A stretch of DNA of 64,000 bases from Thioalbus denitrificans (GTDB taxonomy: Bacteria; Pseudomonadota; Gammaproteobacteria; DSM-26407): positions 426,650 to 490,649 of the forward strand of contig NZ_QPJY01000001.1 of assembly GCF_003337735.1 (NCBI RefSeq). Reading direction: 5' to 3'. Positions 1 through 64,000 of this stretch are shown here, one piece after another; positions within the stretch are counted from its first letter, which is position 1; each line of letters begins with the position of its first letter. The notes below the pieces were generated by a model, which worked only from the letters and a program-made list of their open reading frames with translations, was not told the origin of the DNA and searched no databases. Both the position numbers and the translations under genes were made by a program.

Positions 1-576
1 CGCCTCAAGCCGCTGCCGGTGGAGGCCATCGTGCGCGGCTACCTCATCGGCTCCGGCTGGAAGGAGTACCGCCAGACCGGCGGGGTATGCGGCATCCCCC
101 TGCCGTCGGGCCTGCGCATGGCGGACCGCCTGCCCGAGCCCATCTTCACCCCCTCCACCAAGGCCGCGGTGGGCGAGCACGACGAGAATATCGATTTCCA
201 GCAGACCGTGGCGCTGCTGGGCGAGAAGCTGGCGGCCCAGGTCCGCGACGTGAGCCTGAGCCTCTATGCCGAGGCGGCCGCCTACGCCCTGGAGCGCGGC
301 ATCATCATCGCCGACACCAAGTTCGAGTTCGGGCTGGACGAGGCGGGCCGCCTGATCCTCATCGACGAGGCCCTCACCCCTGACTCCTCCCGCTTCTGGC
401 CGGCCGATACCTATGCGCCCGGCAGCAGCCCGGCCAGCTTCGACAAGCAGTATGTGCGTGATTACCTCGAGACCCTGGACTGGGACAAGCGGGCGCCCGG
501 ACCCGAATTGCCCGAGGAGGTGGCCCGGAAGACGGCCGAGAAGTACGAGGAGGCCCTGCGGCGGCTCACCCAGTGA
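1..576 (+). CDS. purC: SAICAR synthase, 3' part (partial at window edge)
   Basis: This is the C-terminal part of phosphoribosylaminoimidazole-succinocarboxamide synthase, which joins aspartate to CAIR in purine synthesis. The frame is open from base 1, so the true start lies outside the window; about 191 residues remain of a family usually near 300. Family motifs are visible: [13 protein letters not shown] near the start, then FTPSTKA, and the [10 protein letters not shown] and [14 protein letters not shown] segments that contact nucleotide and substrate. The C-terminus is complete. It is followed by the regulatory region of the RuBisCO operon and is not functionally linked to it. Confidence 0.93.
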
Positions 577-584
577 GGAAGAAT

Positions 585-602
585 GATAAGTAAATACTTA
601 TC
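585..602. promoter_or_regulatory. CbbR-type inverted repeat upstream of cbbL
   Basis: The 18 bases form a perfect inverted repeat, two 8-base arms (GATAAGTA / TACTTATC) around AA, in AT-rich DNA about 20 bases before the candidate -35 box. LysR-type regulators such as CbbR bind interrupted dyads of this kind. No cbbR gene is in the window. The repeat could also help terminate purC, but no T-run follows. Confidence 0.5.
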
Positions 603-623
603 CATATAATCATAATTATTTAG

Positions 624-653
624 TTAACTTTATGGGTTTTGCGTTGCTATAGT
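624..653 (+). promoter_or_regulatory. Candidate sigma-70 promoter of cbbLS
   Basis: TTAACT (624-629) and TATAGT (648-653) are separated by 18 bases, giving a fair -35/-10 pair. It lies just after the inverted repeat and would start a leader of about 80 bases before cbbL. Confidence 0.45.
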
Positions 654-688
654 CCTCTCACACGGTGGCGAGCCACCGCGGATTCATG

Positions 689-714
689 ACTCCTCCGCCT
701 GCGGGCGGAGGAGT
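689..714 (+). other. Perfect 11-bp hairpin in the cbbL leader
   Basis: ACTCCTCCGCC and its exact complement flank a TGCG loop. The hairpin sits 26 bases before the cbbL start and upstream of its ribosome site (GGAGGA, 730-735). No T-run follows, so mRNA stabilisation or translational control is more likely than termination. The 3' arm itself contains a Shine-Dalgarno-like GGAGGAG. Confidence 0.6.
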
Positions 715-740
715 TAAAACAACGATCTGGAGGAACGGTC

Positions 741-2159
741 ATGGCGAAAACCTACAGCGCGGGCGTCAAGGAATACCGCGAAACGTACTGGATGCCCGAG
801 TACACCCCCAAGGACACCGACATTCTGGCGTGCTTCAAGATTACCCCCCAGGCCGGGGTGCCCCGTGAAGAGGCGGCCGCGGCCGTGGCGGCGGAATCCT
901 CCACCGGCACCTGGACCACCGTGTGGACCGACCTCCTCACCGATCTCGACTACTACAAGGGCCGCGCCTACGCCATCGAGGATGTGCCGGGCAACGACGA
1001 GGCCTTCTATGCCTTCATCGCCTACCCCATCGATCTCTTCGAAGAGGGTTCGGTGGTGAACGTGTTCACCTCCCTGGTGGGCAACGTGTTCGGCTTCAAG
1101 GCCGTGCGCGCCCTGCGCCTGGAGGACGTGCGCTTCCCCATCGCCTACGTGATGACCTGCAACGGTCCGCCCCACGGCATCCAGGTGGAGCGCGACATCA
1201 TGAACAAGTACGGCCGTCCGCTGCTGGGCTGCACCATCAAGCCCAAGCTGGGCCTGTCGGCCAAGAACTACGGCCGCGCCGTCTACGAGTGCCTGCGCGG
1301 CGGTCTCGATTTCACCAAGGACGACGAGAACGTCAACTCCCAGCCGTTCATGCGCTGGCGCCAGCGGTTCGACTTCGTCATGGACGCCATCCACAAGGCG
1401 GAGCAGGAGACCGGCGAGCGCAAGGGCCACTACCTGAACGTGACCGCGCCCACCCCGGAGGAGATGTACAAGCGTGCGGAGTACGCCAAGGAGATCGGCG
1501 CGCCCATCATCATGCACGACTACATCACCGGCGGCTTCTGCGCCAACACGGGCCTGGCCCAGTGGTGCCGGGACAACGGCCTGCTGCTCCACATCCACCG
1601 CGCCATGCACGCGGTGCTGGACCGCAACCCCAACCACGGCATCCACTTCCGCGTGCTGACCAAGATCCTGCGCCTGTCCGGCGGTGATCACCTGCATACC
1701 GGCACCGTGGTGGGCAAGCTCGAGGGCGACCGCGAGTCCACCCTGGGCTGGATCGACCTGCTGCGCGACTCCTACATCAAGGAAGACCGCAGCCGCGGCA
1801 TCTTCTTCGACCAGGACTGGGGCTCCATGCCCGGCGCCTTCGCCGTGGCCTCCGGCGGCATCCACGTCTGGCACATGCCGGCGCTGGTGACCATCTTCGG
1901 TGACGACGCCGTGCTGCAGTTCGGTGGCGGCACCCTGGGCCACCCGTGGGGCAACGCGGCCGGCGCCGCGGCCAACCGCGTGGCGCTCGAGGCCTGCGTC
2001 GAGGCCCGCAACCAGGGCCGCGAGCTGGAGAAGGAGGGCAAGGAGATTCTGACCGCCGCCGCCGCCAGCAGCCCCGAGCTGAAGGCCGCGATGGAGACCT
2101 GGAAGGAGATCAAGTTCGAGTTCGACACCGTCGACAAGCTCGACGTGTCCCACAAGTAA
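741..2159 (+). CDS. cbbL: RuBisCO form I large subunit
   Basis: Large subunit of form I (IA-like) ribulose bisphosphate carboxylase; eight copies with eight small subunits fix CO2 in the Calvin cycle. The 472 residues match the family length. The active-site lysine carbamylated by CO2 is Lys193 in [13 protein letters not shown]; the other catalytic segments are [11 protein letters not shown] (about 163-173) and HIHRAMH. The start follows GGAGGA with good spacing. A 101-base hairpin-containing gap precedes cbbS, and cbbQ and cbbO follow, the arrangement of form IAq operons. A second, form II RuBisCO lies 10 kb downstream. Confidence 0.98.
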
Positions 2160-2173
2160 GCATGTGAGTGGAG

Positions 2174-2220
2174 GGTGAGGTGTGAAGGGTGAGGAGTCCC
2201 CTCACTCCGAGCACCTCACC
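2174..2220 (+). repeat. Nested inverted repeat between cbbL and cbbS
   Basis: GGTGAGGTG (2174-2182) pairs with CACCTCACC (2212-2220), and inside it GTGAGG (2189-2194) pairs with CCTCAC (2200-2205). A hairpin here could protect the 3' end of cbbL mRNA. The phrase GGTGAGGAGT recurs in the cbbS-cbbQ gap, so it is also a small repeat family. Confidence 0.6.
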
Positions 2221-2260
2221 GGCGCAGCCGCGAATTCGAACGATTACGAGGATTAAAGCA

Positions 2261-2617
2261 ATGAGCGAAATGCAGGACTACAAGTCGAGCCTGGGTGACA
2301 CCAGCAGCCGCAAGTTCGAGACCTTCTCCTACCTGCCCGAGATGGATGCCGAGCGCATCCGCAAGCAGGTGGAGTACATCATCTCCAAGGGCTGGAACCC
2401 GGCCATCGAGCACACCGAGCCCCAGAACGCCTTCAGCCACTACTGGTACATGTGGAAGCTGCCCATGTTCGGCGAAACCGACGTGGACCGGATCCTGGCC
2501 GAGGCGGAGGCCTGCCACAAGGCCCACCCCAACAACCACGTGCGCCTGGTGGGCTTCGACAACTACGCCCAGTCCAAGGGCGCCGAGATGGTGGTCTTCC
2601 GCGGCAAGGCCGTCTGA
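2261..2617 (+). CDS. cbbS: RuBisCO form I small subunit
   Basis: Small subunit (118 residues) of the form I RuBisCO encoded by the gene before it. The typical segments are present: [19 protein letters not shown] near residue 22 and the [13 protein letters not shown] core, ending with the [11 protein letters not shown] strand. The start at 2261 was chosen over an upstream in-frame ATG because it gives the normal N-terminus and follows AGGATT. A strong terminator lies 26 bases after the stop, so the two subunits can be made in excess of CbbQ and CbbO. Confidence 0.97.
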
Positions 2618-2642
2618 TCGCCACCGCGGCACGCTGAACCGG

Positions 2643-2679
2643 AGCCCCTGTTCCGTCGTGACGGGGCAGGGGCTTTTTT
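2643..2679 (+). terminator. Rho-independent terminator after cbbS
   Basis: AGCCCCTG (2643-2650) pairs with CAGGGGCT (2667-2674), with an inner CCGTC/GACGG stem, followed by a T-run to 2679. It separates cbbLS from cbbQ, so partial readthrough would set the level of the activase genes. Confidence 0.85.
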
Positions 2680-2691
2680 GTGAACGTGAAG

Positions 2692-2765
2692 GGTGAGGAG
2701 TGAGGCGTGAGGAGTTCTCACGCCCGCCGCGAATGCGCCTCACGCCCGACGCCTGACTCCTCACC
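2692..2765. repeat. Inverted repeat upstream of cbbQ
   Basis: A 17-base arm (2692-2708, starting GGTGAGGAGT) pairs with 2749-2765 with one mismatch. Inside, GCGTGAG phrases repeat in both orientations. The right arm ends three bases before the cbbQ ribosome site, so folding could affect translation. It is related to the repeat between cbbL and cbbS. Confidence 0.6.
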
Positions 2766-2778
2766 GGAGTGAATGAGC

Positions 2779-3588
2779 ATGAGCGACCAAATCGACCGCG
2801 AGCAGTACCTGATTCAGGAAGAGCCCTACTACCGCCCGGTGGCGAACGAGGTGGCCATGTACGAGGCGGCCTACGACGCGCGCATGCCGGTGATGCTCAA
2901 GGGCCCCACCGGCTGCGGCAAGTCCCGCTTCGTGGAGTACATGGCCTGGAAGCTGGGCAAGCCGCTCATCACCGTGGCCTGCAACGAGGACATGACCGCC
3001 TCGGACCTCGTGGGGCGGTTCCTGCTCGACATCAACGGCACCAAGTGGCAGGACGGCCCGCTGACGGTGGCCGCCCGCATGGGCGCCATCTGCTACCTGG
3101 ACGAGGTGGTGGAGGCGCGCCAGGACACCACCGTGGTGATCCACCCGCTCACCGACCACCGGCGCAACCTGCCGCTGGAGAAGAAGGGCGAGCTGGTGCA
3201 GGCCCATCCGGATTTCCAGATCGTCATCTCCTACAACCCCGGCTACCAGAGCCTGATGAAGGATCTCAAGCAGTCCACCAAGCAGCGCTTCGGCGCGCTG
3301 GACTTCGACTATCCGAGCGCGGAGATCGAGACCGAGATCGTCGCCCACGAGGGTCACGTGGACAAGGCGGTGGCCGAGAAGCTGGTGCAGGTGGCCCAGC
3401 GCTCCCGCAACCTCAAGGGCCACGGCCTGGACGAGGGCATGTCCACCCGCCTGCTGGTCTACGCCGCCCAGCTCATCGGCAAGGGCATCGATCCCGAATC
3501 CGCCTGCCGCATGGCCCTGGTGCGCCCGCTCACCGACGATCCCGACATGCGCGACACGCTGGACGCGGCAGTGGGGACGTATTTTTAG
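2779..3588 (+). CDS. cbbQ: RuBisCO activase AAA+ subunit CbbQ
   Basis: AAA+ ATPase that, with CbbO, removes inhibitory sugar phosphates from form I RuBisCO. It is a MoxR-family protein of 269 residues. Walker A is GPTGCGKS (42-49); Walker B is ICYLDE (about 104-109); the sensor region contains [11 protein letters not shown]. An ATG six bases upstream is in frame, but the GGAG at 2766-2769 is only three bases from it and nine from 2779, so 2779 is preferred. It is downstream of a terminator and separated from cbbO by an unrelated small gene. Confidence 0.95.
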
Positions 3589-3652
3589 TCGCCGGTGGCC
3601 GGTGGCCGGTGGCCGGTGGCCGGTGGCCGGTGGCCGGTCGCCGGTGGCGGGT
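3589..3652. repeat. Tandem GCCGGTG heptamers
   Basis: The 7-base unit GCCGGTG is repeated about seven times directly after the cbbQ stop. Similar heptamers lie at 6509-6577 and as shorter fragments at 4031-4064, 6424-6461, 7040-7065, 48451-48475 and 60174-60256. Confidence 0.85.
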
Positions 3653-3689
3653 CACAGGATAACGCAGGCAGCACAGGGAGGTGCTGGTC

Positions 3690-4049
3690 ATGCAGGATTA
3701 CAGAAGGTTGCTGGTCTGGCAGCGGTCGCACTGTCTCGCCCTGTTGGTCTACGAGACAACGCGGGAATTTCCGCAAGACGAACGCTTCGGGTTGTGCAGT
3801 CAACTGCGTCGGGCGGCAGCTTCGATTCCAGCCAATATTGCCGAGGGGAGCGGGCGGGGCAGCAGAGATGACTTCGCTCGCTTCCTGAGAATATGCGGTG
3901 GTTCGGTTCACGAGCTGGAATACCAGGCCATGTTGGCCCGGGATCTGAACTACCTGGCTGGCGAACGGTTCGAGCAGCTGGGGGCTCGTTGCGCGGAGAT
4001 TCGGCGCATGCTCACGGGGCTGCTCAAAAAGCTGGTTGCTGGAAACTGA
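3690..4049 (+). CDS. Four-helix-bundle protein (S23/IVP family)
   Basis: Small alpha-helical protein of 119 residues of the four-helix-bundle family first found encoded in 23S rRNA intervening sequences; its cellular role is unknown. Family features are LLVWQRSHCLALLVY near the start and the signature IPANIAEGSGRGSRDDFARFL in the middle. The ATG at 3690 follows GGGAGG with 8-base spacing and is preferred to a GTG at 3681. The gene sits between cbbQ and cbbO, where no such gene is expected, and is flanked on both sides by intergenic heptamer repeats, suggesting it was inserted. No reverse transcriptase, rRNA or diversity-generating template is nearby. Confidence 0.88.
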   Translation: MQDYRRLLVWQRSHCLALLVYETTREFPQDERFGLCSQLRRAAASIPANIAEGSGRGSRDDFARFLRICGGSVHELEYQAMLARDLNYLAGERFEQLGARCAEIRRMLTGLLKKLVAGN

Positions 4050-4065
4050 AGGCTGGTAACTGAAT

Positions 4066-6423
4066 ATGACCATCGACTTCGCCGAGTACGTCAATTGCCT
4101 CGAGCTCGAGGCGGGCCACGAGCACCGCGAGGCCCTGGAGTCCTCCTATCACGAGGCGGCCCGGGTGATGTCTCCGCGCGGACTGCAGAACTATCTCGAG
4201 GGCATGCGCGCGCTGTGCGTGCTGGGCCGCGGACGCGACCTGGTGCTCACCTATGTGGGGGAGATGCCCGGCGTGGCCAAGGAGGTGGGCGAGGACGTCA
4301 TCCCGGACGTGGTGGAGGCGCTGATGAAGCTCGCCTCGCACACCTCCGGCACGGTGCTGACCCTGATGATGGCCAGCCTGCCGCTGGCGGCCCAGCGCCT
4401 GGGCGACGCGGAGGTGCTGCGCGGGTATCTCGGCCTGATCCACCAGCTGGCCGGCAAGGCGCCGCGGGGCCTGCGGCCGATGCTGGAGAACCTGGACGAG
4501 CTGCTCGCCAAGCTCACCCTCGGGGGGCTGCGGCGCTGGGCCCTGTGGGGCGCCCAGGCCCACGCCCGGGATCTCGACGGGCAGATGGCCTACTACGGAC
4601 TGAAGAGCGAGTCCTCCCGGGCGGTGCTGCGCAAGGAGCGGCGCGGCACCCTGTTCGTGGACAACCAGCGCAAGCTCAACTTCTACCTGCGGGCACTGTG
4701 GGGGCGGGCCTTCTTCATGCGCCCCACCTCCGGCGACTACGAGACCCGCCAGGGGCTGAGGCCCTTCATCGAGGAGTTCCAGATCCACGTCCCCGACGCC
4801 TACGACACCTTCCACGGCATCGACGGCATCGAGATCTACCGCGCCGCGGTGGCCCACTGCGCGGCGCACCTGGTCTACACCCGCCGGCCCATCTCGGCCG
4901 AGCAGCTCTCCCCGGCGCAGATGAAGTTCATCGAGCTGTTCGAGGACGCGCGGGTGGAGTACCTGGCGGGCCGGGAGTTCCCCGGCCTGCGCAAGCTGTG
5001 GCTCTCCTTCCTGACCGCCAAGCCGCGGCCGGAGGAGGAGGCGCCGGAGATCCATCCGGTGATGGAGCTCATGCTGCGCATGGCCCGCGCGCTGCTGGAC
5101 GAGCACTACGAGGACGAGGAGTCGGCCATCAACGCCATGGCGGCCGATTTCCGCGCCCGGCTGGCCGTCGACCCCTACGACAGCGCCATCAGCTGGAATG
5201 CCGGCGTGGAGTTCTACAATCACCTGTCCGCCTACGGCGCCATCCCCGGCCTGCGGGTGCTGGAGAGCTGGCCCATTCCCTACCGCGACGACAACCGCTA
5301 CATCTGGGCCTTCGCCGAGGCCGACTTCGGGCGCGGAGTGGACTACCAGCCCGCCTCCCAGCAGGTGCGCAAGTACGTCAGCGTGCTGGAGATGGTCAAC
5401 GAGCTGGACTGTGAGCTGGCCGGCGACGATGCCCAGGAGATCTGGGTGCTGGACACGCCCTTCTACCTCGACCAGGAGGGCTGCACCATCAACGAGCTGG
5501 AGGGCAAGGAGCCCATCTCCGAGCCCTACCACTACCAGGAGTGGGACTACCACGTGCAGCTCTACCGGCCCGACTGGGCCACGGTCATCGAGCGCCGCCA
5601 GCCCAAGGACGACCCGGAGGTGATGGACGCCATCCTCACCAAGCACAAGCCCATCGCCTCGCGCATCCGCCACCTCATCGACGCCCTGCAGCCCCAGGGC
5701 ATCGTGCGCAAGCGCGGTTTCGAGGAGGGCGAGGAGATCGACATCAATGCGGCGGTGCGCGCCTTCATCGACATCCGCCGGGGCGTCATGCCCGATCCGC
5801 GCATCAACATCCGCATCACCCGCCACGTGCGCGACCTGGCGGTGGTGATCCTGCTGGATCTCTCCGAATCCACCAACGAGCCGGTGGAGAAGGACAATCC
5901 GGACAGTCCCACGGTGGTGGAGCTGACCCGCGAGGCCACCGGGCTGCTGGCCTGGGCCATCGACTCCATCGGCGATCCCTTCGCCGTGCACGGCTTCGCC
6001 TCCGACGGGCGCCACGACGTGCAGTACTACCGCTTCAAGGACTTCCACCAGCCCTACGACGACGAGGCCAAGTCGCGGCTGGCGGGGATGCAGGGCGGGC
6101 TCTCCACCCGGATGGGCGCGGCGCTGCGCCATGCCGGCTGGCACCTGGGCCAGCAGTCGGCGCAGAAGCGGCTGGTGCTGCTGGTCACCGACGGCGAGCC
6201 GGCCGACATCGACGAGCGCGATCCCCAGTACCTGCGCCACGACACCAAGAAGGCGGTGGAGGATCTGGCCATGCAGGGGATCTACACCTACTGCCTCACC
6301 CTCGATCCCCTGGCCGACCGCTACGTGGCCCGCATCTTCGGCGAGAACCGCTACGCCATCGTCGACCACGTGGAGCGGCTGCCGGAGCGGCTGCCGGCGG
6401 TGTTCGCCACGATCACGGGGTGA
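4066..6423 (+). CDS. cbbO: RuBisCO activase VWA subunit CbbO
   Basis: Partner of CbbQ; it docks the AAA+ ring onto RuBisCO. The protein has 785 residues, the normal length. The C-terminal part is a von Willebrand A domain whose metal-binding DLSES motif (residues near 600) binds RuBisCO through Mg2+, followed by a conserved LLVTDGEPADIDE segment. The N-terminal two thirds is the helical CbbO-specific region. It starts 16 bases after the inserted four-helix-bundle gene. The opposite strand is also open over almost the whole length, which is a GC-codon shadow. Confidence 0.95.
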   Translation: MTIDFAEYVNCLELEAGHEHREALESSYHEAARVMSPRGLQNYLEGMRALCVLGRGRDLVLTYVGEMPGVAKEVGEDVIPDVVEALMKLASHTSGTVLTLMMASLPLAAQRLGDAEVLRGYLGLIHQLAGKAPRGLRPMLENLDELLAKLTLGGLRRWALWGAQAHARDLDGQMAYYGLKSESSRAVLRKERRGTLFVDNQRKLNFYLRALWGRAFFMRPTSGDYETRQGLRPFIEEFQIHVPDAYDTFHGIDGIEIYRAAVAHCAAHLVYTRRPISAEQLSPAQMKFIELFEDARVEYLAGREFPGLRKLWLSFLTAKPRPEEEAPEIHPVMELMLRMARALLDEHYEDEESAINAMAADFRARLAVDPYDSAISWNAGVEFYNHLSAYGAIPGLRVLESWPIPYRDDNRYIWAFAEADFGRGVDYQPASQQVRKYVSVLEMVNELDCELAGDDAQEIWVLDTPFYLDQEGCTINELEGKEPISEPYHYQEWDYHVQLYRPDWATVIERRQPKDDPEVMDAILTKHKPIASRIRHLIDALQPQGIVRKRGFEEGEEIDINAAVRAFIDIRRGVMPDPRINIRITRHVRDLAVVILLDLSESTNEPVEKDNPDSPTVVELTREATGLLAWAIDSIGDPFAVHGFASDGRHDVQYYRFKDFHQPYDDEAKSRLAGMQGGLSTRMGAALRHAGWHLGQQSAQKRLVLLVTDGEPADIDERDPQYLRHDTKKAVEDLAMQGIYTYCLTLDPLADRYVARIFGENRYAIVDHVERLPERLPAVFATITG

Positions 6424-6508
6424 TGTGAGCGGCCAGTTATCAGTTGCCGGTTACCAGCAAAGACATCGTGGGGTTTTGTAACGATGCTTCTCCCAGGCCA
6501 GCCTCACA

Positions 6509-6577
6509 CTGGCAACTGGCAACTGGCAACTGGCAACTGGCAACTGGCAACTGGCAACTGGCAACCGGGAACCGGAA
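6509..6577. repeat. Tandem CTGGCAA heptamers
   Basis: The unit CTGGCAA is repeated about eight times, then decays to CCGGGAACCGG. Read on the other strand the unit is TTGCCAG, close to the GCCGGTG heptamer after cbbQ. It lies between cbbO and the next gene and ends about 12 bases before that gene's start. Confidence 0.85.
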
Positions 6578-6588
6578 ACCGTCCCTTC

Positions 6589-7038
6589 ATGGCCGAGTAC
6601 TTCACCCGCGAGACCTTCTTCCGCCCGCAGCCGGTGGAGCAGCGGGAAAGCGCCTTGCCGGCGCCTCTCTACAATGCCCTGCAGCGCCTGCTCCGGCGCA
6701 GCGAATCGGGCTGCGTCTTCATTCCCGTCCGCTCCATGCAGTACCAGGCGGTGCTGGAGCGCGAGGAGATCATCTTCGTGGACAGCCAGGGGGGGTATGC
6801 CCACCAGGACGGCGAGGGGGGGCGACTCATCCGCATCGCCTGGCAACTCCGGCCGGCGGCGGAGCGTGAGTCCCTCAGCGCGCCGGTGCCCTGCACGGTC
6901 GTGTACTACTTCCCCGATCTCAGGGAGACCCAGTGGCGGCTGATGAGCGAGCTGCCCGCCGCGGTGGAGGCCTGCCTGCGGCGCCGGCGGGACGACAGCG
7001 CGCCGGTGACGGGGCGGCGCGTGGTGCCATTGCGGTGA
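6589..7038 (+). CDS. Conserved protein of unknown function downstream of cbbO
   Basis: A 149-residue cytoplasmic protein with no signal peptide or membrane segment. I do not recognise a named domain. It alternates acidic and hydrophobic stretches (REEIIFVDSQGG, PCTVVYYFPDL), looks globular, and ends in a basic tail. The start is the first ATG after the heptamer repeat; no clear ribosome site is visible because the repeat occupies that position. The position directly after cbbO on the same strand suggests a link to RuBisCO, but this is inference only. Confidence 0.7.
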   Translation: MAEYFTRETFFRPQPVEQRESALPAPLYNALQRLLRRSESGCVFIPVRSMQYQAVLEREEIIFVDSQGGYAHQDGEGGRLIRIAWQLRPAAERESLSAPVPCTVVYYFPDLRETQWRLMSELPAAVEACLRRRRDDSAPVTGRRVVPLR

Positions 7039-7065
7039 TTTCAGTAGCCAGTCGCCGGTGACTGA

Positions 7066-7368
7066 TCAATCCTCGTCGTCCAGCTCCGGATTCCAGCCCT
7101 GCTCGCGGGCGCCCTGCACGGCGGCGGCGTAGATGCGGGCATGGCGTTCACGCAGGTCGTCGGGGAGGTTGGAGGCCAGCTGGCCGTAGGGTTCCCAGGC
7201 CTTGCTGACCTGGTCGTAGAGCTGCTCGATGCGGCCGTAGCTCCAGCCCGCGCAGGTCTCGGTCTCGGGGATCAGGCCGAACACCCAGGCGTCGCGGATG
7301 ATCTTGCCCACGGTCGTCAGACCGTTGTTCTTGTCCTTGTGGATGCCAACGTAGTTCTGGGTCTTCAT
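7066..7368 (-). CDS. Small protein of unknown function
   Basis: A 100-residue soluble protein, start preceded by GAGAAG. It contains IRDAWVFGLIPETETC followed by GWSYGRIEQLYDQVSKAW, mostly helical, with an acidic C-terminus (ELDDED). I do not recognise a domain. It converges with the gene after cbbO across 27 bases of repeat-like sequence. A 90-base inverted-repeat element begins 34 bases upstream of its start and may carry or replace its promoter. Confidence 0.72.
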   Translation of the reverse strand: MKTQNYVGIHKDKNNGLTTVGKIIRDAWVFGLIPETETCAGWSYGRIEQLYDQVSKAWEPYGQLASNLPDDLRERHARIYAAAVQGAREQGWNPELDDED

Positions 7369-7401
7369 GGTCTTCTCGGTATGCGGTGCGGGTCAGCCTG
7401 C

Positions 7402-7491
7402 TAGTGTACTGCGTCACTCTTGGAGGTGCTTTCGGGGGGCTCCCTGCGGGCGAGCCGCTGAATGTGCCTCCAAGGGTGACGCAGAACACTA
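7402..7491. repeat. MITE-like inverted-repeat element (short copy)
   Basis: The ends TAGTGTACTGCGTCAC... (7402-7429) and ...GTGACGCAGAACACTA (to 7491) are inverted copies with a few mismatches. The centre (7438-7460) shares 22 of 23 bases with the complement of 45415-45437 inside a larger element. A single end also occurs at 37588-37605. Confidence 0.8.
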
Positions 7492-7543
7492 ACATATCCG
7501 AGTCGGCGCCGGGCGGCACCTCCGGGCCGCCCGGAGACCGGGT

Positions 7544-7906
7544 TCAGATGAGGTTGCCGATGCTCTCGGCGGCCCGCTTCACGTCCAGGAAGATCAGGCC
7601 GAGCCGGGCGTCGGGCTTGGCCATCACCGTCACCACCGCCTCGGCGCCGGCGTGGGTCATCAGCACGTAGCCCTTCTCGCCCTTGATGAGCACCTGCTCG
7701 AGGCCGCCGCGGGCCAGCTCCTGGGCGGTGCGTCCGCCCAGCGAGAGCATGGCTGCGCTCATGGCGCCCACGCGGTCCTCGTCGAGGCCGGCCGGCATCT
7801 GGGCGGCCATCATCAGGCCGTCGGTGGAGATCACCGCCGAGGCCTCGATGTCGGCGGAACTGCCGTTGAGGTCGCTCAGGATGGAATTCAGCATGTCTGC
7901 ACGCAT
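7544..7906 (-). CDS. Roadblock/LC7 domain protein
   Basis: A 120-residue single-domain roadblock/LC7 protein, the fold used by GTPase partners such as MglB and actinobacterial CvnB. The pattern is typical: VISTDGLMMAAQMP near residue 26, a central helix (MSAAMLSLGGRTAQELARGG), then the strand-rich VLIKGEKGYVLMTHAG and a hydrophobic C-terminal helix. It is the last gene of a six-gene minus-strand run that also encodes a small GTPase, its likely partner. The ATG follows GGGAGAACGACC. Confidence 0.88.
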   Translation of the reverse strand: MRADMLNSILSDLNGSSADIEASAVISTDGLMMAAQMPAGLDEDRVGAMSAAMLSLGGRTAQELARGGLEQVLIKGEKGYVLMTHAGAEAVVTVMAKPDARLGLIFLDVKRAAESIGNLI

Positions 7907-7940
7907 GGTCGTTCTCCCGGGGTATCGTTGTTGTCCCCGC

Positions 7941-8504
7941 TCAGGCCCGGTAGGCGCCGGCGAGGTTGTTGAACAGGGTCCGGCTCATGCCGGTGATGGC
8001 GAGGAAGCGGTCCAGCTCCTCGGCGAGGCTGGAGGACTGGTAGGACTCCTGCATGATCATCAGGCAGAAGCCGAGCACGGCGCTCACCGCGGCGTTGGTC
8101 CGGATGCAGCGCTCGTGATCCTCGCCGCACACCCGGGCCACCGTGGTCAGCAGGCTGTTGCCCACCAGCGTCATGGAGGCGGCCATGAACTCCACCGGCA
8201 TCTGCACCTTCACGTGCACGTCGCCCACGTGATACATGCGGGCGGCGTACCCGGCATCGAACGGGCCGGTGAAGACGCTTTCCAGCCAGCCCAGGTGGGT
8301 GGCCTTGAGGGCGTCGATGCGTCCCTCGATGAAGGCCGCCGCCTTGGGTACCCGGGCCAGGTCGGCATAAAAGGCCTCGGTGACCTCCGGCAGCAGGGGG
8401 CGGATGGCGGGTCCGATCTGGACCAGCAGGGCCTCCCGTTCCGGGGTGAGGCCGGTGAACGCGCGGGCATAGCGGGTCAGTTCCTCGAAATCGATGTCAG
8501 CCAT
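7941..8504 (-). CDS. Protoglobin-type haem protein
   Basis: A 187-residue protein that is a single globin domain of the protoglobin/globin-coupled-sensor type, with no fused output domain. The segment GDVHVKVQMPVEF supplies the expected proximal haem histidine (His97), preceded by HLGWLESVFTGPFD. Such domains bind O2, NO or CO. Here it is encoded within the GTPase/roadblock module, 34 bases before the roadblock gene, so it may sense gas or redox state for that module. The SD is GGAGCTGC, about six bases before the ATG. Confidence 0.87.
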   Translation of the reverse strand: MADIDFEELTRYARAFTGLTPEREALLVQIGPAIRPLLPEVTEAFYADLARVPKAAAFIEGRIDALKATHLGWLESVFTGPFDAGYAARMYHVGDVHVKVQMPVEFMAASMTLVGNSLLTTVARVCGEDHERCIRTNAAVSAVLGFCLMIMQESYQSSSLAEELDRFLAITGMSRTLFNNLAGAYRA

Positions 8505-8541
8505 TGGGGGTGCAGCTCCTGTCGGATGGGTGGGGGGTGAT

Positions 8542-9183
8542 TCAGGCCGCGGTGGCGCCGTAGCGGCGCCACAGGGCCCAGACCAGCCGGGTCAGCGCGG
8601 GCTGGTTGAGCCGCGGCTGGCCGGCAAGGGCCAGCACGAAGCGGTGCCCGCCGGCGTGGATGGGCCAGAAGCCGAACTGGCTGTTGCCGGCGGCGTCCAG
8701 TACGCCCCAGGCGCCGCCGGGAAGGCCGAGATTGCCTCCCAGGAGACCGTGATGGCGCGCATGGAGCGAGGCCAGGTCTGCGCTCAGGGCGGATATCTCC
8801 TCCGCCGCCTCGTGGGGGAATCCGACACTGGCGAGGTAGAAGCCCTGGGCATCCGCCAGCAGGGCGCGTCCGGCGGCCGAGAGCGGCGCCAGCAGTTCGG
8901 GCAGCAACTGCTCCAGGGGGCCGCCCGGCGCGCGGCGCGGCGTGGCCAGCCCTTCCAGCCAGCCGAGGGTCTGCAGGTGGTGGAGCAGATCGAGGGCGGT
9001 GCCGTTGTCGTGCACCCCGCACCAGCGCCGCAGGCCCTCCAGCTCCAGCGGCGGGGTCTCGTCCCGGCGCAGCAGGGCGGTGAGCAGAGTGCGGGGGCGG
9101 CTGGCGTCCGGCGCGGCGGCGGCGTGGTAGGCGCCCGCGGGAGAGACGGCCAGGTAGTGGCCGGCGATCAGGCGGTAGCTCAT
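8542..9183 (-). CDS. Unknown protein with winged-helix-like and roadblock-like parts
   Basis: A 213-residue protein. The first half contains a helix-turn-helix-like stretch (LRRWCGVHDNGTALDLLHHL, residues about 51-70). The second half (LLADAQGFYLASVGFPHEAAEE... to a closing FVLALAGQPRLNQPALTRLV) resembles a divergent roadblock/LC7 fold. It starts three bases after the GTPase gene stop, so the two are probably translationally coupled. I infer a second GTPase partner; no named family was recognised. Confidence 0.72.
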   Translation of the reverse strand: MSYRLIAGHYLAVSPAGAYHAAAAPDASRPRTLLTALLRRDETPPLELEGLRRWCGVHDNGTALDLLHHLQTLGWLEGLATPRRAPGGPLEQLLPELLAPLSAAGRALLADAQGFYLASVGFPHEAAEEISALSADLASLHARHHGLLGGNLGLPGGAWGVLDAAGNSQFGFWPIHAGGHRFVLALAGQPRLNQPALTRLVWALWRRYGATAA

Positions 9184-9186
9184 CGG

Positions 9187-9720
9187 CTACGCTCCCAGGC
9201 CTGGATCGAGGCTGTAGAGCAGGGCCTTGACCAGCAGGCGCACGTCGTCCCGCTCGCGGGCGTCCACCTCGAACACCGCCGGGTTCAGGTCGCGCCCCGC
9301 CAGTTCGTGGTGATAGGCGTCCAGGCCCGGTCCGCCCAGGTCGGTGCGGGTGACGCCGATGACCACGCCCTGCTCAGCGATGAAGCCGCGGAATGCATCG
9401 AGGAAGAAGTGCAGATCGCGGAAGGGATCGGCGCGGCTGTTGTCGATGAGCAGCACCAGGCCGAGCCCGCCCGCGGTGAGGATCTCCCACATGAAGTCGA
9501 ACCGCTCCTGGCCGGGGGTGCCATAGAGATGGATGCGCTCCCCGCCCTCCAGCTGCAGCACGCCGTAGTCCATGGCCACCGTGGTGCCGGCTTTGCGGCT
9601 GCGGGTCATGTCCGAGGCTGCCTCGTCGGTCGATACCGGCGGCGTATCGCTGATGGCCGTGATGGCCGTGGTCTTCCCGGCGCCGACGGGGCCGGTGAAG
9701 ATGATCTTGTAGTCGCTCAT
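9187..9720 (-). CDS. Small Ras-like GTPase of the CvnD type
   Basis: A 177-residue GTPase. G1 is GPVGAGKTT (10-18). G3 reads YGTPGQERFDFMW, the GTPGQER form without the usual Asp that is characteristic of conservon CvnD proteins. G4 is VTRTD rather than NKxD. Family knowledge: such GTPases work with roadblock proteins encoded beside them, and one is present here in the same operon. There is no lipid-anchor cysteine at the C-terminus. The start is preceded by an AT-poor 53-base gap after the 390-residue gene. Confidence 0.88.
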   Translation of the reverse strand: MSDYKIIFTGPVGAGKTTAITAISDTPPVSTDEAASDMTRSRKAGTTVAMDYGVLQLEGGERIHLYGTPGQERFDFMWEILTAGGLGLVLLIDNSRADPFRDLHFFLDAFRGFIAEQGVVIGVTRTDLGGPGLDAYHHELAGRDLNPAVFEVDARERDDVRLLVKALLYSLDPGLGA

Positions 9721-9773
9721 CGGGTCGTGTGGAGATCAGTGTCGGTGAAGGGGGGCGTGCGTCCCGCTGCTGC

Positions 9774-10946
9774 TCACGCGCCGCGCAGCCGGCCGAGAAT
9801 GCGGCCCAGAAGGCCGCGGGCCAACGACCGGCCGGATGGCCGGGCGGGCTGCGACGCCGGGACGTTCCCGGGCTCGAACTCCATCAACCCCACCGCCAGG
9901 GCGGCGCTGTAGAAGGCGAACACGGCTGGCCGGGGCAGCTGCAGGGCGGCGGCGGCCTCCAGCGGAGTGCAGCGGCGGCGCACCCACAGCGCCGCCAGCT
10001 GCAGGGCATGGGGTGTCAGCACCAGGCGGGTGAGATTGGGCCAGTGTCGCAGGCGCACGGGGGTCTCCCAGGCCGTGTCGCCCGGAAGCCGGCCGCGGGA
10101 GCTCCACAGGGCCACTTTCCACAGGAAAGTCTCCTGCCGTTCCGGCGTCCCTGCCGAGGCGCCGCGCAAGGCCTCGGCCTCCTCCGCCGCAAGCTCGCTG
10201 AGCAGCACCTGTCCGTAGCCGTCGACCGGAATCACGGTCATGGAGCGCAGGCGCGCCTCGTCCAGGTCGGCGATCACCTCCCCGGTGTCGGGGAAGATCA
10301 GGATGTCGCGCCAGGGGCCGCGCAGGCGCTGCGCCTTGCCGCTGGCCGCCGCCCGTGCGCAGGCCTGCTGCAGGTGGCCCTGCAGGTGGCGTCGCGGGTC
10401 GTAGGTGGAGTGGCCGCGTTGCCGGGCATCGCCGGGATCGGCATCGGGAACGCTGCGGATGAAGTGACGGAACGAGGCCGCCTCCAGGGTGCGGGCGGCC
10501 TTGGCCGTGCGCGCGCCCCGGGCGGCCTGGCGGAAGCTGCGGGACTTGCCGCGGCTGCCGTCCGGGGGCGCGGTGGTGGCCGCGGACGGTGCCGTCAGGG
10601 CGGAGGCGCTGGTGTCGCGCAGCCGGGGCTCGAGCCGATCCAGCAGCTCCAGGAAGGCCTGGCTGCCGATGGGCTTGGACAGGAACCAGGGCGGTGCCGG
10701 CTCGGGCCTGCGCAGCGCCACGGCCACCAGCGGGCGGTCCGGGTTCCGCGGGTCGGTGAGACGCCAGCGCCCGGCCCCCTCGGGGCTGTCGATGTCCACC
10801 AGCACCAGCTCCGCCTGCTCTTCCGGCACGAGCTGGCAGCGCCCGCCGCAGGGACCCTGGAAGAAAAGCTGCAGGGTCTGCGCCAGGCGCGGGGCGAAGC
10901 CGTATGCGGCCACCTTGAGCGGGGTGCGCGCCGGTGCCGGCTTCAT
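9774..10946 (-). CDS. Unknown protein in the GTPase module
   Basis: A 390-residue protein, not recognised as a whole. Residues 10-105 look like a degenerate response-regulator receiver fold (ELVLVDIDSPEG ... LVAVAL ... WFLSKPIGSQAFLELL), but conservation is weak and phosphorylation is doubtful. A basic low-complexity linker follows (about 115-160). The C-terminal region has a winged-helix-like stretch (RCTPLEAAAALQLPRPAVFAF), recalling the DUF742 helix-turn-helix protein of conservons. It overlaps the upstream gene by four bases. Confidence 0.68.
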   Translation of the reverse strand: MKPAPARTPLKVAAYGFAPRLAQTLQLFFQGPCGGRCQLVPEEQAELVLVDIDSPEGAGRWRLTDPRNPDRPLVAVALRRPEPAPPWFLSKPIGSQAFLELLDRLEPRLRDTSASALTAPSAATTAPPDGSRGKSRSFRQAARGARTAKAARTLEAASFRHFIRSVPDADPGDARQRGHSTYDPRRHLQGHLQQACARAAASGKAQRLRGPWRDILIFPDTGEVIADLDEARLRSMTVIPVDGYGQVLLSELAAEEAEALRGASAGTPERQETFLWKVALWSSRGRLPGDTAWETPVRLRHWPNLTRLVLTPHALQLAALWVRRRCTPLEAAAALQLPRPAVFAFYSAALAVGLMEFEPGNVPASQPARPSGRSLARGLLGRILGRLRGA

Positions 10947-11668
10947 GTCTCTGCACCGGCCAGTTCATCGGCCAGCAGGAGCCACTCGCGCGGGAGCGGC
11001 CGGCCGCTCCCCAGCAGGCGATCGCAGGTATCGTTGAAGCGTTCGGCGTCCCTGGTGCGGCGGTAGATCTCCAGCAGCAGCGGGAGGACGTCGGTGCGCC
11101 GGGGCTCCCCGGCCAGGGCGGACTCCAGGACCCGGGTCGCCGCCTCCAGCTGCCCGTCGCGGAGCAGGTTGTCGGCCTGTTCGAGGGCATCGCCACCCCG
11201 TTCGTCACCGGCGCCGATGCGTTCCACCAGCCGGCAGTCGCCCACCAGGCCATGGGAAAGAACCGACCCGGTGCAGTGAGCCTGGGGGCTGCGCGCCTCG
11301 ATCGGCCGCTCCAGCGCTTCCGCCAGCCGCCCGCGGGCAGCCCGGGGAATGCGGGGTCCGATCAGGTCCAGCAGGCGCTTGCGCAGCGCCGTCCCGCGTT
11401 CGCCCAGAGCGATGAACAGGTCCGTCAGCGCGGCGCAGGCGCCCTCGTGGTCATCCAGGTCCAGGTGCAGGTGGATGCGCTGCACGTGGGCACGCAGGTC
11501 GGCGTGTGCCCGCGCCACCCGGTGGGCCAGGTAGGTGGCGCTGTGGGGATTGCGCAGGTGGCGCGGCAGCCGCAGGGCCCGTTCCCGGGCAACCCGGAAG
11601 GCGGGTTCGTCGCCGGGTGGGGGCGGGGGCGGCTGGCGCCGGAAAGCTGGCGGCATTGTTCTGTGCAT
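10943..11668 (-). CDS. Unknown alpha-helical protein, first gene of the GTPase module
   Basis: About 241 residues from the chosen ATG, mainly helical, with TPR-like pairs near the C-terminus (DNLLRDGQLEAATRVLESAL, then LPLLLEIYRRTRDAERFND). The frame is open up to 11797, but that codon coincides with a TTGACA promoter box, so translation must begin lower; 11668 and 11656 are both possible and neither has a good ribosome site. It overlaps the next gene by four bases and heads the six-gene run. Confidence 0.65.
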   Translation of the reverse strand: MHRTMPPAFRRQPPPPPPGDEPAFRVARERALRLPRHLRNPHSATYLAHRVARAHADLRAHVQRIHLHLDLDDHEGACAALTDLFIALGERGTALRKRLLDLIGPRIPRAARGRLAEALERPIEARSPQAHCTGSVLSHGLVGDCRLVERIGAGDERGGDALEQADNLLRDGQLEAATRVLESALAGEPRRTDVLPLLLEIYRRTRDAERFNDTCDRLLGSGRPLPREWLLLADELAGAET

Positions 11669-11766
11669 CAATGGTTGGACACGGGGTTTCAGAGGGATGC
11701 CGGTGTGCTCCGGGCGGGTGCGAAGGTTAGCGAGGAAAACGATTGTCAATCTGTGGACCGCGTCAC

Positions 11767-11797
11767 AGATAGGCCGATTAAAAATGCGATTTGTCAA
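11767..11797 (-). promoter_or_regulatory. Candidate promoter of the GTPase module
   Basis: On the minus strand a perfect TTGACA (11797-11792) is followed by AT-rich sequence and weak -10 candidates (CTATCT or TATCTG, spacing 19-20). The AT-rich island in otherwise GC-rich DNA supports a promoter. Confidence 0.4.
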
Positions 11798-11977
11798 TTT
11801 AATATCTGAACATAACAGTCAAGAAATAGGCGCAGAGCCGGACGACGCCGACATCCGTCCGCGTCGATTGTCGTGACCGCATGCGGGTGGCATCCGCAGC
11901 ATTCATGCTCCGTGCCTGGCGGGACGGGGAACGACGGGGCCGGCTGTTTCCGGATTCGCCGGAGGGATGGAGAGGGC

Positions 11978-12379
11978 ATGATGCACCGAGACCGTACCGG
12001 TCCGCCGGGACAGGTGCCCCGGACCGCGTTGATCGAGGCCTCCTGCTACAATCGGGTGCGCCTGGCCCTGCGCCTGCATGGCCCCGAACTGAATCTGCGC
12101 CTGCCGGGCGGGCGGGGGTTCCGGATGCGGATCGCGGGGCAGGAGTGGCGCTGCCTCGATGAGCGCCTCGGTGGCGAGGTTCTGCTGCTGTGGCGCGGGT
12201 TCCGGCGTACCGGCGGGCTGGACCATCCGGTGCACTGTCTGCTGCAGCGCTGTCACAGCTATGCCCGCGTGATCGAGTACACGGTTCTCGCCGATCTGGA
12301 GCGGGCGCTCACATCGATGCTTCCCGTGCCGGCCGCCGTACCCGCCCGCGTGTTGCTCCACCCCGTGCTAACCCGATGA
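11978..12379 (+). CDS. Small protein of unknown function upstream of cbbM
   Basis: A 133-residue arginine-rich protein with no signal peptide or recognised domain; it contains ELNLRLPGGRGFRMRIAGQEW and a mixed strand/helix pattern after that. The two adjacent ATGs at 11978 and 11981 follow GGAGAGGG. It ends 17 bases before the cbbM operator, so it is transcribed separately from cbbM or reads into it. No function is proposed. Confidence 0.6.
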   Translation: MMHRDRTGPPGQVPRTALIEASCYNRVRLALRLHGPELNLRLPGGRGFRMRIAGQEWRCLDERLGGEVLLLWRGFRRTGGLDHPVHCLLQRCHSYARVIEYTVLADLERALTSMLPVPAAVPARVLLHPVLTR

Positions 12380-12395
12380 AAATAATGAAGTATAA

Positions 12396-12413
12396 GTAAA
12401 CGTCTATGTTTAC
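12396..12413. promoter_or_regulatory. CbbR-type inverted repeat upstream of cbbM
   Basis: GTAAAC and GTTTAC flank six bases. The preceding bases TATAAGTAAA match the GATAAGTAAA half of the cbbL dyad, supporting a common regulator such as CbbR. Confidence 0.45.
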
Positions 12414-12434
12414 AATAAAAATATATTAATTCCC

Positions 12435-12463
12435 TTATCTTTCTTGGGCCCATATCCTATACC
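12435..12463 (+). promoter_or_regulatory. Candidate promoter of cbbM
   Basis: TTATCT (12435-12440) and TATACC (12458-12463) are 17 bases apart in an AT-rich stretch, 81 bases before the cbbM start. Confidence 0.4.
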
Positions 12464-12544
12464 CCAGTTTCCATGCGGAAATACCCGGCGCCGACGGTTG
12501 GTGCGCCCGGGATGCAACCAGCTTTCACGAGGGGAGTAGAGAAT

Positions 12545-13927
12545 ATGGATCAGTCCAGTCGTTACGCGGACCTGTCGCTCAGGGAAGAGGATCTGATTGC
12601 CGGCGGACGGCATGTCCTTTGCGCCTACATCATGAAGCCGAAGGCCGGCTACGAATATCTTTCGACCGCGGCCCACTTCGCCGCCGAGAGCTCCACGGGC
12701 ACCAACGTGGAGGTGTGCACCACCGACGACTTCACCAAGGGTGTGGACGCGCTGGTCTACGAGATCGACCCGGCCCGCGAGCTGATGAAGATCGCCTACC
12801 CGGTGGAGCTGTTCGACCGCAACATCAAGGACGGCCGCGCCATGCTGGCCTCCTTCCTGACCCTGACCATCGGCAACAACCAGGGCATGGGCGACGTGGA
12901 ATACGCCAAGATGCACGACTTCTACGTGCCGCCGGCCTACCTGCGCCTGTTCGACGGTCCCTCCATGAACATCCAGGACATGTGGCGCGTGCTCGGCCGC
13001 GACATGACCAACGGCGGCATGGTGGTGGGCACCATCATCAAGCCGAAGCTGGGCCTGCGTCCGCAGCCCTTCGCCGACGCCTGCCACCAGTTCTGGCTGG
13101 GCGGCGACTTCATCAAGAACGACGAGCCCCAGGGCAACCAGGTGTTCGCGCCCCTGAAGGAGACCATGCGCCTGGTGGCCGACGCCATGCGCCGCGCCCA
13201 GGACGAGACCGGCGAGGCGAAGCTGTTCTCCGCCAACATCACCGCCGACGACCCCTTCGAGATCATCGCCCGCGGCGAGTACATTCTCGAGACCTTCGCC
13301 GAGAACGCCGATCACGTGGCGTTCCTGGTGGACGGCTACGTGGCCGGCCCCACCGCCATCACCACCGCCCGCCGCTACTTCCCGAACCAGTTCCTGCACT
13401 ATCACCGTGCGGGCCATGGCGCGGTGACCAGCCCCTCGGCCAAGCGCGGCTACACCGCCTTCGTGCACTGCAAGATGTCCCGCCTGCAGGGCGCCTCCGG
13501 CATTCACACCGGCACCATGGGCTTCGGCAAGATGGAGGGTGACGCCGCCGACAAGGCCATCGCCTACATGCTGGAGCGCGATGCCGCCGACGGCCCCTAC
13601 TTCCACCAGGAGTGGCTGGGCATGAAGGCCACCACGCCCATCATCTCAGGCGGCATGAACGCCCTGCGCCTGCCGGGCTTCTTCGACAACCTGGGCCACT
13701 CCAACGTGATCCAGACCTCCGGCGGCGGCGCCTTCGGCCACAAGGACGGCGGCACCGCGGGCGCCAAGTCCCTGCGCCAGGCCCAGGACGCCTGGCAGGC
13801 TGGCGTCAACCTGGTGGACTACGCCATGGAGCATCCGGAGCTGAAGGGCGCCTTCGAGTCCTTCCACTGGGATGCCGACAAGCTGTTCCCGGGCTGGCGC
13901 GAGAAGCTGGGCGTGGCGGCGGCCTGA
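12545..13927 (+). CDS. cbbM: RuBisCO form II
   Basis: Form II ribulose bisphosphate carboxylase, usually a dimer or hexamer of large subunits only, suited to high CO2 and low O2. The 460 residues match the family. The carbamylated lysine is Lys191 in [25 protein letters not shown] and the loop-6 region GFGKMEGD are also present. The start follows AGGGGAG with about 8-base spacing. It has its own operator and promoter and a strong hairpin downstream. No second cbbQO pair for form II lies beside it. Confidence 0.98.
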
Positions 13928-13998
13928 CCCCTTCCCGGCCTGCCGCCGCGCCGGCAGCGGCGCAGCGGCAGGCTGGTTCCGGAACGGCGTTACCCTAT

Positions 13999-14036
13999 AA
14001 TCAACCGGGCCCGGCATCCGCCGGGCCCGGTTGATT
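13999..14036 (+). terminator. Strong 17-bp hairpin after cbbM
   Basis: A perfect 17-bp stem (13999-14015 with 14020-14036) closes an ATCC loop. Only a weak T-rich tail follows (TTGATTG), so it may act as terminator or as a 3' stabiliser of an abundant mRNA. Confidence 0.75.
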
Positions 14037-14114
14037 GTGCCTGTGGTGAATACGACGTCTGCCCCGGGTGCGTCGCGTGCGGCGCGACACCCGTAACGGA
14101 GAGAGGAGAAACAG

Positions 14115-14678
14115 ATGCGCAAGATCCTGATTACGGCCATCCTCGGCGCCCTCTGCACGGGACCGGCGGTCGCCGACCCCGTGGCCGACAACACGGCCGA
14201 GGCGCGCGAGATCGTCAAGCAGTTCTTCGGCGACCTGAAGGGTAAGCTCCAGGCGGCCATGAAAGAGGGCGGCCCCACCAATGCCATCGGCGTATGCCGG
14301 AACGAGGCGCCCGGAATCGCCCGGTCCACGTCCGAGCAGACGGGCTGGAGCGTGGGTCGTACCAGCCTGCAGCTGCGCAACTTCCAGAACCGCGCCGACG
14401 ACTGGGAGCGCCAGGCCCTGGAGGAATTCGACCAGCGCAAGGCGGCCGGCGAGGACATCACCAAGATGGAGAAGGCGGAGGTGGTGAGCGTGAACGGCCA
14501 GGAAACCTTCCGCTACATGAAGGCCATTCCCACCGCGGCGCTGTGCCTGAACTGCCACGGCGCCGAGCTGAAGCCGGAGGTCAAGGCGAAGCTCGACGAA
14601 CTCTACCCGACGGACCAGGCCACGGGTTACCAGGAGGGCGACATCCGTGGCGCCTTCACCCTGTCCAAGACGCTGTGA
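14115..14678 (+). CDS. Periplasmic c-type haem protein, Tll0287/DUF3365-like
   Basis: A 187-residue exported protein with an N-terminal signal peptide (cleavage likely after TGPAVA, near residue 20). One haem-attachment motif, CLNCH, lies near residue 140, as expected of the Tll0287-like (DUF3365) haem fold. A further cysteine occurs in IGVCRNEAP. The start has a good GAGAGGAG site. Its role is unknown; related domains are used as redox or gas sensors and as electron carriers. It follows cbbM but the strong hairpin suggests a separate or attenuated transcript. Confidence 0.88.
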   Translation: MRKILITAILGALCTGPAVADPVADNTAEAREIVKQFFGDLKGKLQAAMKEGGPTNAIGVCRNEAPGIARSTSEQTGWSVGRTSLQLRNFQNRADDWERQALEEFDQRKAAGEDITKMEKAEVVSVNGQETFRYMKAIPTAALCLNCHGAELKPEVKAKLDELYPTDQATGYQEGDIRGAFTLSKTL

Positions 14679-14726
14679 CGGGGGAGTTTTCCGCCGCGAC
14701 TACGCAAGCCGCCCGGGATGTTCGTT

Positions 14727-14762
14727 AAACGCCGGGGCGCCAGGACGCGAAGGCAGGCGAAG
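14727..14762. repeat. Solo end of an ACGCGAAG-type repeat
   Basis: The phrase CGCCAGGACGCGAAGG resembles the repeats bounding the element at 35377-35530. No matching inverted end was found nearby, so it is probably a remnant. Confidence 0.5.
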
Positions 14763-14813
14763 ATAAGAGGGTTGCGCCGGGGCTGTTGGGACGGCAGCCC
14801 GCTGCAAGTGGGA

Positions 14814-14845
14814 AATGAAAAAGGGGCTTCGGCCCCTTTTTCATT
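14814..14845. terminator. Bidirectional terminator with UUCG loop
   Basis: A perfect 14-bp stem (14814-14827 with 14832-14845) carries a TTCG tetraloop; the A-rich 5' arm and T-rich 3' arm make it work in both directions. It ends the haem-protein transcript. Confidence 0.88.
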
Positions 14846-14887
14846 ATCCGTCAATCGGTAGCGGTGCGGCGGGTTGTCATGTCCCGG

Positions 14888-14903
14888 TACGCCATATGGC
14901 GTA
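14888..14903. promoter_or_regulatory. Perfect 16-base palindrome, possible activator site
   Basis: TACGCCATATGGCGTA is fully self-complementary. It lies 73 bases before a sigma-54-type promoter and near the gene of a sigma-54 activator, the usual geometry of an upstream activating sequence. Confidence 0.5.
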
Positions 14904-14976
14904 TGGCGCAGTGGTGAATGGCTCAGAAGCAACGGGTTGGGTCGGGTAAGTGACTGATTACTGGATGCCGTGCTCC

Positions 14977-14992
14977 TGGCACCGAGCTTGCT
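14977..14992 (+). promoter_or_regulatory. Sigma-54 (RpoN) type promoter
   Basis: TGGCACCGAGCTTGCT matches the -24/-12 consensus: the GG and GC dinucleotides are ten bases apart. No coding gene follows on this strand before 17137; the nearest gene is the convergent sigma-54 activator. Confidence 0.6.
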
Positions 14993-15003
14993 TCCACGGG
15001 TGG

Positions 15004-15147
15004 TGGAATGTGGACCGGGATGCGGCCTGGGATGAACTGGGTGCAAAGCGCAGTGGCATGGGGGAGGCGGGTGCGCATTGGCGCGGGCCTTCGGCCGTCA
15101 CGGGTACGGTGCGTACGGTGCGCTCCGCCCCGGACGGACCGGGGCGG
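15004..15147 (+). ncRNA. Candidate sigma-54-dependent small RNA
   Basis: Transcription from the sigma-54 promoter would begin near 15004 and meet a 9-bp GC hairpin (15125-15133 with 15139-15147, loop ACGGA). No ORF in this stretch has a ribosome site. The hairpin lacks a clear T-run, so the 3' end is uncertain and readthrough would be antisense to the activator gene. This is inference from promoter and structure only. Confidence 0.3.
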
Positions 15148-15160
15148 GCGGCGCAGGGCT

Positions 15161-16126
15161 TCAGGCCTCGATGGCGTACTTCTTCAGCCGGTAGAGCAGG
15201 GTGTCGCGGGTAAGCCCGAGCAGGCGTGCGGCCTTGCTGCGGTTGCCGCGGGCCATGTCCAGGGCCTGGCGGATCAGGTCGGCTTCCACGTCGTCCAGGC
15301 AGACGCCGGAATCCGGCAGGGCAAAGGCTCCGCCACGGGTGGTTGCGTGGACGCTGATGCCGCGGCGGATCTCGCGCGGCAGGTTGTCCGGTCCCACCTC
15401 GCGACCGCTGCAGAAGACCACCATGCGCTCGCAGACATTGCGCAACTCGCGTACGTTGCCGGGCCAGCCGTAGCCCTCCAGCAGCGCACGTGCCTGCGGG
15501 GTGTAGCGCGGCGGCTCCAGGCCGTGCTGCGTGGCGATCTCGGCAGTGAGGTGATTCACCAGCAGGGAGACGTCGCCGCCGCGTTCGCGCAGGGGCGGCA
15601 GTTCCAGCGGAACCACGTTGAGCCGGTAGTAGAGGTCTTCCCGGAAGCGTCCCGCCTCGACTTCCGCCAGCAGGTCACGGTTGGTGGCGGCGATGATGCG
15701 CACATCCACCCGCTCCGGCATCGACTGCCCCAGGGCCTGGCACTCTCCGGATTCCAGGAAGCGCAGCAGCTTGGCCTGCATGGACAGGGGCAGCTCGCCG
15801 ATCTCGTCCAGGAGCAGGGTGCCGCCGGCCGCGGAGCGGATACGGCCCGGGCTGTCGGTGGTGGCGCCGGTGAAGGCCCCCCGGCGGTGTCCGAAGAGTT
15901 CCGATTCGGCCAGGGTTTCGGGCAGGGCGGCGCAGTTGACGGAAACGAACGCGCGGCCCGCCCGGCGACTGTGCTGGTGCACGGCATGGGCGAGAAGCTC
16001 CTTGCCGGTGCCCGACTCCCCGAGGATGAGCAGCGCCACGTCCGTGGCCGCCACGATGCGCGTCGCCCTGACGACGGCCTGGAACTCAGGTGCTTGCCCA
16101 ATCAGGGTGTGTTGTTGTCTGTTCAT
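15161..16126 (-). CDS. Sigma-54-dependent transcriptional activator (AAA+ and Fis HTH)
   Basis: Bacterial enhancer-binding protein of 321 residues. The AAA+ domain starts at once: Walker A GESGTGKE (36-43), the sigma-54 contact loop GAFTGA (83-88) and Walker B LLLDEIGE (104-111). The C-terminus is a Fis-type helix-turn-helix (NRSKAARLLGLTRDTLLYRL). There is no receiver, GAF or PAS domain, as in PspF, so activity must be set by a partner or by expression. It overlaps the upstream TauE-like gene by four bases. A sigma-54 promoter with a palindrome lies just beyond its 3' end. Confidence 0.93.
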   Translation of the reverse strand: MNRQQHTLIGQAPEFQAVVRATRIVAATDVALLILGESGTGKELLAHAVHQHSRRAGRAFVSVNCAALPETLAESELFGHRRGAFTGATTDSPGRIRSAAGGTLLLDEIGELPLSMQAKLLRFLESGECQALGQSMPERVDVRIIAATNRDLLAEVEAGRFREDLYYRLNVVPLELPPLRERGGDVSLLVNHLTAEIATQHGLEPPRYTPQARALLEGYGWPGNVRELRNVCERMVVFCSGREVGPDNLPREIRRGISVHATTRGGAFALPDSGVCLDDVEADLIRQALDMARGNRSKAARLLGLTRDTLLYRLKKYAIEA

Positions 16127-16869
16127 GCGAAAACAACCTCGTTCAAATGCGAAACCGAGGACCTGACCCCCTCAGGCATACCTTCGGTTTCGACACCCAG
16201 CGACCATGCTAACATGAAAAACGCCATAATCAGCAGGGATATCCCGACTGCCTGGCGCATGTAGGGCCGGCGTGCCAGGCGCGCCAGCCAGTTCATCAGT
16301 ACCCCCGCGGAGTAGACCGCGGGGACGGTGCCCAGGCCAAAGGCCAGCATCAGCAGCGCGCCCTCCACCGCTCCCCCCGAAGTGGTGGACCAGATGAGCG
16401 CCGAGTAGACCAGTCCACAGGGCAGCCAGCCCCAGACCGCTCCGAACAGGAACGCCTGGGGCAGCGAGCTCACCGGCGTCAACCGCCTGGCCAGCGGCTC
16501 GAGGCGGCTCCACAGCGGCGTCCCGATGCGCTCCAGCTCGGCGAAGCGCGGGAACCAGCCGGCCAGGTAAAGCCCGATGCCGGCCATGATGCACGCACCC
16601 AGCAGGCTCAGGACCAGATGGCCATGCCGCAACGCCAGCGTTCCGGCCAGGGCTTTTCCCAGGCCACCGGCCAAGGCTCCGGCCAGCGCGTAGCTACCGA
16701 CCCGGCCCAGGTTGTAGACCGCCAGGTAGGTCAGCAACAGCCGGCGCTGACTGCGCACCGACTGGGGCAGGCTGAGCGTCAGGGCGCTGATGATGCTGCC
16801 GCACATGCCGAGGCAGTGCAGGATGCTCATCAGCCCCACGGCGAAGGCGAACAGTGGAGTAACGTTCAC
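16123..16869 (-). CDS. TauE/SafE-type (UreH-like) integral membrane protein
   Basis: A 248-residue protein with about six membrane helices. It carries HCLGMCG near residue 18 and GWLPCGLVYSAL near 146, the paired Cys-containing motifs of the UreH_2/cytochrome-biogenesis-like membrane family. Such proteins are often encoded with copper and cytochrome oxidase assembly genes, and here SCO1 and PCuAC are divergently encoded 267 bases away. The start is GTG. A copper or redox-transfer role is an inference; sulfite export is the other possibility from the family name. Confidence 0.85.
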   Translation of the reverse strand: MNVTPLFAFAVGLMSILHCLGMCGSIISALTLSLPQSVRSQRRLLLTYLAVYNLGRVGSYALAGALAGGLGKALAGTLALRHGHLVLSLLGACIMAGIGLYLAGWFPRFAELERIGTPLWSRLEPLARRLTPVSSLPQAFLFGAVWGWLPCGLVYSALIWSTTSGGAVEGALLMLAFGLGTVPAVYSAGVLMNWLARLARRPYMRQAVGISLLIMAFFMLAWSLGVETEGMPEGVRSSVSHLNEVVFA

Positions 16870-17033
16870 GGTCCGGTGTATAGGCCGTGCGCGCCGTGGC
16901 GCAGGGCACGTTGCTGTCTGGTTACGGATTCATCGGTTCGTGGACGCCCCGGTTCGCCCCGGTGCATGGCACGCAAACAAGCCAGAAGCTGTCGACTCCC
17001 GATGTTTATAGCACAGACGGATCGCTTGCAGAT

Positions 17034-17047
17034 TTGATCCAGAGCAA
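17034..17047. promoter_or_regulatory. FNR/ANR-like box between the TauE-like gene and SCO1
   Basis: TTGAT-CCAG-AGCAA differs at one position from the consensus TTGAT-N4-ATCAA. It lies about 90 bases before the SCO1 start in a 267-base divergent promoter region. A single weak match can occur by chance. Confidence 0.3.
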
Positions 17048-17136
17048 GTGAATATCGCGCCAGACAGGCGATCCTGCGTTCCCTGCGGATGGGGCGGGTG
17101 TGCAACCCCGCGTTGTGGAGACGACGAGAGGAAAGT

Positions 17137-17730
17137 ATGGGTCAACGCGTATTGATGGCGGTCGCCCTGGTGCTGGGCGGTGTCCTGGCCTGGCTGGTGC
17201 TGGTCTGGAATCCGGCGCCGGACGAGGGGGTGGCGGTGCCGCCCCGGGGTGGCGACTTCACCCTCCAGTCCGCCTCGGGTCCTGTGTCGCTGCACGACTA
17301 CGCCGGCCGGGTCGTGCTGATCTTTTTTGGCTACACTCATTGCCCCGATATCTGTCCCACGTCGCTGGCCATGACCGCCCAGGCCCTGTCGGCGCTGACG
17401 CCCGGGGAGCTGGAGCGGGTGAGGGTCCTGTTCGTGAGCGTGGATCCGGAGCGGGACACCCCCGCCCACCTGGCCGAATACGTGGCCTATTTCCACCCCG
17501 CCATCACCGGCGTCACCGGCTCGCCCGCGGTCCTGGCCGATGTGGCCGGGCGCTACGGCGCGGCGTACCGGAGGCAGGAGGTGGGCTCCGCGTCCGGCTA
17601 CCTGGTGGATCACACCGCGTTCATCTACCTGGTGGATCAGGAGGGGCGTCTGCGCCAGTCGCTGCCGCACGGCATGCCGCCGGCGGAGATGGTCGCCGCC
17701 ATCCGCGCCCTGCTTGATGAGCGACGCTGA
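17137..17730 (+). CDS. SCO1/SenC copper chaperone
   Basis: Membrane-anchored thioredoxin-fold protein (197 residues) that delivers copper to the CuA site of cytochrome oxidase. One N-terminal membrane segment (about 5-24) is followed by the metal site: Cys69 and Cys73 in CPDICP and His159 in DHTAF, plus the VDPERDT segment. The start at 17137 follows GAGAGGAAAG. PCuAC follows on the same strand after 70 bases, which fits a two-chaperone oxidase assembly pair. Confidence 0.95.
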   Translation: MGQRVLMAVALVLGGVLAWLVLVWNPAPDEGVAVPPRGGDFTLQSASGPVSLHDYAGRVVLIFFGYTHCPDICPTSLAMTAQALSALTPGELERVRVLFVSVDPERDTPAHLAEYVAYFHPAITGVTGSPAVLADVAGRYGAAYRRQEVGSASGYLVDHTAFIYLVDQEGRLRQSLPHGMPPAEMVAAIRALLDERR

Positions 17731-17800
17731 AAATGAGCATCATGCTGCACGCCCCTGCCGTCGGCAGACGGGTGTTTCTGAAACCGAGCGAGGAGAAGCC

Positions 17801-18283
17801 ATGAAGACAACCCGAACCCTGTTGGCCGCCGCCCTGTTTGCCGTCTCGGGCCTGGTCCCCGTAATGGCGGCCGGTACCGCCGCCGACAGCGTGGATGTGG
17901 TCGATGCCTATGTGCGCGCGGTGCCGCCGGGGCAGCCCACCAGCGGCGCCTTCATGCTGCTGAAGAATGGCGGCGAGGACGATCACGCGCTGGTGCAGGC
18001 GAGCAGTCCGGCGGCCCAGGTGGTCGAGCTGCATACCCACATCAACGAGGGCGGGATGATGAAGATGCGCCAGGTGGGGCGCATCGATGTCCAGGCGGGC
18101 GGCGAGACCCCCCTGCAGCCGGGCGGATATCACGTGATGCTCATCAACCTGACCGGCCCTCTCGAGCCCGGCGCGATGATTCCCATCACCCTGACCTACG
18201 AGGACGGCAGCAGCGAAACGGTGGAAGCCCCGGTGCGCAAGCTGCAGATGCAGATGCAGCCCATGAAGGGAATGCAGCACTGA
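17801..18283 (+). CDS. PCuA(C) periplasmic copper chaperone
   Basis: A 160-residue exported protein (signal peptide to about residue 24, GLVPVMAAG). Copper ligands of the PCuAC pattern are His78, Met86/87, His111 and Met113. A Met-rich end (MQMQPMKGMQH) may hold extra copper. Family role: inserting Cu(I) into cytochrome oxidase together with SCO. The start follows GAGGAGAAG. A GC hairpin (18304-18319) and a repeat element follow. Confidence 0.92.
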   Translation: MKTTRTLLAAALFAVSGLVPVMAAGTAADSVDVVDAYVRAVPPGQPTSGAFMLLKNGGEDDHALVQASSPAAQVVELHTHINEGGMMKMRQVGRIDVQAGGETPLQPGGYHVMLINLTGPLEPGAMIPITLTYEDGSSETVEAPVRKLQMQMQPMKGMQH

Positions 18284-18324
18284 AGGGCGGATGGGGTTGA
18301 GGCGCCCCGGGTTCCCGGGGGGCA

Positions 18325-18455
18325 GGTGACCACGAAGGCACGCGGGTCGCGATGGAGGGCGCAGGGAGTGGCGACTGCGGATCAAGCGGGTTGATGCAGG
18401 CCGCTTGCGGGTCTTCTCTTCGTGCCCTTCGTGCCCTTCGTGGTGAACTTCGGCG
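18325..18455. repeat. Intergenic element with CACGAAGG ends
   Basis: ACCACGAAGGCACG (18329-18342) faces its inverted counterpart at 18421-18444, which contains two tandem CCCTTCGTG units. The centre is about 80 bases of unique sequence without an ORF. It fills the gap between the convergent PCuAC and moaC genes. Confidence 0.7.
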
Positions 18456-18476
18456 GATAATTGTGCCGGCGGCGGC

Positions 18477-18965
18477 TCAGGATTCCGCCGCCTCCCGGCG
18501 CCAGGTGCCGGTTTTACCGCCCGACTTCTCCAGCAGCTGGATGCCCTCCATCCGCATGCCGCGATCCACGGCCTTGCACATGTCATAGACGGTCAGCAGC
18601 GTCACCTGCACCGCCGTCAGCGCCTCCATCTCCACGCCGGTCGGGCCGGTCGTCTCCGCCGCGGCACGGCAATGGACCGCCGGCGGATTGTCTTCCGTTT
18701 CCAGTTCCACGCTGACATGGGTCAATGCCAGGGGGTGGCAGAGCGGGATCAGGTCGCTGGTACGCTTGGCCGCCATGATTCCAGCCACCCGGGCAATGCC
18801 CAGCACATCGCCCTTGCGGTGAGTGCCGCTGCGCACCAGGGCCAGGGTTTCCGGGTGCATGAGAATGCGGCCTTCCGCCACGGCCCGCCGCCGGGTGCCG
18901 GCCTTTGCCCCCACATCCACCATGTGGGCTTCGCCATCCTGATTGAAGTGTGTCAGCTTGCTCAT
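18477..18965 (-). CDS. moaC: Cyclic pyranopterin monophosphate synthase
   Basis: Second enzyme of molybdenum cofactor synthesis, converting 3',8-cyclo-GTP to cyclic pyranopterin monophosphate. The 162 residues match the family. Signatures are [28 protein letters not shown], and [10 protein letters not shown] with DMCKAVDR near the end. The frame is open upstream, but 18965 gives the standard start [11 protein letters not shown]. No other moa genes are in the window. Confidence 0.96.
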
Positions 18966-19127
18966 TGCCCGGGCTCGCGCCGCCGTGTGTCGATCCGAAT
19001 TTTCGAGTATAGCGCCATTGGTCATTTCATCCACAGGGGCGGACTTCCCCAGCCGCGCGGGATGATGCCCGAGTCATGGGGAGCGTTGTCCCGCACCGCC
19101 GCCTGAGGTATAAGTCACAGTAAAACA

Positions 19128-19311
19128 CCCCGTTCCTTGGGGTCATAAGAACCGCGCAAAGATTATAAAAACGACTAATAATTAGGCAGGATTGGGACAA
19201 GCTATCCAATGGTGCACCCGGTGGCAAACGATGTTTCGCAGCCCTGCGTGGGGCGCTGACACCGGTACGCACTGAATCGTCCGATAAAGCCGCCCGGCGT
19301 TCCCGGGCGGC
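19128..19311 (+). other. Structured leader candidate upstream of the SCP2-like gene
   Basis: The 389-base gap between moaC and the SCP2-like gene has no ORF. It holds an AT-rich patch (about 19150-19185, a plausible promoter), a small ACCCC/GGGGT hairpin at about 19128-19144, and a 9-bp GC hairpin (19289-19297 with 19303-19311) 44 bases before the gene. It matched no riboswitch class that I recognise. Confidence 0.35.
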
Positions 19312-19354
19312 TGGATGGCCGCAGTCACAACGCCCGAGTGGGATGGAGGATTAC

Positions 19355-19750
19355 ATGGCTGAACTGTTTTCCGATGAGTGGATGACGAAGTTCATGGAGG
19401 AGTGGAACAAGGAGTCGGACCTGGCCGGGGCGCTGGAGAAGATCGGTTTCAACTCCAACATCGGCTACGGCTTCGACGGCGAGGATCAGCCCCGCGGCGT
19501 GCTGGTGGTCCAGAACGGCAAGGCGGTGGAGGCGGGTGCCTACGCCGGCCAGAGTCTCAACTGGGATCTGCGCGCCTCCCCCGACAACTGGTCGAAATGG
19601 ATCAGCAAGGGCCTCGGCATGATGGGACTCGGCATGGCCTACACCTCCCGCAAGCTCAAGTTCAACGTCGGCGACTATGGAGCCATGATCAAGGATCCGC
19701 GGATGGCCGGCCCCTTCATCAAGAGCTTCACCGTCATGGGGCGCGTATGA
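19355..19750 (+). CDS. SCP2-like small protein
   Basis: A 131-residue cytoplasmic protein resembling the sterol-carrier-protein-2 fold: helical start, then GVLVVQNGKAVEAGAYAG, the LRASPDNWSKWISKGL segment typical of SCP2-like proteins, and a C-terminal hydrophobic part. The start at 19355 has GGAGG five bases upstream. It leads a same-strand series with the RND efflux genes and the sulfur-globule protein; lipid or hydrophobic-ligand binding is the family expectation, and the ligand is unknown. Confidence 0.8.
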   Translation: MAELFSDEWMTKFMEEWNKESDLAGALEKIGFNSNIGYGFDGEDQPRGVLVVQNGKAVEAGAYAGQSLNWDLRASPDNWSKWISKGLGMMGLGMAYTSRKLKFNVGDYGAMIKDPRMAGPFIKSFTVMGRV

Positions 19751-19824
19751 GCTCCCCCGCCCCGGCGGCGTCGAGAGGCCGCCGGGGTCTGTCTTTCAGG
19801 GAACACAGCGTCTGGGAATCCCAC

Positions 19825-21018
19825 ATGTCTATCGCTCGCAATACTGCCCTCGCCCTCGCAATGCTTACCGCCACGGCCGCAATGGCGCAGACACCCCAGC
19901 AGCCGGGTGCCGGCAGCTTCGGCAACAACATCGTCATGGTGCGCACCGCCCGGATGGGGGCCAGCGTCTCCCTGGGCGGCGCCGTGGTCCCCTACAAGGA
20001 GGTGACCATGACCGCCCAGATACCCGGTCGGGTCGAGTATATCGCCGGGCGCGAGGGTGACTGGTTCGATGAGGGGGCGGTGCTGGTGGCCATCAACGAC
20101 GATGAGCTGCTGGCCAAGCGGCGCCAGATCCAGGCCGAGATAGCCAATGCCGAATCGGCCCTGCGCAATGCCCAGGTCCAGTACAACCGGGAGATGTGGT
20201 CGCCCCAGTCGCGCAGCACCAACCGCCTGCCGGGCATGGGCGTGCCCTCGCTGTTCGACCAGATGTTCACCCGCGGCGCCGGCAGCATGATGGGCTACGA
20301 CAAGCCCGGGCTGGAGCGGCAGGCGGACCTCTACTCTTCCGGCAGCCGGATTACCGAGGCCCAGTCCCAGGTGATGCAGGCCCGGTCCATGCTCGAAGGG
20401 CTCGATGCCAAGCTCAAGGACACCCGCTCCGTGGCTCCCTTCGGCGGGGTCATCGTCCAGAAGCACGTGGAGGTGGGCGATACCGTGCAGCCCGGCCAGC
20501 CGCTGCTCTCCTTCGCCGATACCAAGTACCTGCAGATCAAGGTGGATGTTCCCGCCCGCCTGATGCCGGGCCTGCAGAAGGGGATGATCGTCCCGGCCAA
20601 GCTGGACGTGGGCGACACCCGGCTGGACGTCCGGGTGGCCCAGATTTTCCCCATGGCCGATGTGCAGCGTCATACCGTCACGGTGAAATTCGACCTGCCG
20701 GTGGGCGCTCCCGGCGGTCCGGGCATGTACGCGGAGGTGATGATTCCGGACGTGAACGTCGAGGCGCGGGAGACGCCGGTCATTCCCACCTCGGCGCTGG
20801 TCTATCGCGGCAGTCTTCCGGCGGTGTTCGTGATCAACGCCGACAATCGCACCGAGTTGCGCATGGTGCGCATCGGCAGCTACCTCGACAGCTATACCGT
20901 CAGCGTGCTCTCCGGCGTCCAGGCCGGCGAGCGGGTGCTCATGAACCCGCCCGCGGGGATGGCCTCCGGGTGGTCGGCCGGAGGGGGTCCCCAGCAGCCG
21001 CCCGGGGTATCCCGCTGA
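19825..21018 (+). CDS. RND efflux periplasmic adaptor (membrane fusion protein)
   Basis: A 397-residue adaptor linking an inner-membrane RND pump to an outer-membrane channel. It has a signal peptide (to AMAQ, about residue 22), a lipoyl-type half (VTMTAQIPGRVEYIAGREGDWF), a helical hairpin (about 85-190), the second lipoyl half (DTRSVAPFGGVIVQKHVEVG), and a beta-barrel end. Between the helices is an unusual Met/Gly-rich insert (GMGVPSLFDQMFTRGAGSMM). The pump gene follows by 105 bases. No TolC homologue is nearby. Confidence 0.9.
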   Translation: MSIARNTALALAMLTATAAMAQTPQQPGAGSFGNNIVMVRTARMGASVSLGGAVVPYKEVTMTAQIPGRVEYIAGREGDWFDEGAVLVAINDDELLAKRRQIQAEIANAESALRNAQVQYNREMWSPQSRSTNRLPGMGVPSLFDQMFTRGAGSMMGYDKPGLERQADLYSSGSRITEAQSQVMQARSMLEGLDAKLKDTRSVAPFGGVIVQKHVEVGDTVQPGQPLLSFADTKYLQIKVDVPARLMPGLQKGMIVPAKLDVGDTRLDVRVAQIFPMADVQRHTVTVKFDLPVGAPGGPGMYAEVMIPDVNVEARETPVIPTSALVYRGSLPAVFVINADNRTELRMVRIGSYLDSYTVSVLSGVQAGERVLMNPPAGMASGWSAGGGPQQPPGVSR

Positions 21019-21123
21019 GGCGGGCCATCGCGGCCGGCCACGGCCGCAAGGGATGAGCCGCCCGGGCTTCCGCAATTGAAAACCGGGCGCTGAGGCAACC
21101 GAACGAGAGCTGCGTTACTCACC

Positions 21124-24100
21124 ATGGCAGAACAGCCCCATAACGATCACTCCGGCGGCCAGGCACGCGCCCACGACGACATCCATCTGGGCATCGCCGG
21201 GCGCATGTCCCGCTCCTTCATCATGTCCCCGGTCTCGCCGCTGCTGCTGGTGGCCTGCCTGGCCGTCGGCATCCTCGGTCTGCTGCTGACGCCACGGCAG
21301 GAGGATCCGCAGATCTCGGTGCCGATGGTGGACATCTTCGTCGAGTACGCGGGGGCTTCCGCCGAGCAGGTCTCGGCGCTGGTGACCGATCCGCTCGAGC
21401 GGATCATGAGCGAGATCACCGGCGTCAAGCATGTCTACTCGGTGTCCCAGCGCGGGCGCGCCATGGTCACGGTGGAGTTCGACGTGGGCGAGGAGATGAC
21501 GCCCTCGCTGGTGAAGCTCTACGACAAGCTGCAGTCGAACATGGACAAGATCCCCCCCGGGGTCACCCAGCCGCTGGTGAAGCCCAAGGCGGTGGACGAT
21601 GTTCCGGTGGTGACCCTGACGTTGTGGTCCCAGGATGTCCAGGACGACTCCCTGCGGCTGCTGGCCCTGGATCTCCTGCAGCGCCTCAAGCAGGTGCCCA
21701 ATACCAGCCAGGGCTTCATCGTCGGCGGTCGGGCCGAGCAGATCCGCGTGGAGGTTATGCCCGAGCGGCTTTCCGGCCACGGCATCAGCCTGCAGCAGGT
21801 GGCAGGCACCATCACGACCGCCAATGCCGAGCAGACCACCGGTTCGGTGGAGTCCGGCAACACCTCGTTCACCGTCTACTCCGGTTCCTTCCTGCGCAGC
21901 GCCGAAGACATCTCCCGCCTGGTGGTGGGCACCCACAACAATGTGCCGGTGTACGTGAGCGATGTCGCCAAGGTCTACCAGGGGCCGGAGGATGCCAAGG
22001 CCCTGGTGAACTATTTCAGCGGCGCGGCCTACCCGGAGGGCTATCTGCCCGCCAACGGCGCCGCCGCGGTCACCCTGGCGGTGGCCAAGAAGCAGGGCAG
22101 CAACGGCGTCACCGTGGCCAACGACGTGCTGGCCAAGGTGGAGGAACTCAAGGGGCGGCTGATCCCCGACAACGTGCAGGTGGCGGTGACCCGCAACTAC
22201 GGCAAGACCGCCAACGACAAGGTCAACGACCTCATCTTCAAGCTGTTCATCGCCACCACCGCGGTCTGCTTCCTGGTCTGGCTCAGCCTCGGCTGGCGTC
22301 CGGCGGTGGTGGTGATGATCGTCATCCCGGTGGTGATCCTGGTGACCGTCTTCTCGGCGCTGATCCTCGACTACACCATCGACCGCGTCAGCCTGTTCGC
22401 CCTCATCTTCGCCATCGGCATCCTGGTGGATGACGCCATCGTGGTGGTGGAGAACATCTACCGGCGCTGGCTGCTGAAGGGGCAGATGGATGTGGAGACC
22501 TCGGTGGACGCGGTGGCCGAGGTGGGCAATCCCACCATCGTCGCCACCCTGACCGTCATCGCGGCGCTCCTGCCGATGGGATTCGTGAGCGGCATGATGG
22601 GTCCCTACATGCGCCCGATCCCGGTGCTGGGCTCCGTGGCCATGGCCTTCTCCCTGTTCGCCGCCTTCGCCTTCACCCCCTGGCTCGCCTGGCGCATCAA
22701 GCCGACCATGAAGAGCCTGCGCCGGGCCGAGGAGCGGGAGCACAAGACCAATCAGCGCCTGGAGAGCTTCTACCGCTGGCTGCTGGTGCCGCTCATCATC
22801 AGCAAGGCCAAGGGATGGCTGTTCCTGCTGGTCATCATCGCCCTCTTTTTCGGCTCCTGCGCGCTGCTCTACACCACCGACGTGTCGGTGAAGATGCTGC
22901 CCCTGGACAACAAGCCCGAGTTCAATATCGTGGTCAACATGCCCGAGGGCACGGCGCTTCCCGTCACCGCCAACCTGACCTGGCAGGTGGCCGAGGCGGT
23001 GCGGAAGGTCCCCGAGGTGACCGCCATCCAGAGCTACGTGGGCACTGCCTCGCCGTTCAACTTCAACGGCCTGGTGCGTCACTACTACCTGCGGCAGGAG
23101 CCGTGGATGGCGGACCTCCAGGTGCAGCTGCTGGACAAGAACGAGCGCGCCCGCACCAGTCATGAAATCGCCATGGCCGTGCGCGACCTCGTGACCCCCC
23201 TCGCCACCGCGCTGGGCGGCCGTATCCAGGTGGTGGAGATGCCGCCCGGTCCTCCCGTGCTGCAGTCGGTGGTGGCGGAAATCTACGGACCCGACCCCGA
23301 GACCCGGCGCCAGGTGGCCCGGGACATGACGACGATGTTCGCCAAGGCGGAGAACATCACCGACGTGGACAACTACCTGCAGGAGCCGTTCGAGATCTGG
23401 CGCTTCGAGGTGGACACCGAGAAGGCGGTGCGGCGGGGCATTTCGGTGGAAACCATCAACCAGAACCTGGCCATGGCGATGGGCGGCTACAAGCTCGGCG
23501 ACATCAAGCGGGGCACCGTGCTCGAACCCACCTATATCGCCATCCAGGTGCCGCTGTCCGTGCGTGCCCAGTTCGCCCGGCTCGGTGACCTGCCCATACC
23601 CACCCAGACGGGCGGAACCCTCCCCCTGGCCGAACTGGGCCGGTTCTACCGCACCATCGAGGACCAGCCCATCTACCACAAGGATCTGCGCGCGCTGGAG
23701 TACGTGACCGGCGAGGTGACCGGGCGTCTGGAGGCGCCCATCTACGGCATGTTCCAGGTGGAGGACCTGCTGGCAGAGTACACCACCCCTGACGGCGTCA
23801 CCGGACTCACCGGCGAGTATCTCGGCCCGCCCAGGGACGTCAGCAAGACCGCCTTCGAGTGGGGCGGCGAGTGGACGGTCACCTACGAGACCTTCCGCGA
23901 CATGGGGCTCGCCTTCGGGGCGGCCATCATCCTCATCTACATGCTGGTGGTGTGGGAGTTCGGCAATTTCATCCATCCGGCCATCATCATCTCGCCCATT
24001 CCGTTGACCCTGGTGGGCATCGTTCCGGGGCACTGGCTGCTCGATGCGCACTTCACCGCCACCTCCATGATCGGCTTCATCGCCCTGGCGGGTATCATCG

Positions 24101-25239
24101 TGCGCAACTCCATCCTGCTGGTGGACTTCACCGTCCATGAGGTGGCCGCGGGGACGCCGGTGCGCGATGCGGTGGTCCTTGCCTGCAAGACCAGGACCCG
24201 GCCCATCCTCATCACGGCACTGGCCCTGGTGGGCGGTTCCAGCGTCATCCTGTTCGATCCCATCTTCCAGGGTATGGCCATCTCCCTGCTGTTCGGAGTG
24301 CTCGTCTCCACCCTGTTGACACTGGTGGTGATTCCGCTCGGCTGCATCAGCGCCCGCAGTTCCTTCGTTCCCGAAGGCGCCGAGGGTGAGCTGCTCTGCC
24401 GTCTGTGCGATACCGAGGAGCAGGAGCGCGCCCTGGCCGGCAAGAAATCCTCCGGTGGCCTGGCGGCGGCCCTGGGCATGGTGTTCTACGTGCTGCGGGC
24501 ACTGTTCTACTTCCTGGCCATGGGGCTGAAGTCCTTCGCCGGCTTCCTCTGGAACCTGGCCCAGCGTTCGCGCGCCAAGGACCAGCCGCCCCCCGCCACG
24601 CCGCCCGCAGGTGGTGGAGGCGCGTCTTCCGGCGGCGGTAGCGAACCCGGCGGCGGTGGGGCGGCCGCGCCGGCCGCCAGCGGCGCGGCGCCGGGGAGTC
24701 AGGCGCCGGCGACGGAAGCATCCCCGGCATCGGCGCGGGGTGTCCCGGAGCCGGCCGGAAAAGCCTCCCGCCAGCGCGTGGCGGCTGACGCCCCGCCCGT
24801 TGCCGTCACGAAGGCCGCGCAGGTGGCGGCACCGCATGCGGCAAAGGTGGCGCAGGAGGCGGATGGACCCGCTGCTCCGGGTCAGGCGGCGACAACACCG
24901 CGGGAGTCCCCTGCCAATGAGCGCAGTGAGCAGGCAGCCGGAGCAGTCGAGACAGCCACACGGAAAGCCGCGCCCAAGCGTCAGGCGGCGAAGAAACCCG
25001 TTCGCAAGAAATCTCCCGGCACGAGGGCGAAAGCGCCTGCCGGGCCCGGTGCTGAATCGGACGGGAGCGCTGCTGCGGGCGTGACGGAGGGATCCGGGAC
25101 CGCCGGGCAGGCGGAACAGACCGCCCTGCCGCCCATTACCCCGTCTCTGGACAGCGGGTTCGGGGAGGATGTTTCGCCCACGCCGCCGAAGCGGCACAAG
25201 CGGCGCGGTATTCGGCTCAAACCCGATATTGAAGAATAG
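21124..25239 (+). CDS. RND-family efflux permease with long low-complexity C-terminal tail
   Basis: Proton-driven pump of 1371 residues; normal RND pumps have about 1050. The core runs from the first membrane helix (about 37-57) to the last (near 1075), with ILVDDAIVVVENIYRRW in TM4 showing the acidic residues of the proton path, and the second repeat after residue 560. After the core come a Cys pair (CRLC), one more hydrophobic segment (about 1120-1140), then about 220 residues of Pro/Ala/Gly/Lys low complexity ending in RHKRRGIRLKPDIEE. The tail is predicted cytoplasmic and unlike known pumps. The substrate is unknown. Confidence 0.9.
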   Translation: MAEQPHNDHSGGQARAHDDIHLGIAGRMSRSFIMSPVSPLLLVACLAVGILGLLLTPRQEDPQISVPMVDIFVEYAGASAEQVSALVTDPLERIMSEITGVKHVYSVSQRGRAMVTVEFDVGEEMTPSLVKLYDKLQSNMDKIPPGVTQPLVKPKAVDDVPVVTLTLWSQDVQDDSLRLLALDLLQRLKQVPNTSQGFIVGGRAEQIRVEVMPERLSGHGISLQQVAGTITTANAEQTTGSVESGNTSFTVYSGSFLRSAEDISRLVVGTHNNVPVYVSDVAKVYQGPEDAKALVNYFSGAAYPEGYLPANGAAAVTLAVAKKQGSNGVTVANDVLAKVEELKGRLIPDNVQVAVTRNYGKTANDKVNDLIFKLFIATTAVCFLVWLSLGWRPAVVVMIVIPVVILVTVFSALILDYTIDRVSLFALIFAIGILVDDAIVVVENIYRRWLLKGQMDVETSVDAVAEVGNPTIVATLTVIAALLPMGFVSGMMGPYMRPIPVLGSVAMAFSLFAAFAFTPWLAWRIKPTMKSLRRAEEREHKTNQRLESFYRWLLVPLIISKAKGWLFLLVIIALFFGSCALLYTTDVSVKMLPLDNKPEFNIVVNMPEGTALPVTANLTWQVAEAVRKVPEVTAIQSYVGTASPFNFNGLVRHYYLRQEPWMADLQVQLLDKNERARTSHEIAMAVRDLVTPLATALGGRIQVVEMPPGPPVLQSVVAEIYGPDPETRRQVARDMTTMFAKAENITDVDNYLQEPFEIWRFEVDTEKAVRRGISVETINQNLAMAMGGYKLGDIKRGTVLEPTYIAIQVPLSVRAQFARLGDLPIPTQTGGTLPLAELGRFYRTIEDQPIYHKDLRALEYVTGEVTGRLEAPIYGMFQVEDLLAEYTTPDGVTGLTGEYLGPPRDVSKTAFEWGGEWTVTYETFRDMGLAFGAAIILIYMLVVWEFGNFIHPAIIISPIPLTLVGIVPGHWLLDAHFTATSMIGFIALAGIIVRNSILLVDFTVHEVAAGTPVRDAVVLACKTRTRPILITALALVGGSSVILFDPIFQGMAISLLFGVLVSTLLTLVVIPLGCISARSSFVPEGAEGELLCRLCDTEEQERALAGKKSSGGLAAALGMVFYVLRALFYFLAMGLKSFAGFLWNLAQRSRAKDQPPPATPPAGGGGASSGGGSEPGGGGAAAPAASGAAPGSQAPATEASPASARGVPEPAGKASRQRVAADAPPVAVTKAAQVAAPHAAKVAQEADGPAAPGQAATTPRESPANERSEQAAGAVETATRKAAPKRQAAKKPVRKKSPGTRAKAPAGPGAESDGSAAAGVTEGSGTAGQAEQTALPPITPSLDSGFGEDVSPTPPKRHKRRGIRLKPDIEE

Positions 25240-25332
25240 GGGAGCCGATGACTACGCTTACCGGATAACGCCGGGAAAACAGACGGTCAACAAGCCGCGT
25301 CCCGCATACCCTGTCGAGATGAGAGGATGGCT

Positions 25333-26397
25333 ATGAACAGGAACAGATTGCCCAACTACCGGGTTCTCGCCGGTGCCGTGGCCCTGGCCGTGGGTTTCCC
25401 CGTACTGGCTCAAACAGGGCAGCTTCCCGCTCCCATCCAGTCGGCCATGCCCGGGCAATATGGATCATCTTCCAGCCAGGGATATCGGGGCGCCTATCCT
25501 TCGGTGCCGGGCCCCTACACATCCCCGAACGAAAGTTTCGGTCAGCAGGGATATGGTGGGCCGCAGGGCCCCGGCCAGGTCTACAACCAGCCACAGGTGC
25601 CGTCGGCGCCACCCTCCGGCGCTCCCTGGGGAGGGACGCCGGCCCCCGAGGAGACGCCCGGTCAGCGGGTCTGGCTTCCGCAGCAGTCGGAGTCGATGAG
25701 CGGCCCCGGGGGCGCACCTGGTTTCTCCGGCAGGCCCTACGGGCCGCAGGGGCCCACACCGGTCTACCGGCCGGACGACGAACTGCCGCCACCCGATACC
25801 CGCCCGCCCTTCTATGGCCCCGAGACCTCCGGGTCCCAGGGCTACGGCCAGGTCCCCCAGGGCTACGGCCAGGCCCCCCAGGGCTACGGCCAGGCCCCCC
25901 AGGGCTACGGCCAGGCACCCCAGGGCTACGGCCAGGCCCCCCAGGGCTACGGCCAGGCCCCCCAGGGCTACGGCCAGGCCCCCCAGGGCTACGGCCAGAT
26001 GCCCCCGGCACCCGTCTATCGGCCCGAAAGCGAATCGGCGGATGAGTCTCACGCGACCGGCCGCCTGCCGGCCCAGCCGGTGCCTCCCCAGCCCCAGGAA
26101 GCCGGAACCGGCCCGGCGGCGCCTGGCGGCCCGACAGAAATGCCCGTCTTCGGATCTGCGCCCCAGTCCCCGCCGGGGGATACCTATGACGCCCCCTATT
26201 CCGGCGGCGGCTATGGCGCACCGGATTACGGTCCGACTCCCGGAGCCGGTCCTTATGGCATGCCCCAGCCTCCAACCGGTTATGGGGGCGCGCGGGTGCC
26301 CGGTGGCTACAGTGCGCCTGGTTATGGGGGCGGCTACCCCGGCTATCCGGGGTATGGGATGCCCATGCCGCCCGGTGGCCCCGGTTACGGATATTGA
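25333..26397 (+). CDS. Exported Gln/Gly/Tyr/Pro-rich repeat protein
   Basis: A 354-residue protein with a signal peptide (cleavage near PVLAQ, residue 26) and no recognised domain. The mature part is low complexity, rich in Pro, Gly, Gln and Tyr, with eight tandem QGYGQAP heptapeptides in the middle and a Gly/Tyr/Pro-rich end. An ATG six bases upstream lacks spacing from the AGAGG site, so 25333 is chosen. Composition resembles structural envelope or sulfur-globule-associated proteins, and a sulfur-globule-type gene lies 1 kb downstream. Function is inferred only. Confidence 0.82.
25837..26004 (+). repeat. Eight 21-base coding repeats (QGYGQAP)
   Basis: Eight near-identical 21-base units encode QGYGQ(V/A/M)P. 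The near identity at synonymous sites points to recent expansion by slippage or recombination. Confidence 0.95.
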
Positions 26398-26429
26398 ACG
26401 CGGAGGGCGACACGGGGCCTATCGTAACG

Positions 26430-27266
26430 ATGGCGTCTAATATCCACGTCCGTTGCCGGCTGACGAGGGCGTCAGTTGCCCTCGGACTTGCGTTCGGCTG
26501 TGCGATTCCCGTTTCCGGGGCTTGGGAAGGTGCTCCCTACGCCGTCGCCCAGGGTCCGCAGAGCCAGGGCTACTACGGCCAGGGTCAGGGCCAGGGTCAG
26601 GGCTTCTACGGCCAGGGTCAGGGTCAGGGCCAGGGCTTCTACGGCCAGGGTCAGGGCCAGGATCAGGGCTACTACGGCCAGGGGCAGGGCCCGGACCAGG
26701 GCTACTACGGCCAGGGCCGGGGCCCGGACCAGGGCTACTACGGCCAGGGCCGGGGCCCGGACCAGGGCTACTACGGCCAGGGTCAGGACCAGGGCTATTA
26801 CGGCCAGGGTCGGGAAGCGCCCAATTTCTCGGAATTTCCGCCCAGTGGCGCAGCGCCCGTCTATCGCGGGGGCCCCTATCCGGAGGAGCCCCAGGCCGGC
26901 CGGGGTGGCGATGGGGGCGGAAATCCCTGGCTGCCGGACAACCGCTGGCAGCAGGGTGGCCGTGCCGGCACCCACCCGGGTGGATCCCGTCGTCCCTGGG
27001 GGGAGTTGCCGACGAATGGGGGAGGCTCGCCTCCACAGCGATACGTCTATCCCGAGCCCAACGCGGCAGAGGGCGGGAACAAGCGTGACCGGGTGAAGGA
27101 GCGTGACTGGTCCCAGCCGGCACCGTCCTATCCCGGGGCATCTCCCTATTACTATCCTTATGATCCGCTCGCCCCCGGGCCGGGAGTCTGGCCGGGTGCG
27201 GGGGGGTATCCCGGTTCCGGCTGGGATTCCGGTCTGCCCTACGGGCTCTCGCCGTGGGGCTGGTGA
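26430..27266 (+). CDS. Exported Gly/Gln/Tyr repeat protein
   Basis: A 278-residue protein with a signal peptide (about residues 10-30, ending ISVSGA-like). The middle is built from YYGQGQ and GPDQGYYGQGR repeats (DNA about 26560-26815), followed by a Pro/Gly/Trp-rich part and a tyrosine-rich end (YYYPYDPLAP). No domain recognised. It begins 33 bases after the previous repeat gene. The ATG at 26430 is preferred over a TTG overlapping the previous stop, although no strong ribosome site is visible. Likely a structural envelope protein. Confidence 0.78.
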   Translation: MASNIHVRCRLTRASVALGLAFGCAIPVSGAWEGAPYAVAQGPQSQGYYGQGQGQGQGFYGQGQGQGQGFYGQGQGQDQGYYGQGQGPDQGYYGQGRGPDQGYYGQGRGPDQGYYGQGQDQGYYGQGREAPNFSEFPPSGAAPVYRGGPYPEEPQAGRGGDGGGNPWLPDNRWQQGGRAGTHPGGSRRPWGELPTNGGGSPPQRYVYPEPNAAEGGNKRDRVKERDWSQPAPSYPGASPYYYPYDPLAPGPGVWPGAGGYPGSGWDSGLPYGLSPWGW

Positions 27267-27420
27267 TGCCGCTGATCGTCAATGGGGTCATTGCCAACAG
27301 CCCGCCTCGTTCATGGTCGGGCGGCACAGGTCTCTTCCGGGCGGGTACAGTCTGTCCGAAAGGGGTGAAGGCACGCGTCATCGGCGTGCAAACTTTGGTG
27401 TGAGATAGGAGGATCCAAGA

Positions 27421-27762
27421 ATGAACAAGTTCGGCAAGATGCTTGCTGCAGCCGCCATCGTCGGAGCGGCCTCCCTTCCTCTGACCGCCAATGCCTGGTG
27501 GGGTCCGGGATGGGGCGGCGGGCCCTGGAATGGTTGGGGCGACGGCTGGGGCGACATGGACTTCTCCATGCGCGGAAGCGGTTCCGGCTATGGACGTGGC
27601 TATGGCTATCCCTACGGCTACGGCTACCCCTATGGCGGCTACCCCTACGGTGGCTGGGGCGGCCCTTACGGCTACGCCCCCTACGGCTATGGCTATGGCG
27701 CTCCGTATGCCCCGTATGGTTATGCGGCACCGGCACCCGCCGCTCCCGCCGAGTCGAAGTAA
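27421..27762 (+). CDS. Sulfur-globule-type protein
   Basis: A 113-residue exported protein with a clear signal peptide (cleavage after LTANA). The mature part begins WWGPGWGGG, contains WGDGWGDMDFSM, then runs of GYGYPYGGY and a short Pro/Ala end. This Gly/Tyr/Trp pattern is that of the sulfur globule proteins (SgpA/B/C type) of purple and colourless sulfur bacteria, which coat periplasmic sulfur deposits. The ribosome site TAGGAGGA is strong, and a hairpin follows the gene, fitting high expression. Confidence 0.85.
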   Translation: MNKFGKMLAAAAIVGAASLPLTANAWWGPGWGGGPWNGWGDGWGDMDFSMRGSGSGYGRGYGYPYGYGYPYGGYPYGGWGGPYGYAPYGYGYGAPYAPYGYAAPAPAAPAESK

Positions 27763-27835
27763 GGGGCTTGCCTAGCCCCTGGACGACAGGGAGTCATCCC
27801 TGCGACACCGGAGCGTGTCGAGATACAGTCCAGAC

Positions 27836-27863
27836 CCCGACGGGCGTTACGGCGCCCGTCGGG
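27836..27863 (+). terminator. 11-bp hairpin after the sulfur-globule gene
   Basis: CCCGACGGGCG pairs perfectly with CGCCCGTCGGG around TTACGG. The tail is ATTTCAC with no long T-run. It may partially terminate or protect the 3' end of the sulfur-globule transcript. Confidence 0.65.
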
Positions 27864-27889
27864 ATTTCACAATCAGGAGATGAGTGACG

Positions 27890-28675
27890 ATGCGCAGAGC
27901 CCTCATGGTGTTGGCGGCATGTCTGAGTCTGAGTCTTGGAATCGCGCAGGTGCAGGCTGCGAACGGTTCGGGCATCCAGTTTTCGGCTGAGGCGGTGCAG
28001 ACAAGCGCCCAGGGCGAACAGGGACCGGTGGCGAAGATGTTCGTCGGCGGGAACGGCATGCGCCGTACCGAGTACAGCCAGAACAACCAGCGCGTGGTTC
28101 AGATTGCCATGCCCAGCCAGGGCGTGATGTGGGTGGTATTTCCGGACCAGGGCAGCTACATGGAACGGCGTATGCCGACCATGGCCGCCGGCGGCACTGC
28201 CGGCAAGGACAATGATCCCTGTGCGGGACAGCCCGGCCTCGAATGTCGGCTCCTCGGAGAGGAGACAGTCAACGGCCGCCCGACGAAGAAGTGGGAAGTC
28301 AGCGCCAGTCAGCAGGGACAGGTGGTTACCATGACCCAGTGGATCGACAGTGAGCGCGGGTTTCCGGTAAGGCAGGAGACGCCTCGTGGCGGAGTGATGG
28401 AGTTGCGGATGACCGGCACCGAGGAGTTGCAGGGGCGCAGCGTCGAGAGGTGGGAGATGGTGATGACGCCGCCCGAGGGGCAGGGGCAGCCCATCCGTTC
28501 AGTCCAGTGGTTCGATCCGGAGCTCGAAATCGCCATCCGCGAAGAACTGCCGGACGGTTCGGTACGGGAGTTGCGCAACATCCAGGTGGGCGCGCAGCCC
28601 GAAACGCTGTTCCAGGTGCCGGCCGGCTATCAGAAAGTGGAACCGCCCGCCCAGCAACCCATGCAGCGTCGCTGA
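27890..28675 (+). CDS. Exported protein of unknown function (DUF4412/LolA-like)
   Basis: A 261-residue periplasmic protein with a signal peptide ending VQAA. Two repeated halves of beta-rich sequence are seen: MFVGGNGMRRTEYSQNNQRV near residue 50 and WIDSERGFPVRQETPRGGVM near 150. This layout (short strands, M/R pairs, 'WFD' and 'VP' end) suits a LolA-like or DUF4412 fold that binds a lipid or hydrophobic ligand. The AGGAG at 27875-27879 favours the ATG at 27890 over a GTG at 27884. Assignment is tentative. Confidence 0.75.
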   Translation: MRRALMVLAACLSLSLGIAQVQAANGSGIQFSAEAVQTSAQGEQGPVAKMFVGGNGMRRTEYSQNNQRVVQIAMPSQGVMWVVFPDQGSYMERRMPTMAAGGTAGKDNDPCAGQPGLECRLLGEETVNGRPTKKWEVSASQQGQVVTMTQWIDSERGFPVRQETPRGGVMELRMTGTEELQGRSVERWEMVMTPPEGQGQPIRSVQWFDPELEIAIREELPDGSVRELRNIQVGAQPETLFQVPAGYQKVEPPAQQPMQRR

Positions 28676-28747
28676 GTCTGAAGCCGTGCGTGTCCGGTCC
28701 GGGACCGGGCGCTCGGTAGAGAAACCCATCTAGCCGGAGGCGAGGGC

Positions 28748-29983
28748 ATGAACAGAATTCTGAGTTGGCTCCTGCGACTGGCCGCGCTGTCGGCGGTCGT
28801 GGCGGTGGCCTGGGTGGTCTACCTGGACACGAAGCCGCACCAGGCCCCGGTGCAGGTGGCGGAGCCGCAGACCGGGCTGTCCGGCGAGGCGAAAACCTCC
28901 ACCGCAGCAGAATCTGTCCAGCCACAGCAACCAATCGTCAAAGACGAAGAGTCGGCCCCCGGCGGGGCTGCGGAGGAGGCTGTCGTGACACCGCCCGCCG
29001 CGAGCGCCGGGGTGGGTCCGGAGACGGCGGCACCGGAGGCGGCGGCACCGGAGGCGGCAGCACCGGAGACGGCGGCACCGGAGACGGCAGCACCGGAGGC
29101 GGCGGCACCGGAGACGGCGGCACCGGAGACGGCGGCACCGGAGACGGCAGCACCGGAGACGGCGGCACCGGAGACGGCAGCACCGGAGACGGCAGCACCG
29201 GAGACGGCGGCACCGGAGGCAGCGGCACCGGAGACGGCGGCACCGGAGACGGCGGCAGCGGAGACGGCAGCGCCGGAGACGGCGGCACCGGAGACGGCGG
29301 CACCGGAGACGGCGGCACCGGAGACGGCGGCACCGGAGGCAGCGGCAGCGAAGGCGGCAGCACCGGAGGCAGCGGCAGCGATGGCGGCAGCACCGGAGAT
29401 GGCCCAGCCCCCGGAGGGTGCGCCCGGGGCGGTGGTCAGGAATGTGGAACGGGCGCCGGCGACGGTTGCCGGCGCCGATGGGCAGTCGGTCGGGGGCATG
29501 AAGGAGCCGCCGGCGGCGCCTGCGGAGACCGTAGTGGCCTCGGTGACGGAGTCCGTGGCGGAACCCTCCGGCATGGAGTCGGGGCAGCCGGCCGGAGAGG
29601 CGGGGCAGAGCGCTTCCGCGCAGGAGCCGCAACAGGACTTCATGGCACGTTGGCAATCTGCCCGCATGGCCGCCTGGCAGGGGCGCCTGGAGGAAGCCGA
29701 AGCCCTGTTCCAGTCCCTGCATGAGGAGCGCCCGGATGACTACGACCTTTCCGGTGAACTGGGTAATGTCCAGTTCGCCCTGGGACATCTCGCGGATGCG
29801 GCGCAGAGTTATTTCATGACCTCCCTGCGGCTGGCGGCGGACGGCTACGATGTGGATGCCGTGCGGCTCATGTGGACGGTGAAGCGCCTCGACCCTGAGC
29901 TCGGGACCCGGCTGGAGCATGATCTCCTGGGCGAGACCGCAGCCGAGGGCGAGTCCGGAGAAAGTGCCGCCGGGAGCGACTGA
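28748..29983 (+). CDS. Membrane-anchored protein with pentapeptide-repeat stalk and TPR end
   Basis: A 411-residue protein. One N-terminal membrane segment (about 5-26) anchors it. A linker leads into about 25 copies of a [10 protein letters not shown] pentapeptide (residues about 92-220) likely forming an extended periplasmic stalk, then a linker and a C-terminal helical domain with two TPR-like units ([40 protein letters not shown]). Good GGAGG site. The gene follows the unknown periplasmic protein by 72 bases. The role may be scaffolding in the envelope; no partner is known. Confidence 0.82.
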
Positions 29984-30459
29984 GCCCCGGCACAGGCCCC
30001 GTGGTTTGCCTCACGGCACCTGTGGACGGGAGTGTTTGGTACAGCGCTGGTTTGGCAGCCATTGGAGCGGGTGCGTGGCGATGCGTGTGGAACTCTGCGC
30101 AACCCATGGACGGGACCTGCTCCGCAACAACACACAACAAGAGTTACAGCCCGGAAAACCTGACCAAGACCACAGTCTGAGTCCCAGGGAAGCCCGACGG
30201 CGGGAAACGGGCAATCGAGCCTGTGTCCCGCGGTGTGCGCAATCAAGGCCGAGGATGGCTTCCCCGGAACTCCTCCCCGGGGCTCGACTGCCCACTTCCA
30301 TGGATGGCGTTGGCGGCACAGGTGGTCGAACGGCCGCCGACGTGCCGGCGCCGTGACCGATACCGCAGGCGACCCCGCCGGTGGTGAGGGGGTTCGGGTT
30401 CAGGCGCTGTATGACCGATGCAGGCGAGCAGCAACGTCTGCCAGACAGGAGAAAACCCT
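29984..30459. other. 476-base gap without a recognised gene
   Basis: Open frames exist but lack ribosome sites and sensible composition. Only weak hairpins were seen; no repeat or clear promoter. Confidence 0.5.
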
Positions 30460-31047
30460 ATGCGAGTCATCAGAAATCTCTTCGCCTTCATCGGCTTCGT
30501 CGTGGTGGTGGGGGCGGTCACCGTTGCCGTGCGCTATTCCGACCAGGTGCGGGCCGTTCAGTCCCTCGATCGGAAGGCCGGCGGTGTCTACCTGGAGATG
30601 GCCAACACCCTGCTCGAGACCGGAGACGCGGCTGCGGCGACGGTCTGGAAGTTGCCGGTGGAGGAGGGGCTGACGCCGGAAGAGGTGGAGCAGACCATGA
30701 AGTTCGCGGCGAACGAGCACAACTTCGCCAATGTGGGGGAACTGCCCTTGTCCCGGCAGGTGGAGCTCATGACGGAGAAGCCGTTTCCCTACCTGAAGAT
30801 CTTCATGTTCTGCAATCCGCTCACCGCAGCGAAGATGGTGGGCTACAGCATCGACACCTCCGCCTATCTGCCCTGCCGCATCATCCTGGCGGAGGACGCC
30901 GCCGGCAAGCTGTGGCTCATCTCGCTGAACCTGGACATGATGATCTATGGCGGGAAACCCCTCCCGCCCGAGCTGAAGGAGGAAGCGCTGAAGGTCAGGG
31001 AGGTGATCCTCGACATCATGCAGCGTGGCGCAAGCGGCGCATTCTGA
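30460..31047 (+). CDS. DUF302 domain protein, membrane anchored
   Basis: A 195-residue protein with one N-terminal membrane segment (about 6-24) and a periplasmic DUF302 domain in the second half: FMFCNPLTAAKMVGYSID, LPCRIILAEDAAGKLWL and the closing ALKVREVILDIM. DUF302 proteins are common near sulfur-oxidation genes, but their activity is not established. Starts after AGGAG. It is followed after an AT-rich 191-base gap by a coiled-coil membrane protein. Confidence 0.87.
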   Translation: MRVIRNLFAFIGFVVVVGAVTVAVRYSDQVRAVQSLDRKAGGVYLEMANTLLETGDAAAATVWKLPVEEGLTPEEVEQTMKFAANEHNFANVGELPLSRQVELMTEKPFPYLKIFMFCNPLTAAKMVGYSIDTSAYLPCRIILAEDAAGKLWLISLNLDMMIYGGKPLPPELKEEALKVREVILDIMQRGASGAF

Positions 31048-31238
31048 GCGCAGGGGTGGAATTCTGTGTATGTCAGCGCCATGAACTGTCATGCTGTGAG
31101 CCAGACAGGAATTGATGGCGGGACTGTATATATTAGCAATTTATGATACTCTTATTTAATCAAAAGAGATCAAGGAACTGCCAGAGGCCTCACCCGGAGC
31201 CATGACCGATCGGGGTGGGCATTATGAGGTAAGCCGGC

Positions 31239-31826
31239 ATGTCGGATAACAAGATTGAAAGCCTGCACCAGGGGGGCGCCGGGCGATCGGGGCCGGGGGT
31301 GACGGACCCCGAACTCGCGCACCAGTTCATGGAGCGGTTCACCCAGTCGTTTGAAACCAGTGCCCGGCGTTGGGAGCTGGTGGTCTACCCGTCCCTGTTC
31401 GCCTTCATCATTCTGGCGGCCTACGGCTTCTTCCTGATCTACAGCCTGACGGCGGACATGTCGAAGGTGGCCGACAGCGTGAACCGTCTCGCCGCCAACA
31501 TGAGCACGGTGACCGAAAATATGGTGGAGGTCAGCGGGAACATGGCCACGATGTCGGGGAACATGGCCACGGTTTCCGGGAACATGGCCAACGTCAGTGA
31601 CCGGATGGACACCATGAACGCCAGCATCTCCAAGATGGTGGATCAGCTGGATACGCTGGAGCCCATGCTGGTGAACATCGCCACCATGAACCAGAACATC
31701 GCCAGCATGACCCAGTCGGTGCAGACGATGAACCTCTCCATCGATCAGATGCGCCGCGACATGTCATCGCTGAACTACAGCGTCGGCCGGCCCATGAACT
31801 TCATGAACAAGTTCGTGCCCTGGTAG
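31239..31826 (+). CDS. Membrane protein with long heptad-repeat coiled coil
   Basis: A 195-residue protein with a cytoplasmic N-terminus, one membrane helix (about 50-70) and a long helical tail with regular repeats such as SGNMATMSGNMATVSGNMAN, giving Met/Val at heptad positions; this should form a coiled coil. The end is FMNKFVPW. The site GAGGT precedes the ATG. An AT-rich stretch before it (about 31120-31170) probably contains its promoter. No enzyme domain is seen; a scaffold or spacer role is inferred. Confidence 0.8.
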   Translation: MSDNKIESLHQGGAGRSGPGVTDPELAHQFMERFTQSFETSARRWELVVYPSLFAFIILAAYGFFLIYSLTADMSKVADSVNRLAANMSTVTENMVEVSGNMATMSGNMATVSGNMANVSDRMDTMNASISKMVDQLDTLEPMLVNIATMNQNIASMTQSVQTMNLSIDQMRRDMSSLNYSVGRPMNFMNKFVPW

Positions 31827-31842
31827 GGACGCGTCTCCGGGT

Positions 31843-32361
31843 TCAGGCGGACTGCGGAACGGGCAGGATCTCGAAATCGAGGGTGTCCAGGCTGCCGAGC
31901 GCATAGGTGGGTGCGTTGCCCACCCCGCCGACGGTCCCCGGATTGACCAGCAGGGTCGAGGTGCCGGCCAGGTTGGGCAGCCGCTCGATGGCCGGCCGGT
32001 GGTCGTGGCCGCAGCAGACCATGTCCCAGTCACCCGTGGCGGCCATGCCGCGGGCGTAGTGGGGGTAGTGCACCATGAAGATGCGCCGCCCCGCCAACTC
32101 CACCCCGGCATCCTGGCCGTGGTAGTGCACGACGCTGCCGGCCTCCGCGGCGACTTTCCCCATGGTGTAGAGATCCCCGGTATTGTTGCCGTGGATCACG
32201 TGAACCGGCAGCCCGTATTTTTTCACCACGCTCAGGGTGCTGGGCGCCACCACGTCGCCGCAGTGGATGACGGCCTCGGCGCCGCGCGCGGCGGCGTCCG
32301 CGACCGCCGCCTCCAGCAGGGTGCGGTTGTCGTGGCTGTCGGAAACGATGCAGATGCGCAT
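31843..32361 (-). CDS. YfcE/MJ0936-type metallophosphoesterase
   Basis: A 172-residue phosphodiesterase with the metal-binding series DSHDN (8-12), HCGD, GNNTG, and CCGHDHRP. The family hydrolyses model phosphodiesters in vitro; natural substrates are uncertain. The frame runs further upstream, but the ATG at 32361 gives the family start MRICIVSDSHDN. It lies 41 bases after the soluble pyrophosphatase gene on the same strand and is probably co-transcribed. Confidence 0.88.
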   Translation of the reverse strand: MRICIVSDSHDNRTLLEAAVADAAARGAEAVIHCGDVVAPSTLSVVKKYGLPVHVIHGNNTGDLYTMGKVAAEAGSVVHYHGQDAGVELAGRRIFMVHYPHYARGMAATGDWDMVCCGHDHRPAIERLPNLAGTSTLLVNPGTVGGVGNAPTYALGSLDTLDFEILPVPQSA

Positions 32362-32402
32362 GGGCTGGTGCGGGCGGCCGGTGACTGCCCGATTCTCCTG
32401 GC

Positions 32403-32951
32403 TCAGAACTTCGGCTGCACGGGAGCGTCCTTGTAGAGCTGGACGCTGGCCAGGATCTCCTCCTTGGCCGCCTCGGCATCGGCCCAGCCCTCCACGCGGA
32501 CCCACTTGCCCTCCTCCAGGTCCTTGTAGTGTTCGAAGAAGTGGGCGATCTGGTCGAGCAGCAGCTGGGGCATGTCCTCCAGTCCCTGGACCTTCCGGTA
32601 GGTGTTGCAGAGCTTGCTCACCGGTACGGCGAGAATCTTCGCGTCGTCGCCCGACTCGTCGGTCATCTTCAGCAGGGCCACCGGCCGGCAGCGGATCACC
32701 GAGCCGCTGATGAGCGGATAGGGCGTCACCACCAGCACATCGGCGGGATCGCCGTCCTTGGACAGCGTGTGGGGAATGTAGCCGTAGTTGCACGGGTAGT
32801 GCATGGCGGTGCTCATGAAGCGATCCACGAACATGGCGCCGGTCTTCTTGTCCACCTCGTATTTCACCGGATCGCTGTGTGCCGGGATCTCGATGATTAC
32901 GTTGATGTCGTTGGGCACGTCACGCCCGGCTTCGACCCTGTCAAGATTCAT
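32403..32951 (-). CDS. ppa: Soluble inorganic pyrophosphatase (family I)
   Basis: Hydrolyses cytoplasmic PPi to two phosphates. The 182 residues carry the family I sites: [16 protein letters not shown] near residue 30, YGYIPHT, the DGDPADVLV metal motif, and DDAKILAVP. It is divergent from the membrane-bound pyrophosphatase hppA, with a 391-base region between them. Two PPases with opposite energetics (waste or conserve) beside a PPi-using kinase suggests regulated PPi use. Confidence 0.96.
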
Positions 32952-33032
32952 AACCGCTGGCCTCGATGGTTCGTCGGGTCAGACCGATTCCACACCCTGC
33001 ATTCCGCGATCTCCGCGTAGCGCGTACTGGCG

Positions 33033-33110
33033 CTGCCCCGGTATGCCCGGGGCAGGAAAGGTGCCGGCTTCGGCCTGGAAATTGTGATTCTGATCAAACG
33101 CACGATTATA
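33033..33110 (-). promoter_or_regulatory. ppa promoter region with FNR-like box and leader hairpin
   Basis: On the minus strand there is a perfect TATAAT at 33110-33105 (a TTGACG further up is only 13 bases away, so the -35 is unclear). Just downstream, TTGAT-CAGA-ATCAC (33097-33084) differs by one base from an FNR box. A 9-bp hairpin follows (33033-33041 with 33047-33055). An FNR box at the transcription start would repress. Confidence 0.4.
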
Positions 33111-33217
33111 CATTTGTGCGGCGCGTCAACGCCAATGGGTATTTCCGCCCCCCCACGGGGGAGGATGTGATGCGGCAGGCAGGCCACTGCGTGGCGGACT
33201 ATGTTGTGCGGGTAGGG

Positions 33218-33246
33218 TTGCACCGGCGTGACCAAAAGTGTATTTA
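33218..33246 (+). promoter_or_regulatory. Candidate promoter of hppA
   Basis: TTGCAC (33218-33223) and TATTTA (33241-33246) are separated by 17 bases. It gives a leader of about 90 bases. Confidence 0.5.
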
Positions 33247-33342
33247 ATGGCCTGCCAATAATCTATTTATAACGTCAGGGGAGGCCCGCCCCACAGGGAG
33301 ATGGGGCACGGGCCGACATCACTTTCTCACCAGGAGGAGTCC

Positions 33343-35349
33343 ATGAGCCTGAGTCTGTTCCTGCCTCCGCTTCTGGGTGTGGTGGGCCTGGGGGTGGCCT
33401 ACTTCATCTTCCAGTTGGTCAAGAAGTATCCCGAAGGCGATGACAAGGTCACCCGGATCGCCGAACAGATCCACCTCGGCGCCATGGTCTTCATGCGCCG
33501 TGAATACACCATGCTGGCCCTGTTCTCGGCCGTGCTGCTGGTGTTGCTGCTCATCTTCCTCGGCTGGAAGACGGCGCTGGCGTTCCTGGTCGGTGCTCTC
33601 GCGTCGGCCACGGCGGGCTTCATCGGCATGTCCACCGCCACCCGGGCCAATGTCCGCACCACCACCGCGGCCCATACCGCCGGTGCGGCCGAGGCGCTCT
33701 CCGTCGCCTTCTTCGGCGGCTCCATCATGGGGCTGGCCGTGGCCTCCCTGGGCCTGCTGGGCCTGGGCACCCTCTACCTCTTCTTCGGCGGCGATCCCGA
33801 GACCGCCCATGCCATCCACGGCTTCGGCATGGGCGCCTCGAGCGTGGCGCTCTTCTCCCGCGTGGGCGGCGGCATCTATACCAAGAGCGCCGATGTGGGC
33901 GCCGACCTGGTGGGGAAGCTGGAGGCGGGCATTCCCGAGGACGATCCGCGCAATCCCGGAGTCATCGCCGACAACGTGGGCGACAACGTGGGTGACGTGG
34001 CCGGCATGGGTTCCGACATCTTCGAATCCTATTGCGGCGCCATGATCGCCACCATCGCCATGGCCTCCACCATGACCGCCGATGTGCTCGACCCCCTGGG
34101 TGAGCAGGCGGCGCTGATGTTCCTGCCGCTGGCGCTCTCCTCCGCCGGCCTGCTCTGCTCCATCGCCGGTATCGCCCTGGTGCGTGCCGCCTCCAGAAAG
34201 CCGCCCGAGGTGGCGCTGCGCATCGGCACCATCGGCGCCTCGGTGCTGTTCATCATCACCGCGTTCCTGGTGATCCGGCTGGTGGGAGTGACGGCGGCCG
34301 TGTGGGGTGCCGTGCTGGTGGGCGCCCTGGGCGGCATCGTCATCGGGCTGGTGACCGAGTACTACACCGCCGGGAAACCCATCCGCCACATCGCCCAGGC
34401 GGGCGAGACCGGCCCGGCCACGGTGATGATCACCGGCCTTGCGGTAGGCATGCAGTCGGTGGCGGTTCCGCTGTTGACCATCTGCGTCATCATCTTCGTC
34501 TCCACCCAGCTGGTGGGTCTCTACGGGGTGGGTATCGCCGCAGTGGGTATGCTGGCCACGGTGGGCATCACCATGGCCATCGACGCCTACGGCCCGGTGG
34601 CCGACAATGCCGGCGGCATCGCCGAGATGGGGGGGCTGGGGCCCGAGACGCGCAAGATCACCGACTCGCTCGACGAGCTCGGCAACACCACGGCCGCCAT
34701 CGGCAAGGGCTTCGCCATCGGGGCCGCGGCCCTGGCGGCGCTGGCCATCATCACCGCCTACGTGGAGACGGTCTCCTTCCACGTGCCGGACTTCGAGCTG
34801 CGGCTGGGGAATCCGGAAGTGCTGGTGGGCATGTTCATCGGCGGTGTGATCCCCTTCCTCATCGCCTCCATCACCATGACCGCGGTGGGTGACGCGGCGT
34901 TCGACATGATCCGGGAGATCCGGCGCCAGTTCCGCGAGATTCCCGGTCTGCTGGAGGGCAAGGCCCATCCCGATACCGCCCGTTGCGTCGACATCGCAAC
35001 CACCGCGGCGCTGAAGAAAATGGTGCCGCCCGGTGTGCTGGCGGTGGCCGCGCCGGTAGTGGTGGGGTTCGGCATCAGTCCCGAAGCGCTGGGAGGCATG
35101 CTCGGCGGTGCACTGCTGGCCTGCGTGCTGCTGGCCCTGATGATGGCCAACGCCGGCGGTGCCTGGGACAACGCCAAGAAACATGTGGAGAAGGGCAATT
35201 TCGGCGGCAAGGGCTCCGACGCCCACAAGGCCACCGTGGTGGGCGACACCGTGGGCGACCCCTTCAAGGACACCTCCGGCCCCTCCATGAACATCCTCAT
35301 CAACGTGATGGCCATCGTCAGCCTGGTCATCGCCCCGCTGCTTGTGTGA
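33343..35349 (+). CDS. hppA: Membrane-bound ion-pumping pyrophosphatase
   Basis: Integral membrane PPase (668 residues, about 16 helices) that couples PPi hydrolysis to H+ or Na+ export, or makes PPi from the gradient. The catalytic segments are [20 protein letters not shown] and [16 protein letters not shown] in the first half, and the repeated acidic motif [15 protein letters not shown] at the end. [10 protein letters not shown] carries Ala where K+-independent enzymes have Lys, which points to the K+-dependent subfamily. The ATG at 33343 follows CAGGAGGAG. Its product shares PPi with the kinase encoded nearby. Confidence 0.96.
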
Positions 35350-35376
35350 CGGGTGGTGGGTGTGCTCAACGGATGC

Positions 35377-35530
35377 AACGCGAAGACGCGAAGACGCGAA
35401 GAATTTCGGGTTCGGGGCGTGTCGTCCTGTCCTGCGCTCACGCCCCGGGCTGCGGCCGGAAGCACGGCACGGCTCGACCCCTTTTCCCTCTTGGCGCCTT
35501 TGCGTCCTCGCGTCTTCGTGTTCAGGTTTG
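35377..35530. repeat. Intergenic element with ACGCGAAG repeats at both ends
   Basis: Tandem ACGCGAAG units (35377-35402) face inverted copies (35491-35520, CTTTGCGTCCTCGCGTCTTCG). The centre has no ORF. Related sequence is at 14727-14762. Confidence 0.7.
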
Positions 35531-35537
35531 AAACCAA

Positions 35538-35735
35538 TCAGGGCGCCTTGAACCCGGTGCCGGGGCGGAAGCCGAAGGCCTCCTCCAGCCCCAGCTCGCG
35601 GATGAGGCCGTCCACGGCCGCCTGGCCGTGCTCGCGCTGCACCTCGGCGAGGATGAGGCGGGCGGCGTTGCGGTTGTAGCCGCTGCCGAAACCCACCTGG
35701 ACACCGAGCAGCTCGCGCGCGCGTTCGAGCGTCAT
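35538..35735 (-). CDS. Small protein of unknown function
   Basis: A 65-residue protein with a helical first half (MTLERARELLGVQVGFGSGY) and a second helix pair (HGQAAVDGLIRELGLEEAFG). GGAGGAAG precedes the start. The same-strand terminator of the phosphofructokinase gene lies upstream, so it is transcribed separately. No domain recognised. Confidence 0.72.
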   Translation of the reverse strand: MTLERARELLGVQVGFGSGYNRNAARLILAEVQREHGQAAVDGLIRELGLEEAFGFRPGTGFKAP

Positions 35736-35795
35736 GGTCGTCTTCCTCCGGCCTGTGGAACGAGTGGTTGCCCCATCTTCCCAGAGCGCCGGGGC

Positions 35796-35825
35796 AAAAA
35801 GAAGGGGGGCCGCCGGCCCCCCTTC
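35796..35825 (-). terminator. Rho-independent terminator of the PPi-phosphofructokinase gene
   Basis: An 11-bp perfect stem (35801-35811 with 35815-35825, loop GCC); on the minus strand it is followed by TTTTT (35800-35796). Confidence 0.88.
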
Positions 35826-35848
35826 GGTACGGTGCGGGTCGCCCGCGC

Positions 35849-37117
35849 CTACTTCAGCTCGAAGGCGGTGTTGAGCTTCTTCGCCACCGGCTCGTTCTTC
35901 AGCTGCACGTAGTTCGGCAGGCCGCCCTTGGTGAAGGGAGGGAAGTCCTCGCCCTGGATGAGGGGCTCCAGGTAGGCGCGGCACTTCGGCGTGATGCCGA
36001 AGCCGTCGCGGCTGATGAAGCTCTTCGGCATCATCTTCTCCTTGTTGGCCACCTTCTTCAGGGGCGCATCCTCGATCTTCCAGCGGTAGGGCGAATCATT
36101 GGTGCGGATGATGGCGGGCATCACCGAGTTCTTGCCGGCCAGCGCCGCCTCCACCGCCGCCTTGCCCAGGGCGTAGGCCTGGTCCACGTCGGTCTTGGAG
36201 GCGATGTGGCGGGCGGCGCGCTGCAGGTAGTCGGCCACCGCCCAGTGGTACTTGAGGCCGAGATCCTCGCGGATCATGTTGGCCACCACCGGCGCCACGC
36301 CGCCCAGCTGGGAGTGGCCGAAGGCGTCCTTCAGGCCCTGGTCGGCGAGGAACTTGCCGTCGTCGCCCTTCACGCCCTCGGAGACCACCACCGAGACGTA
36401 GCCGTACTTCTTCACCTTGGCCGCCACCGTCGCCATGAACTTCTTGCGGTCGAAGGTGACCTCGGGGAAGAGGATGACGATGGGAAGGTCGATGTCGGCG
36501 TCGGAGGCCAGGCCGCCGGCCGCTGCGATCCAGCCGGCGTGACGGCCCATCACCTCGATGACGAAGACCTTGGTGGAGGTCTTGGCCATGGAGGCCACGT
36601 CGAAGCTCGCCTCGCGCACGGAGGTGGCGATGTACTTGGCCACCGAGCCGAAGCCGGGGCAGGTGTCGGTGATGGGCAGGTCGTTGTCCACGGTCTTGGG
36701 CACGTGGATGGCCTGGATCGGGTAGCCCATCTTCTCGGCCAGCTGGGAGACCTTCAGGCAGGTATCGGCGGAGTCGCCGCCGCCGTTGTAGAAGAAGTAG
36801 CCGATGTTGTGGGCCTCGAACACCTCGATGAGTCGCTCGTACTCGCGCCGGTTCTCCTCCAGGCTCTTGAGCTTGTAGCGGCAGGAGCCGAAGGCGCCGG
36901 AGGGGGTGTGGCGCAGGGCGGCGATGGCTTTCTTCGACTCCTTCGAGGTGTCGATGAGATCCTCGGTCAGCGCACCGATGATGCCGTTGCGCCCGGCGTA
37001 GACCTTGCCGATCTCCTTCTTGTGCTGCCGGGCCGTCTCGATGACGCCGCAGGCGGAAGCGTTGATGACGGCGGTCACGCCGCCGGACTGTGCATAGAAA
37101 GCGTTCTTCTTGGCCAT
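35849..37117 (-). CDS. pfp: Pyrophosphate-dependent 6-phosphofructokinase
   Basis: A 422-residue PPi-type phosphofructokinase, interconverting fructose 6-phosphate + PPi and fructose 1,6-bisphosphate + phosphate. Family motifs: YNGGGDSADT (PPi/nucleotide site), PKTVDNDLPITDTCPGFGS (catalytic), MGRHAGWIA and, later, SEGVKGDDGKF. The GGD-S and N/D pattern fits the long PPi-using group. In autotrophs this enzyme can run in the gluconeogenic or Calvin direction and regenerate PPi for the membrane PPase. hppA lies 0.5 kb away, convergent. Confidence 0.93.
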   Translation of the reverse strand: MAKKNAFYAQSGGVTAVINASACGVIETARQHKKEIGKVYAGRNGIIGALTEDLIDTSKESKKAIAALRHTPSGAFGSCRYKLKSLEENRREYERLIEVFEAHNIGYFFYNGGGDSADTCLKVSQLAEKMGYPIQAIHVPKTVDNDLPITDTCPGFGSVAKYIATSVREASFDVASMAKTSTKVFVIEVMGRHAGWIAAAGGLASDADIDLPIVILFPEVTFDRKKFMATVAAKVKKYGYVSVVVSEGVKGDDGKFLADQGLKDAFGHSQLGGVAPVVANMIREDLGLKYHWAVADYLQRAARHIASKTDVDQAYALGKAAVEAALAGKNSVMPAIIRTNDSPYRWKIEDAPLKKVANKEKMMPKSFISRDGFGITPKCRAYLEPLIQGEDFPPFTKGGLPNYVQLKNEPVAKKLNTAFELK

Positions 37118-37202
37118 GATGTTGAGAAACTCCCCCTCGGATGGGTAACGGATAATGTGTTATTGGTTGCCGCGGAATCTTGCCGACCCGTCGGTGGTTC
37201 CC

Positions 37203-37541
37203 CTAGCTCTGCCGGTTGCTGTACTGATCGGCCTGGGTCTGGAGCAGGGTGGTGACGCACTCGGAGATATCGCCGAACTCATCGACGCCGGTGCCGTACT
37301 GTTCGCGGACATTGTAGAAGAACTGCGCGCGATAGCGGCCCTCGCCGGTCTTGAAGATGGCGAATGTGGCGTCGTGGCCCTGCCAGACCACGGTGGGGCA
37401 TTCGGTGAGCACGGGCTTGATGGGATCCAGGCGCAGCTCGGCATCGGCGAACTGCAGCTCCGGCTCCCGGCCGTAACGTTCCTTGAGCGTGGTACGGATG
37501 ATCCACAGCTCGGTGTCGGTGAAATTCGGGATCGATGTCAT
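37203..37541 (-). CDS. Protein of unknown function
   Basis: A 112-residue soluble protein with a helical N-terminus (DTELWIIRTTLKERYGREPE) and a beta-rich second part (TVVWQGHDATFAIFKTGEGR, then QFFYNVREQYGTG). No domain recognised. The start at 37541 has no strong ribosome site. Upstream lies a solo inverted-repeat end at 37588-37605 matching the element upstream of the small gene at 7066-7368. Confidence 0.75.
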   Translation of the reverse strand: MTSIPNFTDTELWIIRTTLKERYGREPELQFADAELRLDPIKPVLTECPTVVWQGHDATFAIFKTGEGRYRAQFFYNVREQYGTGVDEFGDISECVTTLLQTQADQYSNRQS

Positions 37542-37587
37542 GGTCGAAAGTGCCTTTTCCCGGCAGGGTGTGGACGTGTCTTGAATC

Positions 37588-37605
37588 GTGGCGCAGTACA
37601 CTAAC
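37588..37605. repeat. Solo end of the TAGTGT...GCGYCAC element
   Basis: On the minus strand it reads GTTAGTGTACTGCGCCAC, 16 of 18 identical to the end at 7476-7493. It lies 47 bases upstream of a minus-strand small gene. Confidence 0.6.
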
Positions 37606-37634
37606 CCAAAAGCCAATCTATTTCATAAACTTCG

Positions 37635-37663
37635 TTGACTTGCCAGGCGGCCAACGGTAGCTT
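37635..37663 (+). promoter_or_regulatory. Candidate promoter of the adk fusion gene
   Basis: TTGACT (37635-37640) and TAGCTT (37658-37663) with 17-base spacing. The -35 is good, the -10 weak. Confidence 0.35.
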
Positions 37664-37810
37664 AGTCGTCGACAATATGCGTCTGCAATGCAAATTATAT
37701 ATGGGCCTATAACGACAGCATGAAACGGCCCGTCCATTAACGCCGACGCATGGGGGGGAGTTCTCCCGCCCAGACGCCAGTCAGAGGGTGTTCGGCTGCG
37801 GAGTCACCAA

Positions 37811-39280
37811 ATGAGAATTGCATTGCTGGGGGCCCCTGGGTCCGGCAAGGATACCCAGGCGAAGCAGGTGGCGCAGAAACACGGTATCCCGGTCATCGTC
37901 ACCGCGGAACTCGTGCGCGAGGTCATCGCCGCGGATACACCGCTTGGACAGCAGGCCAAGGCGGCGACCGAGACCGGCACCCTGCCGGACGATATCCTGT
38001 TCCCCATCATCCGGGAACGGCTCTCCCGCGACGACACCAACAACGGATTTCTCTTCAGCGGCTTTCCGCGCACCGCGGCCCAGGCCGAATCCCTGGACAA
38101 CCTTCTCAACGAACTGGGCCAGCCGCTGCAGGCAGCCCTGCTGATCCAGGTCGATCCGGAGATGCTCATCGAGCGGCTGACCGGCCGCCGCACCTGCATC
38201 TCCTGCGGAGCGGCATTCAACATCTACACCTCCCCGTCCCGACTGGGCGATATCTGCGACAAGTGCGGAGGCAATCTCCGGCATCGCGCGGACGACAACG
38301 AGGAGACCATCACCAACCGGATTCGCGCCTTCGAGGCGCAGACCAAGCCCCTGGTGGAGTACTACCGGCAGCAGGGGCGCATACGGGTGGTCCAGGGCAT
38401 GGGTGAAATCCGCGACATCGCCAAGGCTATCGACAAGGTCATCCGGAATCTCCCCGAGATTCCGGTGACCCCGGTGGTGGAGGAGGTGCCGGCGGAGAGC
38501 AAGAGCGAAGTGACCCTGACCGATCTGGCCAACAAGGTGGCGGAGGCGGCGAAGATGGCACGAGAGGACGATACTACGAAGACTGTGGGTGGTGAGGCGG
38601 CAGCGACAGCCGCGGCACCGAAGAGGAAGGCGGCCCCGAAGAAGGCCGCGCCGAAGAAGGCCGCCCCGAAGAAGGCGGCCCCGAAGAAGGCGGCCCCGAA
38701 GAAGGCGGCCCCGAAGAAGGCGGCCCCGAAGAAGGCGGCGCCGAAGAAGGCGGCCCCGAAGAAGGCGGCCCCGAAGAAGGCGGCGCCGAAGAAGGCCGCA
38801 CCGAAGAAGGCCGCGCCGAAGAAGGCCGCGCCGAAGAAGGCCGCGCCGAAGAAGGCCGCGCCGAAGAAGGCCGCGCCGAAGAAGGCCGCCCCGAAGAAGG
38901 CCGCCCCGAAGAAGGCGGCCCCGAAGAAGGCGGCGCCGAAGAAGGCCGCGCCGAAGAAGGCGGCGCCGAAGAAGGCCGCGCCGAAGAAGGCCGCGCCGAA
39001 GAAGGCCGCGCCGAAGAAGGCCGCGCCGAAGAAGGCCGCGCCGAAGAAGGCGGCCACGAAGAAGGCGGCCACGAAGAAGGCGGCCCCGAAGAAGGCGGCC
39101 CCGAAGAAGGCGGCCCCGAAGAAGGCGGCCCCGAAGAAGGCGGCGCCGAAGAAGGCGGCGCCGAAGAAGGCCGCACCGAAGAAGGCGGCACCGAAGAAGG
39201 CCGCGCCGAAGAAGGCCGCGCCGAAGAAGGCCGCGCCGAAGAAGGCCGCGCCGAAGAGAGCGGCACCGAAGCGGCGCTGA
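37811..39280 (+). CDS. adk: Adenylate kinase fused to a histone-H1-like Lys/Ala/Pro repeat tail
   Basis: Residues 1-215 are an adenylate kinase: P-loop GAPGSGKDTQ (8-17), GFPRT (84-88), ERLTGRR, a zinc-type LID with Cys129, Cys132, Cys149 and Cys152, and the conserved RADDNEET. Differences from the norm are Asp for Gly after the P-loop Lys, VTAELVR in place of STGDMLR, and FSGFPRT in place of LDGFPRT. Residues 270-489 are about 40 AAPKK repeats, like H1-type or AlgP-type DNA-binding tails. The fusion is one uninterrupted frame. No other adk is in the window. Kinase activity is likely but altered; nucleic-acid binding of the tail is inferred. Confidence 0.9.
   Translation: MRIALLGAPGSGKDTQAKQVAQKHGIPVIVTAELVREVIAADTPLGQQAKAATETGTLPDDILFPIIRERLSRDDTNNGFLFSGFPRTAAQAESLDNLLNELGQPLQAALLIQVDPEMLIERLTGRRTCISCGAAFNIYTSPSRLGDICDKCGGNLRHRADDNEETITNRIRAFEAQTKPLVEYYRQQGRIRVVQGMGEIRDIAKAIDKVIRNLPEIPVTPVVEEVPAESKSEVTLTDLANKVAEAAKMAREDDTTKTVGGEAAATAAAPKRKAAPKKAAPKKAAPKKAAPKKAAPKKAAPKKAAPKKAAPKKAAPKKAAPKKAAPKKAAPKKAAPKKAAPKKAAPKKAAPKKAAPKKAAPKKAAPKKAAPKKAAPKKAAPKKAAPKKAAPKKAAPKKAAPKKAAPKKAAPKKAATKKAATKKAAPKKAAPKKAAPKKAAPKKAAPKKAAPKKAAPKKAAPKKAAPKKAAPKKAAPKKAAPKRAAPKRR
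38635..39270 (+). repeat. About 42 tandem 15-base coding repeats (AAPKK)
   Basis: The 15-base unit (consensus GCCGCGCCGAAGAAG) is repeated about 42 times, with small GCC/GCG/GCA variants. It encodes the tail of the adenylate kinase fusion. Repeat number is likely to vary between strains. Confidence 0.95.
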
Positions 39281-39713
39281 CCCCCGCCACGCCTGGCATC
39301 CCGTGCCCGACGCGGGATGCCGCTCCATTCCAGGCCGGCCCTTGCTCCTGTGGGAGCAAGGCCAACGGCCTCGTGCAGAAATCAACGGTCCGGATATCGG
39401 CGCCGTTCATTCCCGCCATGCATGGGGTATGATTCCAGCGAACGCGATGGACGTTGCGGCGGGCGGTTCGCCCCGCCAGCGCGCCGACGGCCGTTGATGG
39501 ATCGCTTCCTGGTGGCAATGGGCCCGGCCGATGCCTGCCGCGGCGGGAACTCTGCAGCGTCCCGCTTGCCAAACGGACAGTCGGATGAGGGCCTGTAGCC
39601 GGATGTCGTCCCCGCACGAAGCGCACCCCGTTCCGTGACGAACCGGACGGGTGCGTGGGGAGGGTTCGGTCGGTTCTCACCGCCCGGTCCCGCCTCTCTA
39701 TCCGAGGTTGTTC
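39281..39713. other. 433-base gap with two hairpins
   Basis: Two 9-bp hairpins are visible: 39295-39303 with 39313-39321, soon after the adk stop (probable terminator without T-run), and CCTTGCTCC-TGTG-GGAGCAAGG (39340-39361), which looks like a REP-type unit. No gene was recognised in the remainder. Confidence 0.55.
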
Positions 39714-40229
39714 ATGCTGCGACTGCTCTATACCTGTCTCGAGATCATGTGGTTCCGCCGTGGTCCCGAGGATATGCCCGGCGACCTGCGCTGGACCGTT
39801 GCCACGATGGCCGCCTACGCCGCGGTGGGCTATCCCCTGTCGGCCATCAGCCTCCCGCCCTTCACGGCGGTGCTCCAGGTGTTGGTGGATCTCCTGCTGC
39901 TGGTGGCCTTCGTGCAGATCGTCCTGCGCTGGCGGGGGCTGATCAATCGACTGCCGCAGACGCTCACCGCCCTGGCCGGGACCGGCATCCTGTTCACGAT
40001 ATTCGCCCTGCCGGCCATGGCCTCACTGGACACCATCGGGAAGAGCGGCGGTGACGCATCGATTCCGGCGCTCATCGTGATCGTGCTCATGTTCTGGAAC
40101 CTGGCGGTCCTGGTGCATGTCATGCGGCGAACCCTCGAGGTGACGCCGGGTCGGGCGATGTGGTTGTCGCTGGCCTATTTCGTGGTGAGTTTCGTGGTGA
40201 TGTCGGTCCTCTTCCCGCCGACTGCCTGA
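39714..40229 (+). CDS. Four-helix integral membrane protein of unknown function
   Basis: A 171-residue protein with four or five hydrophobic helices (about 27-48, 52-72, 83-103, 120-140, 148-166), resembling small Yip1-like inner-membrane proteins. No catalytic motif. The chosen ATG follows CGAGG. It ends 16 bases before mpl on the same strand, so it may be co-transcribed with it. Confidence 0.75.
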   Translation: MLRLLYTCLEIMWFRRGPEDMPGDLRWTVATMAAYAAVGYPLSAISLPPFTAVLQVLVDLLLLVAFVQIVLRWRGLINRLPQTLTALAGTGILFTIFALPAMASLDTIGKSGGDASIPALIVIVLMFWNLAVLVHVMRRTLEVTPGRAMWLSLAYFVVSFVVMSVLFPPTA

Positions 40230-40245
40230 TTGGCGGAGACTTCTC

Positions 40246-41625
40246 TTGCACGTACACATCCTGGGTATCTGCGGTACTTTCATGGGCGGCCTGGCGCGCC
40301 TGGCCCGTGAGCTTGGCCACACCGTGACCGGCTCGGATGCCGGGGTCTACCCGCCCATGAGCACCCAGCTGCGCGAAGCGGGCATCGCCATCCGCGAGGG
40401 CTACGCGGCCGCCAACCTCGACCCGGCGCCCGACTGCGTGGTGGTGGGCAACGCGCTTTCGCGCGGCAATCCGGAGGTGGAGGCGGTGCTCGATCGCGGC
40501 CTGCCCTACACCTCGGGGCCGCAGTGGCTGGCCGAACAGGTGCTCGCCGGGCGCTGGGTGCTGGCGGTGGCGGGCACTCACGGCAAGACCACCACCGCCA
40601 GCATGCTGGCCTGGATCCTGGAGTACGCGGGCATGGCGCCCGGGTTCCTGATCGGCGGCGTGCCCGCGAATTTCGGGGTCACCGCGCGCCTGGGTGAGAC
40701 GCCGTTCTTCGTGGTGGAGGCCGATGAGTACGACAGCGCCTTTTTCGACAAGCGCTCCAAGTTCGTCCACTACCGGCCGCGTACCGCGGTGCTCAACAAC
40801 CTGGAATTCGATCACGCCGATATCTTTCCCGACCTGGCTGCCATCCAACGCCAGTTCCACCACCTGGTGCGGACGGTTCCCGGCAGCGGGCTCATCATCG
40901 CGCCCAACGACGAGCCGGCCCTGGACGAGGTGCTGGCGCAGGGCTGCTGGAGCCCGGTGGAGTTGCTCGGCGGCCCCGGCGCCTTGTGGCGGGCGGAGGG
41001 TGGTGCGGCTGACGGCAGCGCCTTCGACGTGATGTGCGGCACCGAGCGGGTGGGCCGGGTGGAGTGGGGCATGCTGGGGCGGCACAACGTCCGCAACGCC
41101 CTCGCCGCCATCGCGGCGGCCCGCCACGCGGGGGTCCCGGCGCACCATGCCGTGGCGGCTCTCGGGGAGTTCCGGGGCGTGGCCCGGCGCATGCAGGTGC
41201 GCGGCGAGGCGGGCGGCGTGACCGTGTACGACGATTTCGCCCACCACCCCACGGCCATCGCCACCACCCTGGAGGGGCTGCGCCGGCGCGTGGACGGGGC
41301 CCGTATCCTGGCGGTGCTCGAGCCGCGCTCCAATACCATGCGCATGGGCGTGCACCGGGAGCGGCTGGCGCCCGCGCTGGCCGCGGCCGACCGGGTCTAC
41401 CTGTTCCAGCCGCCCGGGCTGGGCTGGGATATCGAGACCGTGGCCGGGGCGCTGGGAGGCCGTGCGGCCGTCTATGCCGAGCTGCAGGGCCTGGTCGACG
41501 CGGTGCTGGCCGAGGCCCGCAGCGGAGACCACGTGCTGGTGATGAGCAACGGCGCCTTCGGCGGTATCCATGAGCGGCTGCTGGCGGCCCTGGCGGAGGG
41601 AGGTGGCGATGACCCGGCCCACTGA
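40246..41625 (+). CDS. mpl: UDP-MurNAc:tripeptide ligase (murein recycling)
   Basis: UDP-N-acetylmuramate:L-alanyl-gamma-D-glutamyl-meso-diaminopimelate ligase, which reuses cell-wall tripeptide. It is a 459-residue Mur-family ligase with [11 protein letters not shown] at the start, P-loop [11 protein letters not shown] (about 110-120), [15 protein letters not shown] and [12 protein letters not shown]. The initiation codon is TTG, with GGAG seven bases upstream; no ATG or GTG fits the family N-terminus. The 3' end overlaps ubiX by 17 bases. Confidence 0.95.
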
Positions 41626-42238
41626 GCCGCGCCACGCGGTGGCCCTGGCCATGACCGGGGCCTCTGGCGCGCCCTACGGATTGCGGCTGCTGGAGTGCCT
41701 GATCCGGGCCGGGCGCCCGGTCTACCTGATGGTTTCCGCCCCGGCGCAGGTGGTGCTGGCCACGGAAACCGATCTGCAGGTCCCGGGGCGGCCCGAGGCG
41801 ATGGAGGCGTTCCTGGCGGAGCGCTACGCCGCCGCGCCCGGGCAGCTGCGGGTGTTCGGCCGCGAGCAGTGGACCGCACCGGTGGCCAGCGGTTCGGCCG
41901 GGGTGCCGGCGATGGTCGTGTGTCCCTGCTCCACCGGGACGCTCTCCGCCATCGCCACGGGCGCCAGCAACAACCTCATCGAGCGGGCCGCCGACGTGAT
42001 GCTCAAGGAAGGCCGGCGACTCATCCTCGTCCCGCGCGAAACTCCGCTGTCGGCCATCCACCTGGAGCACATGCTCAAGCTCGCCCGCCTGGGCGTGACC
42101 ATCCTTCCGGCCAGTCCCGGCTTCTACCACCATCCGCAGCGGGTGGAGGACCTGGTGGATTTCGTCGTGGCCCGGATCCTCGACCAGCTCGGCATCGAGC
42201 AGGCCCTGGCGCCACGCTGGGGCTACGGCAGCGAATAG
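41609..42238 (+). CDS. ubiX: Flavin prenyltransferase UbiX
   Basis: Makes prenylated FMN for the UbiD decarboxylase of ubiquinone synthesis. The 209 residues include the family start [17 protein letters not shown], the central [19 protein letters not shown] (phosphate/FMN site), and [17 protein letters not shown]. It starts inside the end of mpl (17-base overlap) after GGAGGTGG, so translation is coupled. No ubiD is nearby. Confidence 0.95.
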
Positions 42239-42353
42239 CCACCCGCTTCACCCCCAGGGCGCCAGGACCTGAAAAGGGCCCGGACGCCCTCCGTTTGCGG
42301 TGCCGGCCTGTCCCTCTCCGATGTCCGGGGGGGCGGCCATGCAGTGCCGGGGC

Positions 42354-43121
42354 TTATCCCTGCGGCGGGGGCGGCGGGACCCGGGGCGCCGTCTCCGGTG
42401 CCGCCGGCCGGCCCGGGAACACCTCGCGATAGCTCTGGTAGACCGCGCCCACACCCACCGGGATCAGCACCAAGAAGCCCAGCGCCAGGGGAATGGCGGC
42501 CAGGAACGCCAGGACGATGAAGAGGATGCCGAACAGCAGCAGCGGCACGATGTTGCGCAGGCAGCCGCCGATGCTGGCCTTCATGGCGTCCACGGGCGCC
42601 ATGCCCTCGAGCATCACCAGCGGCGTGGCGTAGAACAGCGCCATGGCCACCACCAGGTTGATGGCCAGGATGACCAGCAATCCCAGCAGGCCGAGACCGG
42701 ACATGGCGCCCGCGGCCATGCCGGGACCACCCTCACCCATCATGTGGGTGCCGTACATGCCGCCGAACATCAGTCCGCCGCCCAGCAACAGCGCCAGCAG
42801 CGCGCCGGCCAGGGTGATGGCGCCGAGCACCAGCATCGGGCCGGTGCGCCCGGAGTCGCGGAATGCCTGGAACAGGTGGGCCACCTCCAGGGGCTCGCCC
42901 GCTTCCAGGCGGGCACAGCCGTAGAGCAGCCCGCCGAACAGCGCCGGGCCCAGCAGGGCGTTGATCAGCCCGCCGAGGAGGGGGATCAGGCCGAGCACCA
43001 CGCTGATGGCCATGTAGATGACGACGAGCAGGATCCAGATGCCGGGATTGCGCATGAAGAACCGCCAGCCATTGCCGTACCAGCCCCAACCCCGTTCGGC
43101 GGAGACGTGTTCCGCTTCCAT
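42354..43121 (-). CDS. BPSS1780-family membrane protein
   Basis: A 255-residue inner-membrane protein with about five helices and a Gly/Met-rich loop (GGGLMFGGMYGTHMMGEGG). Family members have the same layout and no known activity. The end is proline rich (RVPPPPPQG). It starts 48 bases after the stop of the DedA-PAP2 gene on the same strand. Confidence 0.82.
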   Translation of the reverse strand: MEAEHVSAERGWGWYGNGWRFFMRNPGIWILLVVIYMAISVVLGLIPLLGGLINALLGPALFGGLLYGCARLEAGEPLEVAHLFQAFRDSGRTGPMLVLGAITLAGALLALLLGGGLMFGGMYGTHMMGEGGPGMAAGAMSGLGLLGLLVILAINLVVAMALFYATPLVMLEGMAPVDAMKASIGGCLRNIVPLLLFGILFIVLAFLAAIPLALGFLVLIPVGVGAVYQSYREVFPGRPAAPETAPRVPPPPPQG

Positions 43122-43169
43122 GTCAGTCCCTCCCTGCAGTGGTTACCTGTCTGTTTTTCGAAAGTTAAG

Positions 43170-45188
43170 TTACTCCGCGCCGCTCGGAGCGGTCAATGCG
43201 CTCTCGCGCAGCCGCAGCAGTGGCGGTTCATCCCCGCCGGGCGGTTGCGCCCAGAGCAGCTCGGTGTCCGCCAGTTCGCGCGCCAGGGCGGCGACCGGCA
43301 TGGTGAAGTCGGCCTCGGTGCGCGCGACGGTGAACAGGGGCAGGGAACGGTCGGCGTACTGGGTGGCCACGTTGCCCACCCACAGGGGAACATCCCCCGG
43401 CTGCAGCACCACGTCGGCCGGCCACAGCCGCAGGACGCGCCGCCGATCGTGGTCCAGGTCCCGGAGCATCACCAGTTCCCCGTGGCGGTCGTCGTGCACC
43501 TGGGGCAGCACTGGCAGCTGTTCGATGGCGGGATCGGGAATCAGCCAGCGCAGCGGGGTGCCGATGCCGGTGTCCGGGGCGGCGTGCCAGCCGTGGGCCG
43601 CGAGGCGGCCGCGGATGGCCGTCAACCCGCCGGCCCACTGGAGCGTGAGGGGATGCTCCGGCCGCCCCTCGATGTCGATGCGGTAGCGGGGCAGCCCGGA
43701 CAGGCGGCCAGCCCACCAGTCGGCCGCCGTGGCCGTGCGCACGGGATGCCGCGGTGCGTAGGTCCGCAGATCCCCGGCCAGGCTGCGCTCCACGTGCCAG
43801 AGGCCCGCCACCCCCAGGACCAGGATCGAGACCGTCACCAGCCCGGCCAGGGAGACCGCCGGCGCCGGATGGCGGCGGTAGGCGATGCCCAGCAGTGCGA
43901 CCCAGGCCAGCCCCAGGGCCATCCCGCCGAGCACGTCGGAGAACCAGTGCACCCCCAGGTAGAGCCGGCTCAGGGCGATGGCGAGGGCCGACAGTCCGCC
44001 GGCCGCATAGGCGATCCAGCGCCGGGCGGGTGGCAGCTCGCGGGCCACCAGCACGGCCAGAAAGCCGAGGATCACCATGCTGGCCGTGGTGTGCCCGGAA
44101 GGGAAGGAGAAGCCGTCCACCGCCGCCGCGGCCGGCCGCGGCTCCTGCACCGCCCACTTCATCAGCGTTGGCACCACCGCGGCGAAGAGCCCCGCTCCGA
44201 GCCAGTGGCCGAGGGCCAGCCAGCGCCGCTGCAGTCCGAGCCAGGCCGCCACCCCGAGGAGCAGGGCGGTGAGCACCTCGGCGTCCCCCAGTTCGGTGAT
44301 GACCACCAGCACCTGGTCGGCCCAGGGGGTGCGCAGCCCCTGGGCGAGGTGGTAGACACGGTCGTTGAGGGTGGCCAGTTCCACGCCGCCCGCCACCTCC
44401 GCCAGCACCCAGACGAAGACCCAGCCGGCCGCGACCAGGACCCCCGCGAACAGCAGCAGGGCCCGGCTCTCGGGATGGCGCGGATCCACCAGTGCCGCGG
44501 TGAGGTGGCCCAGGACCGGGTGGCGGTCGCTCCAGGCCAGTGCCCGGTCGATGATCCGCCCGGTGCGGGGCTGGAGATAGAGGAAGACGCGGCGCACCAG
44601 CCAGCCGGAGAGCCACAGCACCGCCACCGCCGTCACCAGCAGCACCGCCAGTCGCGTGGCCACCTCGGCGGCCAGATCCAGGGAGGCGCCGAAGATGACG
44701 CCGGGCAGCAGGTAGGCGGGCGCCCAGGCCAGCGCCGAGAGGATGTTGACCAGGAAGAAGCGCGACGCGGGCATGTCCAGCATTCCCGCCACCAGTGGTA
44801 TCACCGGCCGGATGGGCCCCACGAACCGGCCCAGAAGTACGCTCTTGCCGCCATGGCGGCGGAAGAACGCCTCGCCGCGGGCGAGCAGTCCCGGCCGGCT
44901 GCGGAATGGCCATCTTTCCCGCAGCTGGCCGTGGTAGCGGCGTCCCAGCCAGTAGCTCAGGCCGTCGCCGGCCACCGCGCCGGTGAAGGCCCAGGCGAGC
45001 GTGGCGGCGAGATCCATCGCGCCGGTGGAGACCAGGGCGCCGATGCCGAACATCAGCACCACGCCCGGAACGAACAGCCCGACGATGGCCAGCGACTCGC
45101 CCATGGCGATGGCGAACACCGCCAGCCCCGCGAGCGTCGGGTGGGCGCTGAGCCAGTGGAGCAGAGGCTGGAGAAGGGCGCTATCCAT
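43170..45188 (-). CDS. DedA - PAP2 phosphatase - LssY fusion membrane protein
   Basis: A 672-residue membrane protein of three parts. Residues about 15-205 are a DedA/VTT domain (FVGPIRPVIPLVAG motif). About 250-460 is a PAP2 lipid phosphatase with all three motifs: KWAVQEPRP, PSGHT and SRLYLGVHWFSDVLGG. The C-terminal part is LssY-like and soluble. The DedA domain may flip undecaprenyl phosphate and the PAP2 domain dephosphorylate the diphosphate, a coherent lipid-carrier recycling unit (inference). The ATG at 45188 is preferred to an upstream in-frame codon by family start. Confidence 0.9.
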   Translation of the reverse strand: MDSALLQPLLHWLSAHPTLAGLAVFAIAMGESLAIVGLFVPGVVLMFGIGALVSTGAMDLAATLAWAFTGAVAGDGLSYWLGRRYHGQLRERWPFRSRPGLLARGEAFFRRHGGKSVLLGRFVGPIRPVIPLVAGMLDMPASRFFLVNILSALAWAPAYLLPGVIFGASLDLAAEVATRLAVLLVTAVAVLWLSGWLVRRVFLYLQPRTGRIIDRALAWSDRHPVLGHLTAALVDPRHPESRALLLFAGVLVAAGWVFVWVLAEVAGGVELATLNDRVYHLAQGLRTPWADQVLVVITELGDAEVLTALLLGVAAWLGLQRRWLALGHWLGAGLFAAVVPTLMKWAVQEPRPAAAAVDGFSFPSGHTTASMVILGFLAVLVARELPPARRWIAYAAGGLSALAIALSRLYLGVHWFSDVLGGMALGLAWVALLGIAYRRHPAPAVSLAGLVTVSILVLGVAGLWHVERSLAGDLRTYAPRHPVRTATAADWWAGRLSGLPRYRIDIEGRPEHPLTLQWAGGLTAIRGRLAAHGWHAAPDTGIGTPLRWLIPDPAIEQLPVLPQVHDDRHGELVMLRDLDHDRRRVLRLWPADVVLQPGDVPLWVGNVATQYADRSLPLFTVARTEADFTMPVAALARELADTELLWAQPPGGDEPPLLRLRESALTAPSGAE

Positions 45189-45296
45189 GGGCACTGAGGA
45201 GTGTCGGGTGACCAAGGATCGCACACTCCGGAGGTTTTGTGATGATCGAATCCGGGCGGGGCGGCTTCACAATTTCCGACTATTGGGCTAGACATT

Positions 45297-45564
45297 CCAG
45301 TGTGGCGTTTCACGCCCGGAGGCACTTTCTGCGTACCACCGCCCGGTCAGGTGCAAGGCGCGGTTGCGCAGGAAGGCCCCTTTTCGGCCAAGCGCAACGC
45401 CGCGGAGGGCCGGCCAGCGGCCCGCCCGCAGGGAGCCTGCCGAAAACGCCATGACGGCGTTGCAGCGCTGGACAAGGGCCAGGGGCCATTGCCTGTGCGC
45501 CGCGCCTTGCCCTGACGTTTTCGGAGGCTCTGCAAGCATCTCCACGCGTGAACCACTACACTGG
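45297..45564. repeat. MITE-like element with 33-base inverted ends
   Basis: The ends CCAGTGTGGCGTTTCACGCC... (45297-45329) and its inverted partner (45532-45564) match at 24 of 33 positions. Inside are two long stem-loops (about 45359-45405 and 45430-45528, the latter closed by CGAAAACG/CGTTTTCG). Bases 45415-45437 share 22 of 23 with the complement of 7438-7460. No transposase. It occupies most of the 599-base gap between the DedA fusion and carbonic anhydrase. Confidence 0.75.
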
Positions 45565-45787
45565 GTGGCGCACGGCCGTATCCGGGATACAGCCGGAGCA
45601 CTGCAGGGATAGAGGCGGCCTGCCGCCAGGGAAGCCCGCCATGCTCCCCGTGACCGGATTCCGGAATGGCAACATCCGCCAGGCCCACCTATCTCGCAGC
45701 CACATCCCGGCCAGCCGCCGGGCGGGAGACAACCGAGGCGGTCCCCAGGCAGGACCGCACGCTACTTTAACGATGGAGGAATGAACC

Positions 45788-46369
45788 ATGAGCCAGATTC
45801 TCAATGAAGTCATGACCGCCAATGCCGAGTACGTCTCCGACTTCGGCGCCAAGGCCGATCTGCCCATGCCGCCGGGCCGGCACTTCGCCATCCTCACCTG
45901 CATGGACGCCCGCCTCGACCCGGCCAAGTACGCCGGCCTGTCCGAGGGCGACGCCCACGTGATCCGCAACGCCGGCGGGCGCGCCAGCGATGACGCCATC
46001 CGCTCCCTGGTCATCTCCTACAAGCTGCTCGGCACCCGCGAGTGGTTCGTCATCCACCACACCGACTGCGGCATGGAGACCTTCACCGACGACATCATGC
46101 GCGGGCTGCTCGCCAGCAGCCTGAAGACCGCCAGCGTGGACGCCAGCGGCTGGCACGACTCCGGTGCAGGTCCCGGCTCCACCGAGGGCAACTACATCGA
46201 CTGGCTCACCATCAGGGACAATCCCACCAGCGTGGTGGAGGACGTCACCCGGATCCGCAACCACCCCCTGGTGCCCTCCGACATCCCCATCTACGGCTAC
46301 ATCTACGACGTGAAGAGCGGCAGGCTGGTGGAGGTGCCGGAGGCCACGGCGGCGGGTCGGGCCCGCTGA
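45788..46369 (+). CDS. Beta-class carbonic anhydrase
   Basis: A 193-residue beta carbonic anhydrase, interconverting CO2 and bicarbonate in the cytoplasm, useful to RuBisCO. Zinc ligands are Cys38 (in CMDARLDP, with the Asp40/Arg42 pair), His91 and Cys94 (HHTDCG). The short form with [16 protein letters not shown] at the end is typical. The start follows GATGGAGGAATG. No signal peptide and no carboxysome genes nearby. Confidence 0.94.
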
Positions 46370-46392
46370 TGCTCAGGGCAGTGGGGCGGTCC

Positions 46393-46893
46393 ATGAATCC
46401 GCGCAGAGGTGTGGCGTGCTGGGCGTTGATGCTGGCCCTGGCCGGTTGCGTCGACGACAGCGACTCGGGCAAAGGGGCCACCGCCGGCTCCGCGCCCGAT
46501 CGGATCGATCTGTGCACGATCGTCACCCAGGCGGATGCCTCCGCGCTGTTCGGCAACCCGGCGCGCCCCCAGGCGGGGACGCCGGTGCTGGATCAGAACA
46601 TGCTGGGCGAGTGCCTCTGGACCTGGGACAGCGGGAGTTCCAACCAGTTGCTGCAGGCCCGGGTCTGGAGCGGCGCGCGCTACTACAGGGCGCCGGCCGA
46701 CGCCCGGTCTCTCGGTTTCGTCGACAGGGGTTTCATCCAGGTCCATCCCCTGGGGGGGGTTGATGTGGAGTGGGTCCAGACGGGCCGGACCGTCTCCCTG
46801 AGCTACAGCAGCGTGGGTCCCGACGTGCCCGGGGCGGCGAACCGCACCGAGGCGGTGGAGGCGCTGGCGCGGAAGCTCAAGGATCGGCTTTGA
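46393..46893 (+). CDS. Putative lipoprotein of unknown function
   Basis: A 166-residue protein with a lipoprotein signal; the lipobox LALAGC puts the lipidated cysteine near residue 19. The mature part has two more cysteines (IDLCTIV, GECLWTW) likely paired, and is small and beta rich, resembling DUF3558-like lipoproteins. An earlier ATG at 46369 overlaps the carbonic anhydrase stop (TGATG) and is an alternative start; neither has a good ribosome site. Confidence 0.7.
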   Translation: MNPRRGVACWALMLALAGCVDDSDSGKGATAGSAPDRIDLCTIVTQADASALFGNPARPQAGTPVLDQNMLGECLWTWDSGSSNQLLQARVWSGARYYRAPADARSLGFVDRGFIQVHPLGGVDVEWVQTGRTVSLSYSSVGPDVPGAANRTEAVEALARKLKDRL

Positions 46894-47045
46894 TGAAAGC
46901 TCCCCGCCCGGGCTGGAGCCACCGGGCGGGGGGAGTCGATCCGTCGGCCCGATGACGAGGGCGGTGGCGGCCGGTTGCTGTCCTCCCCGGGTGACACGGC
47001 GTTAAACTGGGCTCCCACTGGGCAGACAGGCCGTCGATCAGCCGC

Positions 47046-47327
47046 GTGAAACCCGATACCCGCACCGCCATGGGCGACCTGATCCGCCAGGTTCGCGAGG
47101 CGATTCCCTTCGACACCCCCGCGGACATCCTGTGCACGGGGATCTGTCATGGCTGCTCGGTGAAGCTGCTGGAGTACCTGGACCTGGAGCTGACCGAATG
47201 GGAGTACCGGCTGGAGGAGGGCGCGCAGCCCACCCTCGGCGACCTGGACCGTCTCGCGAAGACCAGCCGGAAGGTCTACCGTGTGCTGCAGAAGAACGGC
47301 CTCGTCACGGAGCGGACCGGCTCCTGA
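47046..47327 (+). CDS. Small conserved protein with three cysteines
   Basis: A 93-residue helical protein. The centre is ILCTGICHGCSVKLLEYL, a CxxxCxxC pattern that may bind metal or form a disulfide, followed by LTEWEYRLEEG and a basic helix (LAKTSRKVYRVLQKNGLV) resembling a short DNA-binding helix. GTG start with no clear site; ATG at 47070 is the alternative. Converges with lipA. Function unknown. Confidence 0.72.
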   Translation: MKPDTRTAMGDLIRQVREAIPFDTPADILCTGICHGCSVKLLEYLDLELTEWEYRLEEGAQPTLGDLDRLAKTSRKVYRVLQKNGLVTERTGS

Positions 47328-47380
47328 GGCGACATCCCCCGCGCCTGGCCCCGTAATCCCTGCGGTCGTTCCGCACGGCC

Positions 47381-48337
47381 CTACTCCACCGTCTCCCCGG
47401 CCGCCTGCAGGTCGGCGTGGTAGGAGGAGCGCACCATCGGGCCGCTGGCCACGCGGCTGAAGCCCAGTGAGCGTGCCAGTTCGCCCAGCCCGTGGAATTC
47501 GTCGGGGGTGACGAAGCGGCGCACCGGCAGGTGGTGGCGGCTGGGCTGGAGATACTGGCCCAGGGTCAGCATCTCCACCCCGTGGGCGCGCAGGTCGCGC
47601 AGCACCGCCTCCACCTCGTTCAGCTCCTCGCCCAGGCCGAGCATCAGCCCGGACTTGGTGGGGATCTCCGGGAAGCGGGCCTTGAACCGCTGCAGCAACT
47701 CCAGCGACCAGTGGTAGTCGGCGCCGGGCCGGGCCTCGCGGTAGAGGCGCGGGACGGTTTCCAGGTTGTGGTTGAAGACATCGGGCGGGAACCGGCCCAG
47801 CGCCTCCAGCGCCACCTCCATGCGGCCGCGGAAATCCGGAACGAGGGTCTCCACCCGGATGCCCGGGCTCCGGTCCCGCACCGCCTGCACGCAGGCGGCG
47901 ATGTGGGCCGCGCCCCCGTCCGCCAGGTCGTCCCGGTCCACGGAGGTGATGACCACGTAGGAGAGGCCCATGGCGGCCACGGTCCGGCCGAGGTTGCGGG
48001 GCTCCTCGGGGTCGAGGGCCTCGGGACGGCCGTGGGCCACGTCGCAGAAGGGGCAGCGGCGGGTGCAGATGTCGCCCATGATCATGAACGTGGCGGTGCC
48101 GTGACCGAAGCACTCGCCCAGGTTGGGGCAGGCCGCCTCCTCGCACACGGTATGGAGCTGGTTCTCCCGCAGGATCTTCTTCAGCTGCACGACCTTGGGG
48201 CTGCCGTGGTGCCGGGCGCGGATCCAGGCGGGCTTGCGCGGCGGCTGCTCGGTGGGCACCACCTTCACCGGGATGCGGGCGGTCTTCGCCGCACCGCGCT
48301 CGCGGGTGGGCTCGCGGGTCTTGTCGTCATCGGCCAT
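47381..48337 (-). CDS. lipA: Lipoyl synthase
   Basis: Radical-SAM enzyme inserting two sulfurs into octanoyl groups to make lipoate. The 318 residues carry both clusters: Cys65, Cys70 and Cys76 (auxiliary, in [12 protein letters not shown]) and Cys91, Cys95 and Cys98 (CTRRCPFC). The ATG at 48337 gives the family N-terminus; the open frame upstream is not used. lipB is encoded just upstream on the same strand. Confidence 0.97.
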
Positions 48338-48469
48338 GCGTGTCTCGCTTCTCGGCAGCCCTGCCCGTGCTCCCGGCAGCGGGGACAGCGACAGGGACAA
48401 CGGGATATTTCCGGTCGGTCAGGATGTTTTGAGCATCGGGGCGGCACAGGGTTCAGTGCCAGTTGCCAG

Positions 48470-49108
48470 TCACTCCATGGCCACCTCGTCCGCCTCCAGC
48501 ACCCGGGCCAGGTGGGCGGCGAGCTCGTCCGCCACCCGCTCCGGCTCCGCGGGGCCGCCCAGAGCGCTGAGCTGGGTCACCTCCAGGCCCGGGTAGCCGC
48601 AGGGGTTGATGCGGCCGAAGGGCTCGAGATCCATGGCCACGTTGAGGCTGAGGCCGTGGTAGCTGCGGCCGTGGCGGATCCGCAGGCCGAGGGCGGCGAT
48701 CTTGGCCGGGCCCACGTAGACGCCGGGGGCGTCGCGGCGGCCATGGGCCTCGATGCCGTGCGCCGCCAGCAGGCCGATGACCGCCTGCTCCAGCCGTTCC
48801 ACCAGCTCCCGCACGCCGAGCCCGCGCCGCTTCAGGTCCAGCAGCAGGTAGGCCATCACCTGCCCCGGCCCGTGGTAGGTCACCTGTCCCCCGCGATCCA
48901 CCCGGATGACCGGGATGGCGCCCGGATCCAGCAGATGCTCGGGCTTGCCCGCCTGGCCGAGGGTGAAGACCGGCGGGTGCTCGGTCAGCCACAGCTCGTC
49001 GGGCGTCTCCGGCCCGCGCCCGTCGGTGAAGGCCCGCATCGCCTCCCACGTGGGCCGGTACCCGGTCCGCCCCAGCCGCCGGACGCGGAGCCCGTTCTTC
49101 GTGCTCAT
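48470..49108 (-). CDS. lipB: Octanoyltransferase
   Basis: Moves octanoate from acyl carrier protein to lipoyl domains, the step before LipA. The 212 residues contain [22 protein letters not shown], the acyl-binding Cys in INPCGYPG and the K/N segment [11 protein letters not shown]. Stop and last codons run into an intergenic CAGTTGCCAGT repeat (48451-48475). Upstream is a repeat element separating it from ybeD. Confidence 0.95.
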
Positions 49109-49150
49109 GGATGACTATTTATCACGTACTGTCTGAGAAATGGGAATTTT

Positions 49151-49401
49151 CTGGATTCACAGGAAGCAAAAAGATCTGTTTAACCGCAGATTACGCAGAT
49201 TACACAGATGTATTTCCCGGGTTTTCCGGGTCCGCGGTTCTTGAGGCCGGGTTCGATATGGCGTCGATGGGTGCCGCCAGGGTGACAGGTCGGGAAAACT
49301 GGCACCGGTTCACCCCGGAGCAGCCGATGGTTGAAAACAAATCCGCGTAATCTGCGTAATCTGTGGATAAAACTTGTCCTGTAAATCCTGTCTATTAAAA
49401 A
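49151..49401. repeat. Intergenic element with GCAGATTACGCAGATTAC ends
   Basis: The left arm 49180-49209 (TTAACCGCAGATTACGCAGA...) is an inverted match of 49341-49370. Outside these, CTGGATTCACAGGA (49151) and TCCTGTAAATCCTG (49378) also match inversely, so the full element is about 250 bases. No ORF with a ribosome site inside. Confidence 0.8.
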
Positions 49402-49407
49402 AGTTTC

Positions 49408-49677
49408 TCAGAGCACCATCAGCACCCGCTCGTGGCCGCTGAGCTCCTGGTAGACGCGGTCGAGCTGGGCGCGGCTGGTGGCGCGGATGGTCACGGTGAC
49501 GGAGAGGTAGCGGCCGCCGCTGCTGGGGCGGGTCTGCACGCCGCCCTCGGCCAGGTCATCCACGTGGCGGCGGATGAGCTCCACCACCAGGGCGTCGAAG
49601 TCCTCGGCCGCCGCCCCCATCACCTTGATGGGGAAGTCGCAGGGAAACTCCAGCAGGGTCTCGGGGGTGTCGCCCAT
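49408..49677 (-). CDS. ybeD: YbeD/DUF493 family protein
   Basis: An 89-residue protein of the YbeD family, an ACT-like small fold almost always found before lipB. It starts LLEFPCDFPIKVMG, and has the typical SSGGRYLSVTVTIRATSRAQLDRVY. A lipoate-related role is suspected from gene order alone. Confidence 0.93.
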   Translation of the reverse strand: MGDTPETLLEFPCDFPIKVMGAAAEDFDALVVELIRRHVDDLAEGGVQTRPSSGGRYLSVTVTIRATSRAQLDRVYQELSGHERVLMVL

Positions 49678-49698
49678 GGTCCTCCGCCTCGCGTGGTG

Positions 49699-50565
49699 TC
49701 AGGCGGCGCGCCCTTCGCGCAGGGCCGCCTTGTGGTCCTGGTAGAGGCCGATGACGTTGCGCCACACGGGGCCGGGGCTGCCGTCGCCCACGGGCTGACC
49801 GTCCAGCCGGGTGACCGGAACCACCTCCTTGGTGGAGCTGGTGACCCAGATCTCCCGGGCGCCGCGCAGCTCGGCCTCGGTGATGGCGGCCTCCCGGTGC
49901 GGCAGGCCGTGGCGGGCGCACAGCTCCAGCACCAGGTCCCGGGTAATCCCCGGCAGCAGCTGCGGGCCCAGGGGCGGGGTGACGATGACCCCCTCCAGCA
50001 CCACGAACAGGTTGCTGGCGGAACCCTCGATGGCGTGCCCGTCGCGAATCAGGATGGCCTCCGCCGCGCCGCTGTCCACCGCCTGCTGGCGCAGCAGCAC
50101 ATTGGGCAGCAGGGTGATGGCCTTGATGTTGCAGTAGGACCAGCGGATGTCGTCCAGGGTGATGGCCGCAACGCCCTCTTCCAGGACCCGTGCCGGTACC
50201 GGCGGGATGGGGCTGGTCATGGCGAAGACGGTGGGGCGGACCTCGGCGGGGAAGGCGTGGTCGCGCTTGGGCGCCACGCCGCGGGTCACCTGCAGGTAGA
50301 CCGAGATGTCGGTATCACCGTCGTTGCGGCGGATGAGCTCCTCCAGGATCCGCGCCCAGGCCTCCCGTTCCAGGGGCGGGCTCATGCGGATGCCCGCCAG
50401 GCTCTGCTCCAGGCGCGCCAGGTGCTGCTCCAGGCGCAGAAGACGCCCACCGTAGGCGGGCACCACCTCGTAGACGCCGTCGCCGAACAGGAACCCGCGA
50501 TCGAGCACCGGCACGTGGGCCTGCTCCGCGGGGAGGAACTCGCCATTGAGATAAACGATGGACAT
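49699..50565 (-). CDS. dat: D-amino acid aminotransferase-like protein (class IV)
   Basis: A 288-residue PLP enzyme of the class IV aminotransferase fold, probably D-alanine transaminase. The start YLNGEFLPAEQAHVPVLDRG and GFLFGDGVYEVV are typical; the PLP lysine is Lys148 in CNIKAITLLPN. The position between dacA and ybeD is the standard place of dat. A branched-chain or 4-amino-4-deoxychorismate activity cannot be ruled out from sequence. Confidence 0.9.
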   Translation of the reverse strand: MSIVYLNGEFLPAEQAHVPVLDRGFLFGDGVYEVVPAYGGRLLRLEQHLARLEQSLAGIRMSPPLEREAWARILEELIRRNDGDTDISVYLQVTRGVAPKRDHAFPAEVRPTVFAMTSPIPPVPARVLEEGVAAITLDDIRWSYCNIKAITLLPNVLLRQQAVDSGAAEAILIRDGHAIEGSASNLFVVLEGVIVTPPLGPQLLPGITRDLVLELCARHGLPHREAAITEAELRGAREIWVTSSTKEVVPVTRLDGQPVGDGSPGPVWRNVIGLYQDHKAALREGRAA

Positions 50566-50703
50566 GAATCGATGGTTAACCTGCGCTGCCTGAAGTCATG
50601 ACGTGACGGGCCGGGATGGAACCGGCCCGACGGTTCGGCGGGCTCCGGGGCGGGTGCCGCCCGGGCCTGCCCTCAATCACCAATCAGCGGGAAACCCCGC
50701 CAT

Positions 50704-51879
50704 TCAGCTCCACAAGCGGTAGAAAAGCAGGGTCACCCAGTCCACGAACCGGCGCCAGATGCCACCCTCCTCCACATCCGCCAGGGCCACCAGCGGCGCT
50801 TCGGCCACGGGCTGGCCGTTGAGGGAGACGTTCACGGTGCCGTAGCGGGTGCCGCGGGTCACGGGCGCCTCCACATGGTTGTCGATGGTGAGGCTGGCCT
50901 GGAGGCTGTCGTACTGGCCGCGGGGAATGGTGACGAACAGATCCCGCTCCAGTCCGACGGGCAGGGTGTCCTGGGCGCCCATCCACAGGCGGTGGTCGGC
51001 CAGCGACTGGCCCGCCTGGTAGAGGCGGTGGGTCTCGAAGAAGCGGAAACCGTAGGTGAGCAGGCTCTGGCTCTCGCGGGCGCGGGCCTTCTCGCTGTCG
51101 GTGCCCAGGACCACGCTCACCAGGCGCATGCCCTCCTTGAGCGCCGAGGCGGCCAGGCAGTAGCCGGCACTGGAGGTGTGGCCGGTCTTGATGCCGTCCA
51201 CGGTCTTGTCCCACCACAGCAGGGTGTTGCGGTTGTGCTGGGTGATGTCGTTGTAGGTGAAGTCGCGCTCGGAGTACCAATTGTAGTGGTCCGGGAAGTC
51301 GCGGATGAGAGCGATGCTGAGGGTGGCCAGGTCCCGGGCGGTGGTGTAGTGCTCGGGATCGGGCAGGCCGGTGCTGTTGACGAAGTGGGTGTGGCTCATG
51401 CCGAGGCGCCGGGCCTGGGCATTCATCATCTCGGCGAAGGCCTCCTCGCTGCCGGCGATGTGCTCGGCGAGCGCGATGCAGGCGTCGTTGCCCGACTGGA
51501 TGATCACCCCGCGCAGCAGATCCTCCACCGAGACGCTGGTGTTCACCTCCACGAACATGCGCGAGCCTTCGGCGCGCCACGCCTTCTCGCTGATGCGCAC
51601 CATGTCGGTGAGCTTGAGGTGGCTGTTGCGCAGCTCGTTGGAGACCACGTAGGCGGTCATCATCTTGGTGAGGCTGGCCGGCTCCACCCGCTCGTCGGCG
51701 CTGGATTCGGCGATGACCCGCCCGCTGTCGTAGTCCTGCAGGATATAGGCCTTGGCGGCGATGCTCGGCGCCGAGGGGATGGGCGTGGCGGCCCACAACG
51801 GCTGCGCCAGGAGCACCAGCAGGGTGGCGGCCAGCCAGCGGTACCGGGCGGAAAGCAGGGCGTGGGCAATCCAGTGCAT
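50704..51879 (-). CDS. dacA: D-alanyl-D-alanine carboxypeptidase (PBP5/6 type)
   Basis: Low-molecular-weight penicillin-binding protein that trims the terminal D-Ala of peptidoglycan stem peptides. The 391 residues show a signal peptide (to PLWA, about residue 30), Ser69-Leu-Thr-Lys72, Ser129-Gly-Asn131 and a KTG (GIKTGHTSSAG). It ends in an amphipathic membrane anchor (VDWVTLLFYRLWS). The ATG at 51879 follows GAGAGGG and is preferred over one 39 bases earlier. Confidence 0.95.
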   Translation of the reverse strand: MHWIAHALLSARYRWLAATLLVLLAQPLWAATPIPSAPSIAAKAYILQDYDSGRVIAESSADERVEPASLTKMMTAYVVSNELRNSHLKLTDMVRISEKAWRAEGSRMFVEVNTSVSVEDLLRGVIIQSGNDACIALAEHIAGSEEAFAEMMNAQARRLGMSHTHFVNSTGLPDPEHYTTARDLATLSIALIRDFPDHYNWYSERDFTYNDITQHNRNTLLWWDKTVDGIKTGHTSSAGYCLAASALKEGMRLVSVVLGTDSEKARARESQSLLTYGFRFFETHRLYQAGQSLADHRLWMGAQDTLPVGLERDLFVTIPRGQYDSLQASLTIDNHVEAPVTRGTRYGTVNVSLNGQPVAEAPLVALADVEEGGIWRRFVDWVTLLFYRLWS

Positions 51880-52029
51880 CGCGACCCTCTCAGCAGTGGT
51901 TGGGTTGACAGGAATCATCCAGAGGCGCGGAAGCGCCCGGAAACGGGCGTTTTCGCGCAGGAGGCCGTTTCCACGGCCATCGGTCAGGTCGGGTATTCTA
52001 CTCCCTGACGGCGGAGTTGTGCCAACCGC

Positions 52030-52923
52030 CTACTCCACCACCACGTGGGGCGACTCGAGGCCCAGCGCCGCGACCCGGGCGCTGAGCCGGTCCACGTCCG
52101 CCACCGAGCCGAGCGGCCCGATGCGGACCCGGTAGAGGGTGCGCGCACCGCTCTGGGCGGGGTGGATGCGGATGTCGGTGCCGAGCCGGTCGGCCAGCCG
52201 CCGGGCCAGGCTGTTGGCGTTGCCGCGATCGGCGAAGGCGCCCACCTGCAGGTACACCTGCGGATCGCCGGCCGCCGCGGGCGCGGCCCGGGCCGCCGGG
52301 ATGAATCCGGCGCCCGGGGGCTCCGCTGGCGGCGGCGGGGCGGGATCGTTGCGGGCCACGCGCGTGACCGGCGTCTCCCCGTCCGGATTCAGCACCCGCA
52401 CCTCCACCAGGCCGGTACCCTCGGCGATGATGTCCAGCTTCTTCGCCGCCACGTAGGAGAGGTCGATGATGCGGTTGTCCACGAACGGCCCGCGGTCGTT
52501 GATGCGCACCACCACCGAGCGGCCGTTGCGCAGGTTGGTCACCCGGGCATAGGTGGGCAGCGGCAGGGTCTTGTGCGCCGCGGTCATGGTGTACATGTCG
52601 TAGGGTTCGCGGGTGGAGGTGAGGCGGCCGTGGAACTTGCTGCCGTACCAGGAGGCGATGCCCCGCTCCACGTAGCCGGCATCGGTGTCCATGACGCGGT
52701 AGCGGCGGCCGTCGACCACGTAGCTGTCGGGATTGCCGTAGCGGCTGCGCGGCTCGGCGCGGGGCACCGCGTCGGGAATGGCGCTGATGTCCACGTCGCT
52801 GCGGGGCGGTCCGTCGGACAGCGGCCCCCGCGGGGCGCCGGGACCGGCGCAGGCGCCGAGGAGAACGGGCAGCAGCAACAGTGCGATGCGGGCGTACAGG
52901 GCCGGCTGGAGGCGGGGTCTCAT
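52030..52923 (-). CDS. rlpA: Septal ring lytic transglycosylase RlpA
   Basis: A 297-residue outer-membrane lipoprotein that cleaves denuded glycan strands. The lipobox is LLGAC (Cys25). A double-psi barrel domain (GIASWYGSKFHG ... MTAAHKTLPLPTYARVTNL ... VRINDRGPF) is followed by a proline-rich linker and a C-terminal SPOR domain (YLQVGAFADRGNANSLARRL) binding septal glycan. It overlaps mltB by four bases. Confidence 0.95.
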   Translation of the reverse strand: MRPRLQPALYARIALLLLPVLLGACAGPGAPRGPLSDGPPRSDVDISAIPDAVPRAEPRSRYGNPDSYVVDGRRYRVMDTDAGYVERGIASWYGSKFHGRLTSTREPYDMYTMTAAHKTLPLPTYARVTNLRNGRSVVVRINDRGPFVDNRIIDLSYVAAKKLDIIAEGTGLVEVRVLNPDGETPVTRVARNDPAPPPPAEPPGAGFIPAARAAPAAAGDPQVYLQVGAFADRGNANSLARRLADRLGTDIRIHPAQSGARTLYRVRIGPLGSVADVDRLSARVAALGLESPHVVVE

Positions 52924-53990
52924 CGCGGGGTCTCCCCCCTGGCGCGGGCTTCCCGCAGCGCCTCGCTCAGCTGGTAGACGGCCATGGCGTAGAGCGGGCT
53001 GCGGTTGTAGCGGGTGATGACGTAGAAATTGGTGAGCCCCACCCAGTACTCAGGGCCGTTCTCCTGCTCCAGGGTGATGAGGGTGGCCGGCGCCGCGCCG
53101 GGGAGGGCGGTGGCGGGCTCGACCCCGGCGGCACGCAGATCCGCCACCGTGTGGGTGGGTTTCAGCCGCTCGCCCGCCAGCGCCGGCGCGGGCTCGCCGC
53201 TGACCTGCGCCGGTACCGCCACGGCCTCGCCGGTGCGCCAGCCGTGCTCGCGGAAGTAGTTGGCCACGCTGCCGATGGCATCGGCGTTGCTGCCGAGCAG
53301 GTCGCGGCGGCCGTCGCCGTCGAAGTCAACGGCGTAGTGGCGGTAGCTGCTGGAGATGAACTGGCCCTTGCCCATGGCACCGGCGTAGGAACCGGTGACG
53401 CTCTGGGGGTCGAGCCCCTCCTCGCGCGCCAGCAGCAGGAACTCGCCCAGCTCGCTGCGGAAGAAGGCGGCACGGGGCGGGTAGTGGAAGCCGAGGGTCA
53501 CCAGGGCGTCGAGCACCCGGTGGCGGCCGGTGATGCGGCCGTAGCTGGTCTCCACGCCGATGATGGCGGTGATGATCGCCGGCGGGACCCCGTACTGCGC
53601 CTCGGCGCGTTCGAGCAGCGCGGCGTTCGCGCTCCAGAACGCGACCCCGTCGCGGATGCGGTCGGCGGTGAGGAATATGGGCCGGTAGCGGTACCAGGGC
53701 TTGGCCTCGGCGGGCCGGGTCATGGCGGCGAGGATGTCCTCGCGCACGTCGGCGCTGTCGATGAGCGCGGCGACTTCGTCGCGGTCGAAGCCGTGGGCCC
53801 GGGCGAGCTCGTCCACGAACACGGCGATCTGGGCCCGGACCTCCTCGGCGGGCACCTCCGGCACCGGGGGGCGCTCCGGGGCGGCGGCCGCGGGCGCCTT
53901 CTCCGCGCTGCCGGTGCCGGCGCAGGCGCCGATGAGGGAGGAGAGCAGCACGGCGGCGGTCAGGGAGAGTCGGCGATGGGCGCCCGGCAT
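52920..53990 (-). CDS. mltB: Lytic murein transglycosylase B
   Basis: A 356-residue lipoprotein (lipobox LIGAC, Cys23) that cleaves peptidoglycan. The catalytic glutamate is Glu147 in IIGVETSYGRITG; other family parts are GAMGKGQFISSSYRHYAVDFDGDG and DAIGSVANYF. Encoded between rodA and rlpA, as in many gammaproteobacteria, and overlapping rlpA. Confidence 0.96.
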   Translation of the reverse strand: MPGAHRRLSLTAAVLLSSLIGACAGTGSAEKAPAAAAPERPPVPEVPAEEVRAQIAVFVDELARAHGFDRDEVAALIDSADVREDILAAMTRPAEAKPWYRYRPIFLTADRIRDGVAFWSANAALLERAEAQYGVPPAIITAIIGVETSYGRITGRHRVLDALVTLGFHYPPRAAFFRSELGEFLLLAREEGLDPQSVTGSYAGAMGKGQFISSSYRHYAVDFDGDGRRDLLGSNADAIGSVANYFREHGWRTGEAVAVPAQVSGEPAPALAGERLKPTHTVADLRAAGVEPATALPGAAPATLITLEQENGPEYWVGLTNFYVITRYNRSPLYAMAVYQLSEALREARARGETPR

Positions 53991-54183
53991 GGTATCAGGC
54001 TCCTGGAAGGCTGAATCGGAGCCGGTCCCGGCGGAATCCGGGTTGCCGGCTGTTTACAGGAGGATAAATCAACGCCAATCTGAAGCCAAGACAATCAGTT
54101 ATCAGTGAACGCTGATGAATGGCTTGAGATTGATGCCGCGGCCGGCGCCCCCGGCGCTGTCCCAATGGCCGCACCGGGCCGCC

Positions 54184-55323
54184 TCAGCCGGCCAGGAGCT
54201 TGCGGTGGGTATGGATGGACATGAGGATGCCGAATCCGGCCATCAGGGTCACCAGCGACGTGCCGCCGTAGCTGATGAGCGGCAGCGGCACACCCACCAC
54301 GGGCAGCAGCCCGATGACCATGCCCATGTTGACGAACAGATAGACGAAGAAGGTCAGGACCAGGCTGCCGCCCACCAGGCGCCCGAAGCTGTCCTGGGCC
54401 TGGAGGGCTATCCACAGCCCGCGGTAGACCACGTAGAGAAACACCGCCAGCAGGAGCAGCGCGCCCAGCATCCCGAACTCCTCGCCGTAGACGGCGAAGA
54501 TGAAGTCGGTGGAGCGCTCGGGCAGGAAATCCAGGTGGGACTGGGTGCCGTTGAGCCAGCCCTTGCCGTACAGGCCGCCGGAGCCCACCGCGATCTTCGA
54601 CTGGATGATGTGGTAGCCGGTACCCAGCGGGTCGCGCTCCGGGTCCAGCAGGGTCAGCACCCGCTGGCGCTGGTAGTCGTGCATGAACATCCACAGCACC
54701 GGCGCCAGGGCCGCGGCCAGCAGGGCGAAGCCGCCCACCAGGCGCCAGCGCAGGCCCGCCAGGAGCACGACGAACACCCCGGAGCTGGCCACCAGGAGGG
54801 CGGTGCCGAGATCCGGCTGGCGGGCGATGAGCGCCACCGGCAGGGCGATGGCCACGCCGGCCTGGACCAGGGAGCGCCAGTCCGGCGGCAGGGTGTGATT
54901 GCTGAGCAGGCGCGCCACCATCAGCGGCAGGGCGATCTTCATTATCTCCGAGGGCTGGAACCGGAACAGGCCCAGATCGAGCCAGCGCTGGGCGCCCTTG
55001 CCCACGTCGCCCGCCACCTCCACCAGCACCAGCAGCAGCAGCCCGAGCCCGTAGAGCCATGGTGTCCAGTGGCGGTACTGGTGCGGCGGCACCTGGGCCA
55101 GGGCGAACATCACCCCCAGGGCCAGCCCGAGGCGCAGGCCCTGGCGCACCAGCAGGCCGGAGTCCTGGCCGCCGGCGCTGTAGAGCACCACGAGACTGAT
55201 GCCGGCCAGCAGGATGAGCCCCCCGAGCAGCGGCAGGTCCAGGTGCAGCCGCTCGCTGAGGGTGCGCCGGTGCATGGAGCTGCTGGCGCTGCCGAGATGG
55301 CGTACGGACTGCGACTCGATCAT
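54184..55323 (-). CDS. rodA: Rod-shape glycosyltransferase RodA
   Basis: SEDS-family peptidoglycan polymerase (379 residues, about ten membrane helices) that builds the lateral wall with PBP2. Signatures include WLDLGLFRFQPSEIMKIALP, RQPDLGTALLVASSG and the end motif PLISYGGTSLVTLM. It overlaps mrdA by four bases, so the pair is coupled in translation. Confidence 0.97.
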   Translation of the reverse strand: MIESQSVRHLGSASSSMHRRTLSERLHLDLPLLGGLILLAGISLVVLYSAGGQDSGLLVRQGLRLGLALGVMFALAQVPPHQYRHWTPWLYGLGLLLLVLVEVAGDVGKGAQRWLDLGLFRFQPSEIMKIALPLMVARLLSNHTLPPDWRSLVQAGVAIALPVALIARQPDLGTALLVASSGVFVVLLAGLRWRLVGGFALLAAALAPVLWMFMHDYQRQRVLTLLDPERDPLGTGYHIIQSKIAVGSGGLYGKGWLNGTQSHLDFLPERSTDFIFAVYGEEFGMLGALLLLAVFLYVVYRGLWIALQAQDSFGRLVGGSLVLTFFVYLFVNMGMVIGLLPVVGVPLPLISYGGTSLVTLMAGFGILMSIHTHRKLLAG

Positions 55324-57167
55324 TGCGGCAGGCTCTCCATGTAGTAGTCCATGACCGCCCGGGCCAGGGGCGCGGCGACGGAGCCGCCGTGACCGCCATT
55401 CTCCACGACGACCGCCACGGCGATGCGCGGGTCCGCCACCGGGGCGAACCCCACGAACAGGGCGTGGTCGCGCAGGCGCAGGGCCACCTCCTCCTCCACG
55501 TATTTCTCGTCCTGCTTGATGCCGAATACCTGGGCGGTGCCGGTCTTGCCGGCGATGGGGTAGGGGGCGCCGTCGCCGATGCGCCGGGCGGTGCCGCGGT
55601 CACTGTGGACCACCGCCTCCATGGCGGCGATGACCATCTCCCAGTTGGCGGGGTTGTGCAGGGCCAGCGGCGGATGGGGGCGGGGCGGCTGCAGATGGGT
55701 CTCCCCGTCCGGGTCCTGGATGGCGTGCACCAGCCGCGGCGTCATGCCGCGGCCGCGGCTGGCCAGGGTGGCGGTGGCGTTGGCCAGCTGCAGGGGGGTG
55801 GTGAGCATGAAGCCCTGGCCGATGGCGGTGATCAGCGTCTCCCCCGGGTACCAGGGCTGGCCGCGGGCGCCCCGTTTCCAGGTGCGCGAGGGCAGCAGCC
55901 CCGGCAGCTCCTCGTCCATGTCGATGCCGGTCTCCTGGCCGAGACTGAAACCGCTCAGGAATTCGTGCATGCGGTCGATGCCCAGCTTGAAGCCGAGATC
56001 GTAGAAATAGGTGTCGCAGGACTCCACGATGGCCTTGCGCATGTTGGTCAGGCCGTGGCCCCAGCGCTTCCAGTCGCGGTACTTGTGGCTGTCGCCCTTG
56101 AGCTGGTACCAGCCGGGATCGAAGATGGAGAACTCCGGAGTGGTCACGCCGTACTCCAGGCCGGTCAGGGCGATGAATGGCTTGATGGTGGAGCCGGGGG
56201 GGTACTGGCCGCGCACGGAGCGGTTGAACAGGGGCTGGTCGGGGGATTCCTGCAGGGCCTTGTAGGTCTCCGGGTCGATGCCGTTGACGAACAGGTTGGT
56301 GTCGTAGGAGGGGGTGCTCACCAGCGCCAGGACCGCCCCGGTGCGCACGTCCAGGGCCACGATGGCGCCGCGGTTCCCGCCCAGGGCCTCGGTGGCCACC
56401 TGCTGCAGACCGCTGTCGAGGCTCAGGTAGAGGTTGCTGCCGGGGACCGGCGGGGTGCGCTCCAGCACCCGCAGCACCCGGCCGCGGGCATTGGTCTCCA
56501 CCTGCTGATAGCCCACGGTGCCGTGGAGCAGCGCCTCGTAGTGCTTCTCCACGCCCACCTTGCCGATGTGCTGGGTGGCGGCGTAGTTGGAGGGATCGAT
56601 GCGCTGCAGCTCGCGTTCGTTGATGCGCCCCACGAACCCGAGCGCATGGGCGGTGAGTGCCCCCAGCGGATAGTGGCGGGTGAGGCGGGCCTCGATCTCC
56701 ACGCCGGGAAAGAGGTGGCGGTTGGCGGCGAAGCGCGCCACCTCCTCCTCGCTCAGGCGCACCCGCAGCGGCACGCCCTCGAACCGGCGCTTCTGGTGGA
56801 GGCCGCGCTCGAAGCGGGCCAGGTCGGACTCCTCGATGGGGATCAGCTCCGCCAGCCGCTCGAGGGTGCCCTCCAGGTCCTCCATCCGCTCGGGGACGAT
56901 TTCCAGGCTGAAGGTGGGCCGGTTCTCCGCCAGCAGCACGCCGTTGCGATCGTAGATGAGGCCGCGGGTGGGGCCGATGGGCTCGATGTTGACCCGGTTG
57001 TTGTGGGAGAGGGTGGTGTAGGTTTCGTGCTCCACCACCTGCAGGTAGAACAGCCGCACGATGAGCACCACCGTCAGCAGGGCGACCACGATTCCCGCGG
57101 CCACGGTGCGGTTCAGGAACAGGCGGTTCTCGCGGATGTGGTCCCGGAGTGCGGACTTGGGGGCCAT
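55320..57167 (-). CDS. mrdA: Penicillin-binding protein 2
   Basis: Class B transpeptidase of the elongasome, 615 residues. It has an N-terminal membrane helix (about 20-40), a dimerisation domain, and a transpeptidase domain with active-site serine in PPGSTIKPF, SCD in VESCDTYFYDLG, and KTGTAQVFG. Next to rodA and downstream of rlmH and rsfS, as is standard. Confidence 0.97.
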   Translation of the reverse strand: MAPKSALRDHIRENRLFLNRTVAAGIVVALLTVVLIVRLFYLQVVEHETYTTLSHNNRVNIEPIGPTRGLIYDRNGVLLAENRPTFSLEIVPERMEDLEGTLERLAELIPIEESDLARFERGLHQKRRFEGVPLRVRLSEEEVARFAANRHLFPGVEIEARLTRHYPLGALTAHALGFVGRINERELQRIDPSNYAATQHIGKVGVEKHYEALLHGTVGYQQVETNARGRVLRVLERTPPVPGSNLYLSLDSGLQQVATEALGGNRGAIVALDVRTGAVLALVSTPSYDTNLFVNGIDPETYKALQESPDQPLFNRSVRGQYPPGSTIKPFIALTGLEYGVTTPEFSIFDPGWYQLKGDSHKYRDWKRWGHGLTNMRKAIVESCDTYFYDLGFKLGIDRMHEFLSGFSLGQETGIDMDEELPGLLPSRTWKRGARGQPWYPGETLITAIGQGFMLTTPLQLANATATLASRGRGMTPRLVHAIQDPDGETHLQPPRPHPPLALHNPANWEMVIAAMEAVVHSDRGTARRIGDGAPYPIAGKTGTAQVFGIKQDEKYVEEEVALRLRDHALFVGFAPVADPRIAVAVVVENGGHGGSVAAPLARAVMDYYMESLPQ

Positions 57168-57257
57168 GGTCTCTGGTGTCGGTCTACGGGGCGGTCGTGT
57201 ACCGCGCCACTCTCAGGTCTGTCGCCGGGCCTCCGGGAGGCGTGGCGCGCAGGGATT

Positions 57258-57725
57258 TCATCGATGATAGGGGTGGCCGGCCAGCAGACTCCAGGCCCGG
57301 TAGATCTGCTCGGCCAGCACCACCCGCACCAGCGGATGGGGCAGGGTCAGCGGCGAGAGGGACCAGCGCTCCCCGGCGGCTGCCAGGCAGGCCGGGGCCA
57401 GCCCCTCGGGGCCGCCCACCAGCAGCGCCAGGTCGCGGCCCCCGGCCAGCCAGCCGCGGAGCTGCTCCGCGAGCTGTTCGGTGCTCCAGCCGCGCCCGCC
57501 CACGTCCAGGGCGATGACCCGGGCGCCCCTGGGGACGGCGGCGAGCATCTGCTCGCCTTCCTTCTCCGTCAGCCGCCGCAGGTCGGTGCCCTTGGTGCGT
57601 CGGCCGGCCCCTATCTCGGTCAGGCTCAGGACGCATTCCGCCGGCAGCCGCCGGGCGTACTCCGTGTAGCCGGCCTCCACCCAGGCGGGCATCCGTCTGC
57701 CCACGGCGATGAGGTGGATGCGCAC
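57258..57725 (-). CDS. rlmH: 23S rRNA pseudouridine1915 N3-methyltransferase
   Basis: SPOUT methyltransferase of 155 residues acting on 23S rRNA. The knot region shows [13 protein letters not shown] and the end [28 protein letters not shown] is typical. It follows rsfS after six bases. Confidence 0.96.
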
Positions 57726-57731
57726 GGCGGA

Positions 57732-58091
57732 TCAGTCGCCCTGGCCGCGGGGCTCGTGGCTCTGCGCGGCGGGTTGCTCCCAGAGCTTCTCGAGCTGGTA
57801 GAAGTCGCGGATTCGCGGCAGCATCACGTGCACCACCACGTCGCCGAGATCCACCAGCGCCCACTCGCCCGAGTCCAGTCCCTCGGCGCCGAGGGGCTGG
57901 ATGCCGTGTTCCTTGGCCCGCGCCACCACGTTGTCGGCCAGGGACTTCACGTGGCGATCCACGTTGCCGCTGGCGATGATCATCAGGTCGGTGATGCTGG
58001 TGATGTTGCGTACGTCGAGCACGCGGATATCCTCGCCCTTGAGCTCTTCCAGGGCCTCGACCACCAGCTGTTCCAGCGCTTCAGTCTCCAT
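57732..58091 (-). CDS. rsfS: Ribosome silencing factor
   Basis: A 119-residue DUF143/RsfS protein that binds L14 and blocks subunit joining during starvation. Family parts: [19 protein letters not shown] and [14 protein letters not shown]. Lies between nadD and rlmH as usual. Confidence 0.95.
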
Positions 58092-58136
58092 GGGATCGTT
58101 TCTGTTTCCTCTCGTGGCGCCTCTACGGAGCCGGTT

Positions 58137-58763
58137 TCAGCGATAACAGCCGTGCGCCTCGATCAGCGCCAGCACTGAATCCGGGAGCAGGAAGCGCGGA
58201 CTCCGGTCCGCGGCCACCTGGGCCCGGATGGCCGTGGCGGAGATGTCCAGCCGGGTGACCGTGCACGGCAGGATGCCGCCGGCCTGGCGGCCGGCCAGGT
58301 CCGCCATCTCCCCGACCCGGCGTTCGCGGAGCAGTTCCGCCAGCGGACCCGCCCGCGGCGGCTCCCAGCCGGGTCGTTCAACCACCAGCAGGTGGGCCCG
58401 CTCCAGCAGTTCCTCCCAGCGGTGCCAGGCGGGCAGGCCCAGGAAGGCGTCCACCCCCAGGATCAGCCCGAGGGGCGTGCGCGGCCGCTCCCGCTGCAGG
58501 TCGGCAAGGGTGTCCACCGTGTAGGAGGGCCCGTCGCGCCGCAGCTCACGGTCATCGGCCACCAGCCGCGGCTCTCCGGCGCAGGCCGCCTGCACCATGG
58601 CCAGGCGCAGCTCCGCCGGGGCCGCGGGGTCCTCCCGGTGGGGGGGCACCCGGCAGGGAATGAGCCGGACCTCCTCCAGGCCCAGCAGCTGCCGGAGTTC
58701 CAGCGCCGTGCGCAGGTGGCCGTAGTGGATGGGGTCGAAGGTGCCGCCGAGAATGCCGATCAT
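58137..58763 (-). CDS. nadD: Nicotinate-nucleotide adenylyltransferase
   Basis: Adenylates nicotinate mononucleotide in NAD synthesis. The 208 residues begin IGILGGTFDPIHYGHL (nucleotidyl-transferase HxGH-type motif) and end with LDISATAIRAQV. The ATG at 58763 is the family start; the longer open frame upstream overlaps proA and is not used. Confidence 0.96.
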   Translation of the reverse strand: MIGILGGTFDPIHYGHLRTALELRQLLGLEEVRLIPCRVPPHREDPAAPAELRLAMVQAACAGEPRLVADDRELRRDGPSYTVDTLADLQRERPRTPLGLILGVDAFLGLPAWHRWEELLERAHLLVVERPGWEPPRAGPLAELLRERRVGEMADLAGRQAGGILPCTVTRLDISATAIRAQVAADRSPRFLLPDSVLALIEAHGCYR

Positions 58764-58812
58764 CACGTGTCGGCGGCGCCGGGAGGGTGCGGAGGTCCCG
58801 GCGCCGCTCCGG

Positions 58813-60108
58813 TCACTCCCGGATATGGCCGTCGCCGACGACGATGTACTTCCGGGAGGTGAGGCCCTCGAGCCCCACCGGCCCACGGGCGTGGATCTTG
58901 TCGGTGGAGATGCCGATCTCCGCGCCCAGGCCGTACTCGAAACCATCGGCGAAGCGGGTGGAGGCGTTGACCATCACCGAGCTGGAGTCCACCTCGGTGA
59001 GAAAGCGCCGCGCCCGGCCGATGTCCTCGGTGACGATGGACTCGGTGTGCCCGGAGCTGTGGCGGTGGATGTGCTCGATGGCCTCCTCCAGCCCCGGCAC
59101 GACGCGGATGGAGAGGATCGGCGCCAGGTACTCCGTGTCCCAGTCCTCCGCGGTGGCCTCCACGGCCTGCGCCAGGATGGCGCGGGTGGCGGGACAGCCG
59201 CGCAGCTCCACGCCCTTTTCGCCGTACAGTCGTCCCAGTTCGGGCAGCACCTGCGCGGCCACGCCCTCGGCCACCAGCAGGGTCTCCATGGCGTTGCAGA
59301 CCCCGTAGCGGTGGGTCTTGGCGTTGAAGGCGATGCGCACGGCCTTGTCCCGATCGGCGCGGTCGTCGATGTAGACGTGGCAGATGCCGTTCAGGTGCTT
59401 GATGACCGGCACCCGGGCCTCGGCGCTGATGCGCTCGATGAGCCCCTTGCCGCCCCGCGGGACGATCACGTCCACGTACTCGGGCATGGTGATGAGCAGG
59501 CCCACAGCGGCGCGGTCGGTGGTTTCCATCACCTGGACGGCGTGGCGCGGCAGGCCGGCGGCCTCCAGCCCGGCATGGATGCAGGCGGCGATGGCGCGGT
59601 TGGAGTGGAACGCCTCCGAGCCGCCGCGCAGGATGGCCGCGTTGCCGGACTTGAGGCACAGGGCGGCGGCGTCCGCGGTCACGTTGGGGCGGGACTCGTA
59701 GATGATGCCGATGACCCCCAGCGGCACCCGCATGCGCCCCACCTGGATGCCCGAGGGGCGGTAGTTCATGTCGGTGATCTCGCCCACCGGGTCGGGGAGG
59801 GCGGCGATCTGGCGCAGTCCCTCGGCCATGCCGGTGATGCCGGCGGTGTTGAGGGTGAGGCGGTCGAGCAGCGCGGCATCGAGACCGGCGGCGCGGCCCT
59901 GCTCCAGGTCGCGGGCGTTGGCCGCCAGCAGCGCCGCCTCGTTCGCCAGCAACTGCGCGGCGATGGCCAGCAGGGCGGCGTCCTTGACGCGGGTCCCCGC
60001 GCGGGCCATGGCCCGGGAGGCCTCGCGGGCCTGGCGGCCCACATCGCTCATGTAGGCGCGCACGTCCAGCTGGGCGGTTTCGGCGGGTACGGTCATGATC
60101 TTGGCCAT
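58813..60108 (-). CDS. proA: Gamma-glutamyl phosphate reductase
   Basis: Second enzyme of proline synthesis, an NADPH-dependent aldehyde-dehydrogenase-fold protein of 431 residues. Catalytic cysteine lies in [34 protein letters not shown] and [13 protein letters not shown] are typical. An ATG four codons later is an alternative start. Standard position between holA and nadD. Confidence 0.96.
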
Positions 60109-60173
60109 TCGGTCGTCTGGTTCGAAAGGAATATGGTAACCCCCCGTGGCGGGAGCGGAAAGGGGGGGCTCCC

Positions 60174-60256
60174 GTTACCAGTCGCCGGTTGCCAGTGGCC
60201 GGATATCAGCGGCTGGTTCTGGTTCCCGGCGACTGGATACCGGTCACTGGAAACTA
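60174..60256. repeat. Cluster of CCAGTCGCCGGTTGCCAG-type repeats
   Basis: Degenerate tandem copies of the GCCRGTK/CTGGCAA heptamer, including TTACCAGTCGCCGGTTGCCA and CACTGGAAACTA. The cluster overlaps the last codons and the stop of holA. Confidence 0.7.
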
Positions 60257-61272
60257 TCCACCGGCACCACCGCTCCGGCCATGGCCAGCGCCAGGTCCTG
60301 CAGGGCGTCCCAGGCGTTGCCGGGGGCCTGCCCCTTGTTGATGCGGTCAGCCCGCTGGCAGCGCTGCAGCAGCCCCTGCCAGTGGCCGGCGTCGCCCCGC
60401 CTCAGGGCCTGCTGGTAGAGGGGCTTGCGCCGGTCCCACACCCGCTGGGCCTGCAGCGCCTGCTCCAGGCGCCGGCCCAGGGCCACGGCGCCCGCCAGGC
60501 CCGCCAGCAGGCGCAGCTCCCGGGACAGCGCCCAGAGCACCAGGGTGGGGTCCACCCCCTCGCCCCGCAGTCCGGCCAGCACCCGGGCGGCGCGGCCGGG
60601 ATCGCCGCCCAGTGCCGCGTCGGCGAGGGCGAACACGTCGTAGCGGGCGCTCTCCGCCACCGCCGCGGCCACCGCCGCGGCATCCACGGGCCCGGGGCCG
60701 TGGAGCAGGCGCAGCTTCTCGATCTCCTGCGCCGCCGCCAGCAGGTTGCCCTCGACCCGCTCGGCCACCAGCCGGGCCGCCTCCGGGTCGGGCTGCAGCC
60801 CCAGCGCCCGCATGCGCTGCGCTACCCACCCGGGCAGGCGGCCGGGCTCCACCGGCCAGGCGGCCACCGTCACCCCGGTCTTCTCCAGGGCCTGGTGCCA
60901 GGCGCTCTTCTGGGCCGCGGCGTCCAGCTTGCCGGTGATCACCAGCAGCACCGTGTCGGCGGGCGGGCGGGCCGCGTACTCCTTCAGGGCGTCGGGGCCG
61001 GCGCCCTTGGGCTTGGCGCCCTCCAGGCGCAGCTCGATGATGCGGCGGGTAGCGAACAGGGAGAGGCTGTTGGCCGACTCCAGCAGGCGGTTCCAGTCGA
61101 ACCCGGTCTCGACGTGGAACACCTCCCGTTCCTCGAAGCCCGCGGCGCGGGCGGCGGCGCGGATGGCGTCGCAGGACTCCATGACCGCGAGCGGCTCGTC
61201 ACCGCTCACCAGGTAGACGGGCGCCAGGCCTTGCTTCAGGTGCCCGTCCAGCTGGTCGGGGCGCAGGCGCAT
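60244..61272 (-). CDS. holA: DNA polymerase III delta subunit
   Basis: Clamp-loader subunit that opens the sliding clamp; 342 residues. Family parts are the start MRLRPDQLDGHLKQGLAPVY, LVSGDEPL, and the LLAAAQEIEKLRLL and DVFALADAALGG segments. It overlaps lptE by one base. Its last codons lie inside a repeat cluster. Confidence 0.95.
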   Translation of the reverse strand: MRLRPDQLDGHLKQGLAPVYLVSGDEPLAVMESCDAIRAAARAAGFEEREVFHVETGFDWNRLLESANSLSLFATRRIIELRLEGAKPKGAGPDALKEYAARPPADTVLLVITGKLDAAAQKSAWHQALEKTGVTVAAWPVEPGRLPGWVAQRMRALGLQPDPEAARLVAERVEGNLLAAAQEIEKLRLLHGPGPVDAAAVAAAVAESARYDVFALADAALGGDPGRAARVLAGLRGEGVDPTLVLWALSRELRLLAGLAGAVALGRRLEQALQAQRVWDRRKPLYQQALRRGDAGHWQGLLQRCQRADRINKGQAPGNAWDALQDLALAMAGAVVPVDSFQ

Positions 61273-61808
61273 CAGTGGCTGAGCTGGTTCACGATGCGGT
61301 TGACCGCCTCGCGGCGCATCTCGGTGCGCAGGAGATCGCGCTCCTCGTCCTTGCCCAGCACCCGCAGCTCGCTGTAGCTGTAGTCGCGCAGCACGGTGAC
61401 GCTGCGCACCGGCGCGCGCTCCTCCGCGCCGGCGGGCTGCAGGGCGAAGCGCACCTCGTAGCGGAGCTCGTACTCGCGCACCTTGCCGTCGGGGCCGATG
61501 CTGAGGATGCGGCGGTCGTAGCGGGCGCCCAGGATGCGCAGGGTGGAGGCGCCGGCCTCCTCCGCCACCCGGGTGCCGCGGGCCTCCAGGGCGCGGCGCA
61601 GGTCCCGCTGCAGGTCCGGCTCGCCCGGTGGCACCTGCAGGTCGACCGCCACCAGCGCCGCGGGGAGGGGCTGGCTGCCGCGCAGCTGGAAGCCGCAGGC
61701 GGAGAGCAGCAGGGCGAGGAGGGCGATGCCCAGCAATCCGGCGGACCGCCCCGGGCGTCCGCGTCCGGGCCGGGTGGTTCCGGGTAGTTCAGGCAGGGAA
61801 TGGCGCAC
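61272..61808 (-). CDS. lptE: LPS-assembly lipoprotein LptE
   Basis: A 178-residue outer-membrane lipoprotein that plugs LptD during LPS export. The lipobox LLLSACGFQLRG (Cys38) follows a longer than usual N-terminal extension; the conserved RDYSYSELRVLGKDEERD and the LLRTEMRREAVNRIVNQL end are present. Sits between leuS and holA as usual. Confidence 0.94.
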   Translation of the reverse strand: MRHSLPELPGTTRPGRGRPGRSAGLLGIALLALLLSACGFQLRGSQPLPAALVAVDLQVPPGEPDLQRDLRRALEARGTRVAEEAGASTLRILGARYDRRILSIGPDGKVREYELRYEVRFALQPAGAEERAPVRSVTVLRDYSYSELRVLGKDEERDLLRTEMRREAVNRIVNQLSH

Positions 61809-61824
61809 CGGCTCTTCCTCCAGG

Positions 61825-64000
<2,176 letters not shown>

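Follow-up and report, generated by a model that had tools for sequence, protein, structure and literature searches.

Six tightly spaced open reading frames on the minus strand of the window (the whole 64-kb stretch of Thioalbus denitrificans DNA analysed here) raise two questions. Which kind of GTPase system do they encode, and what is a single-domain protoglobin doing among them?

The six-gene locus

The preliminary description reported a close-packed set of six genes, and all of them are present between positions 7544 and 11668 (Table 1). The set is operon-like: the genes of the 241-aa and 390-aa proteins overlap by 4 bp, and the remaining intergenic gaps, from the 390-aa gene through RB1, are 53, 3, 37 and 34 bp. 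The region 7385-7515 folds with an energy of -64.6 kcal/mol (z = -5.7), and the two arms of its hairpin occur nowhere else in the 64 kb. A chance grouping is most improbable, the five-gene order being found again in dozens of species. None of the six proteins had a PADLOC match, and a role in anti-phage defence was rejected on these grounds. Two RuBisCO loci of the window flank the module. Since this flanking was seen at no other fetched module locus, we kept it out of the mechanism proposed below.

Table 1. Features of the six-gene locus, with positions in the window and the evidence for each assignment.
Feature	Position	Strand	Evidence
TPR-like protein, 241 aa; opens the core module	10943..11668	-	ORF; weak TPR matches
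Receiver-like protein, 390 aa, C-terminal helix-turn-helix-like secondary structure	9774..10946	-	predicted model, residue alignment
MglA-family small GTPase, 177 aa	9187..9720	-	motifs, Pfam P-loop match, tree
RB2, 213 aa: N-terminal helical domain (wHTH-like pattern) and C-terminal roadblock	8542..9183	-	Pfam, AlphaFold, Foldseek
Single-domain protoglobin, 187 aa, conserved C-terminal tail LAEELDRFLAITGMSRTLFNNLAGAY	7941..8504	-	PF11563 8e-24
RB1, MglB-type roadblock/LC7 protein, 120 aa	7544..7906	-	PF03259 (Robl_LC7) 5e-15
Large hairpin, candidate transcript end, just past the last gene (RB1)	7401..7492	-	folding energy

The core matches Group 3 MglA systems

Group 3 MglA systems of beta- and gammaproteobacteria were described in 2014 by Wuichet and Sogaard-Andersen (PMC4316618). 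They are kinase-free and consist of an MglA-family GTPase (no Lys in G4, DAR in G5), together with one or two MglB proteins and one protein whose N-terminus is receiver-like and whose C-terminus is wHTH-like (PMC4316618). The window module has this gene set, with a putative wHTH, and these GTPase motifs. Its GTPase carries the P-loop GPVGAGKT, GTPGQER, TRTD (G4 without Lys) and VDAR (DAR in G5). RB1 is assigned to MglB by Pfam and RB2 by predicted structure. The Pfam Robl_LC7 match of RB2 is sub-threshold (0.011), but its AlphaFold model (pLDDT 93.7) ends in a roadblock domain, in agreement with the roadblock-like character first attributed to this protein; MglB is the top Foldseek match, and residues 87-209 align with MglB and roadblock proteins (Foldseek/VIA-align). 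Structure prediction for the 390-aa protein (pLDDT 84.7) gave a receiver fold at the N-terminus, where residues 9-118 match response-regulator receivers in structure comparison of the model (Z about 10). Within this region K91-P92 is invariant and D51/D53 are retained, whereas two canonical residues are lost: A18 and A77 replace the D and S of relatives. The C-terminal part of the model shows a helix pattern (314-351) followed by a strand (355-357), which is compatible with a wHTH. We infer wHTH domains at this C-terminus and at the N-terminus of RB2 from such patterns, because the other domain of each protein, the receiver in the former case, filled the fold searches.

In a GTPase tree built without Group 1, 4 or 5 reference sequences, a 100/99 branch parts the window GTPase and the beta/gamma set from CvnD, whose sequences form their own clade (100/97). 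Identity is 59% to the Neisseria homologue versus 33-37% to conservon GTPases. The core belongs to the Group 3 MglA type of bacterial Ras-like GTPase switch, which is known but unstudied. The earlier proposal of a GTPase/roadblock switch in a proteobacterium was well founded. Its description as possibly undescribed does not apply to the core, because Group 3 systems were described in 2014 (PMC4316618) and the absence of a kinase is normal there; the protoglobin is the new part. The text of the Group 3 paper makes no mention of globins (PMC4316618).

The locus had been compared to conservons (Group 2 MglA; CvnA-D with CvnE/CvnF), which likewise pair a roadblock protein with a GTPase and are fed by stand-alone sensory accessory proteins (PMC13343842), as the window module might be by its globin. 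Conservons differ, however, in having a CvnA sensor kinase, a DUF742 CvnC and a GTPase of another clade, and in belonging to another phylum; we confirmed their four-gene layout in conservon loci. In the window, no kinase domain and no DUF742 was matched in any of the six proteins (Pfam, E up to 1). Kinship was rejected on this gene content and on the place of the GTPase outside the CvnD branch, and it is highly improbable that the module is a proteobacterial conservon with its kinase lost, even though the GTPGQ and DAR motifs are the same and conservons have the stand-alone accessories CvnF and CvnE (PMC13343842), since Group 3 systems are kinase-free anyway (PMC4316618).

Conservation of the module and position of the globin

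The order TPR-REC-GTPase-RB2-RB1 is kept in Methylococcales, Chromatiaceae and others, in Neisseria, and in dozens of methanotroph loci. The TPR-like gene, whose TPR matches are weak (TPR_19 0.009, TPR_hemY_coli 4e-5), keeps its position in most module loci, and an RB1 orthologue lies downstream of RB2 in most of them. The globin is an accessory, carried by just 7 among the 80 nearest module loci and frameshifted in one of them. In the window and in loci L115, L164, L165/L166, L168 and L226 it separates RB2 from RB1, a placement seen across at least five bacterial families; a further locus, L174, has a 24-aa globin relic at this site. Other modules have the globin after RB1 (Methylobacter, L170, L238, L248). 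Methylobacter luteus and M. marinus are methanotrophs that carry a globin-bearing module. The preliminary description had made its reading of the module depend on conservation of the globin in the neighbourhood, and the globin does recur across module loci. Two genomes (G101 and G317) encode TPR-REC-RB2-GLB-RB1, with no GTPase gene in the module and none matched in the rest of the genome.

The same end of the module otherwise holds sensory proteins, mostly PAS and PhnD-like, sometimes CZB or FIST, and also an MCP domain. Most relatives examined carry both the PAS and the PhnD-like gene; the window module has neither. Relocation of these genes within the genome was rejected. A search elsewhere in the genome gave no match for a PhnD-like gene, an empty answer being weak evidence, and for PAS only distant domains in long reading frames (24-34% identity).

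The protoglobin and its roadblock neighbour

The best solved match of the globin is 5ohe, an AfGcHK-type globin domain, and it was also aligned to 2w31. The match to cyanobacterial Tlr1989 (PDB 8h17) reaches into the region of the tail. We compared single-domain protoglobins with multi-domain globin-coupled sensors in three genome samples (39 and 50 proteins, respectively). The distal Tyr46 and the proximal His97 are invariant in all 39 single-domain proteins, and haem binding by the window protein is predicted from these sequences. Its chain stops about 30 residues past the globin domain and has no fused output domain. The motif of this C-terminal tail is present in 36 of the 39 single-domain globins and in none of the 50 fused sensors. 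In the globin tree, the clade with the window protein is supported at 97/98, and 11 of its 13 members lie in modules.

A roadblock gene lies within about 200 bp of 28 of the 39 single-domain protoglobins and of none of the 50 fused sensors (Fisher exact test, 1.6e-14, a value that overstates independence because the counts include related genomes). The two genes are on the same strand in 26 of the 28 pairs. The other 11 lack a roadblock neighbour, and the three tandem globins of one locus (L262) have none. GLB-RB1 is also found as a detached two-gene cassette. Independent assemblies occur in Alphaproteobacteria (ODP, protoglobin, roadblock and GTPase) and on Thermus plasmids (DUF4388-GTPase-roadblock-protoglobin). 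ODP is a family of diiron oxygen-binding proteins. Stand-alone globins of this kind neighbour genes for GTPase regulators across many unrelated bacteria, which points to a mode of sensing oxygen, or a similar gas, that is widespread and undescribed.

Proposed mechanism and alternatives

Given the computed gene identities, conserved order, globin-roadblock adjacency, invariant haem-site residues and common tail, we think it probable that a Group 3 MglA-type module has acquired a stand-alone protoglobin as sensory input to its GTPase. The haem of the globin would take up a ligand, most likely O2, whereupon the C-terminal tail or the dimer surface of the globin would act on the adjacent RB1, an MglB-like GTPase regulator, and so alter GTPase cycling. 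The receiver/wHTH-like and TPR proteins would read the state of the GTPase, and the output would probably be altered gene expression. Gas or redox sensing by the module, haem binding, the ligand, the globin-roadblock contact, the direction of its effect and the output are what we infer here. The gene context behind this reading is strong. Counting against it are the accessory status of the globin, the single-domain globins that lack a roadblock neighbour, the GTPase-free modules of G101 and G317, and the two canonical residues lost from the window's receiver.

More tentatively, and at slightly less than even confidence, this proposal may extend to the majority of the single-domain protoglobins found in Pseudomonadota and Thermus. 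They would be distinct trans-acting gas sensors whose conserved tail docks on MglB-type roadblocks, with the gas setting the state of a Ras-like GTPase; this haem-to-small-GTPase route would have come together on several occasions, and PAS, CZB, FIST or ODP inputs could take the place of the globin.

The wiring may be the same with a globin that senses NO, CO or redox state instead of O2. Sequence alone cannot fix the ligand, and in vitro O2, CO and NO are all ligands of protoglobins (PMC3680402). However, the alphaproteobacterial operon includes an ODP protein, and among solved structures the closest in sequence is the globin domain of a histidine kinase of the globin-coupled type. We regard this variant as rather unlikely; it is a sub-hypothesis of the preferred reading, so the likelihoods given to the two overlap.

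It is less likely still that the globin serves as a haem protein for protection or catalysis (e.g. for NO/O2 detoxification or scavenging), co-transcribed by chance and without signalling through the module. Some globin relatives do stand alone, the host is autotrophic and encodes two RuBisCO large subunits, and nitrite-reductase and peroxynitrite chemistry is reported for single-domain protoglobins such as that of Methanosarcina (PMC4020757). Chance co-transcription fits poorly with a roadblock adjacency that recurs over several globin clades and phyla, with detached cassettes that hold globin and roadblock only, and with sensory domains that occupy the globin slot in other species.

If the sensory-input reading is true, bacteria relay gas levels to Ras-like GTPases via roadblock proteins, a logic that resembles, by analogy only, the way animals sense nutrients through Rag GTPases and Ragulator. 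The short tail and the small protein pair (187 and 120 aa) make the globin-roadblock link directly testable.

Relation to other globin systems

In the literature searched we found nothing on an input signal feeding Group 3 MglA systems and nothing on Tlr1989; gene context offers these modules a candidate signal and single-domain protoglobins a partner. The globin-coupled sensors AfGcHK, HemAT and GsGCS belong to the same PF11563 family and also conserve the proximal His and distal Tyr. Unlike them, the window globin has no fused output domain, would act on a partner in trans and carries the additional C-terminal tail. A link between protoglobins and roadblock proteins was absent from the literature searched, with the exception of a different, fused globin in Methylacidiphilum. 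This protein, HGbRL, joins a globin to a Roadblock/LC7 domain and was described as occurring in that genus only (PMC4476040). The bacterium also has MglA/MglB-like genes, and a ligand-driven movement was proposed to act on the roadblock (PMC4476040), as we propose for the window. The globin of HGbRL is flavohaemoglobin/VsHb-like and fused, whereas the window globin is of the PF11563 family, encoded by a separate gene within a GTPase operon, and widespread.

The module is a Group 3 MglA system

The six close-packed minus-strand genes reported in the preliminary description are present precisely as stated. In order of transcription, they encode a 241-aa TPR-like protein (TPR), a 390-aa protein (REC), a 177-aa small GTPase, a 213-aa protein (RB2), a 187-aa protoglobin (GLB) and a 120-aa roadblock protein (RB1). 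An overlap of 4 bp joins the first two genes, and the following intervals are 53, 3, 37 and 34 bp. Pfam identified the protoglobin (PF11563, 8e-24) and RB1 (Robl_LC7, 5e-15), gave a sub-threshold roadblock match for RB2 (0.011) and only a sub-threshold hint for TPR, and returned no credible match for REC. RB1 is followed by a very stable hairpin (-64.6 kcal/mol for 7385-7515, z -5.7), which holds an 18-bp arm motif found in only two copies in the whole window.

We used predicted structures to characterize RB2 and REC. The AlphaFold model of RB2, built from 45 sequences (mean pLDDT 93.7), has a roadblock domain at residues 87-209, whose top match is Myxococcus MglB with Foldseek and a Streptomyces roadblock protein with VIA-align (Z 11.0, rmsd 3.0, 107 aligned). 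The fold searches covered this part; in the first 85 residues of the model, helices and strands succeed one another in a wHTH-like pattern. The N-terminus of the REC model (pLDDT 84.7) adopts a response-regulator receiver fold, which supplied the fold matches (residues 9-118, Z about 10), and the C-terminal part is predicted to have helix-turn-helix-like secondary structure. D18, D51, D53, S77 and K91 are conserved among 54 sequences of the receiver-like protein. The window protein has Ala at positions 18 and 77, and hence its receiver may not be phosphorylated.

Group 3 MglA systems were described from beta- and gamma-proteobacteria. Their GTPases have a G4 motif without Lys and DAR as G5, and are encoded with one or two MglB and a protein that is receiver-like at its N-terminus and wHTH-like at its C-terminus (Wuichet and Sogaard-Andersen, PMC4316618). 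The window GTPase matches in both motifs (TRTD and DAR), and its module has the expected genes. The same five-gene order is found in a Neisseria gonorrhoeae record, where several genes are split across frames. The window GTPase is 59% identical to that of N. gonorrhoeae, against 33-37% for conservon GTPases (CvnD), and a branch with 100/99 support parts CvnD from the beta/gamma set, with which the window GTPase groups. The conservons fetched for comparison have a kinase, roadblock, DUF742, GTPase layout, whereas neither kinase nor DUF742 was found in the six window proteins. Given these motifs, gene order, phylogeny and absences, the core belongs to the Group 3 MglA systems, and the conservon label given initially is wrong as to kinship.

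The globin recurs among apparently exchangeable inputs

We surveyed the module in 101 loci: 80 in named genomes, 20 in relatives and the window itself. Across them the order TPR-REC-GTPase-RB2-RB1 is strongly conserved. Most modules lack a globin. The association of a globin with GTPase and roadblock genes, first noticed in the window, was confirmed in other species. The globin gene takes one of two places: between RB2 and RB1 (the window, L115, L164, L165, L166, L168 and L226) or after RB1 (Methylobacter and relatives, L170, L238 and L248). In L174 a relic remains between RB2 and RB1, 24 residues from the globin C-terminus; the L096 copy is frameshifted. The clade of the window globin (97/98 support) has 11 of its 13 members in modules; the L170 globin comes from a second, distinct clade. 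L165 and L166 keep TPR-REC-RB2-GLB-RB1 without the GTPase, for which neither genome gave a match.

PAS and PhnD-like (PF12974) protein families occur in 71 of the 101 loci, normally directly after RB1. This pair, with the PAS gene first (e.g. L028:8849-10081 and about 70 others), is the usual Group 3 companion in methanotrophs. At this position L175 has a CZB protein, L031 and L188 a FIST protein and L187 an MCP-domain protein. PAS and PhnD-like genes are both missing here from the window, and the rest of its genome yielded no clear orthologue. These loci suggest a single GTPase core that takes interchangeable sensory inputs, one of them the globin.

Protoglobin genes pair with roadblock genes beyond the module

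Protoglobin matches were collected in samples of the class (369 genomes), the phylum (398) and the order of Methylotuvimicrobium (151). Among the 89 loci examined, a roadblock gene adjoins 28 of 39 single-domain globins and none of 50 fused sensors (Fisher 1.6e-14, a value overstating independence because the samples overlap in ancestry). The pattern is present within each sample. The adjoining genes are mostly on the same strand (26/28), with gaps of -4 to 207 bp. The other 11 single-domain globins lack a roadblock neighbour. At L262:4924-7045, three single-domain protoglobins stand in tandem with no roadblock gene nearby.

Several arrangements were found. Methylococcales have a separate globin-RB1 cassette, apart from the main module (L253-L256, L258). 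An operon in one family of the window's phylum, outside its class, encodes a roadblock-like protein, an ODP-family protein (PF19583, 4e-73), a roadblock protein, a protoglobin, a 211-aa unknown protein and a GTPase (L266-L268); we read this family as alphaproteobacterial-type. At L268:4828-7537, roadblock and globin genes alternate (roadblock-globin-roadblock-globin-roadblock) in an operon that also encodes an ODP-family protein. Thermus plasmids encode DUF4388, GTPase, roadblock and protoglobin (L279:1869-3998), and homologous globins occur on three further Thermus plasmids. Since the GTPases of L266-L268 and Thermus fall outside the beta/gamma group, the pairing probably came together on more than one occasion. 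Neither a protoglobin input to a Group 3 module nor a general protoglobin-roadblock pairing is described in the literature searched; these are the new part.

Single-domain globins carry a C-terminal tail of about 25-30 residues with the motif [TSAV]G[MLIFW], two to three residues, L[LFYV]. The motif is present in 36/39 of them, 27/28 of the roadblock-adjoining ones and 0/50 fused sensors, counts that describe the set from which the motif was derived rather than test a prediction. We propose that the tail contacts the roadblock protein. Tyr46 and His97 of the haem site are invariant in the 39 aligned globins. Among solved structures, the nearest homologue is a globin domain from a globin-coupled histidine kinase.

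A possible signalling mechanism

Haem binding, ligand and globin-roadblock contact are all predictions. A ligand at the haem would change the last globin helix and tail, altering RB1, alone or with RB2, and thereby the GTP cycling of the GTPase; the output would be carried by the receiver/wHTH-like protein. The gas- or redox-responsive switch suggested initially is plausible. Some fused relatives of the protoglobin are O2 sensors. Together with the ODP neighbour in L266-L268, this favours O2 as ligand; NO or CO is possible. A protective or enzymatic role is also possible, and three observations weigh against signalling to the GTPase: the absence of the globin from most Group 3 modules, the single-domain globins without roadblock neighbour and the two genomes whose globin module has no GTPase. 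Precedents exist for the signalling route. CvnF, a stand-alone GAF protein, activates a conservon's kinase (PMC13343842), showing a stand-alone sensory protein acting on a GTPase system, there a conservon. HGbRL of Methylacidiphilum, for which the same route was proposed (PMC4476040), differs in having a globin of another kind, fused to the roadblock domain.

RuBisCO genes flank the module

On one side of the module stands a form I RuBisCO cluster, on the other a second large-subunit gene. RuBisCO was found near the module at no other fetched locus. It is tempting, if speculative, to imagine an O2-responsive choice between RuBisCO forms.

Features of the window around the module
Feature	Position	Remark
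Form I RuBisCO cluster	741-6423	
RuBisCO form I large subunit	741-2159	
RuBisCO small subunit		within the 741-6423 cluster
AAA/CbbQ-like	2773-3588	
VWA/CbbO-like	4066-6423	
100-aa ORF	7066-7368	minus strand; directly downstream of module; no credible Pfam match
Hairpin	about 7401-7492	after RB1
Six-gene module	7544-11668	minus strand
Second RuBisCO large subunit, form II-like	12473-13927	
Tll0287-like haem-domain protein	14115-14678	adjoins second RuBisCO gene
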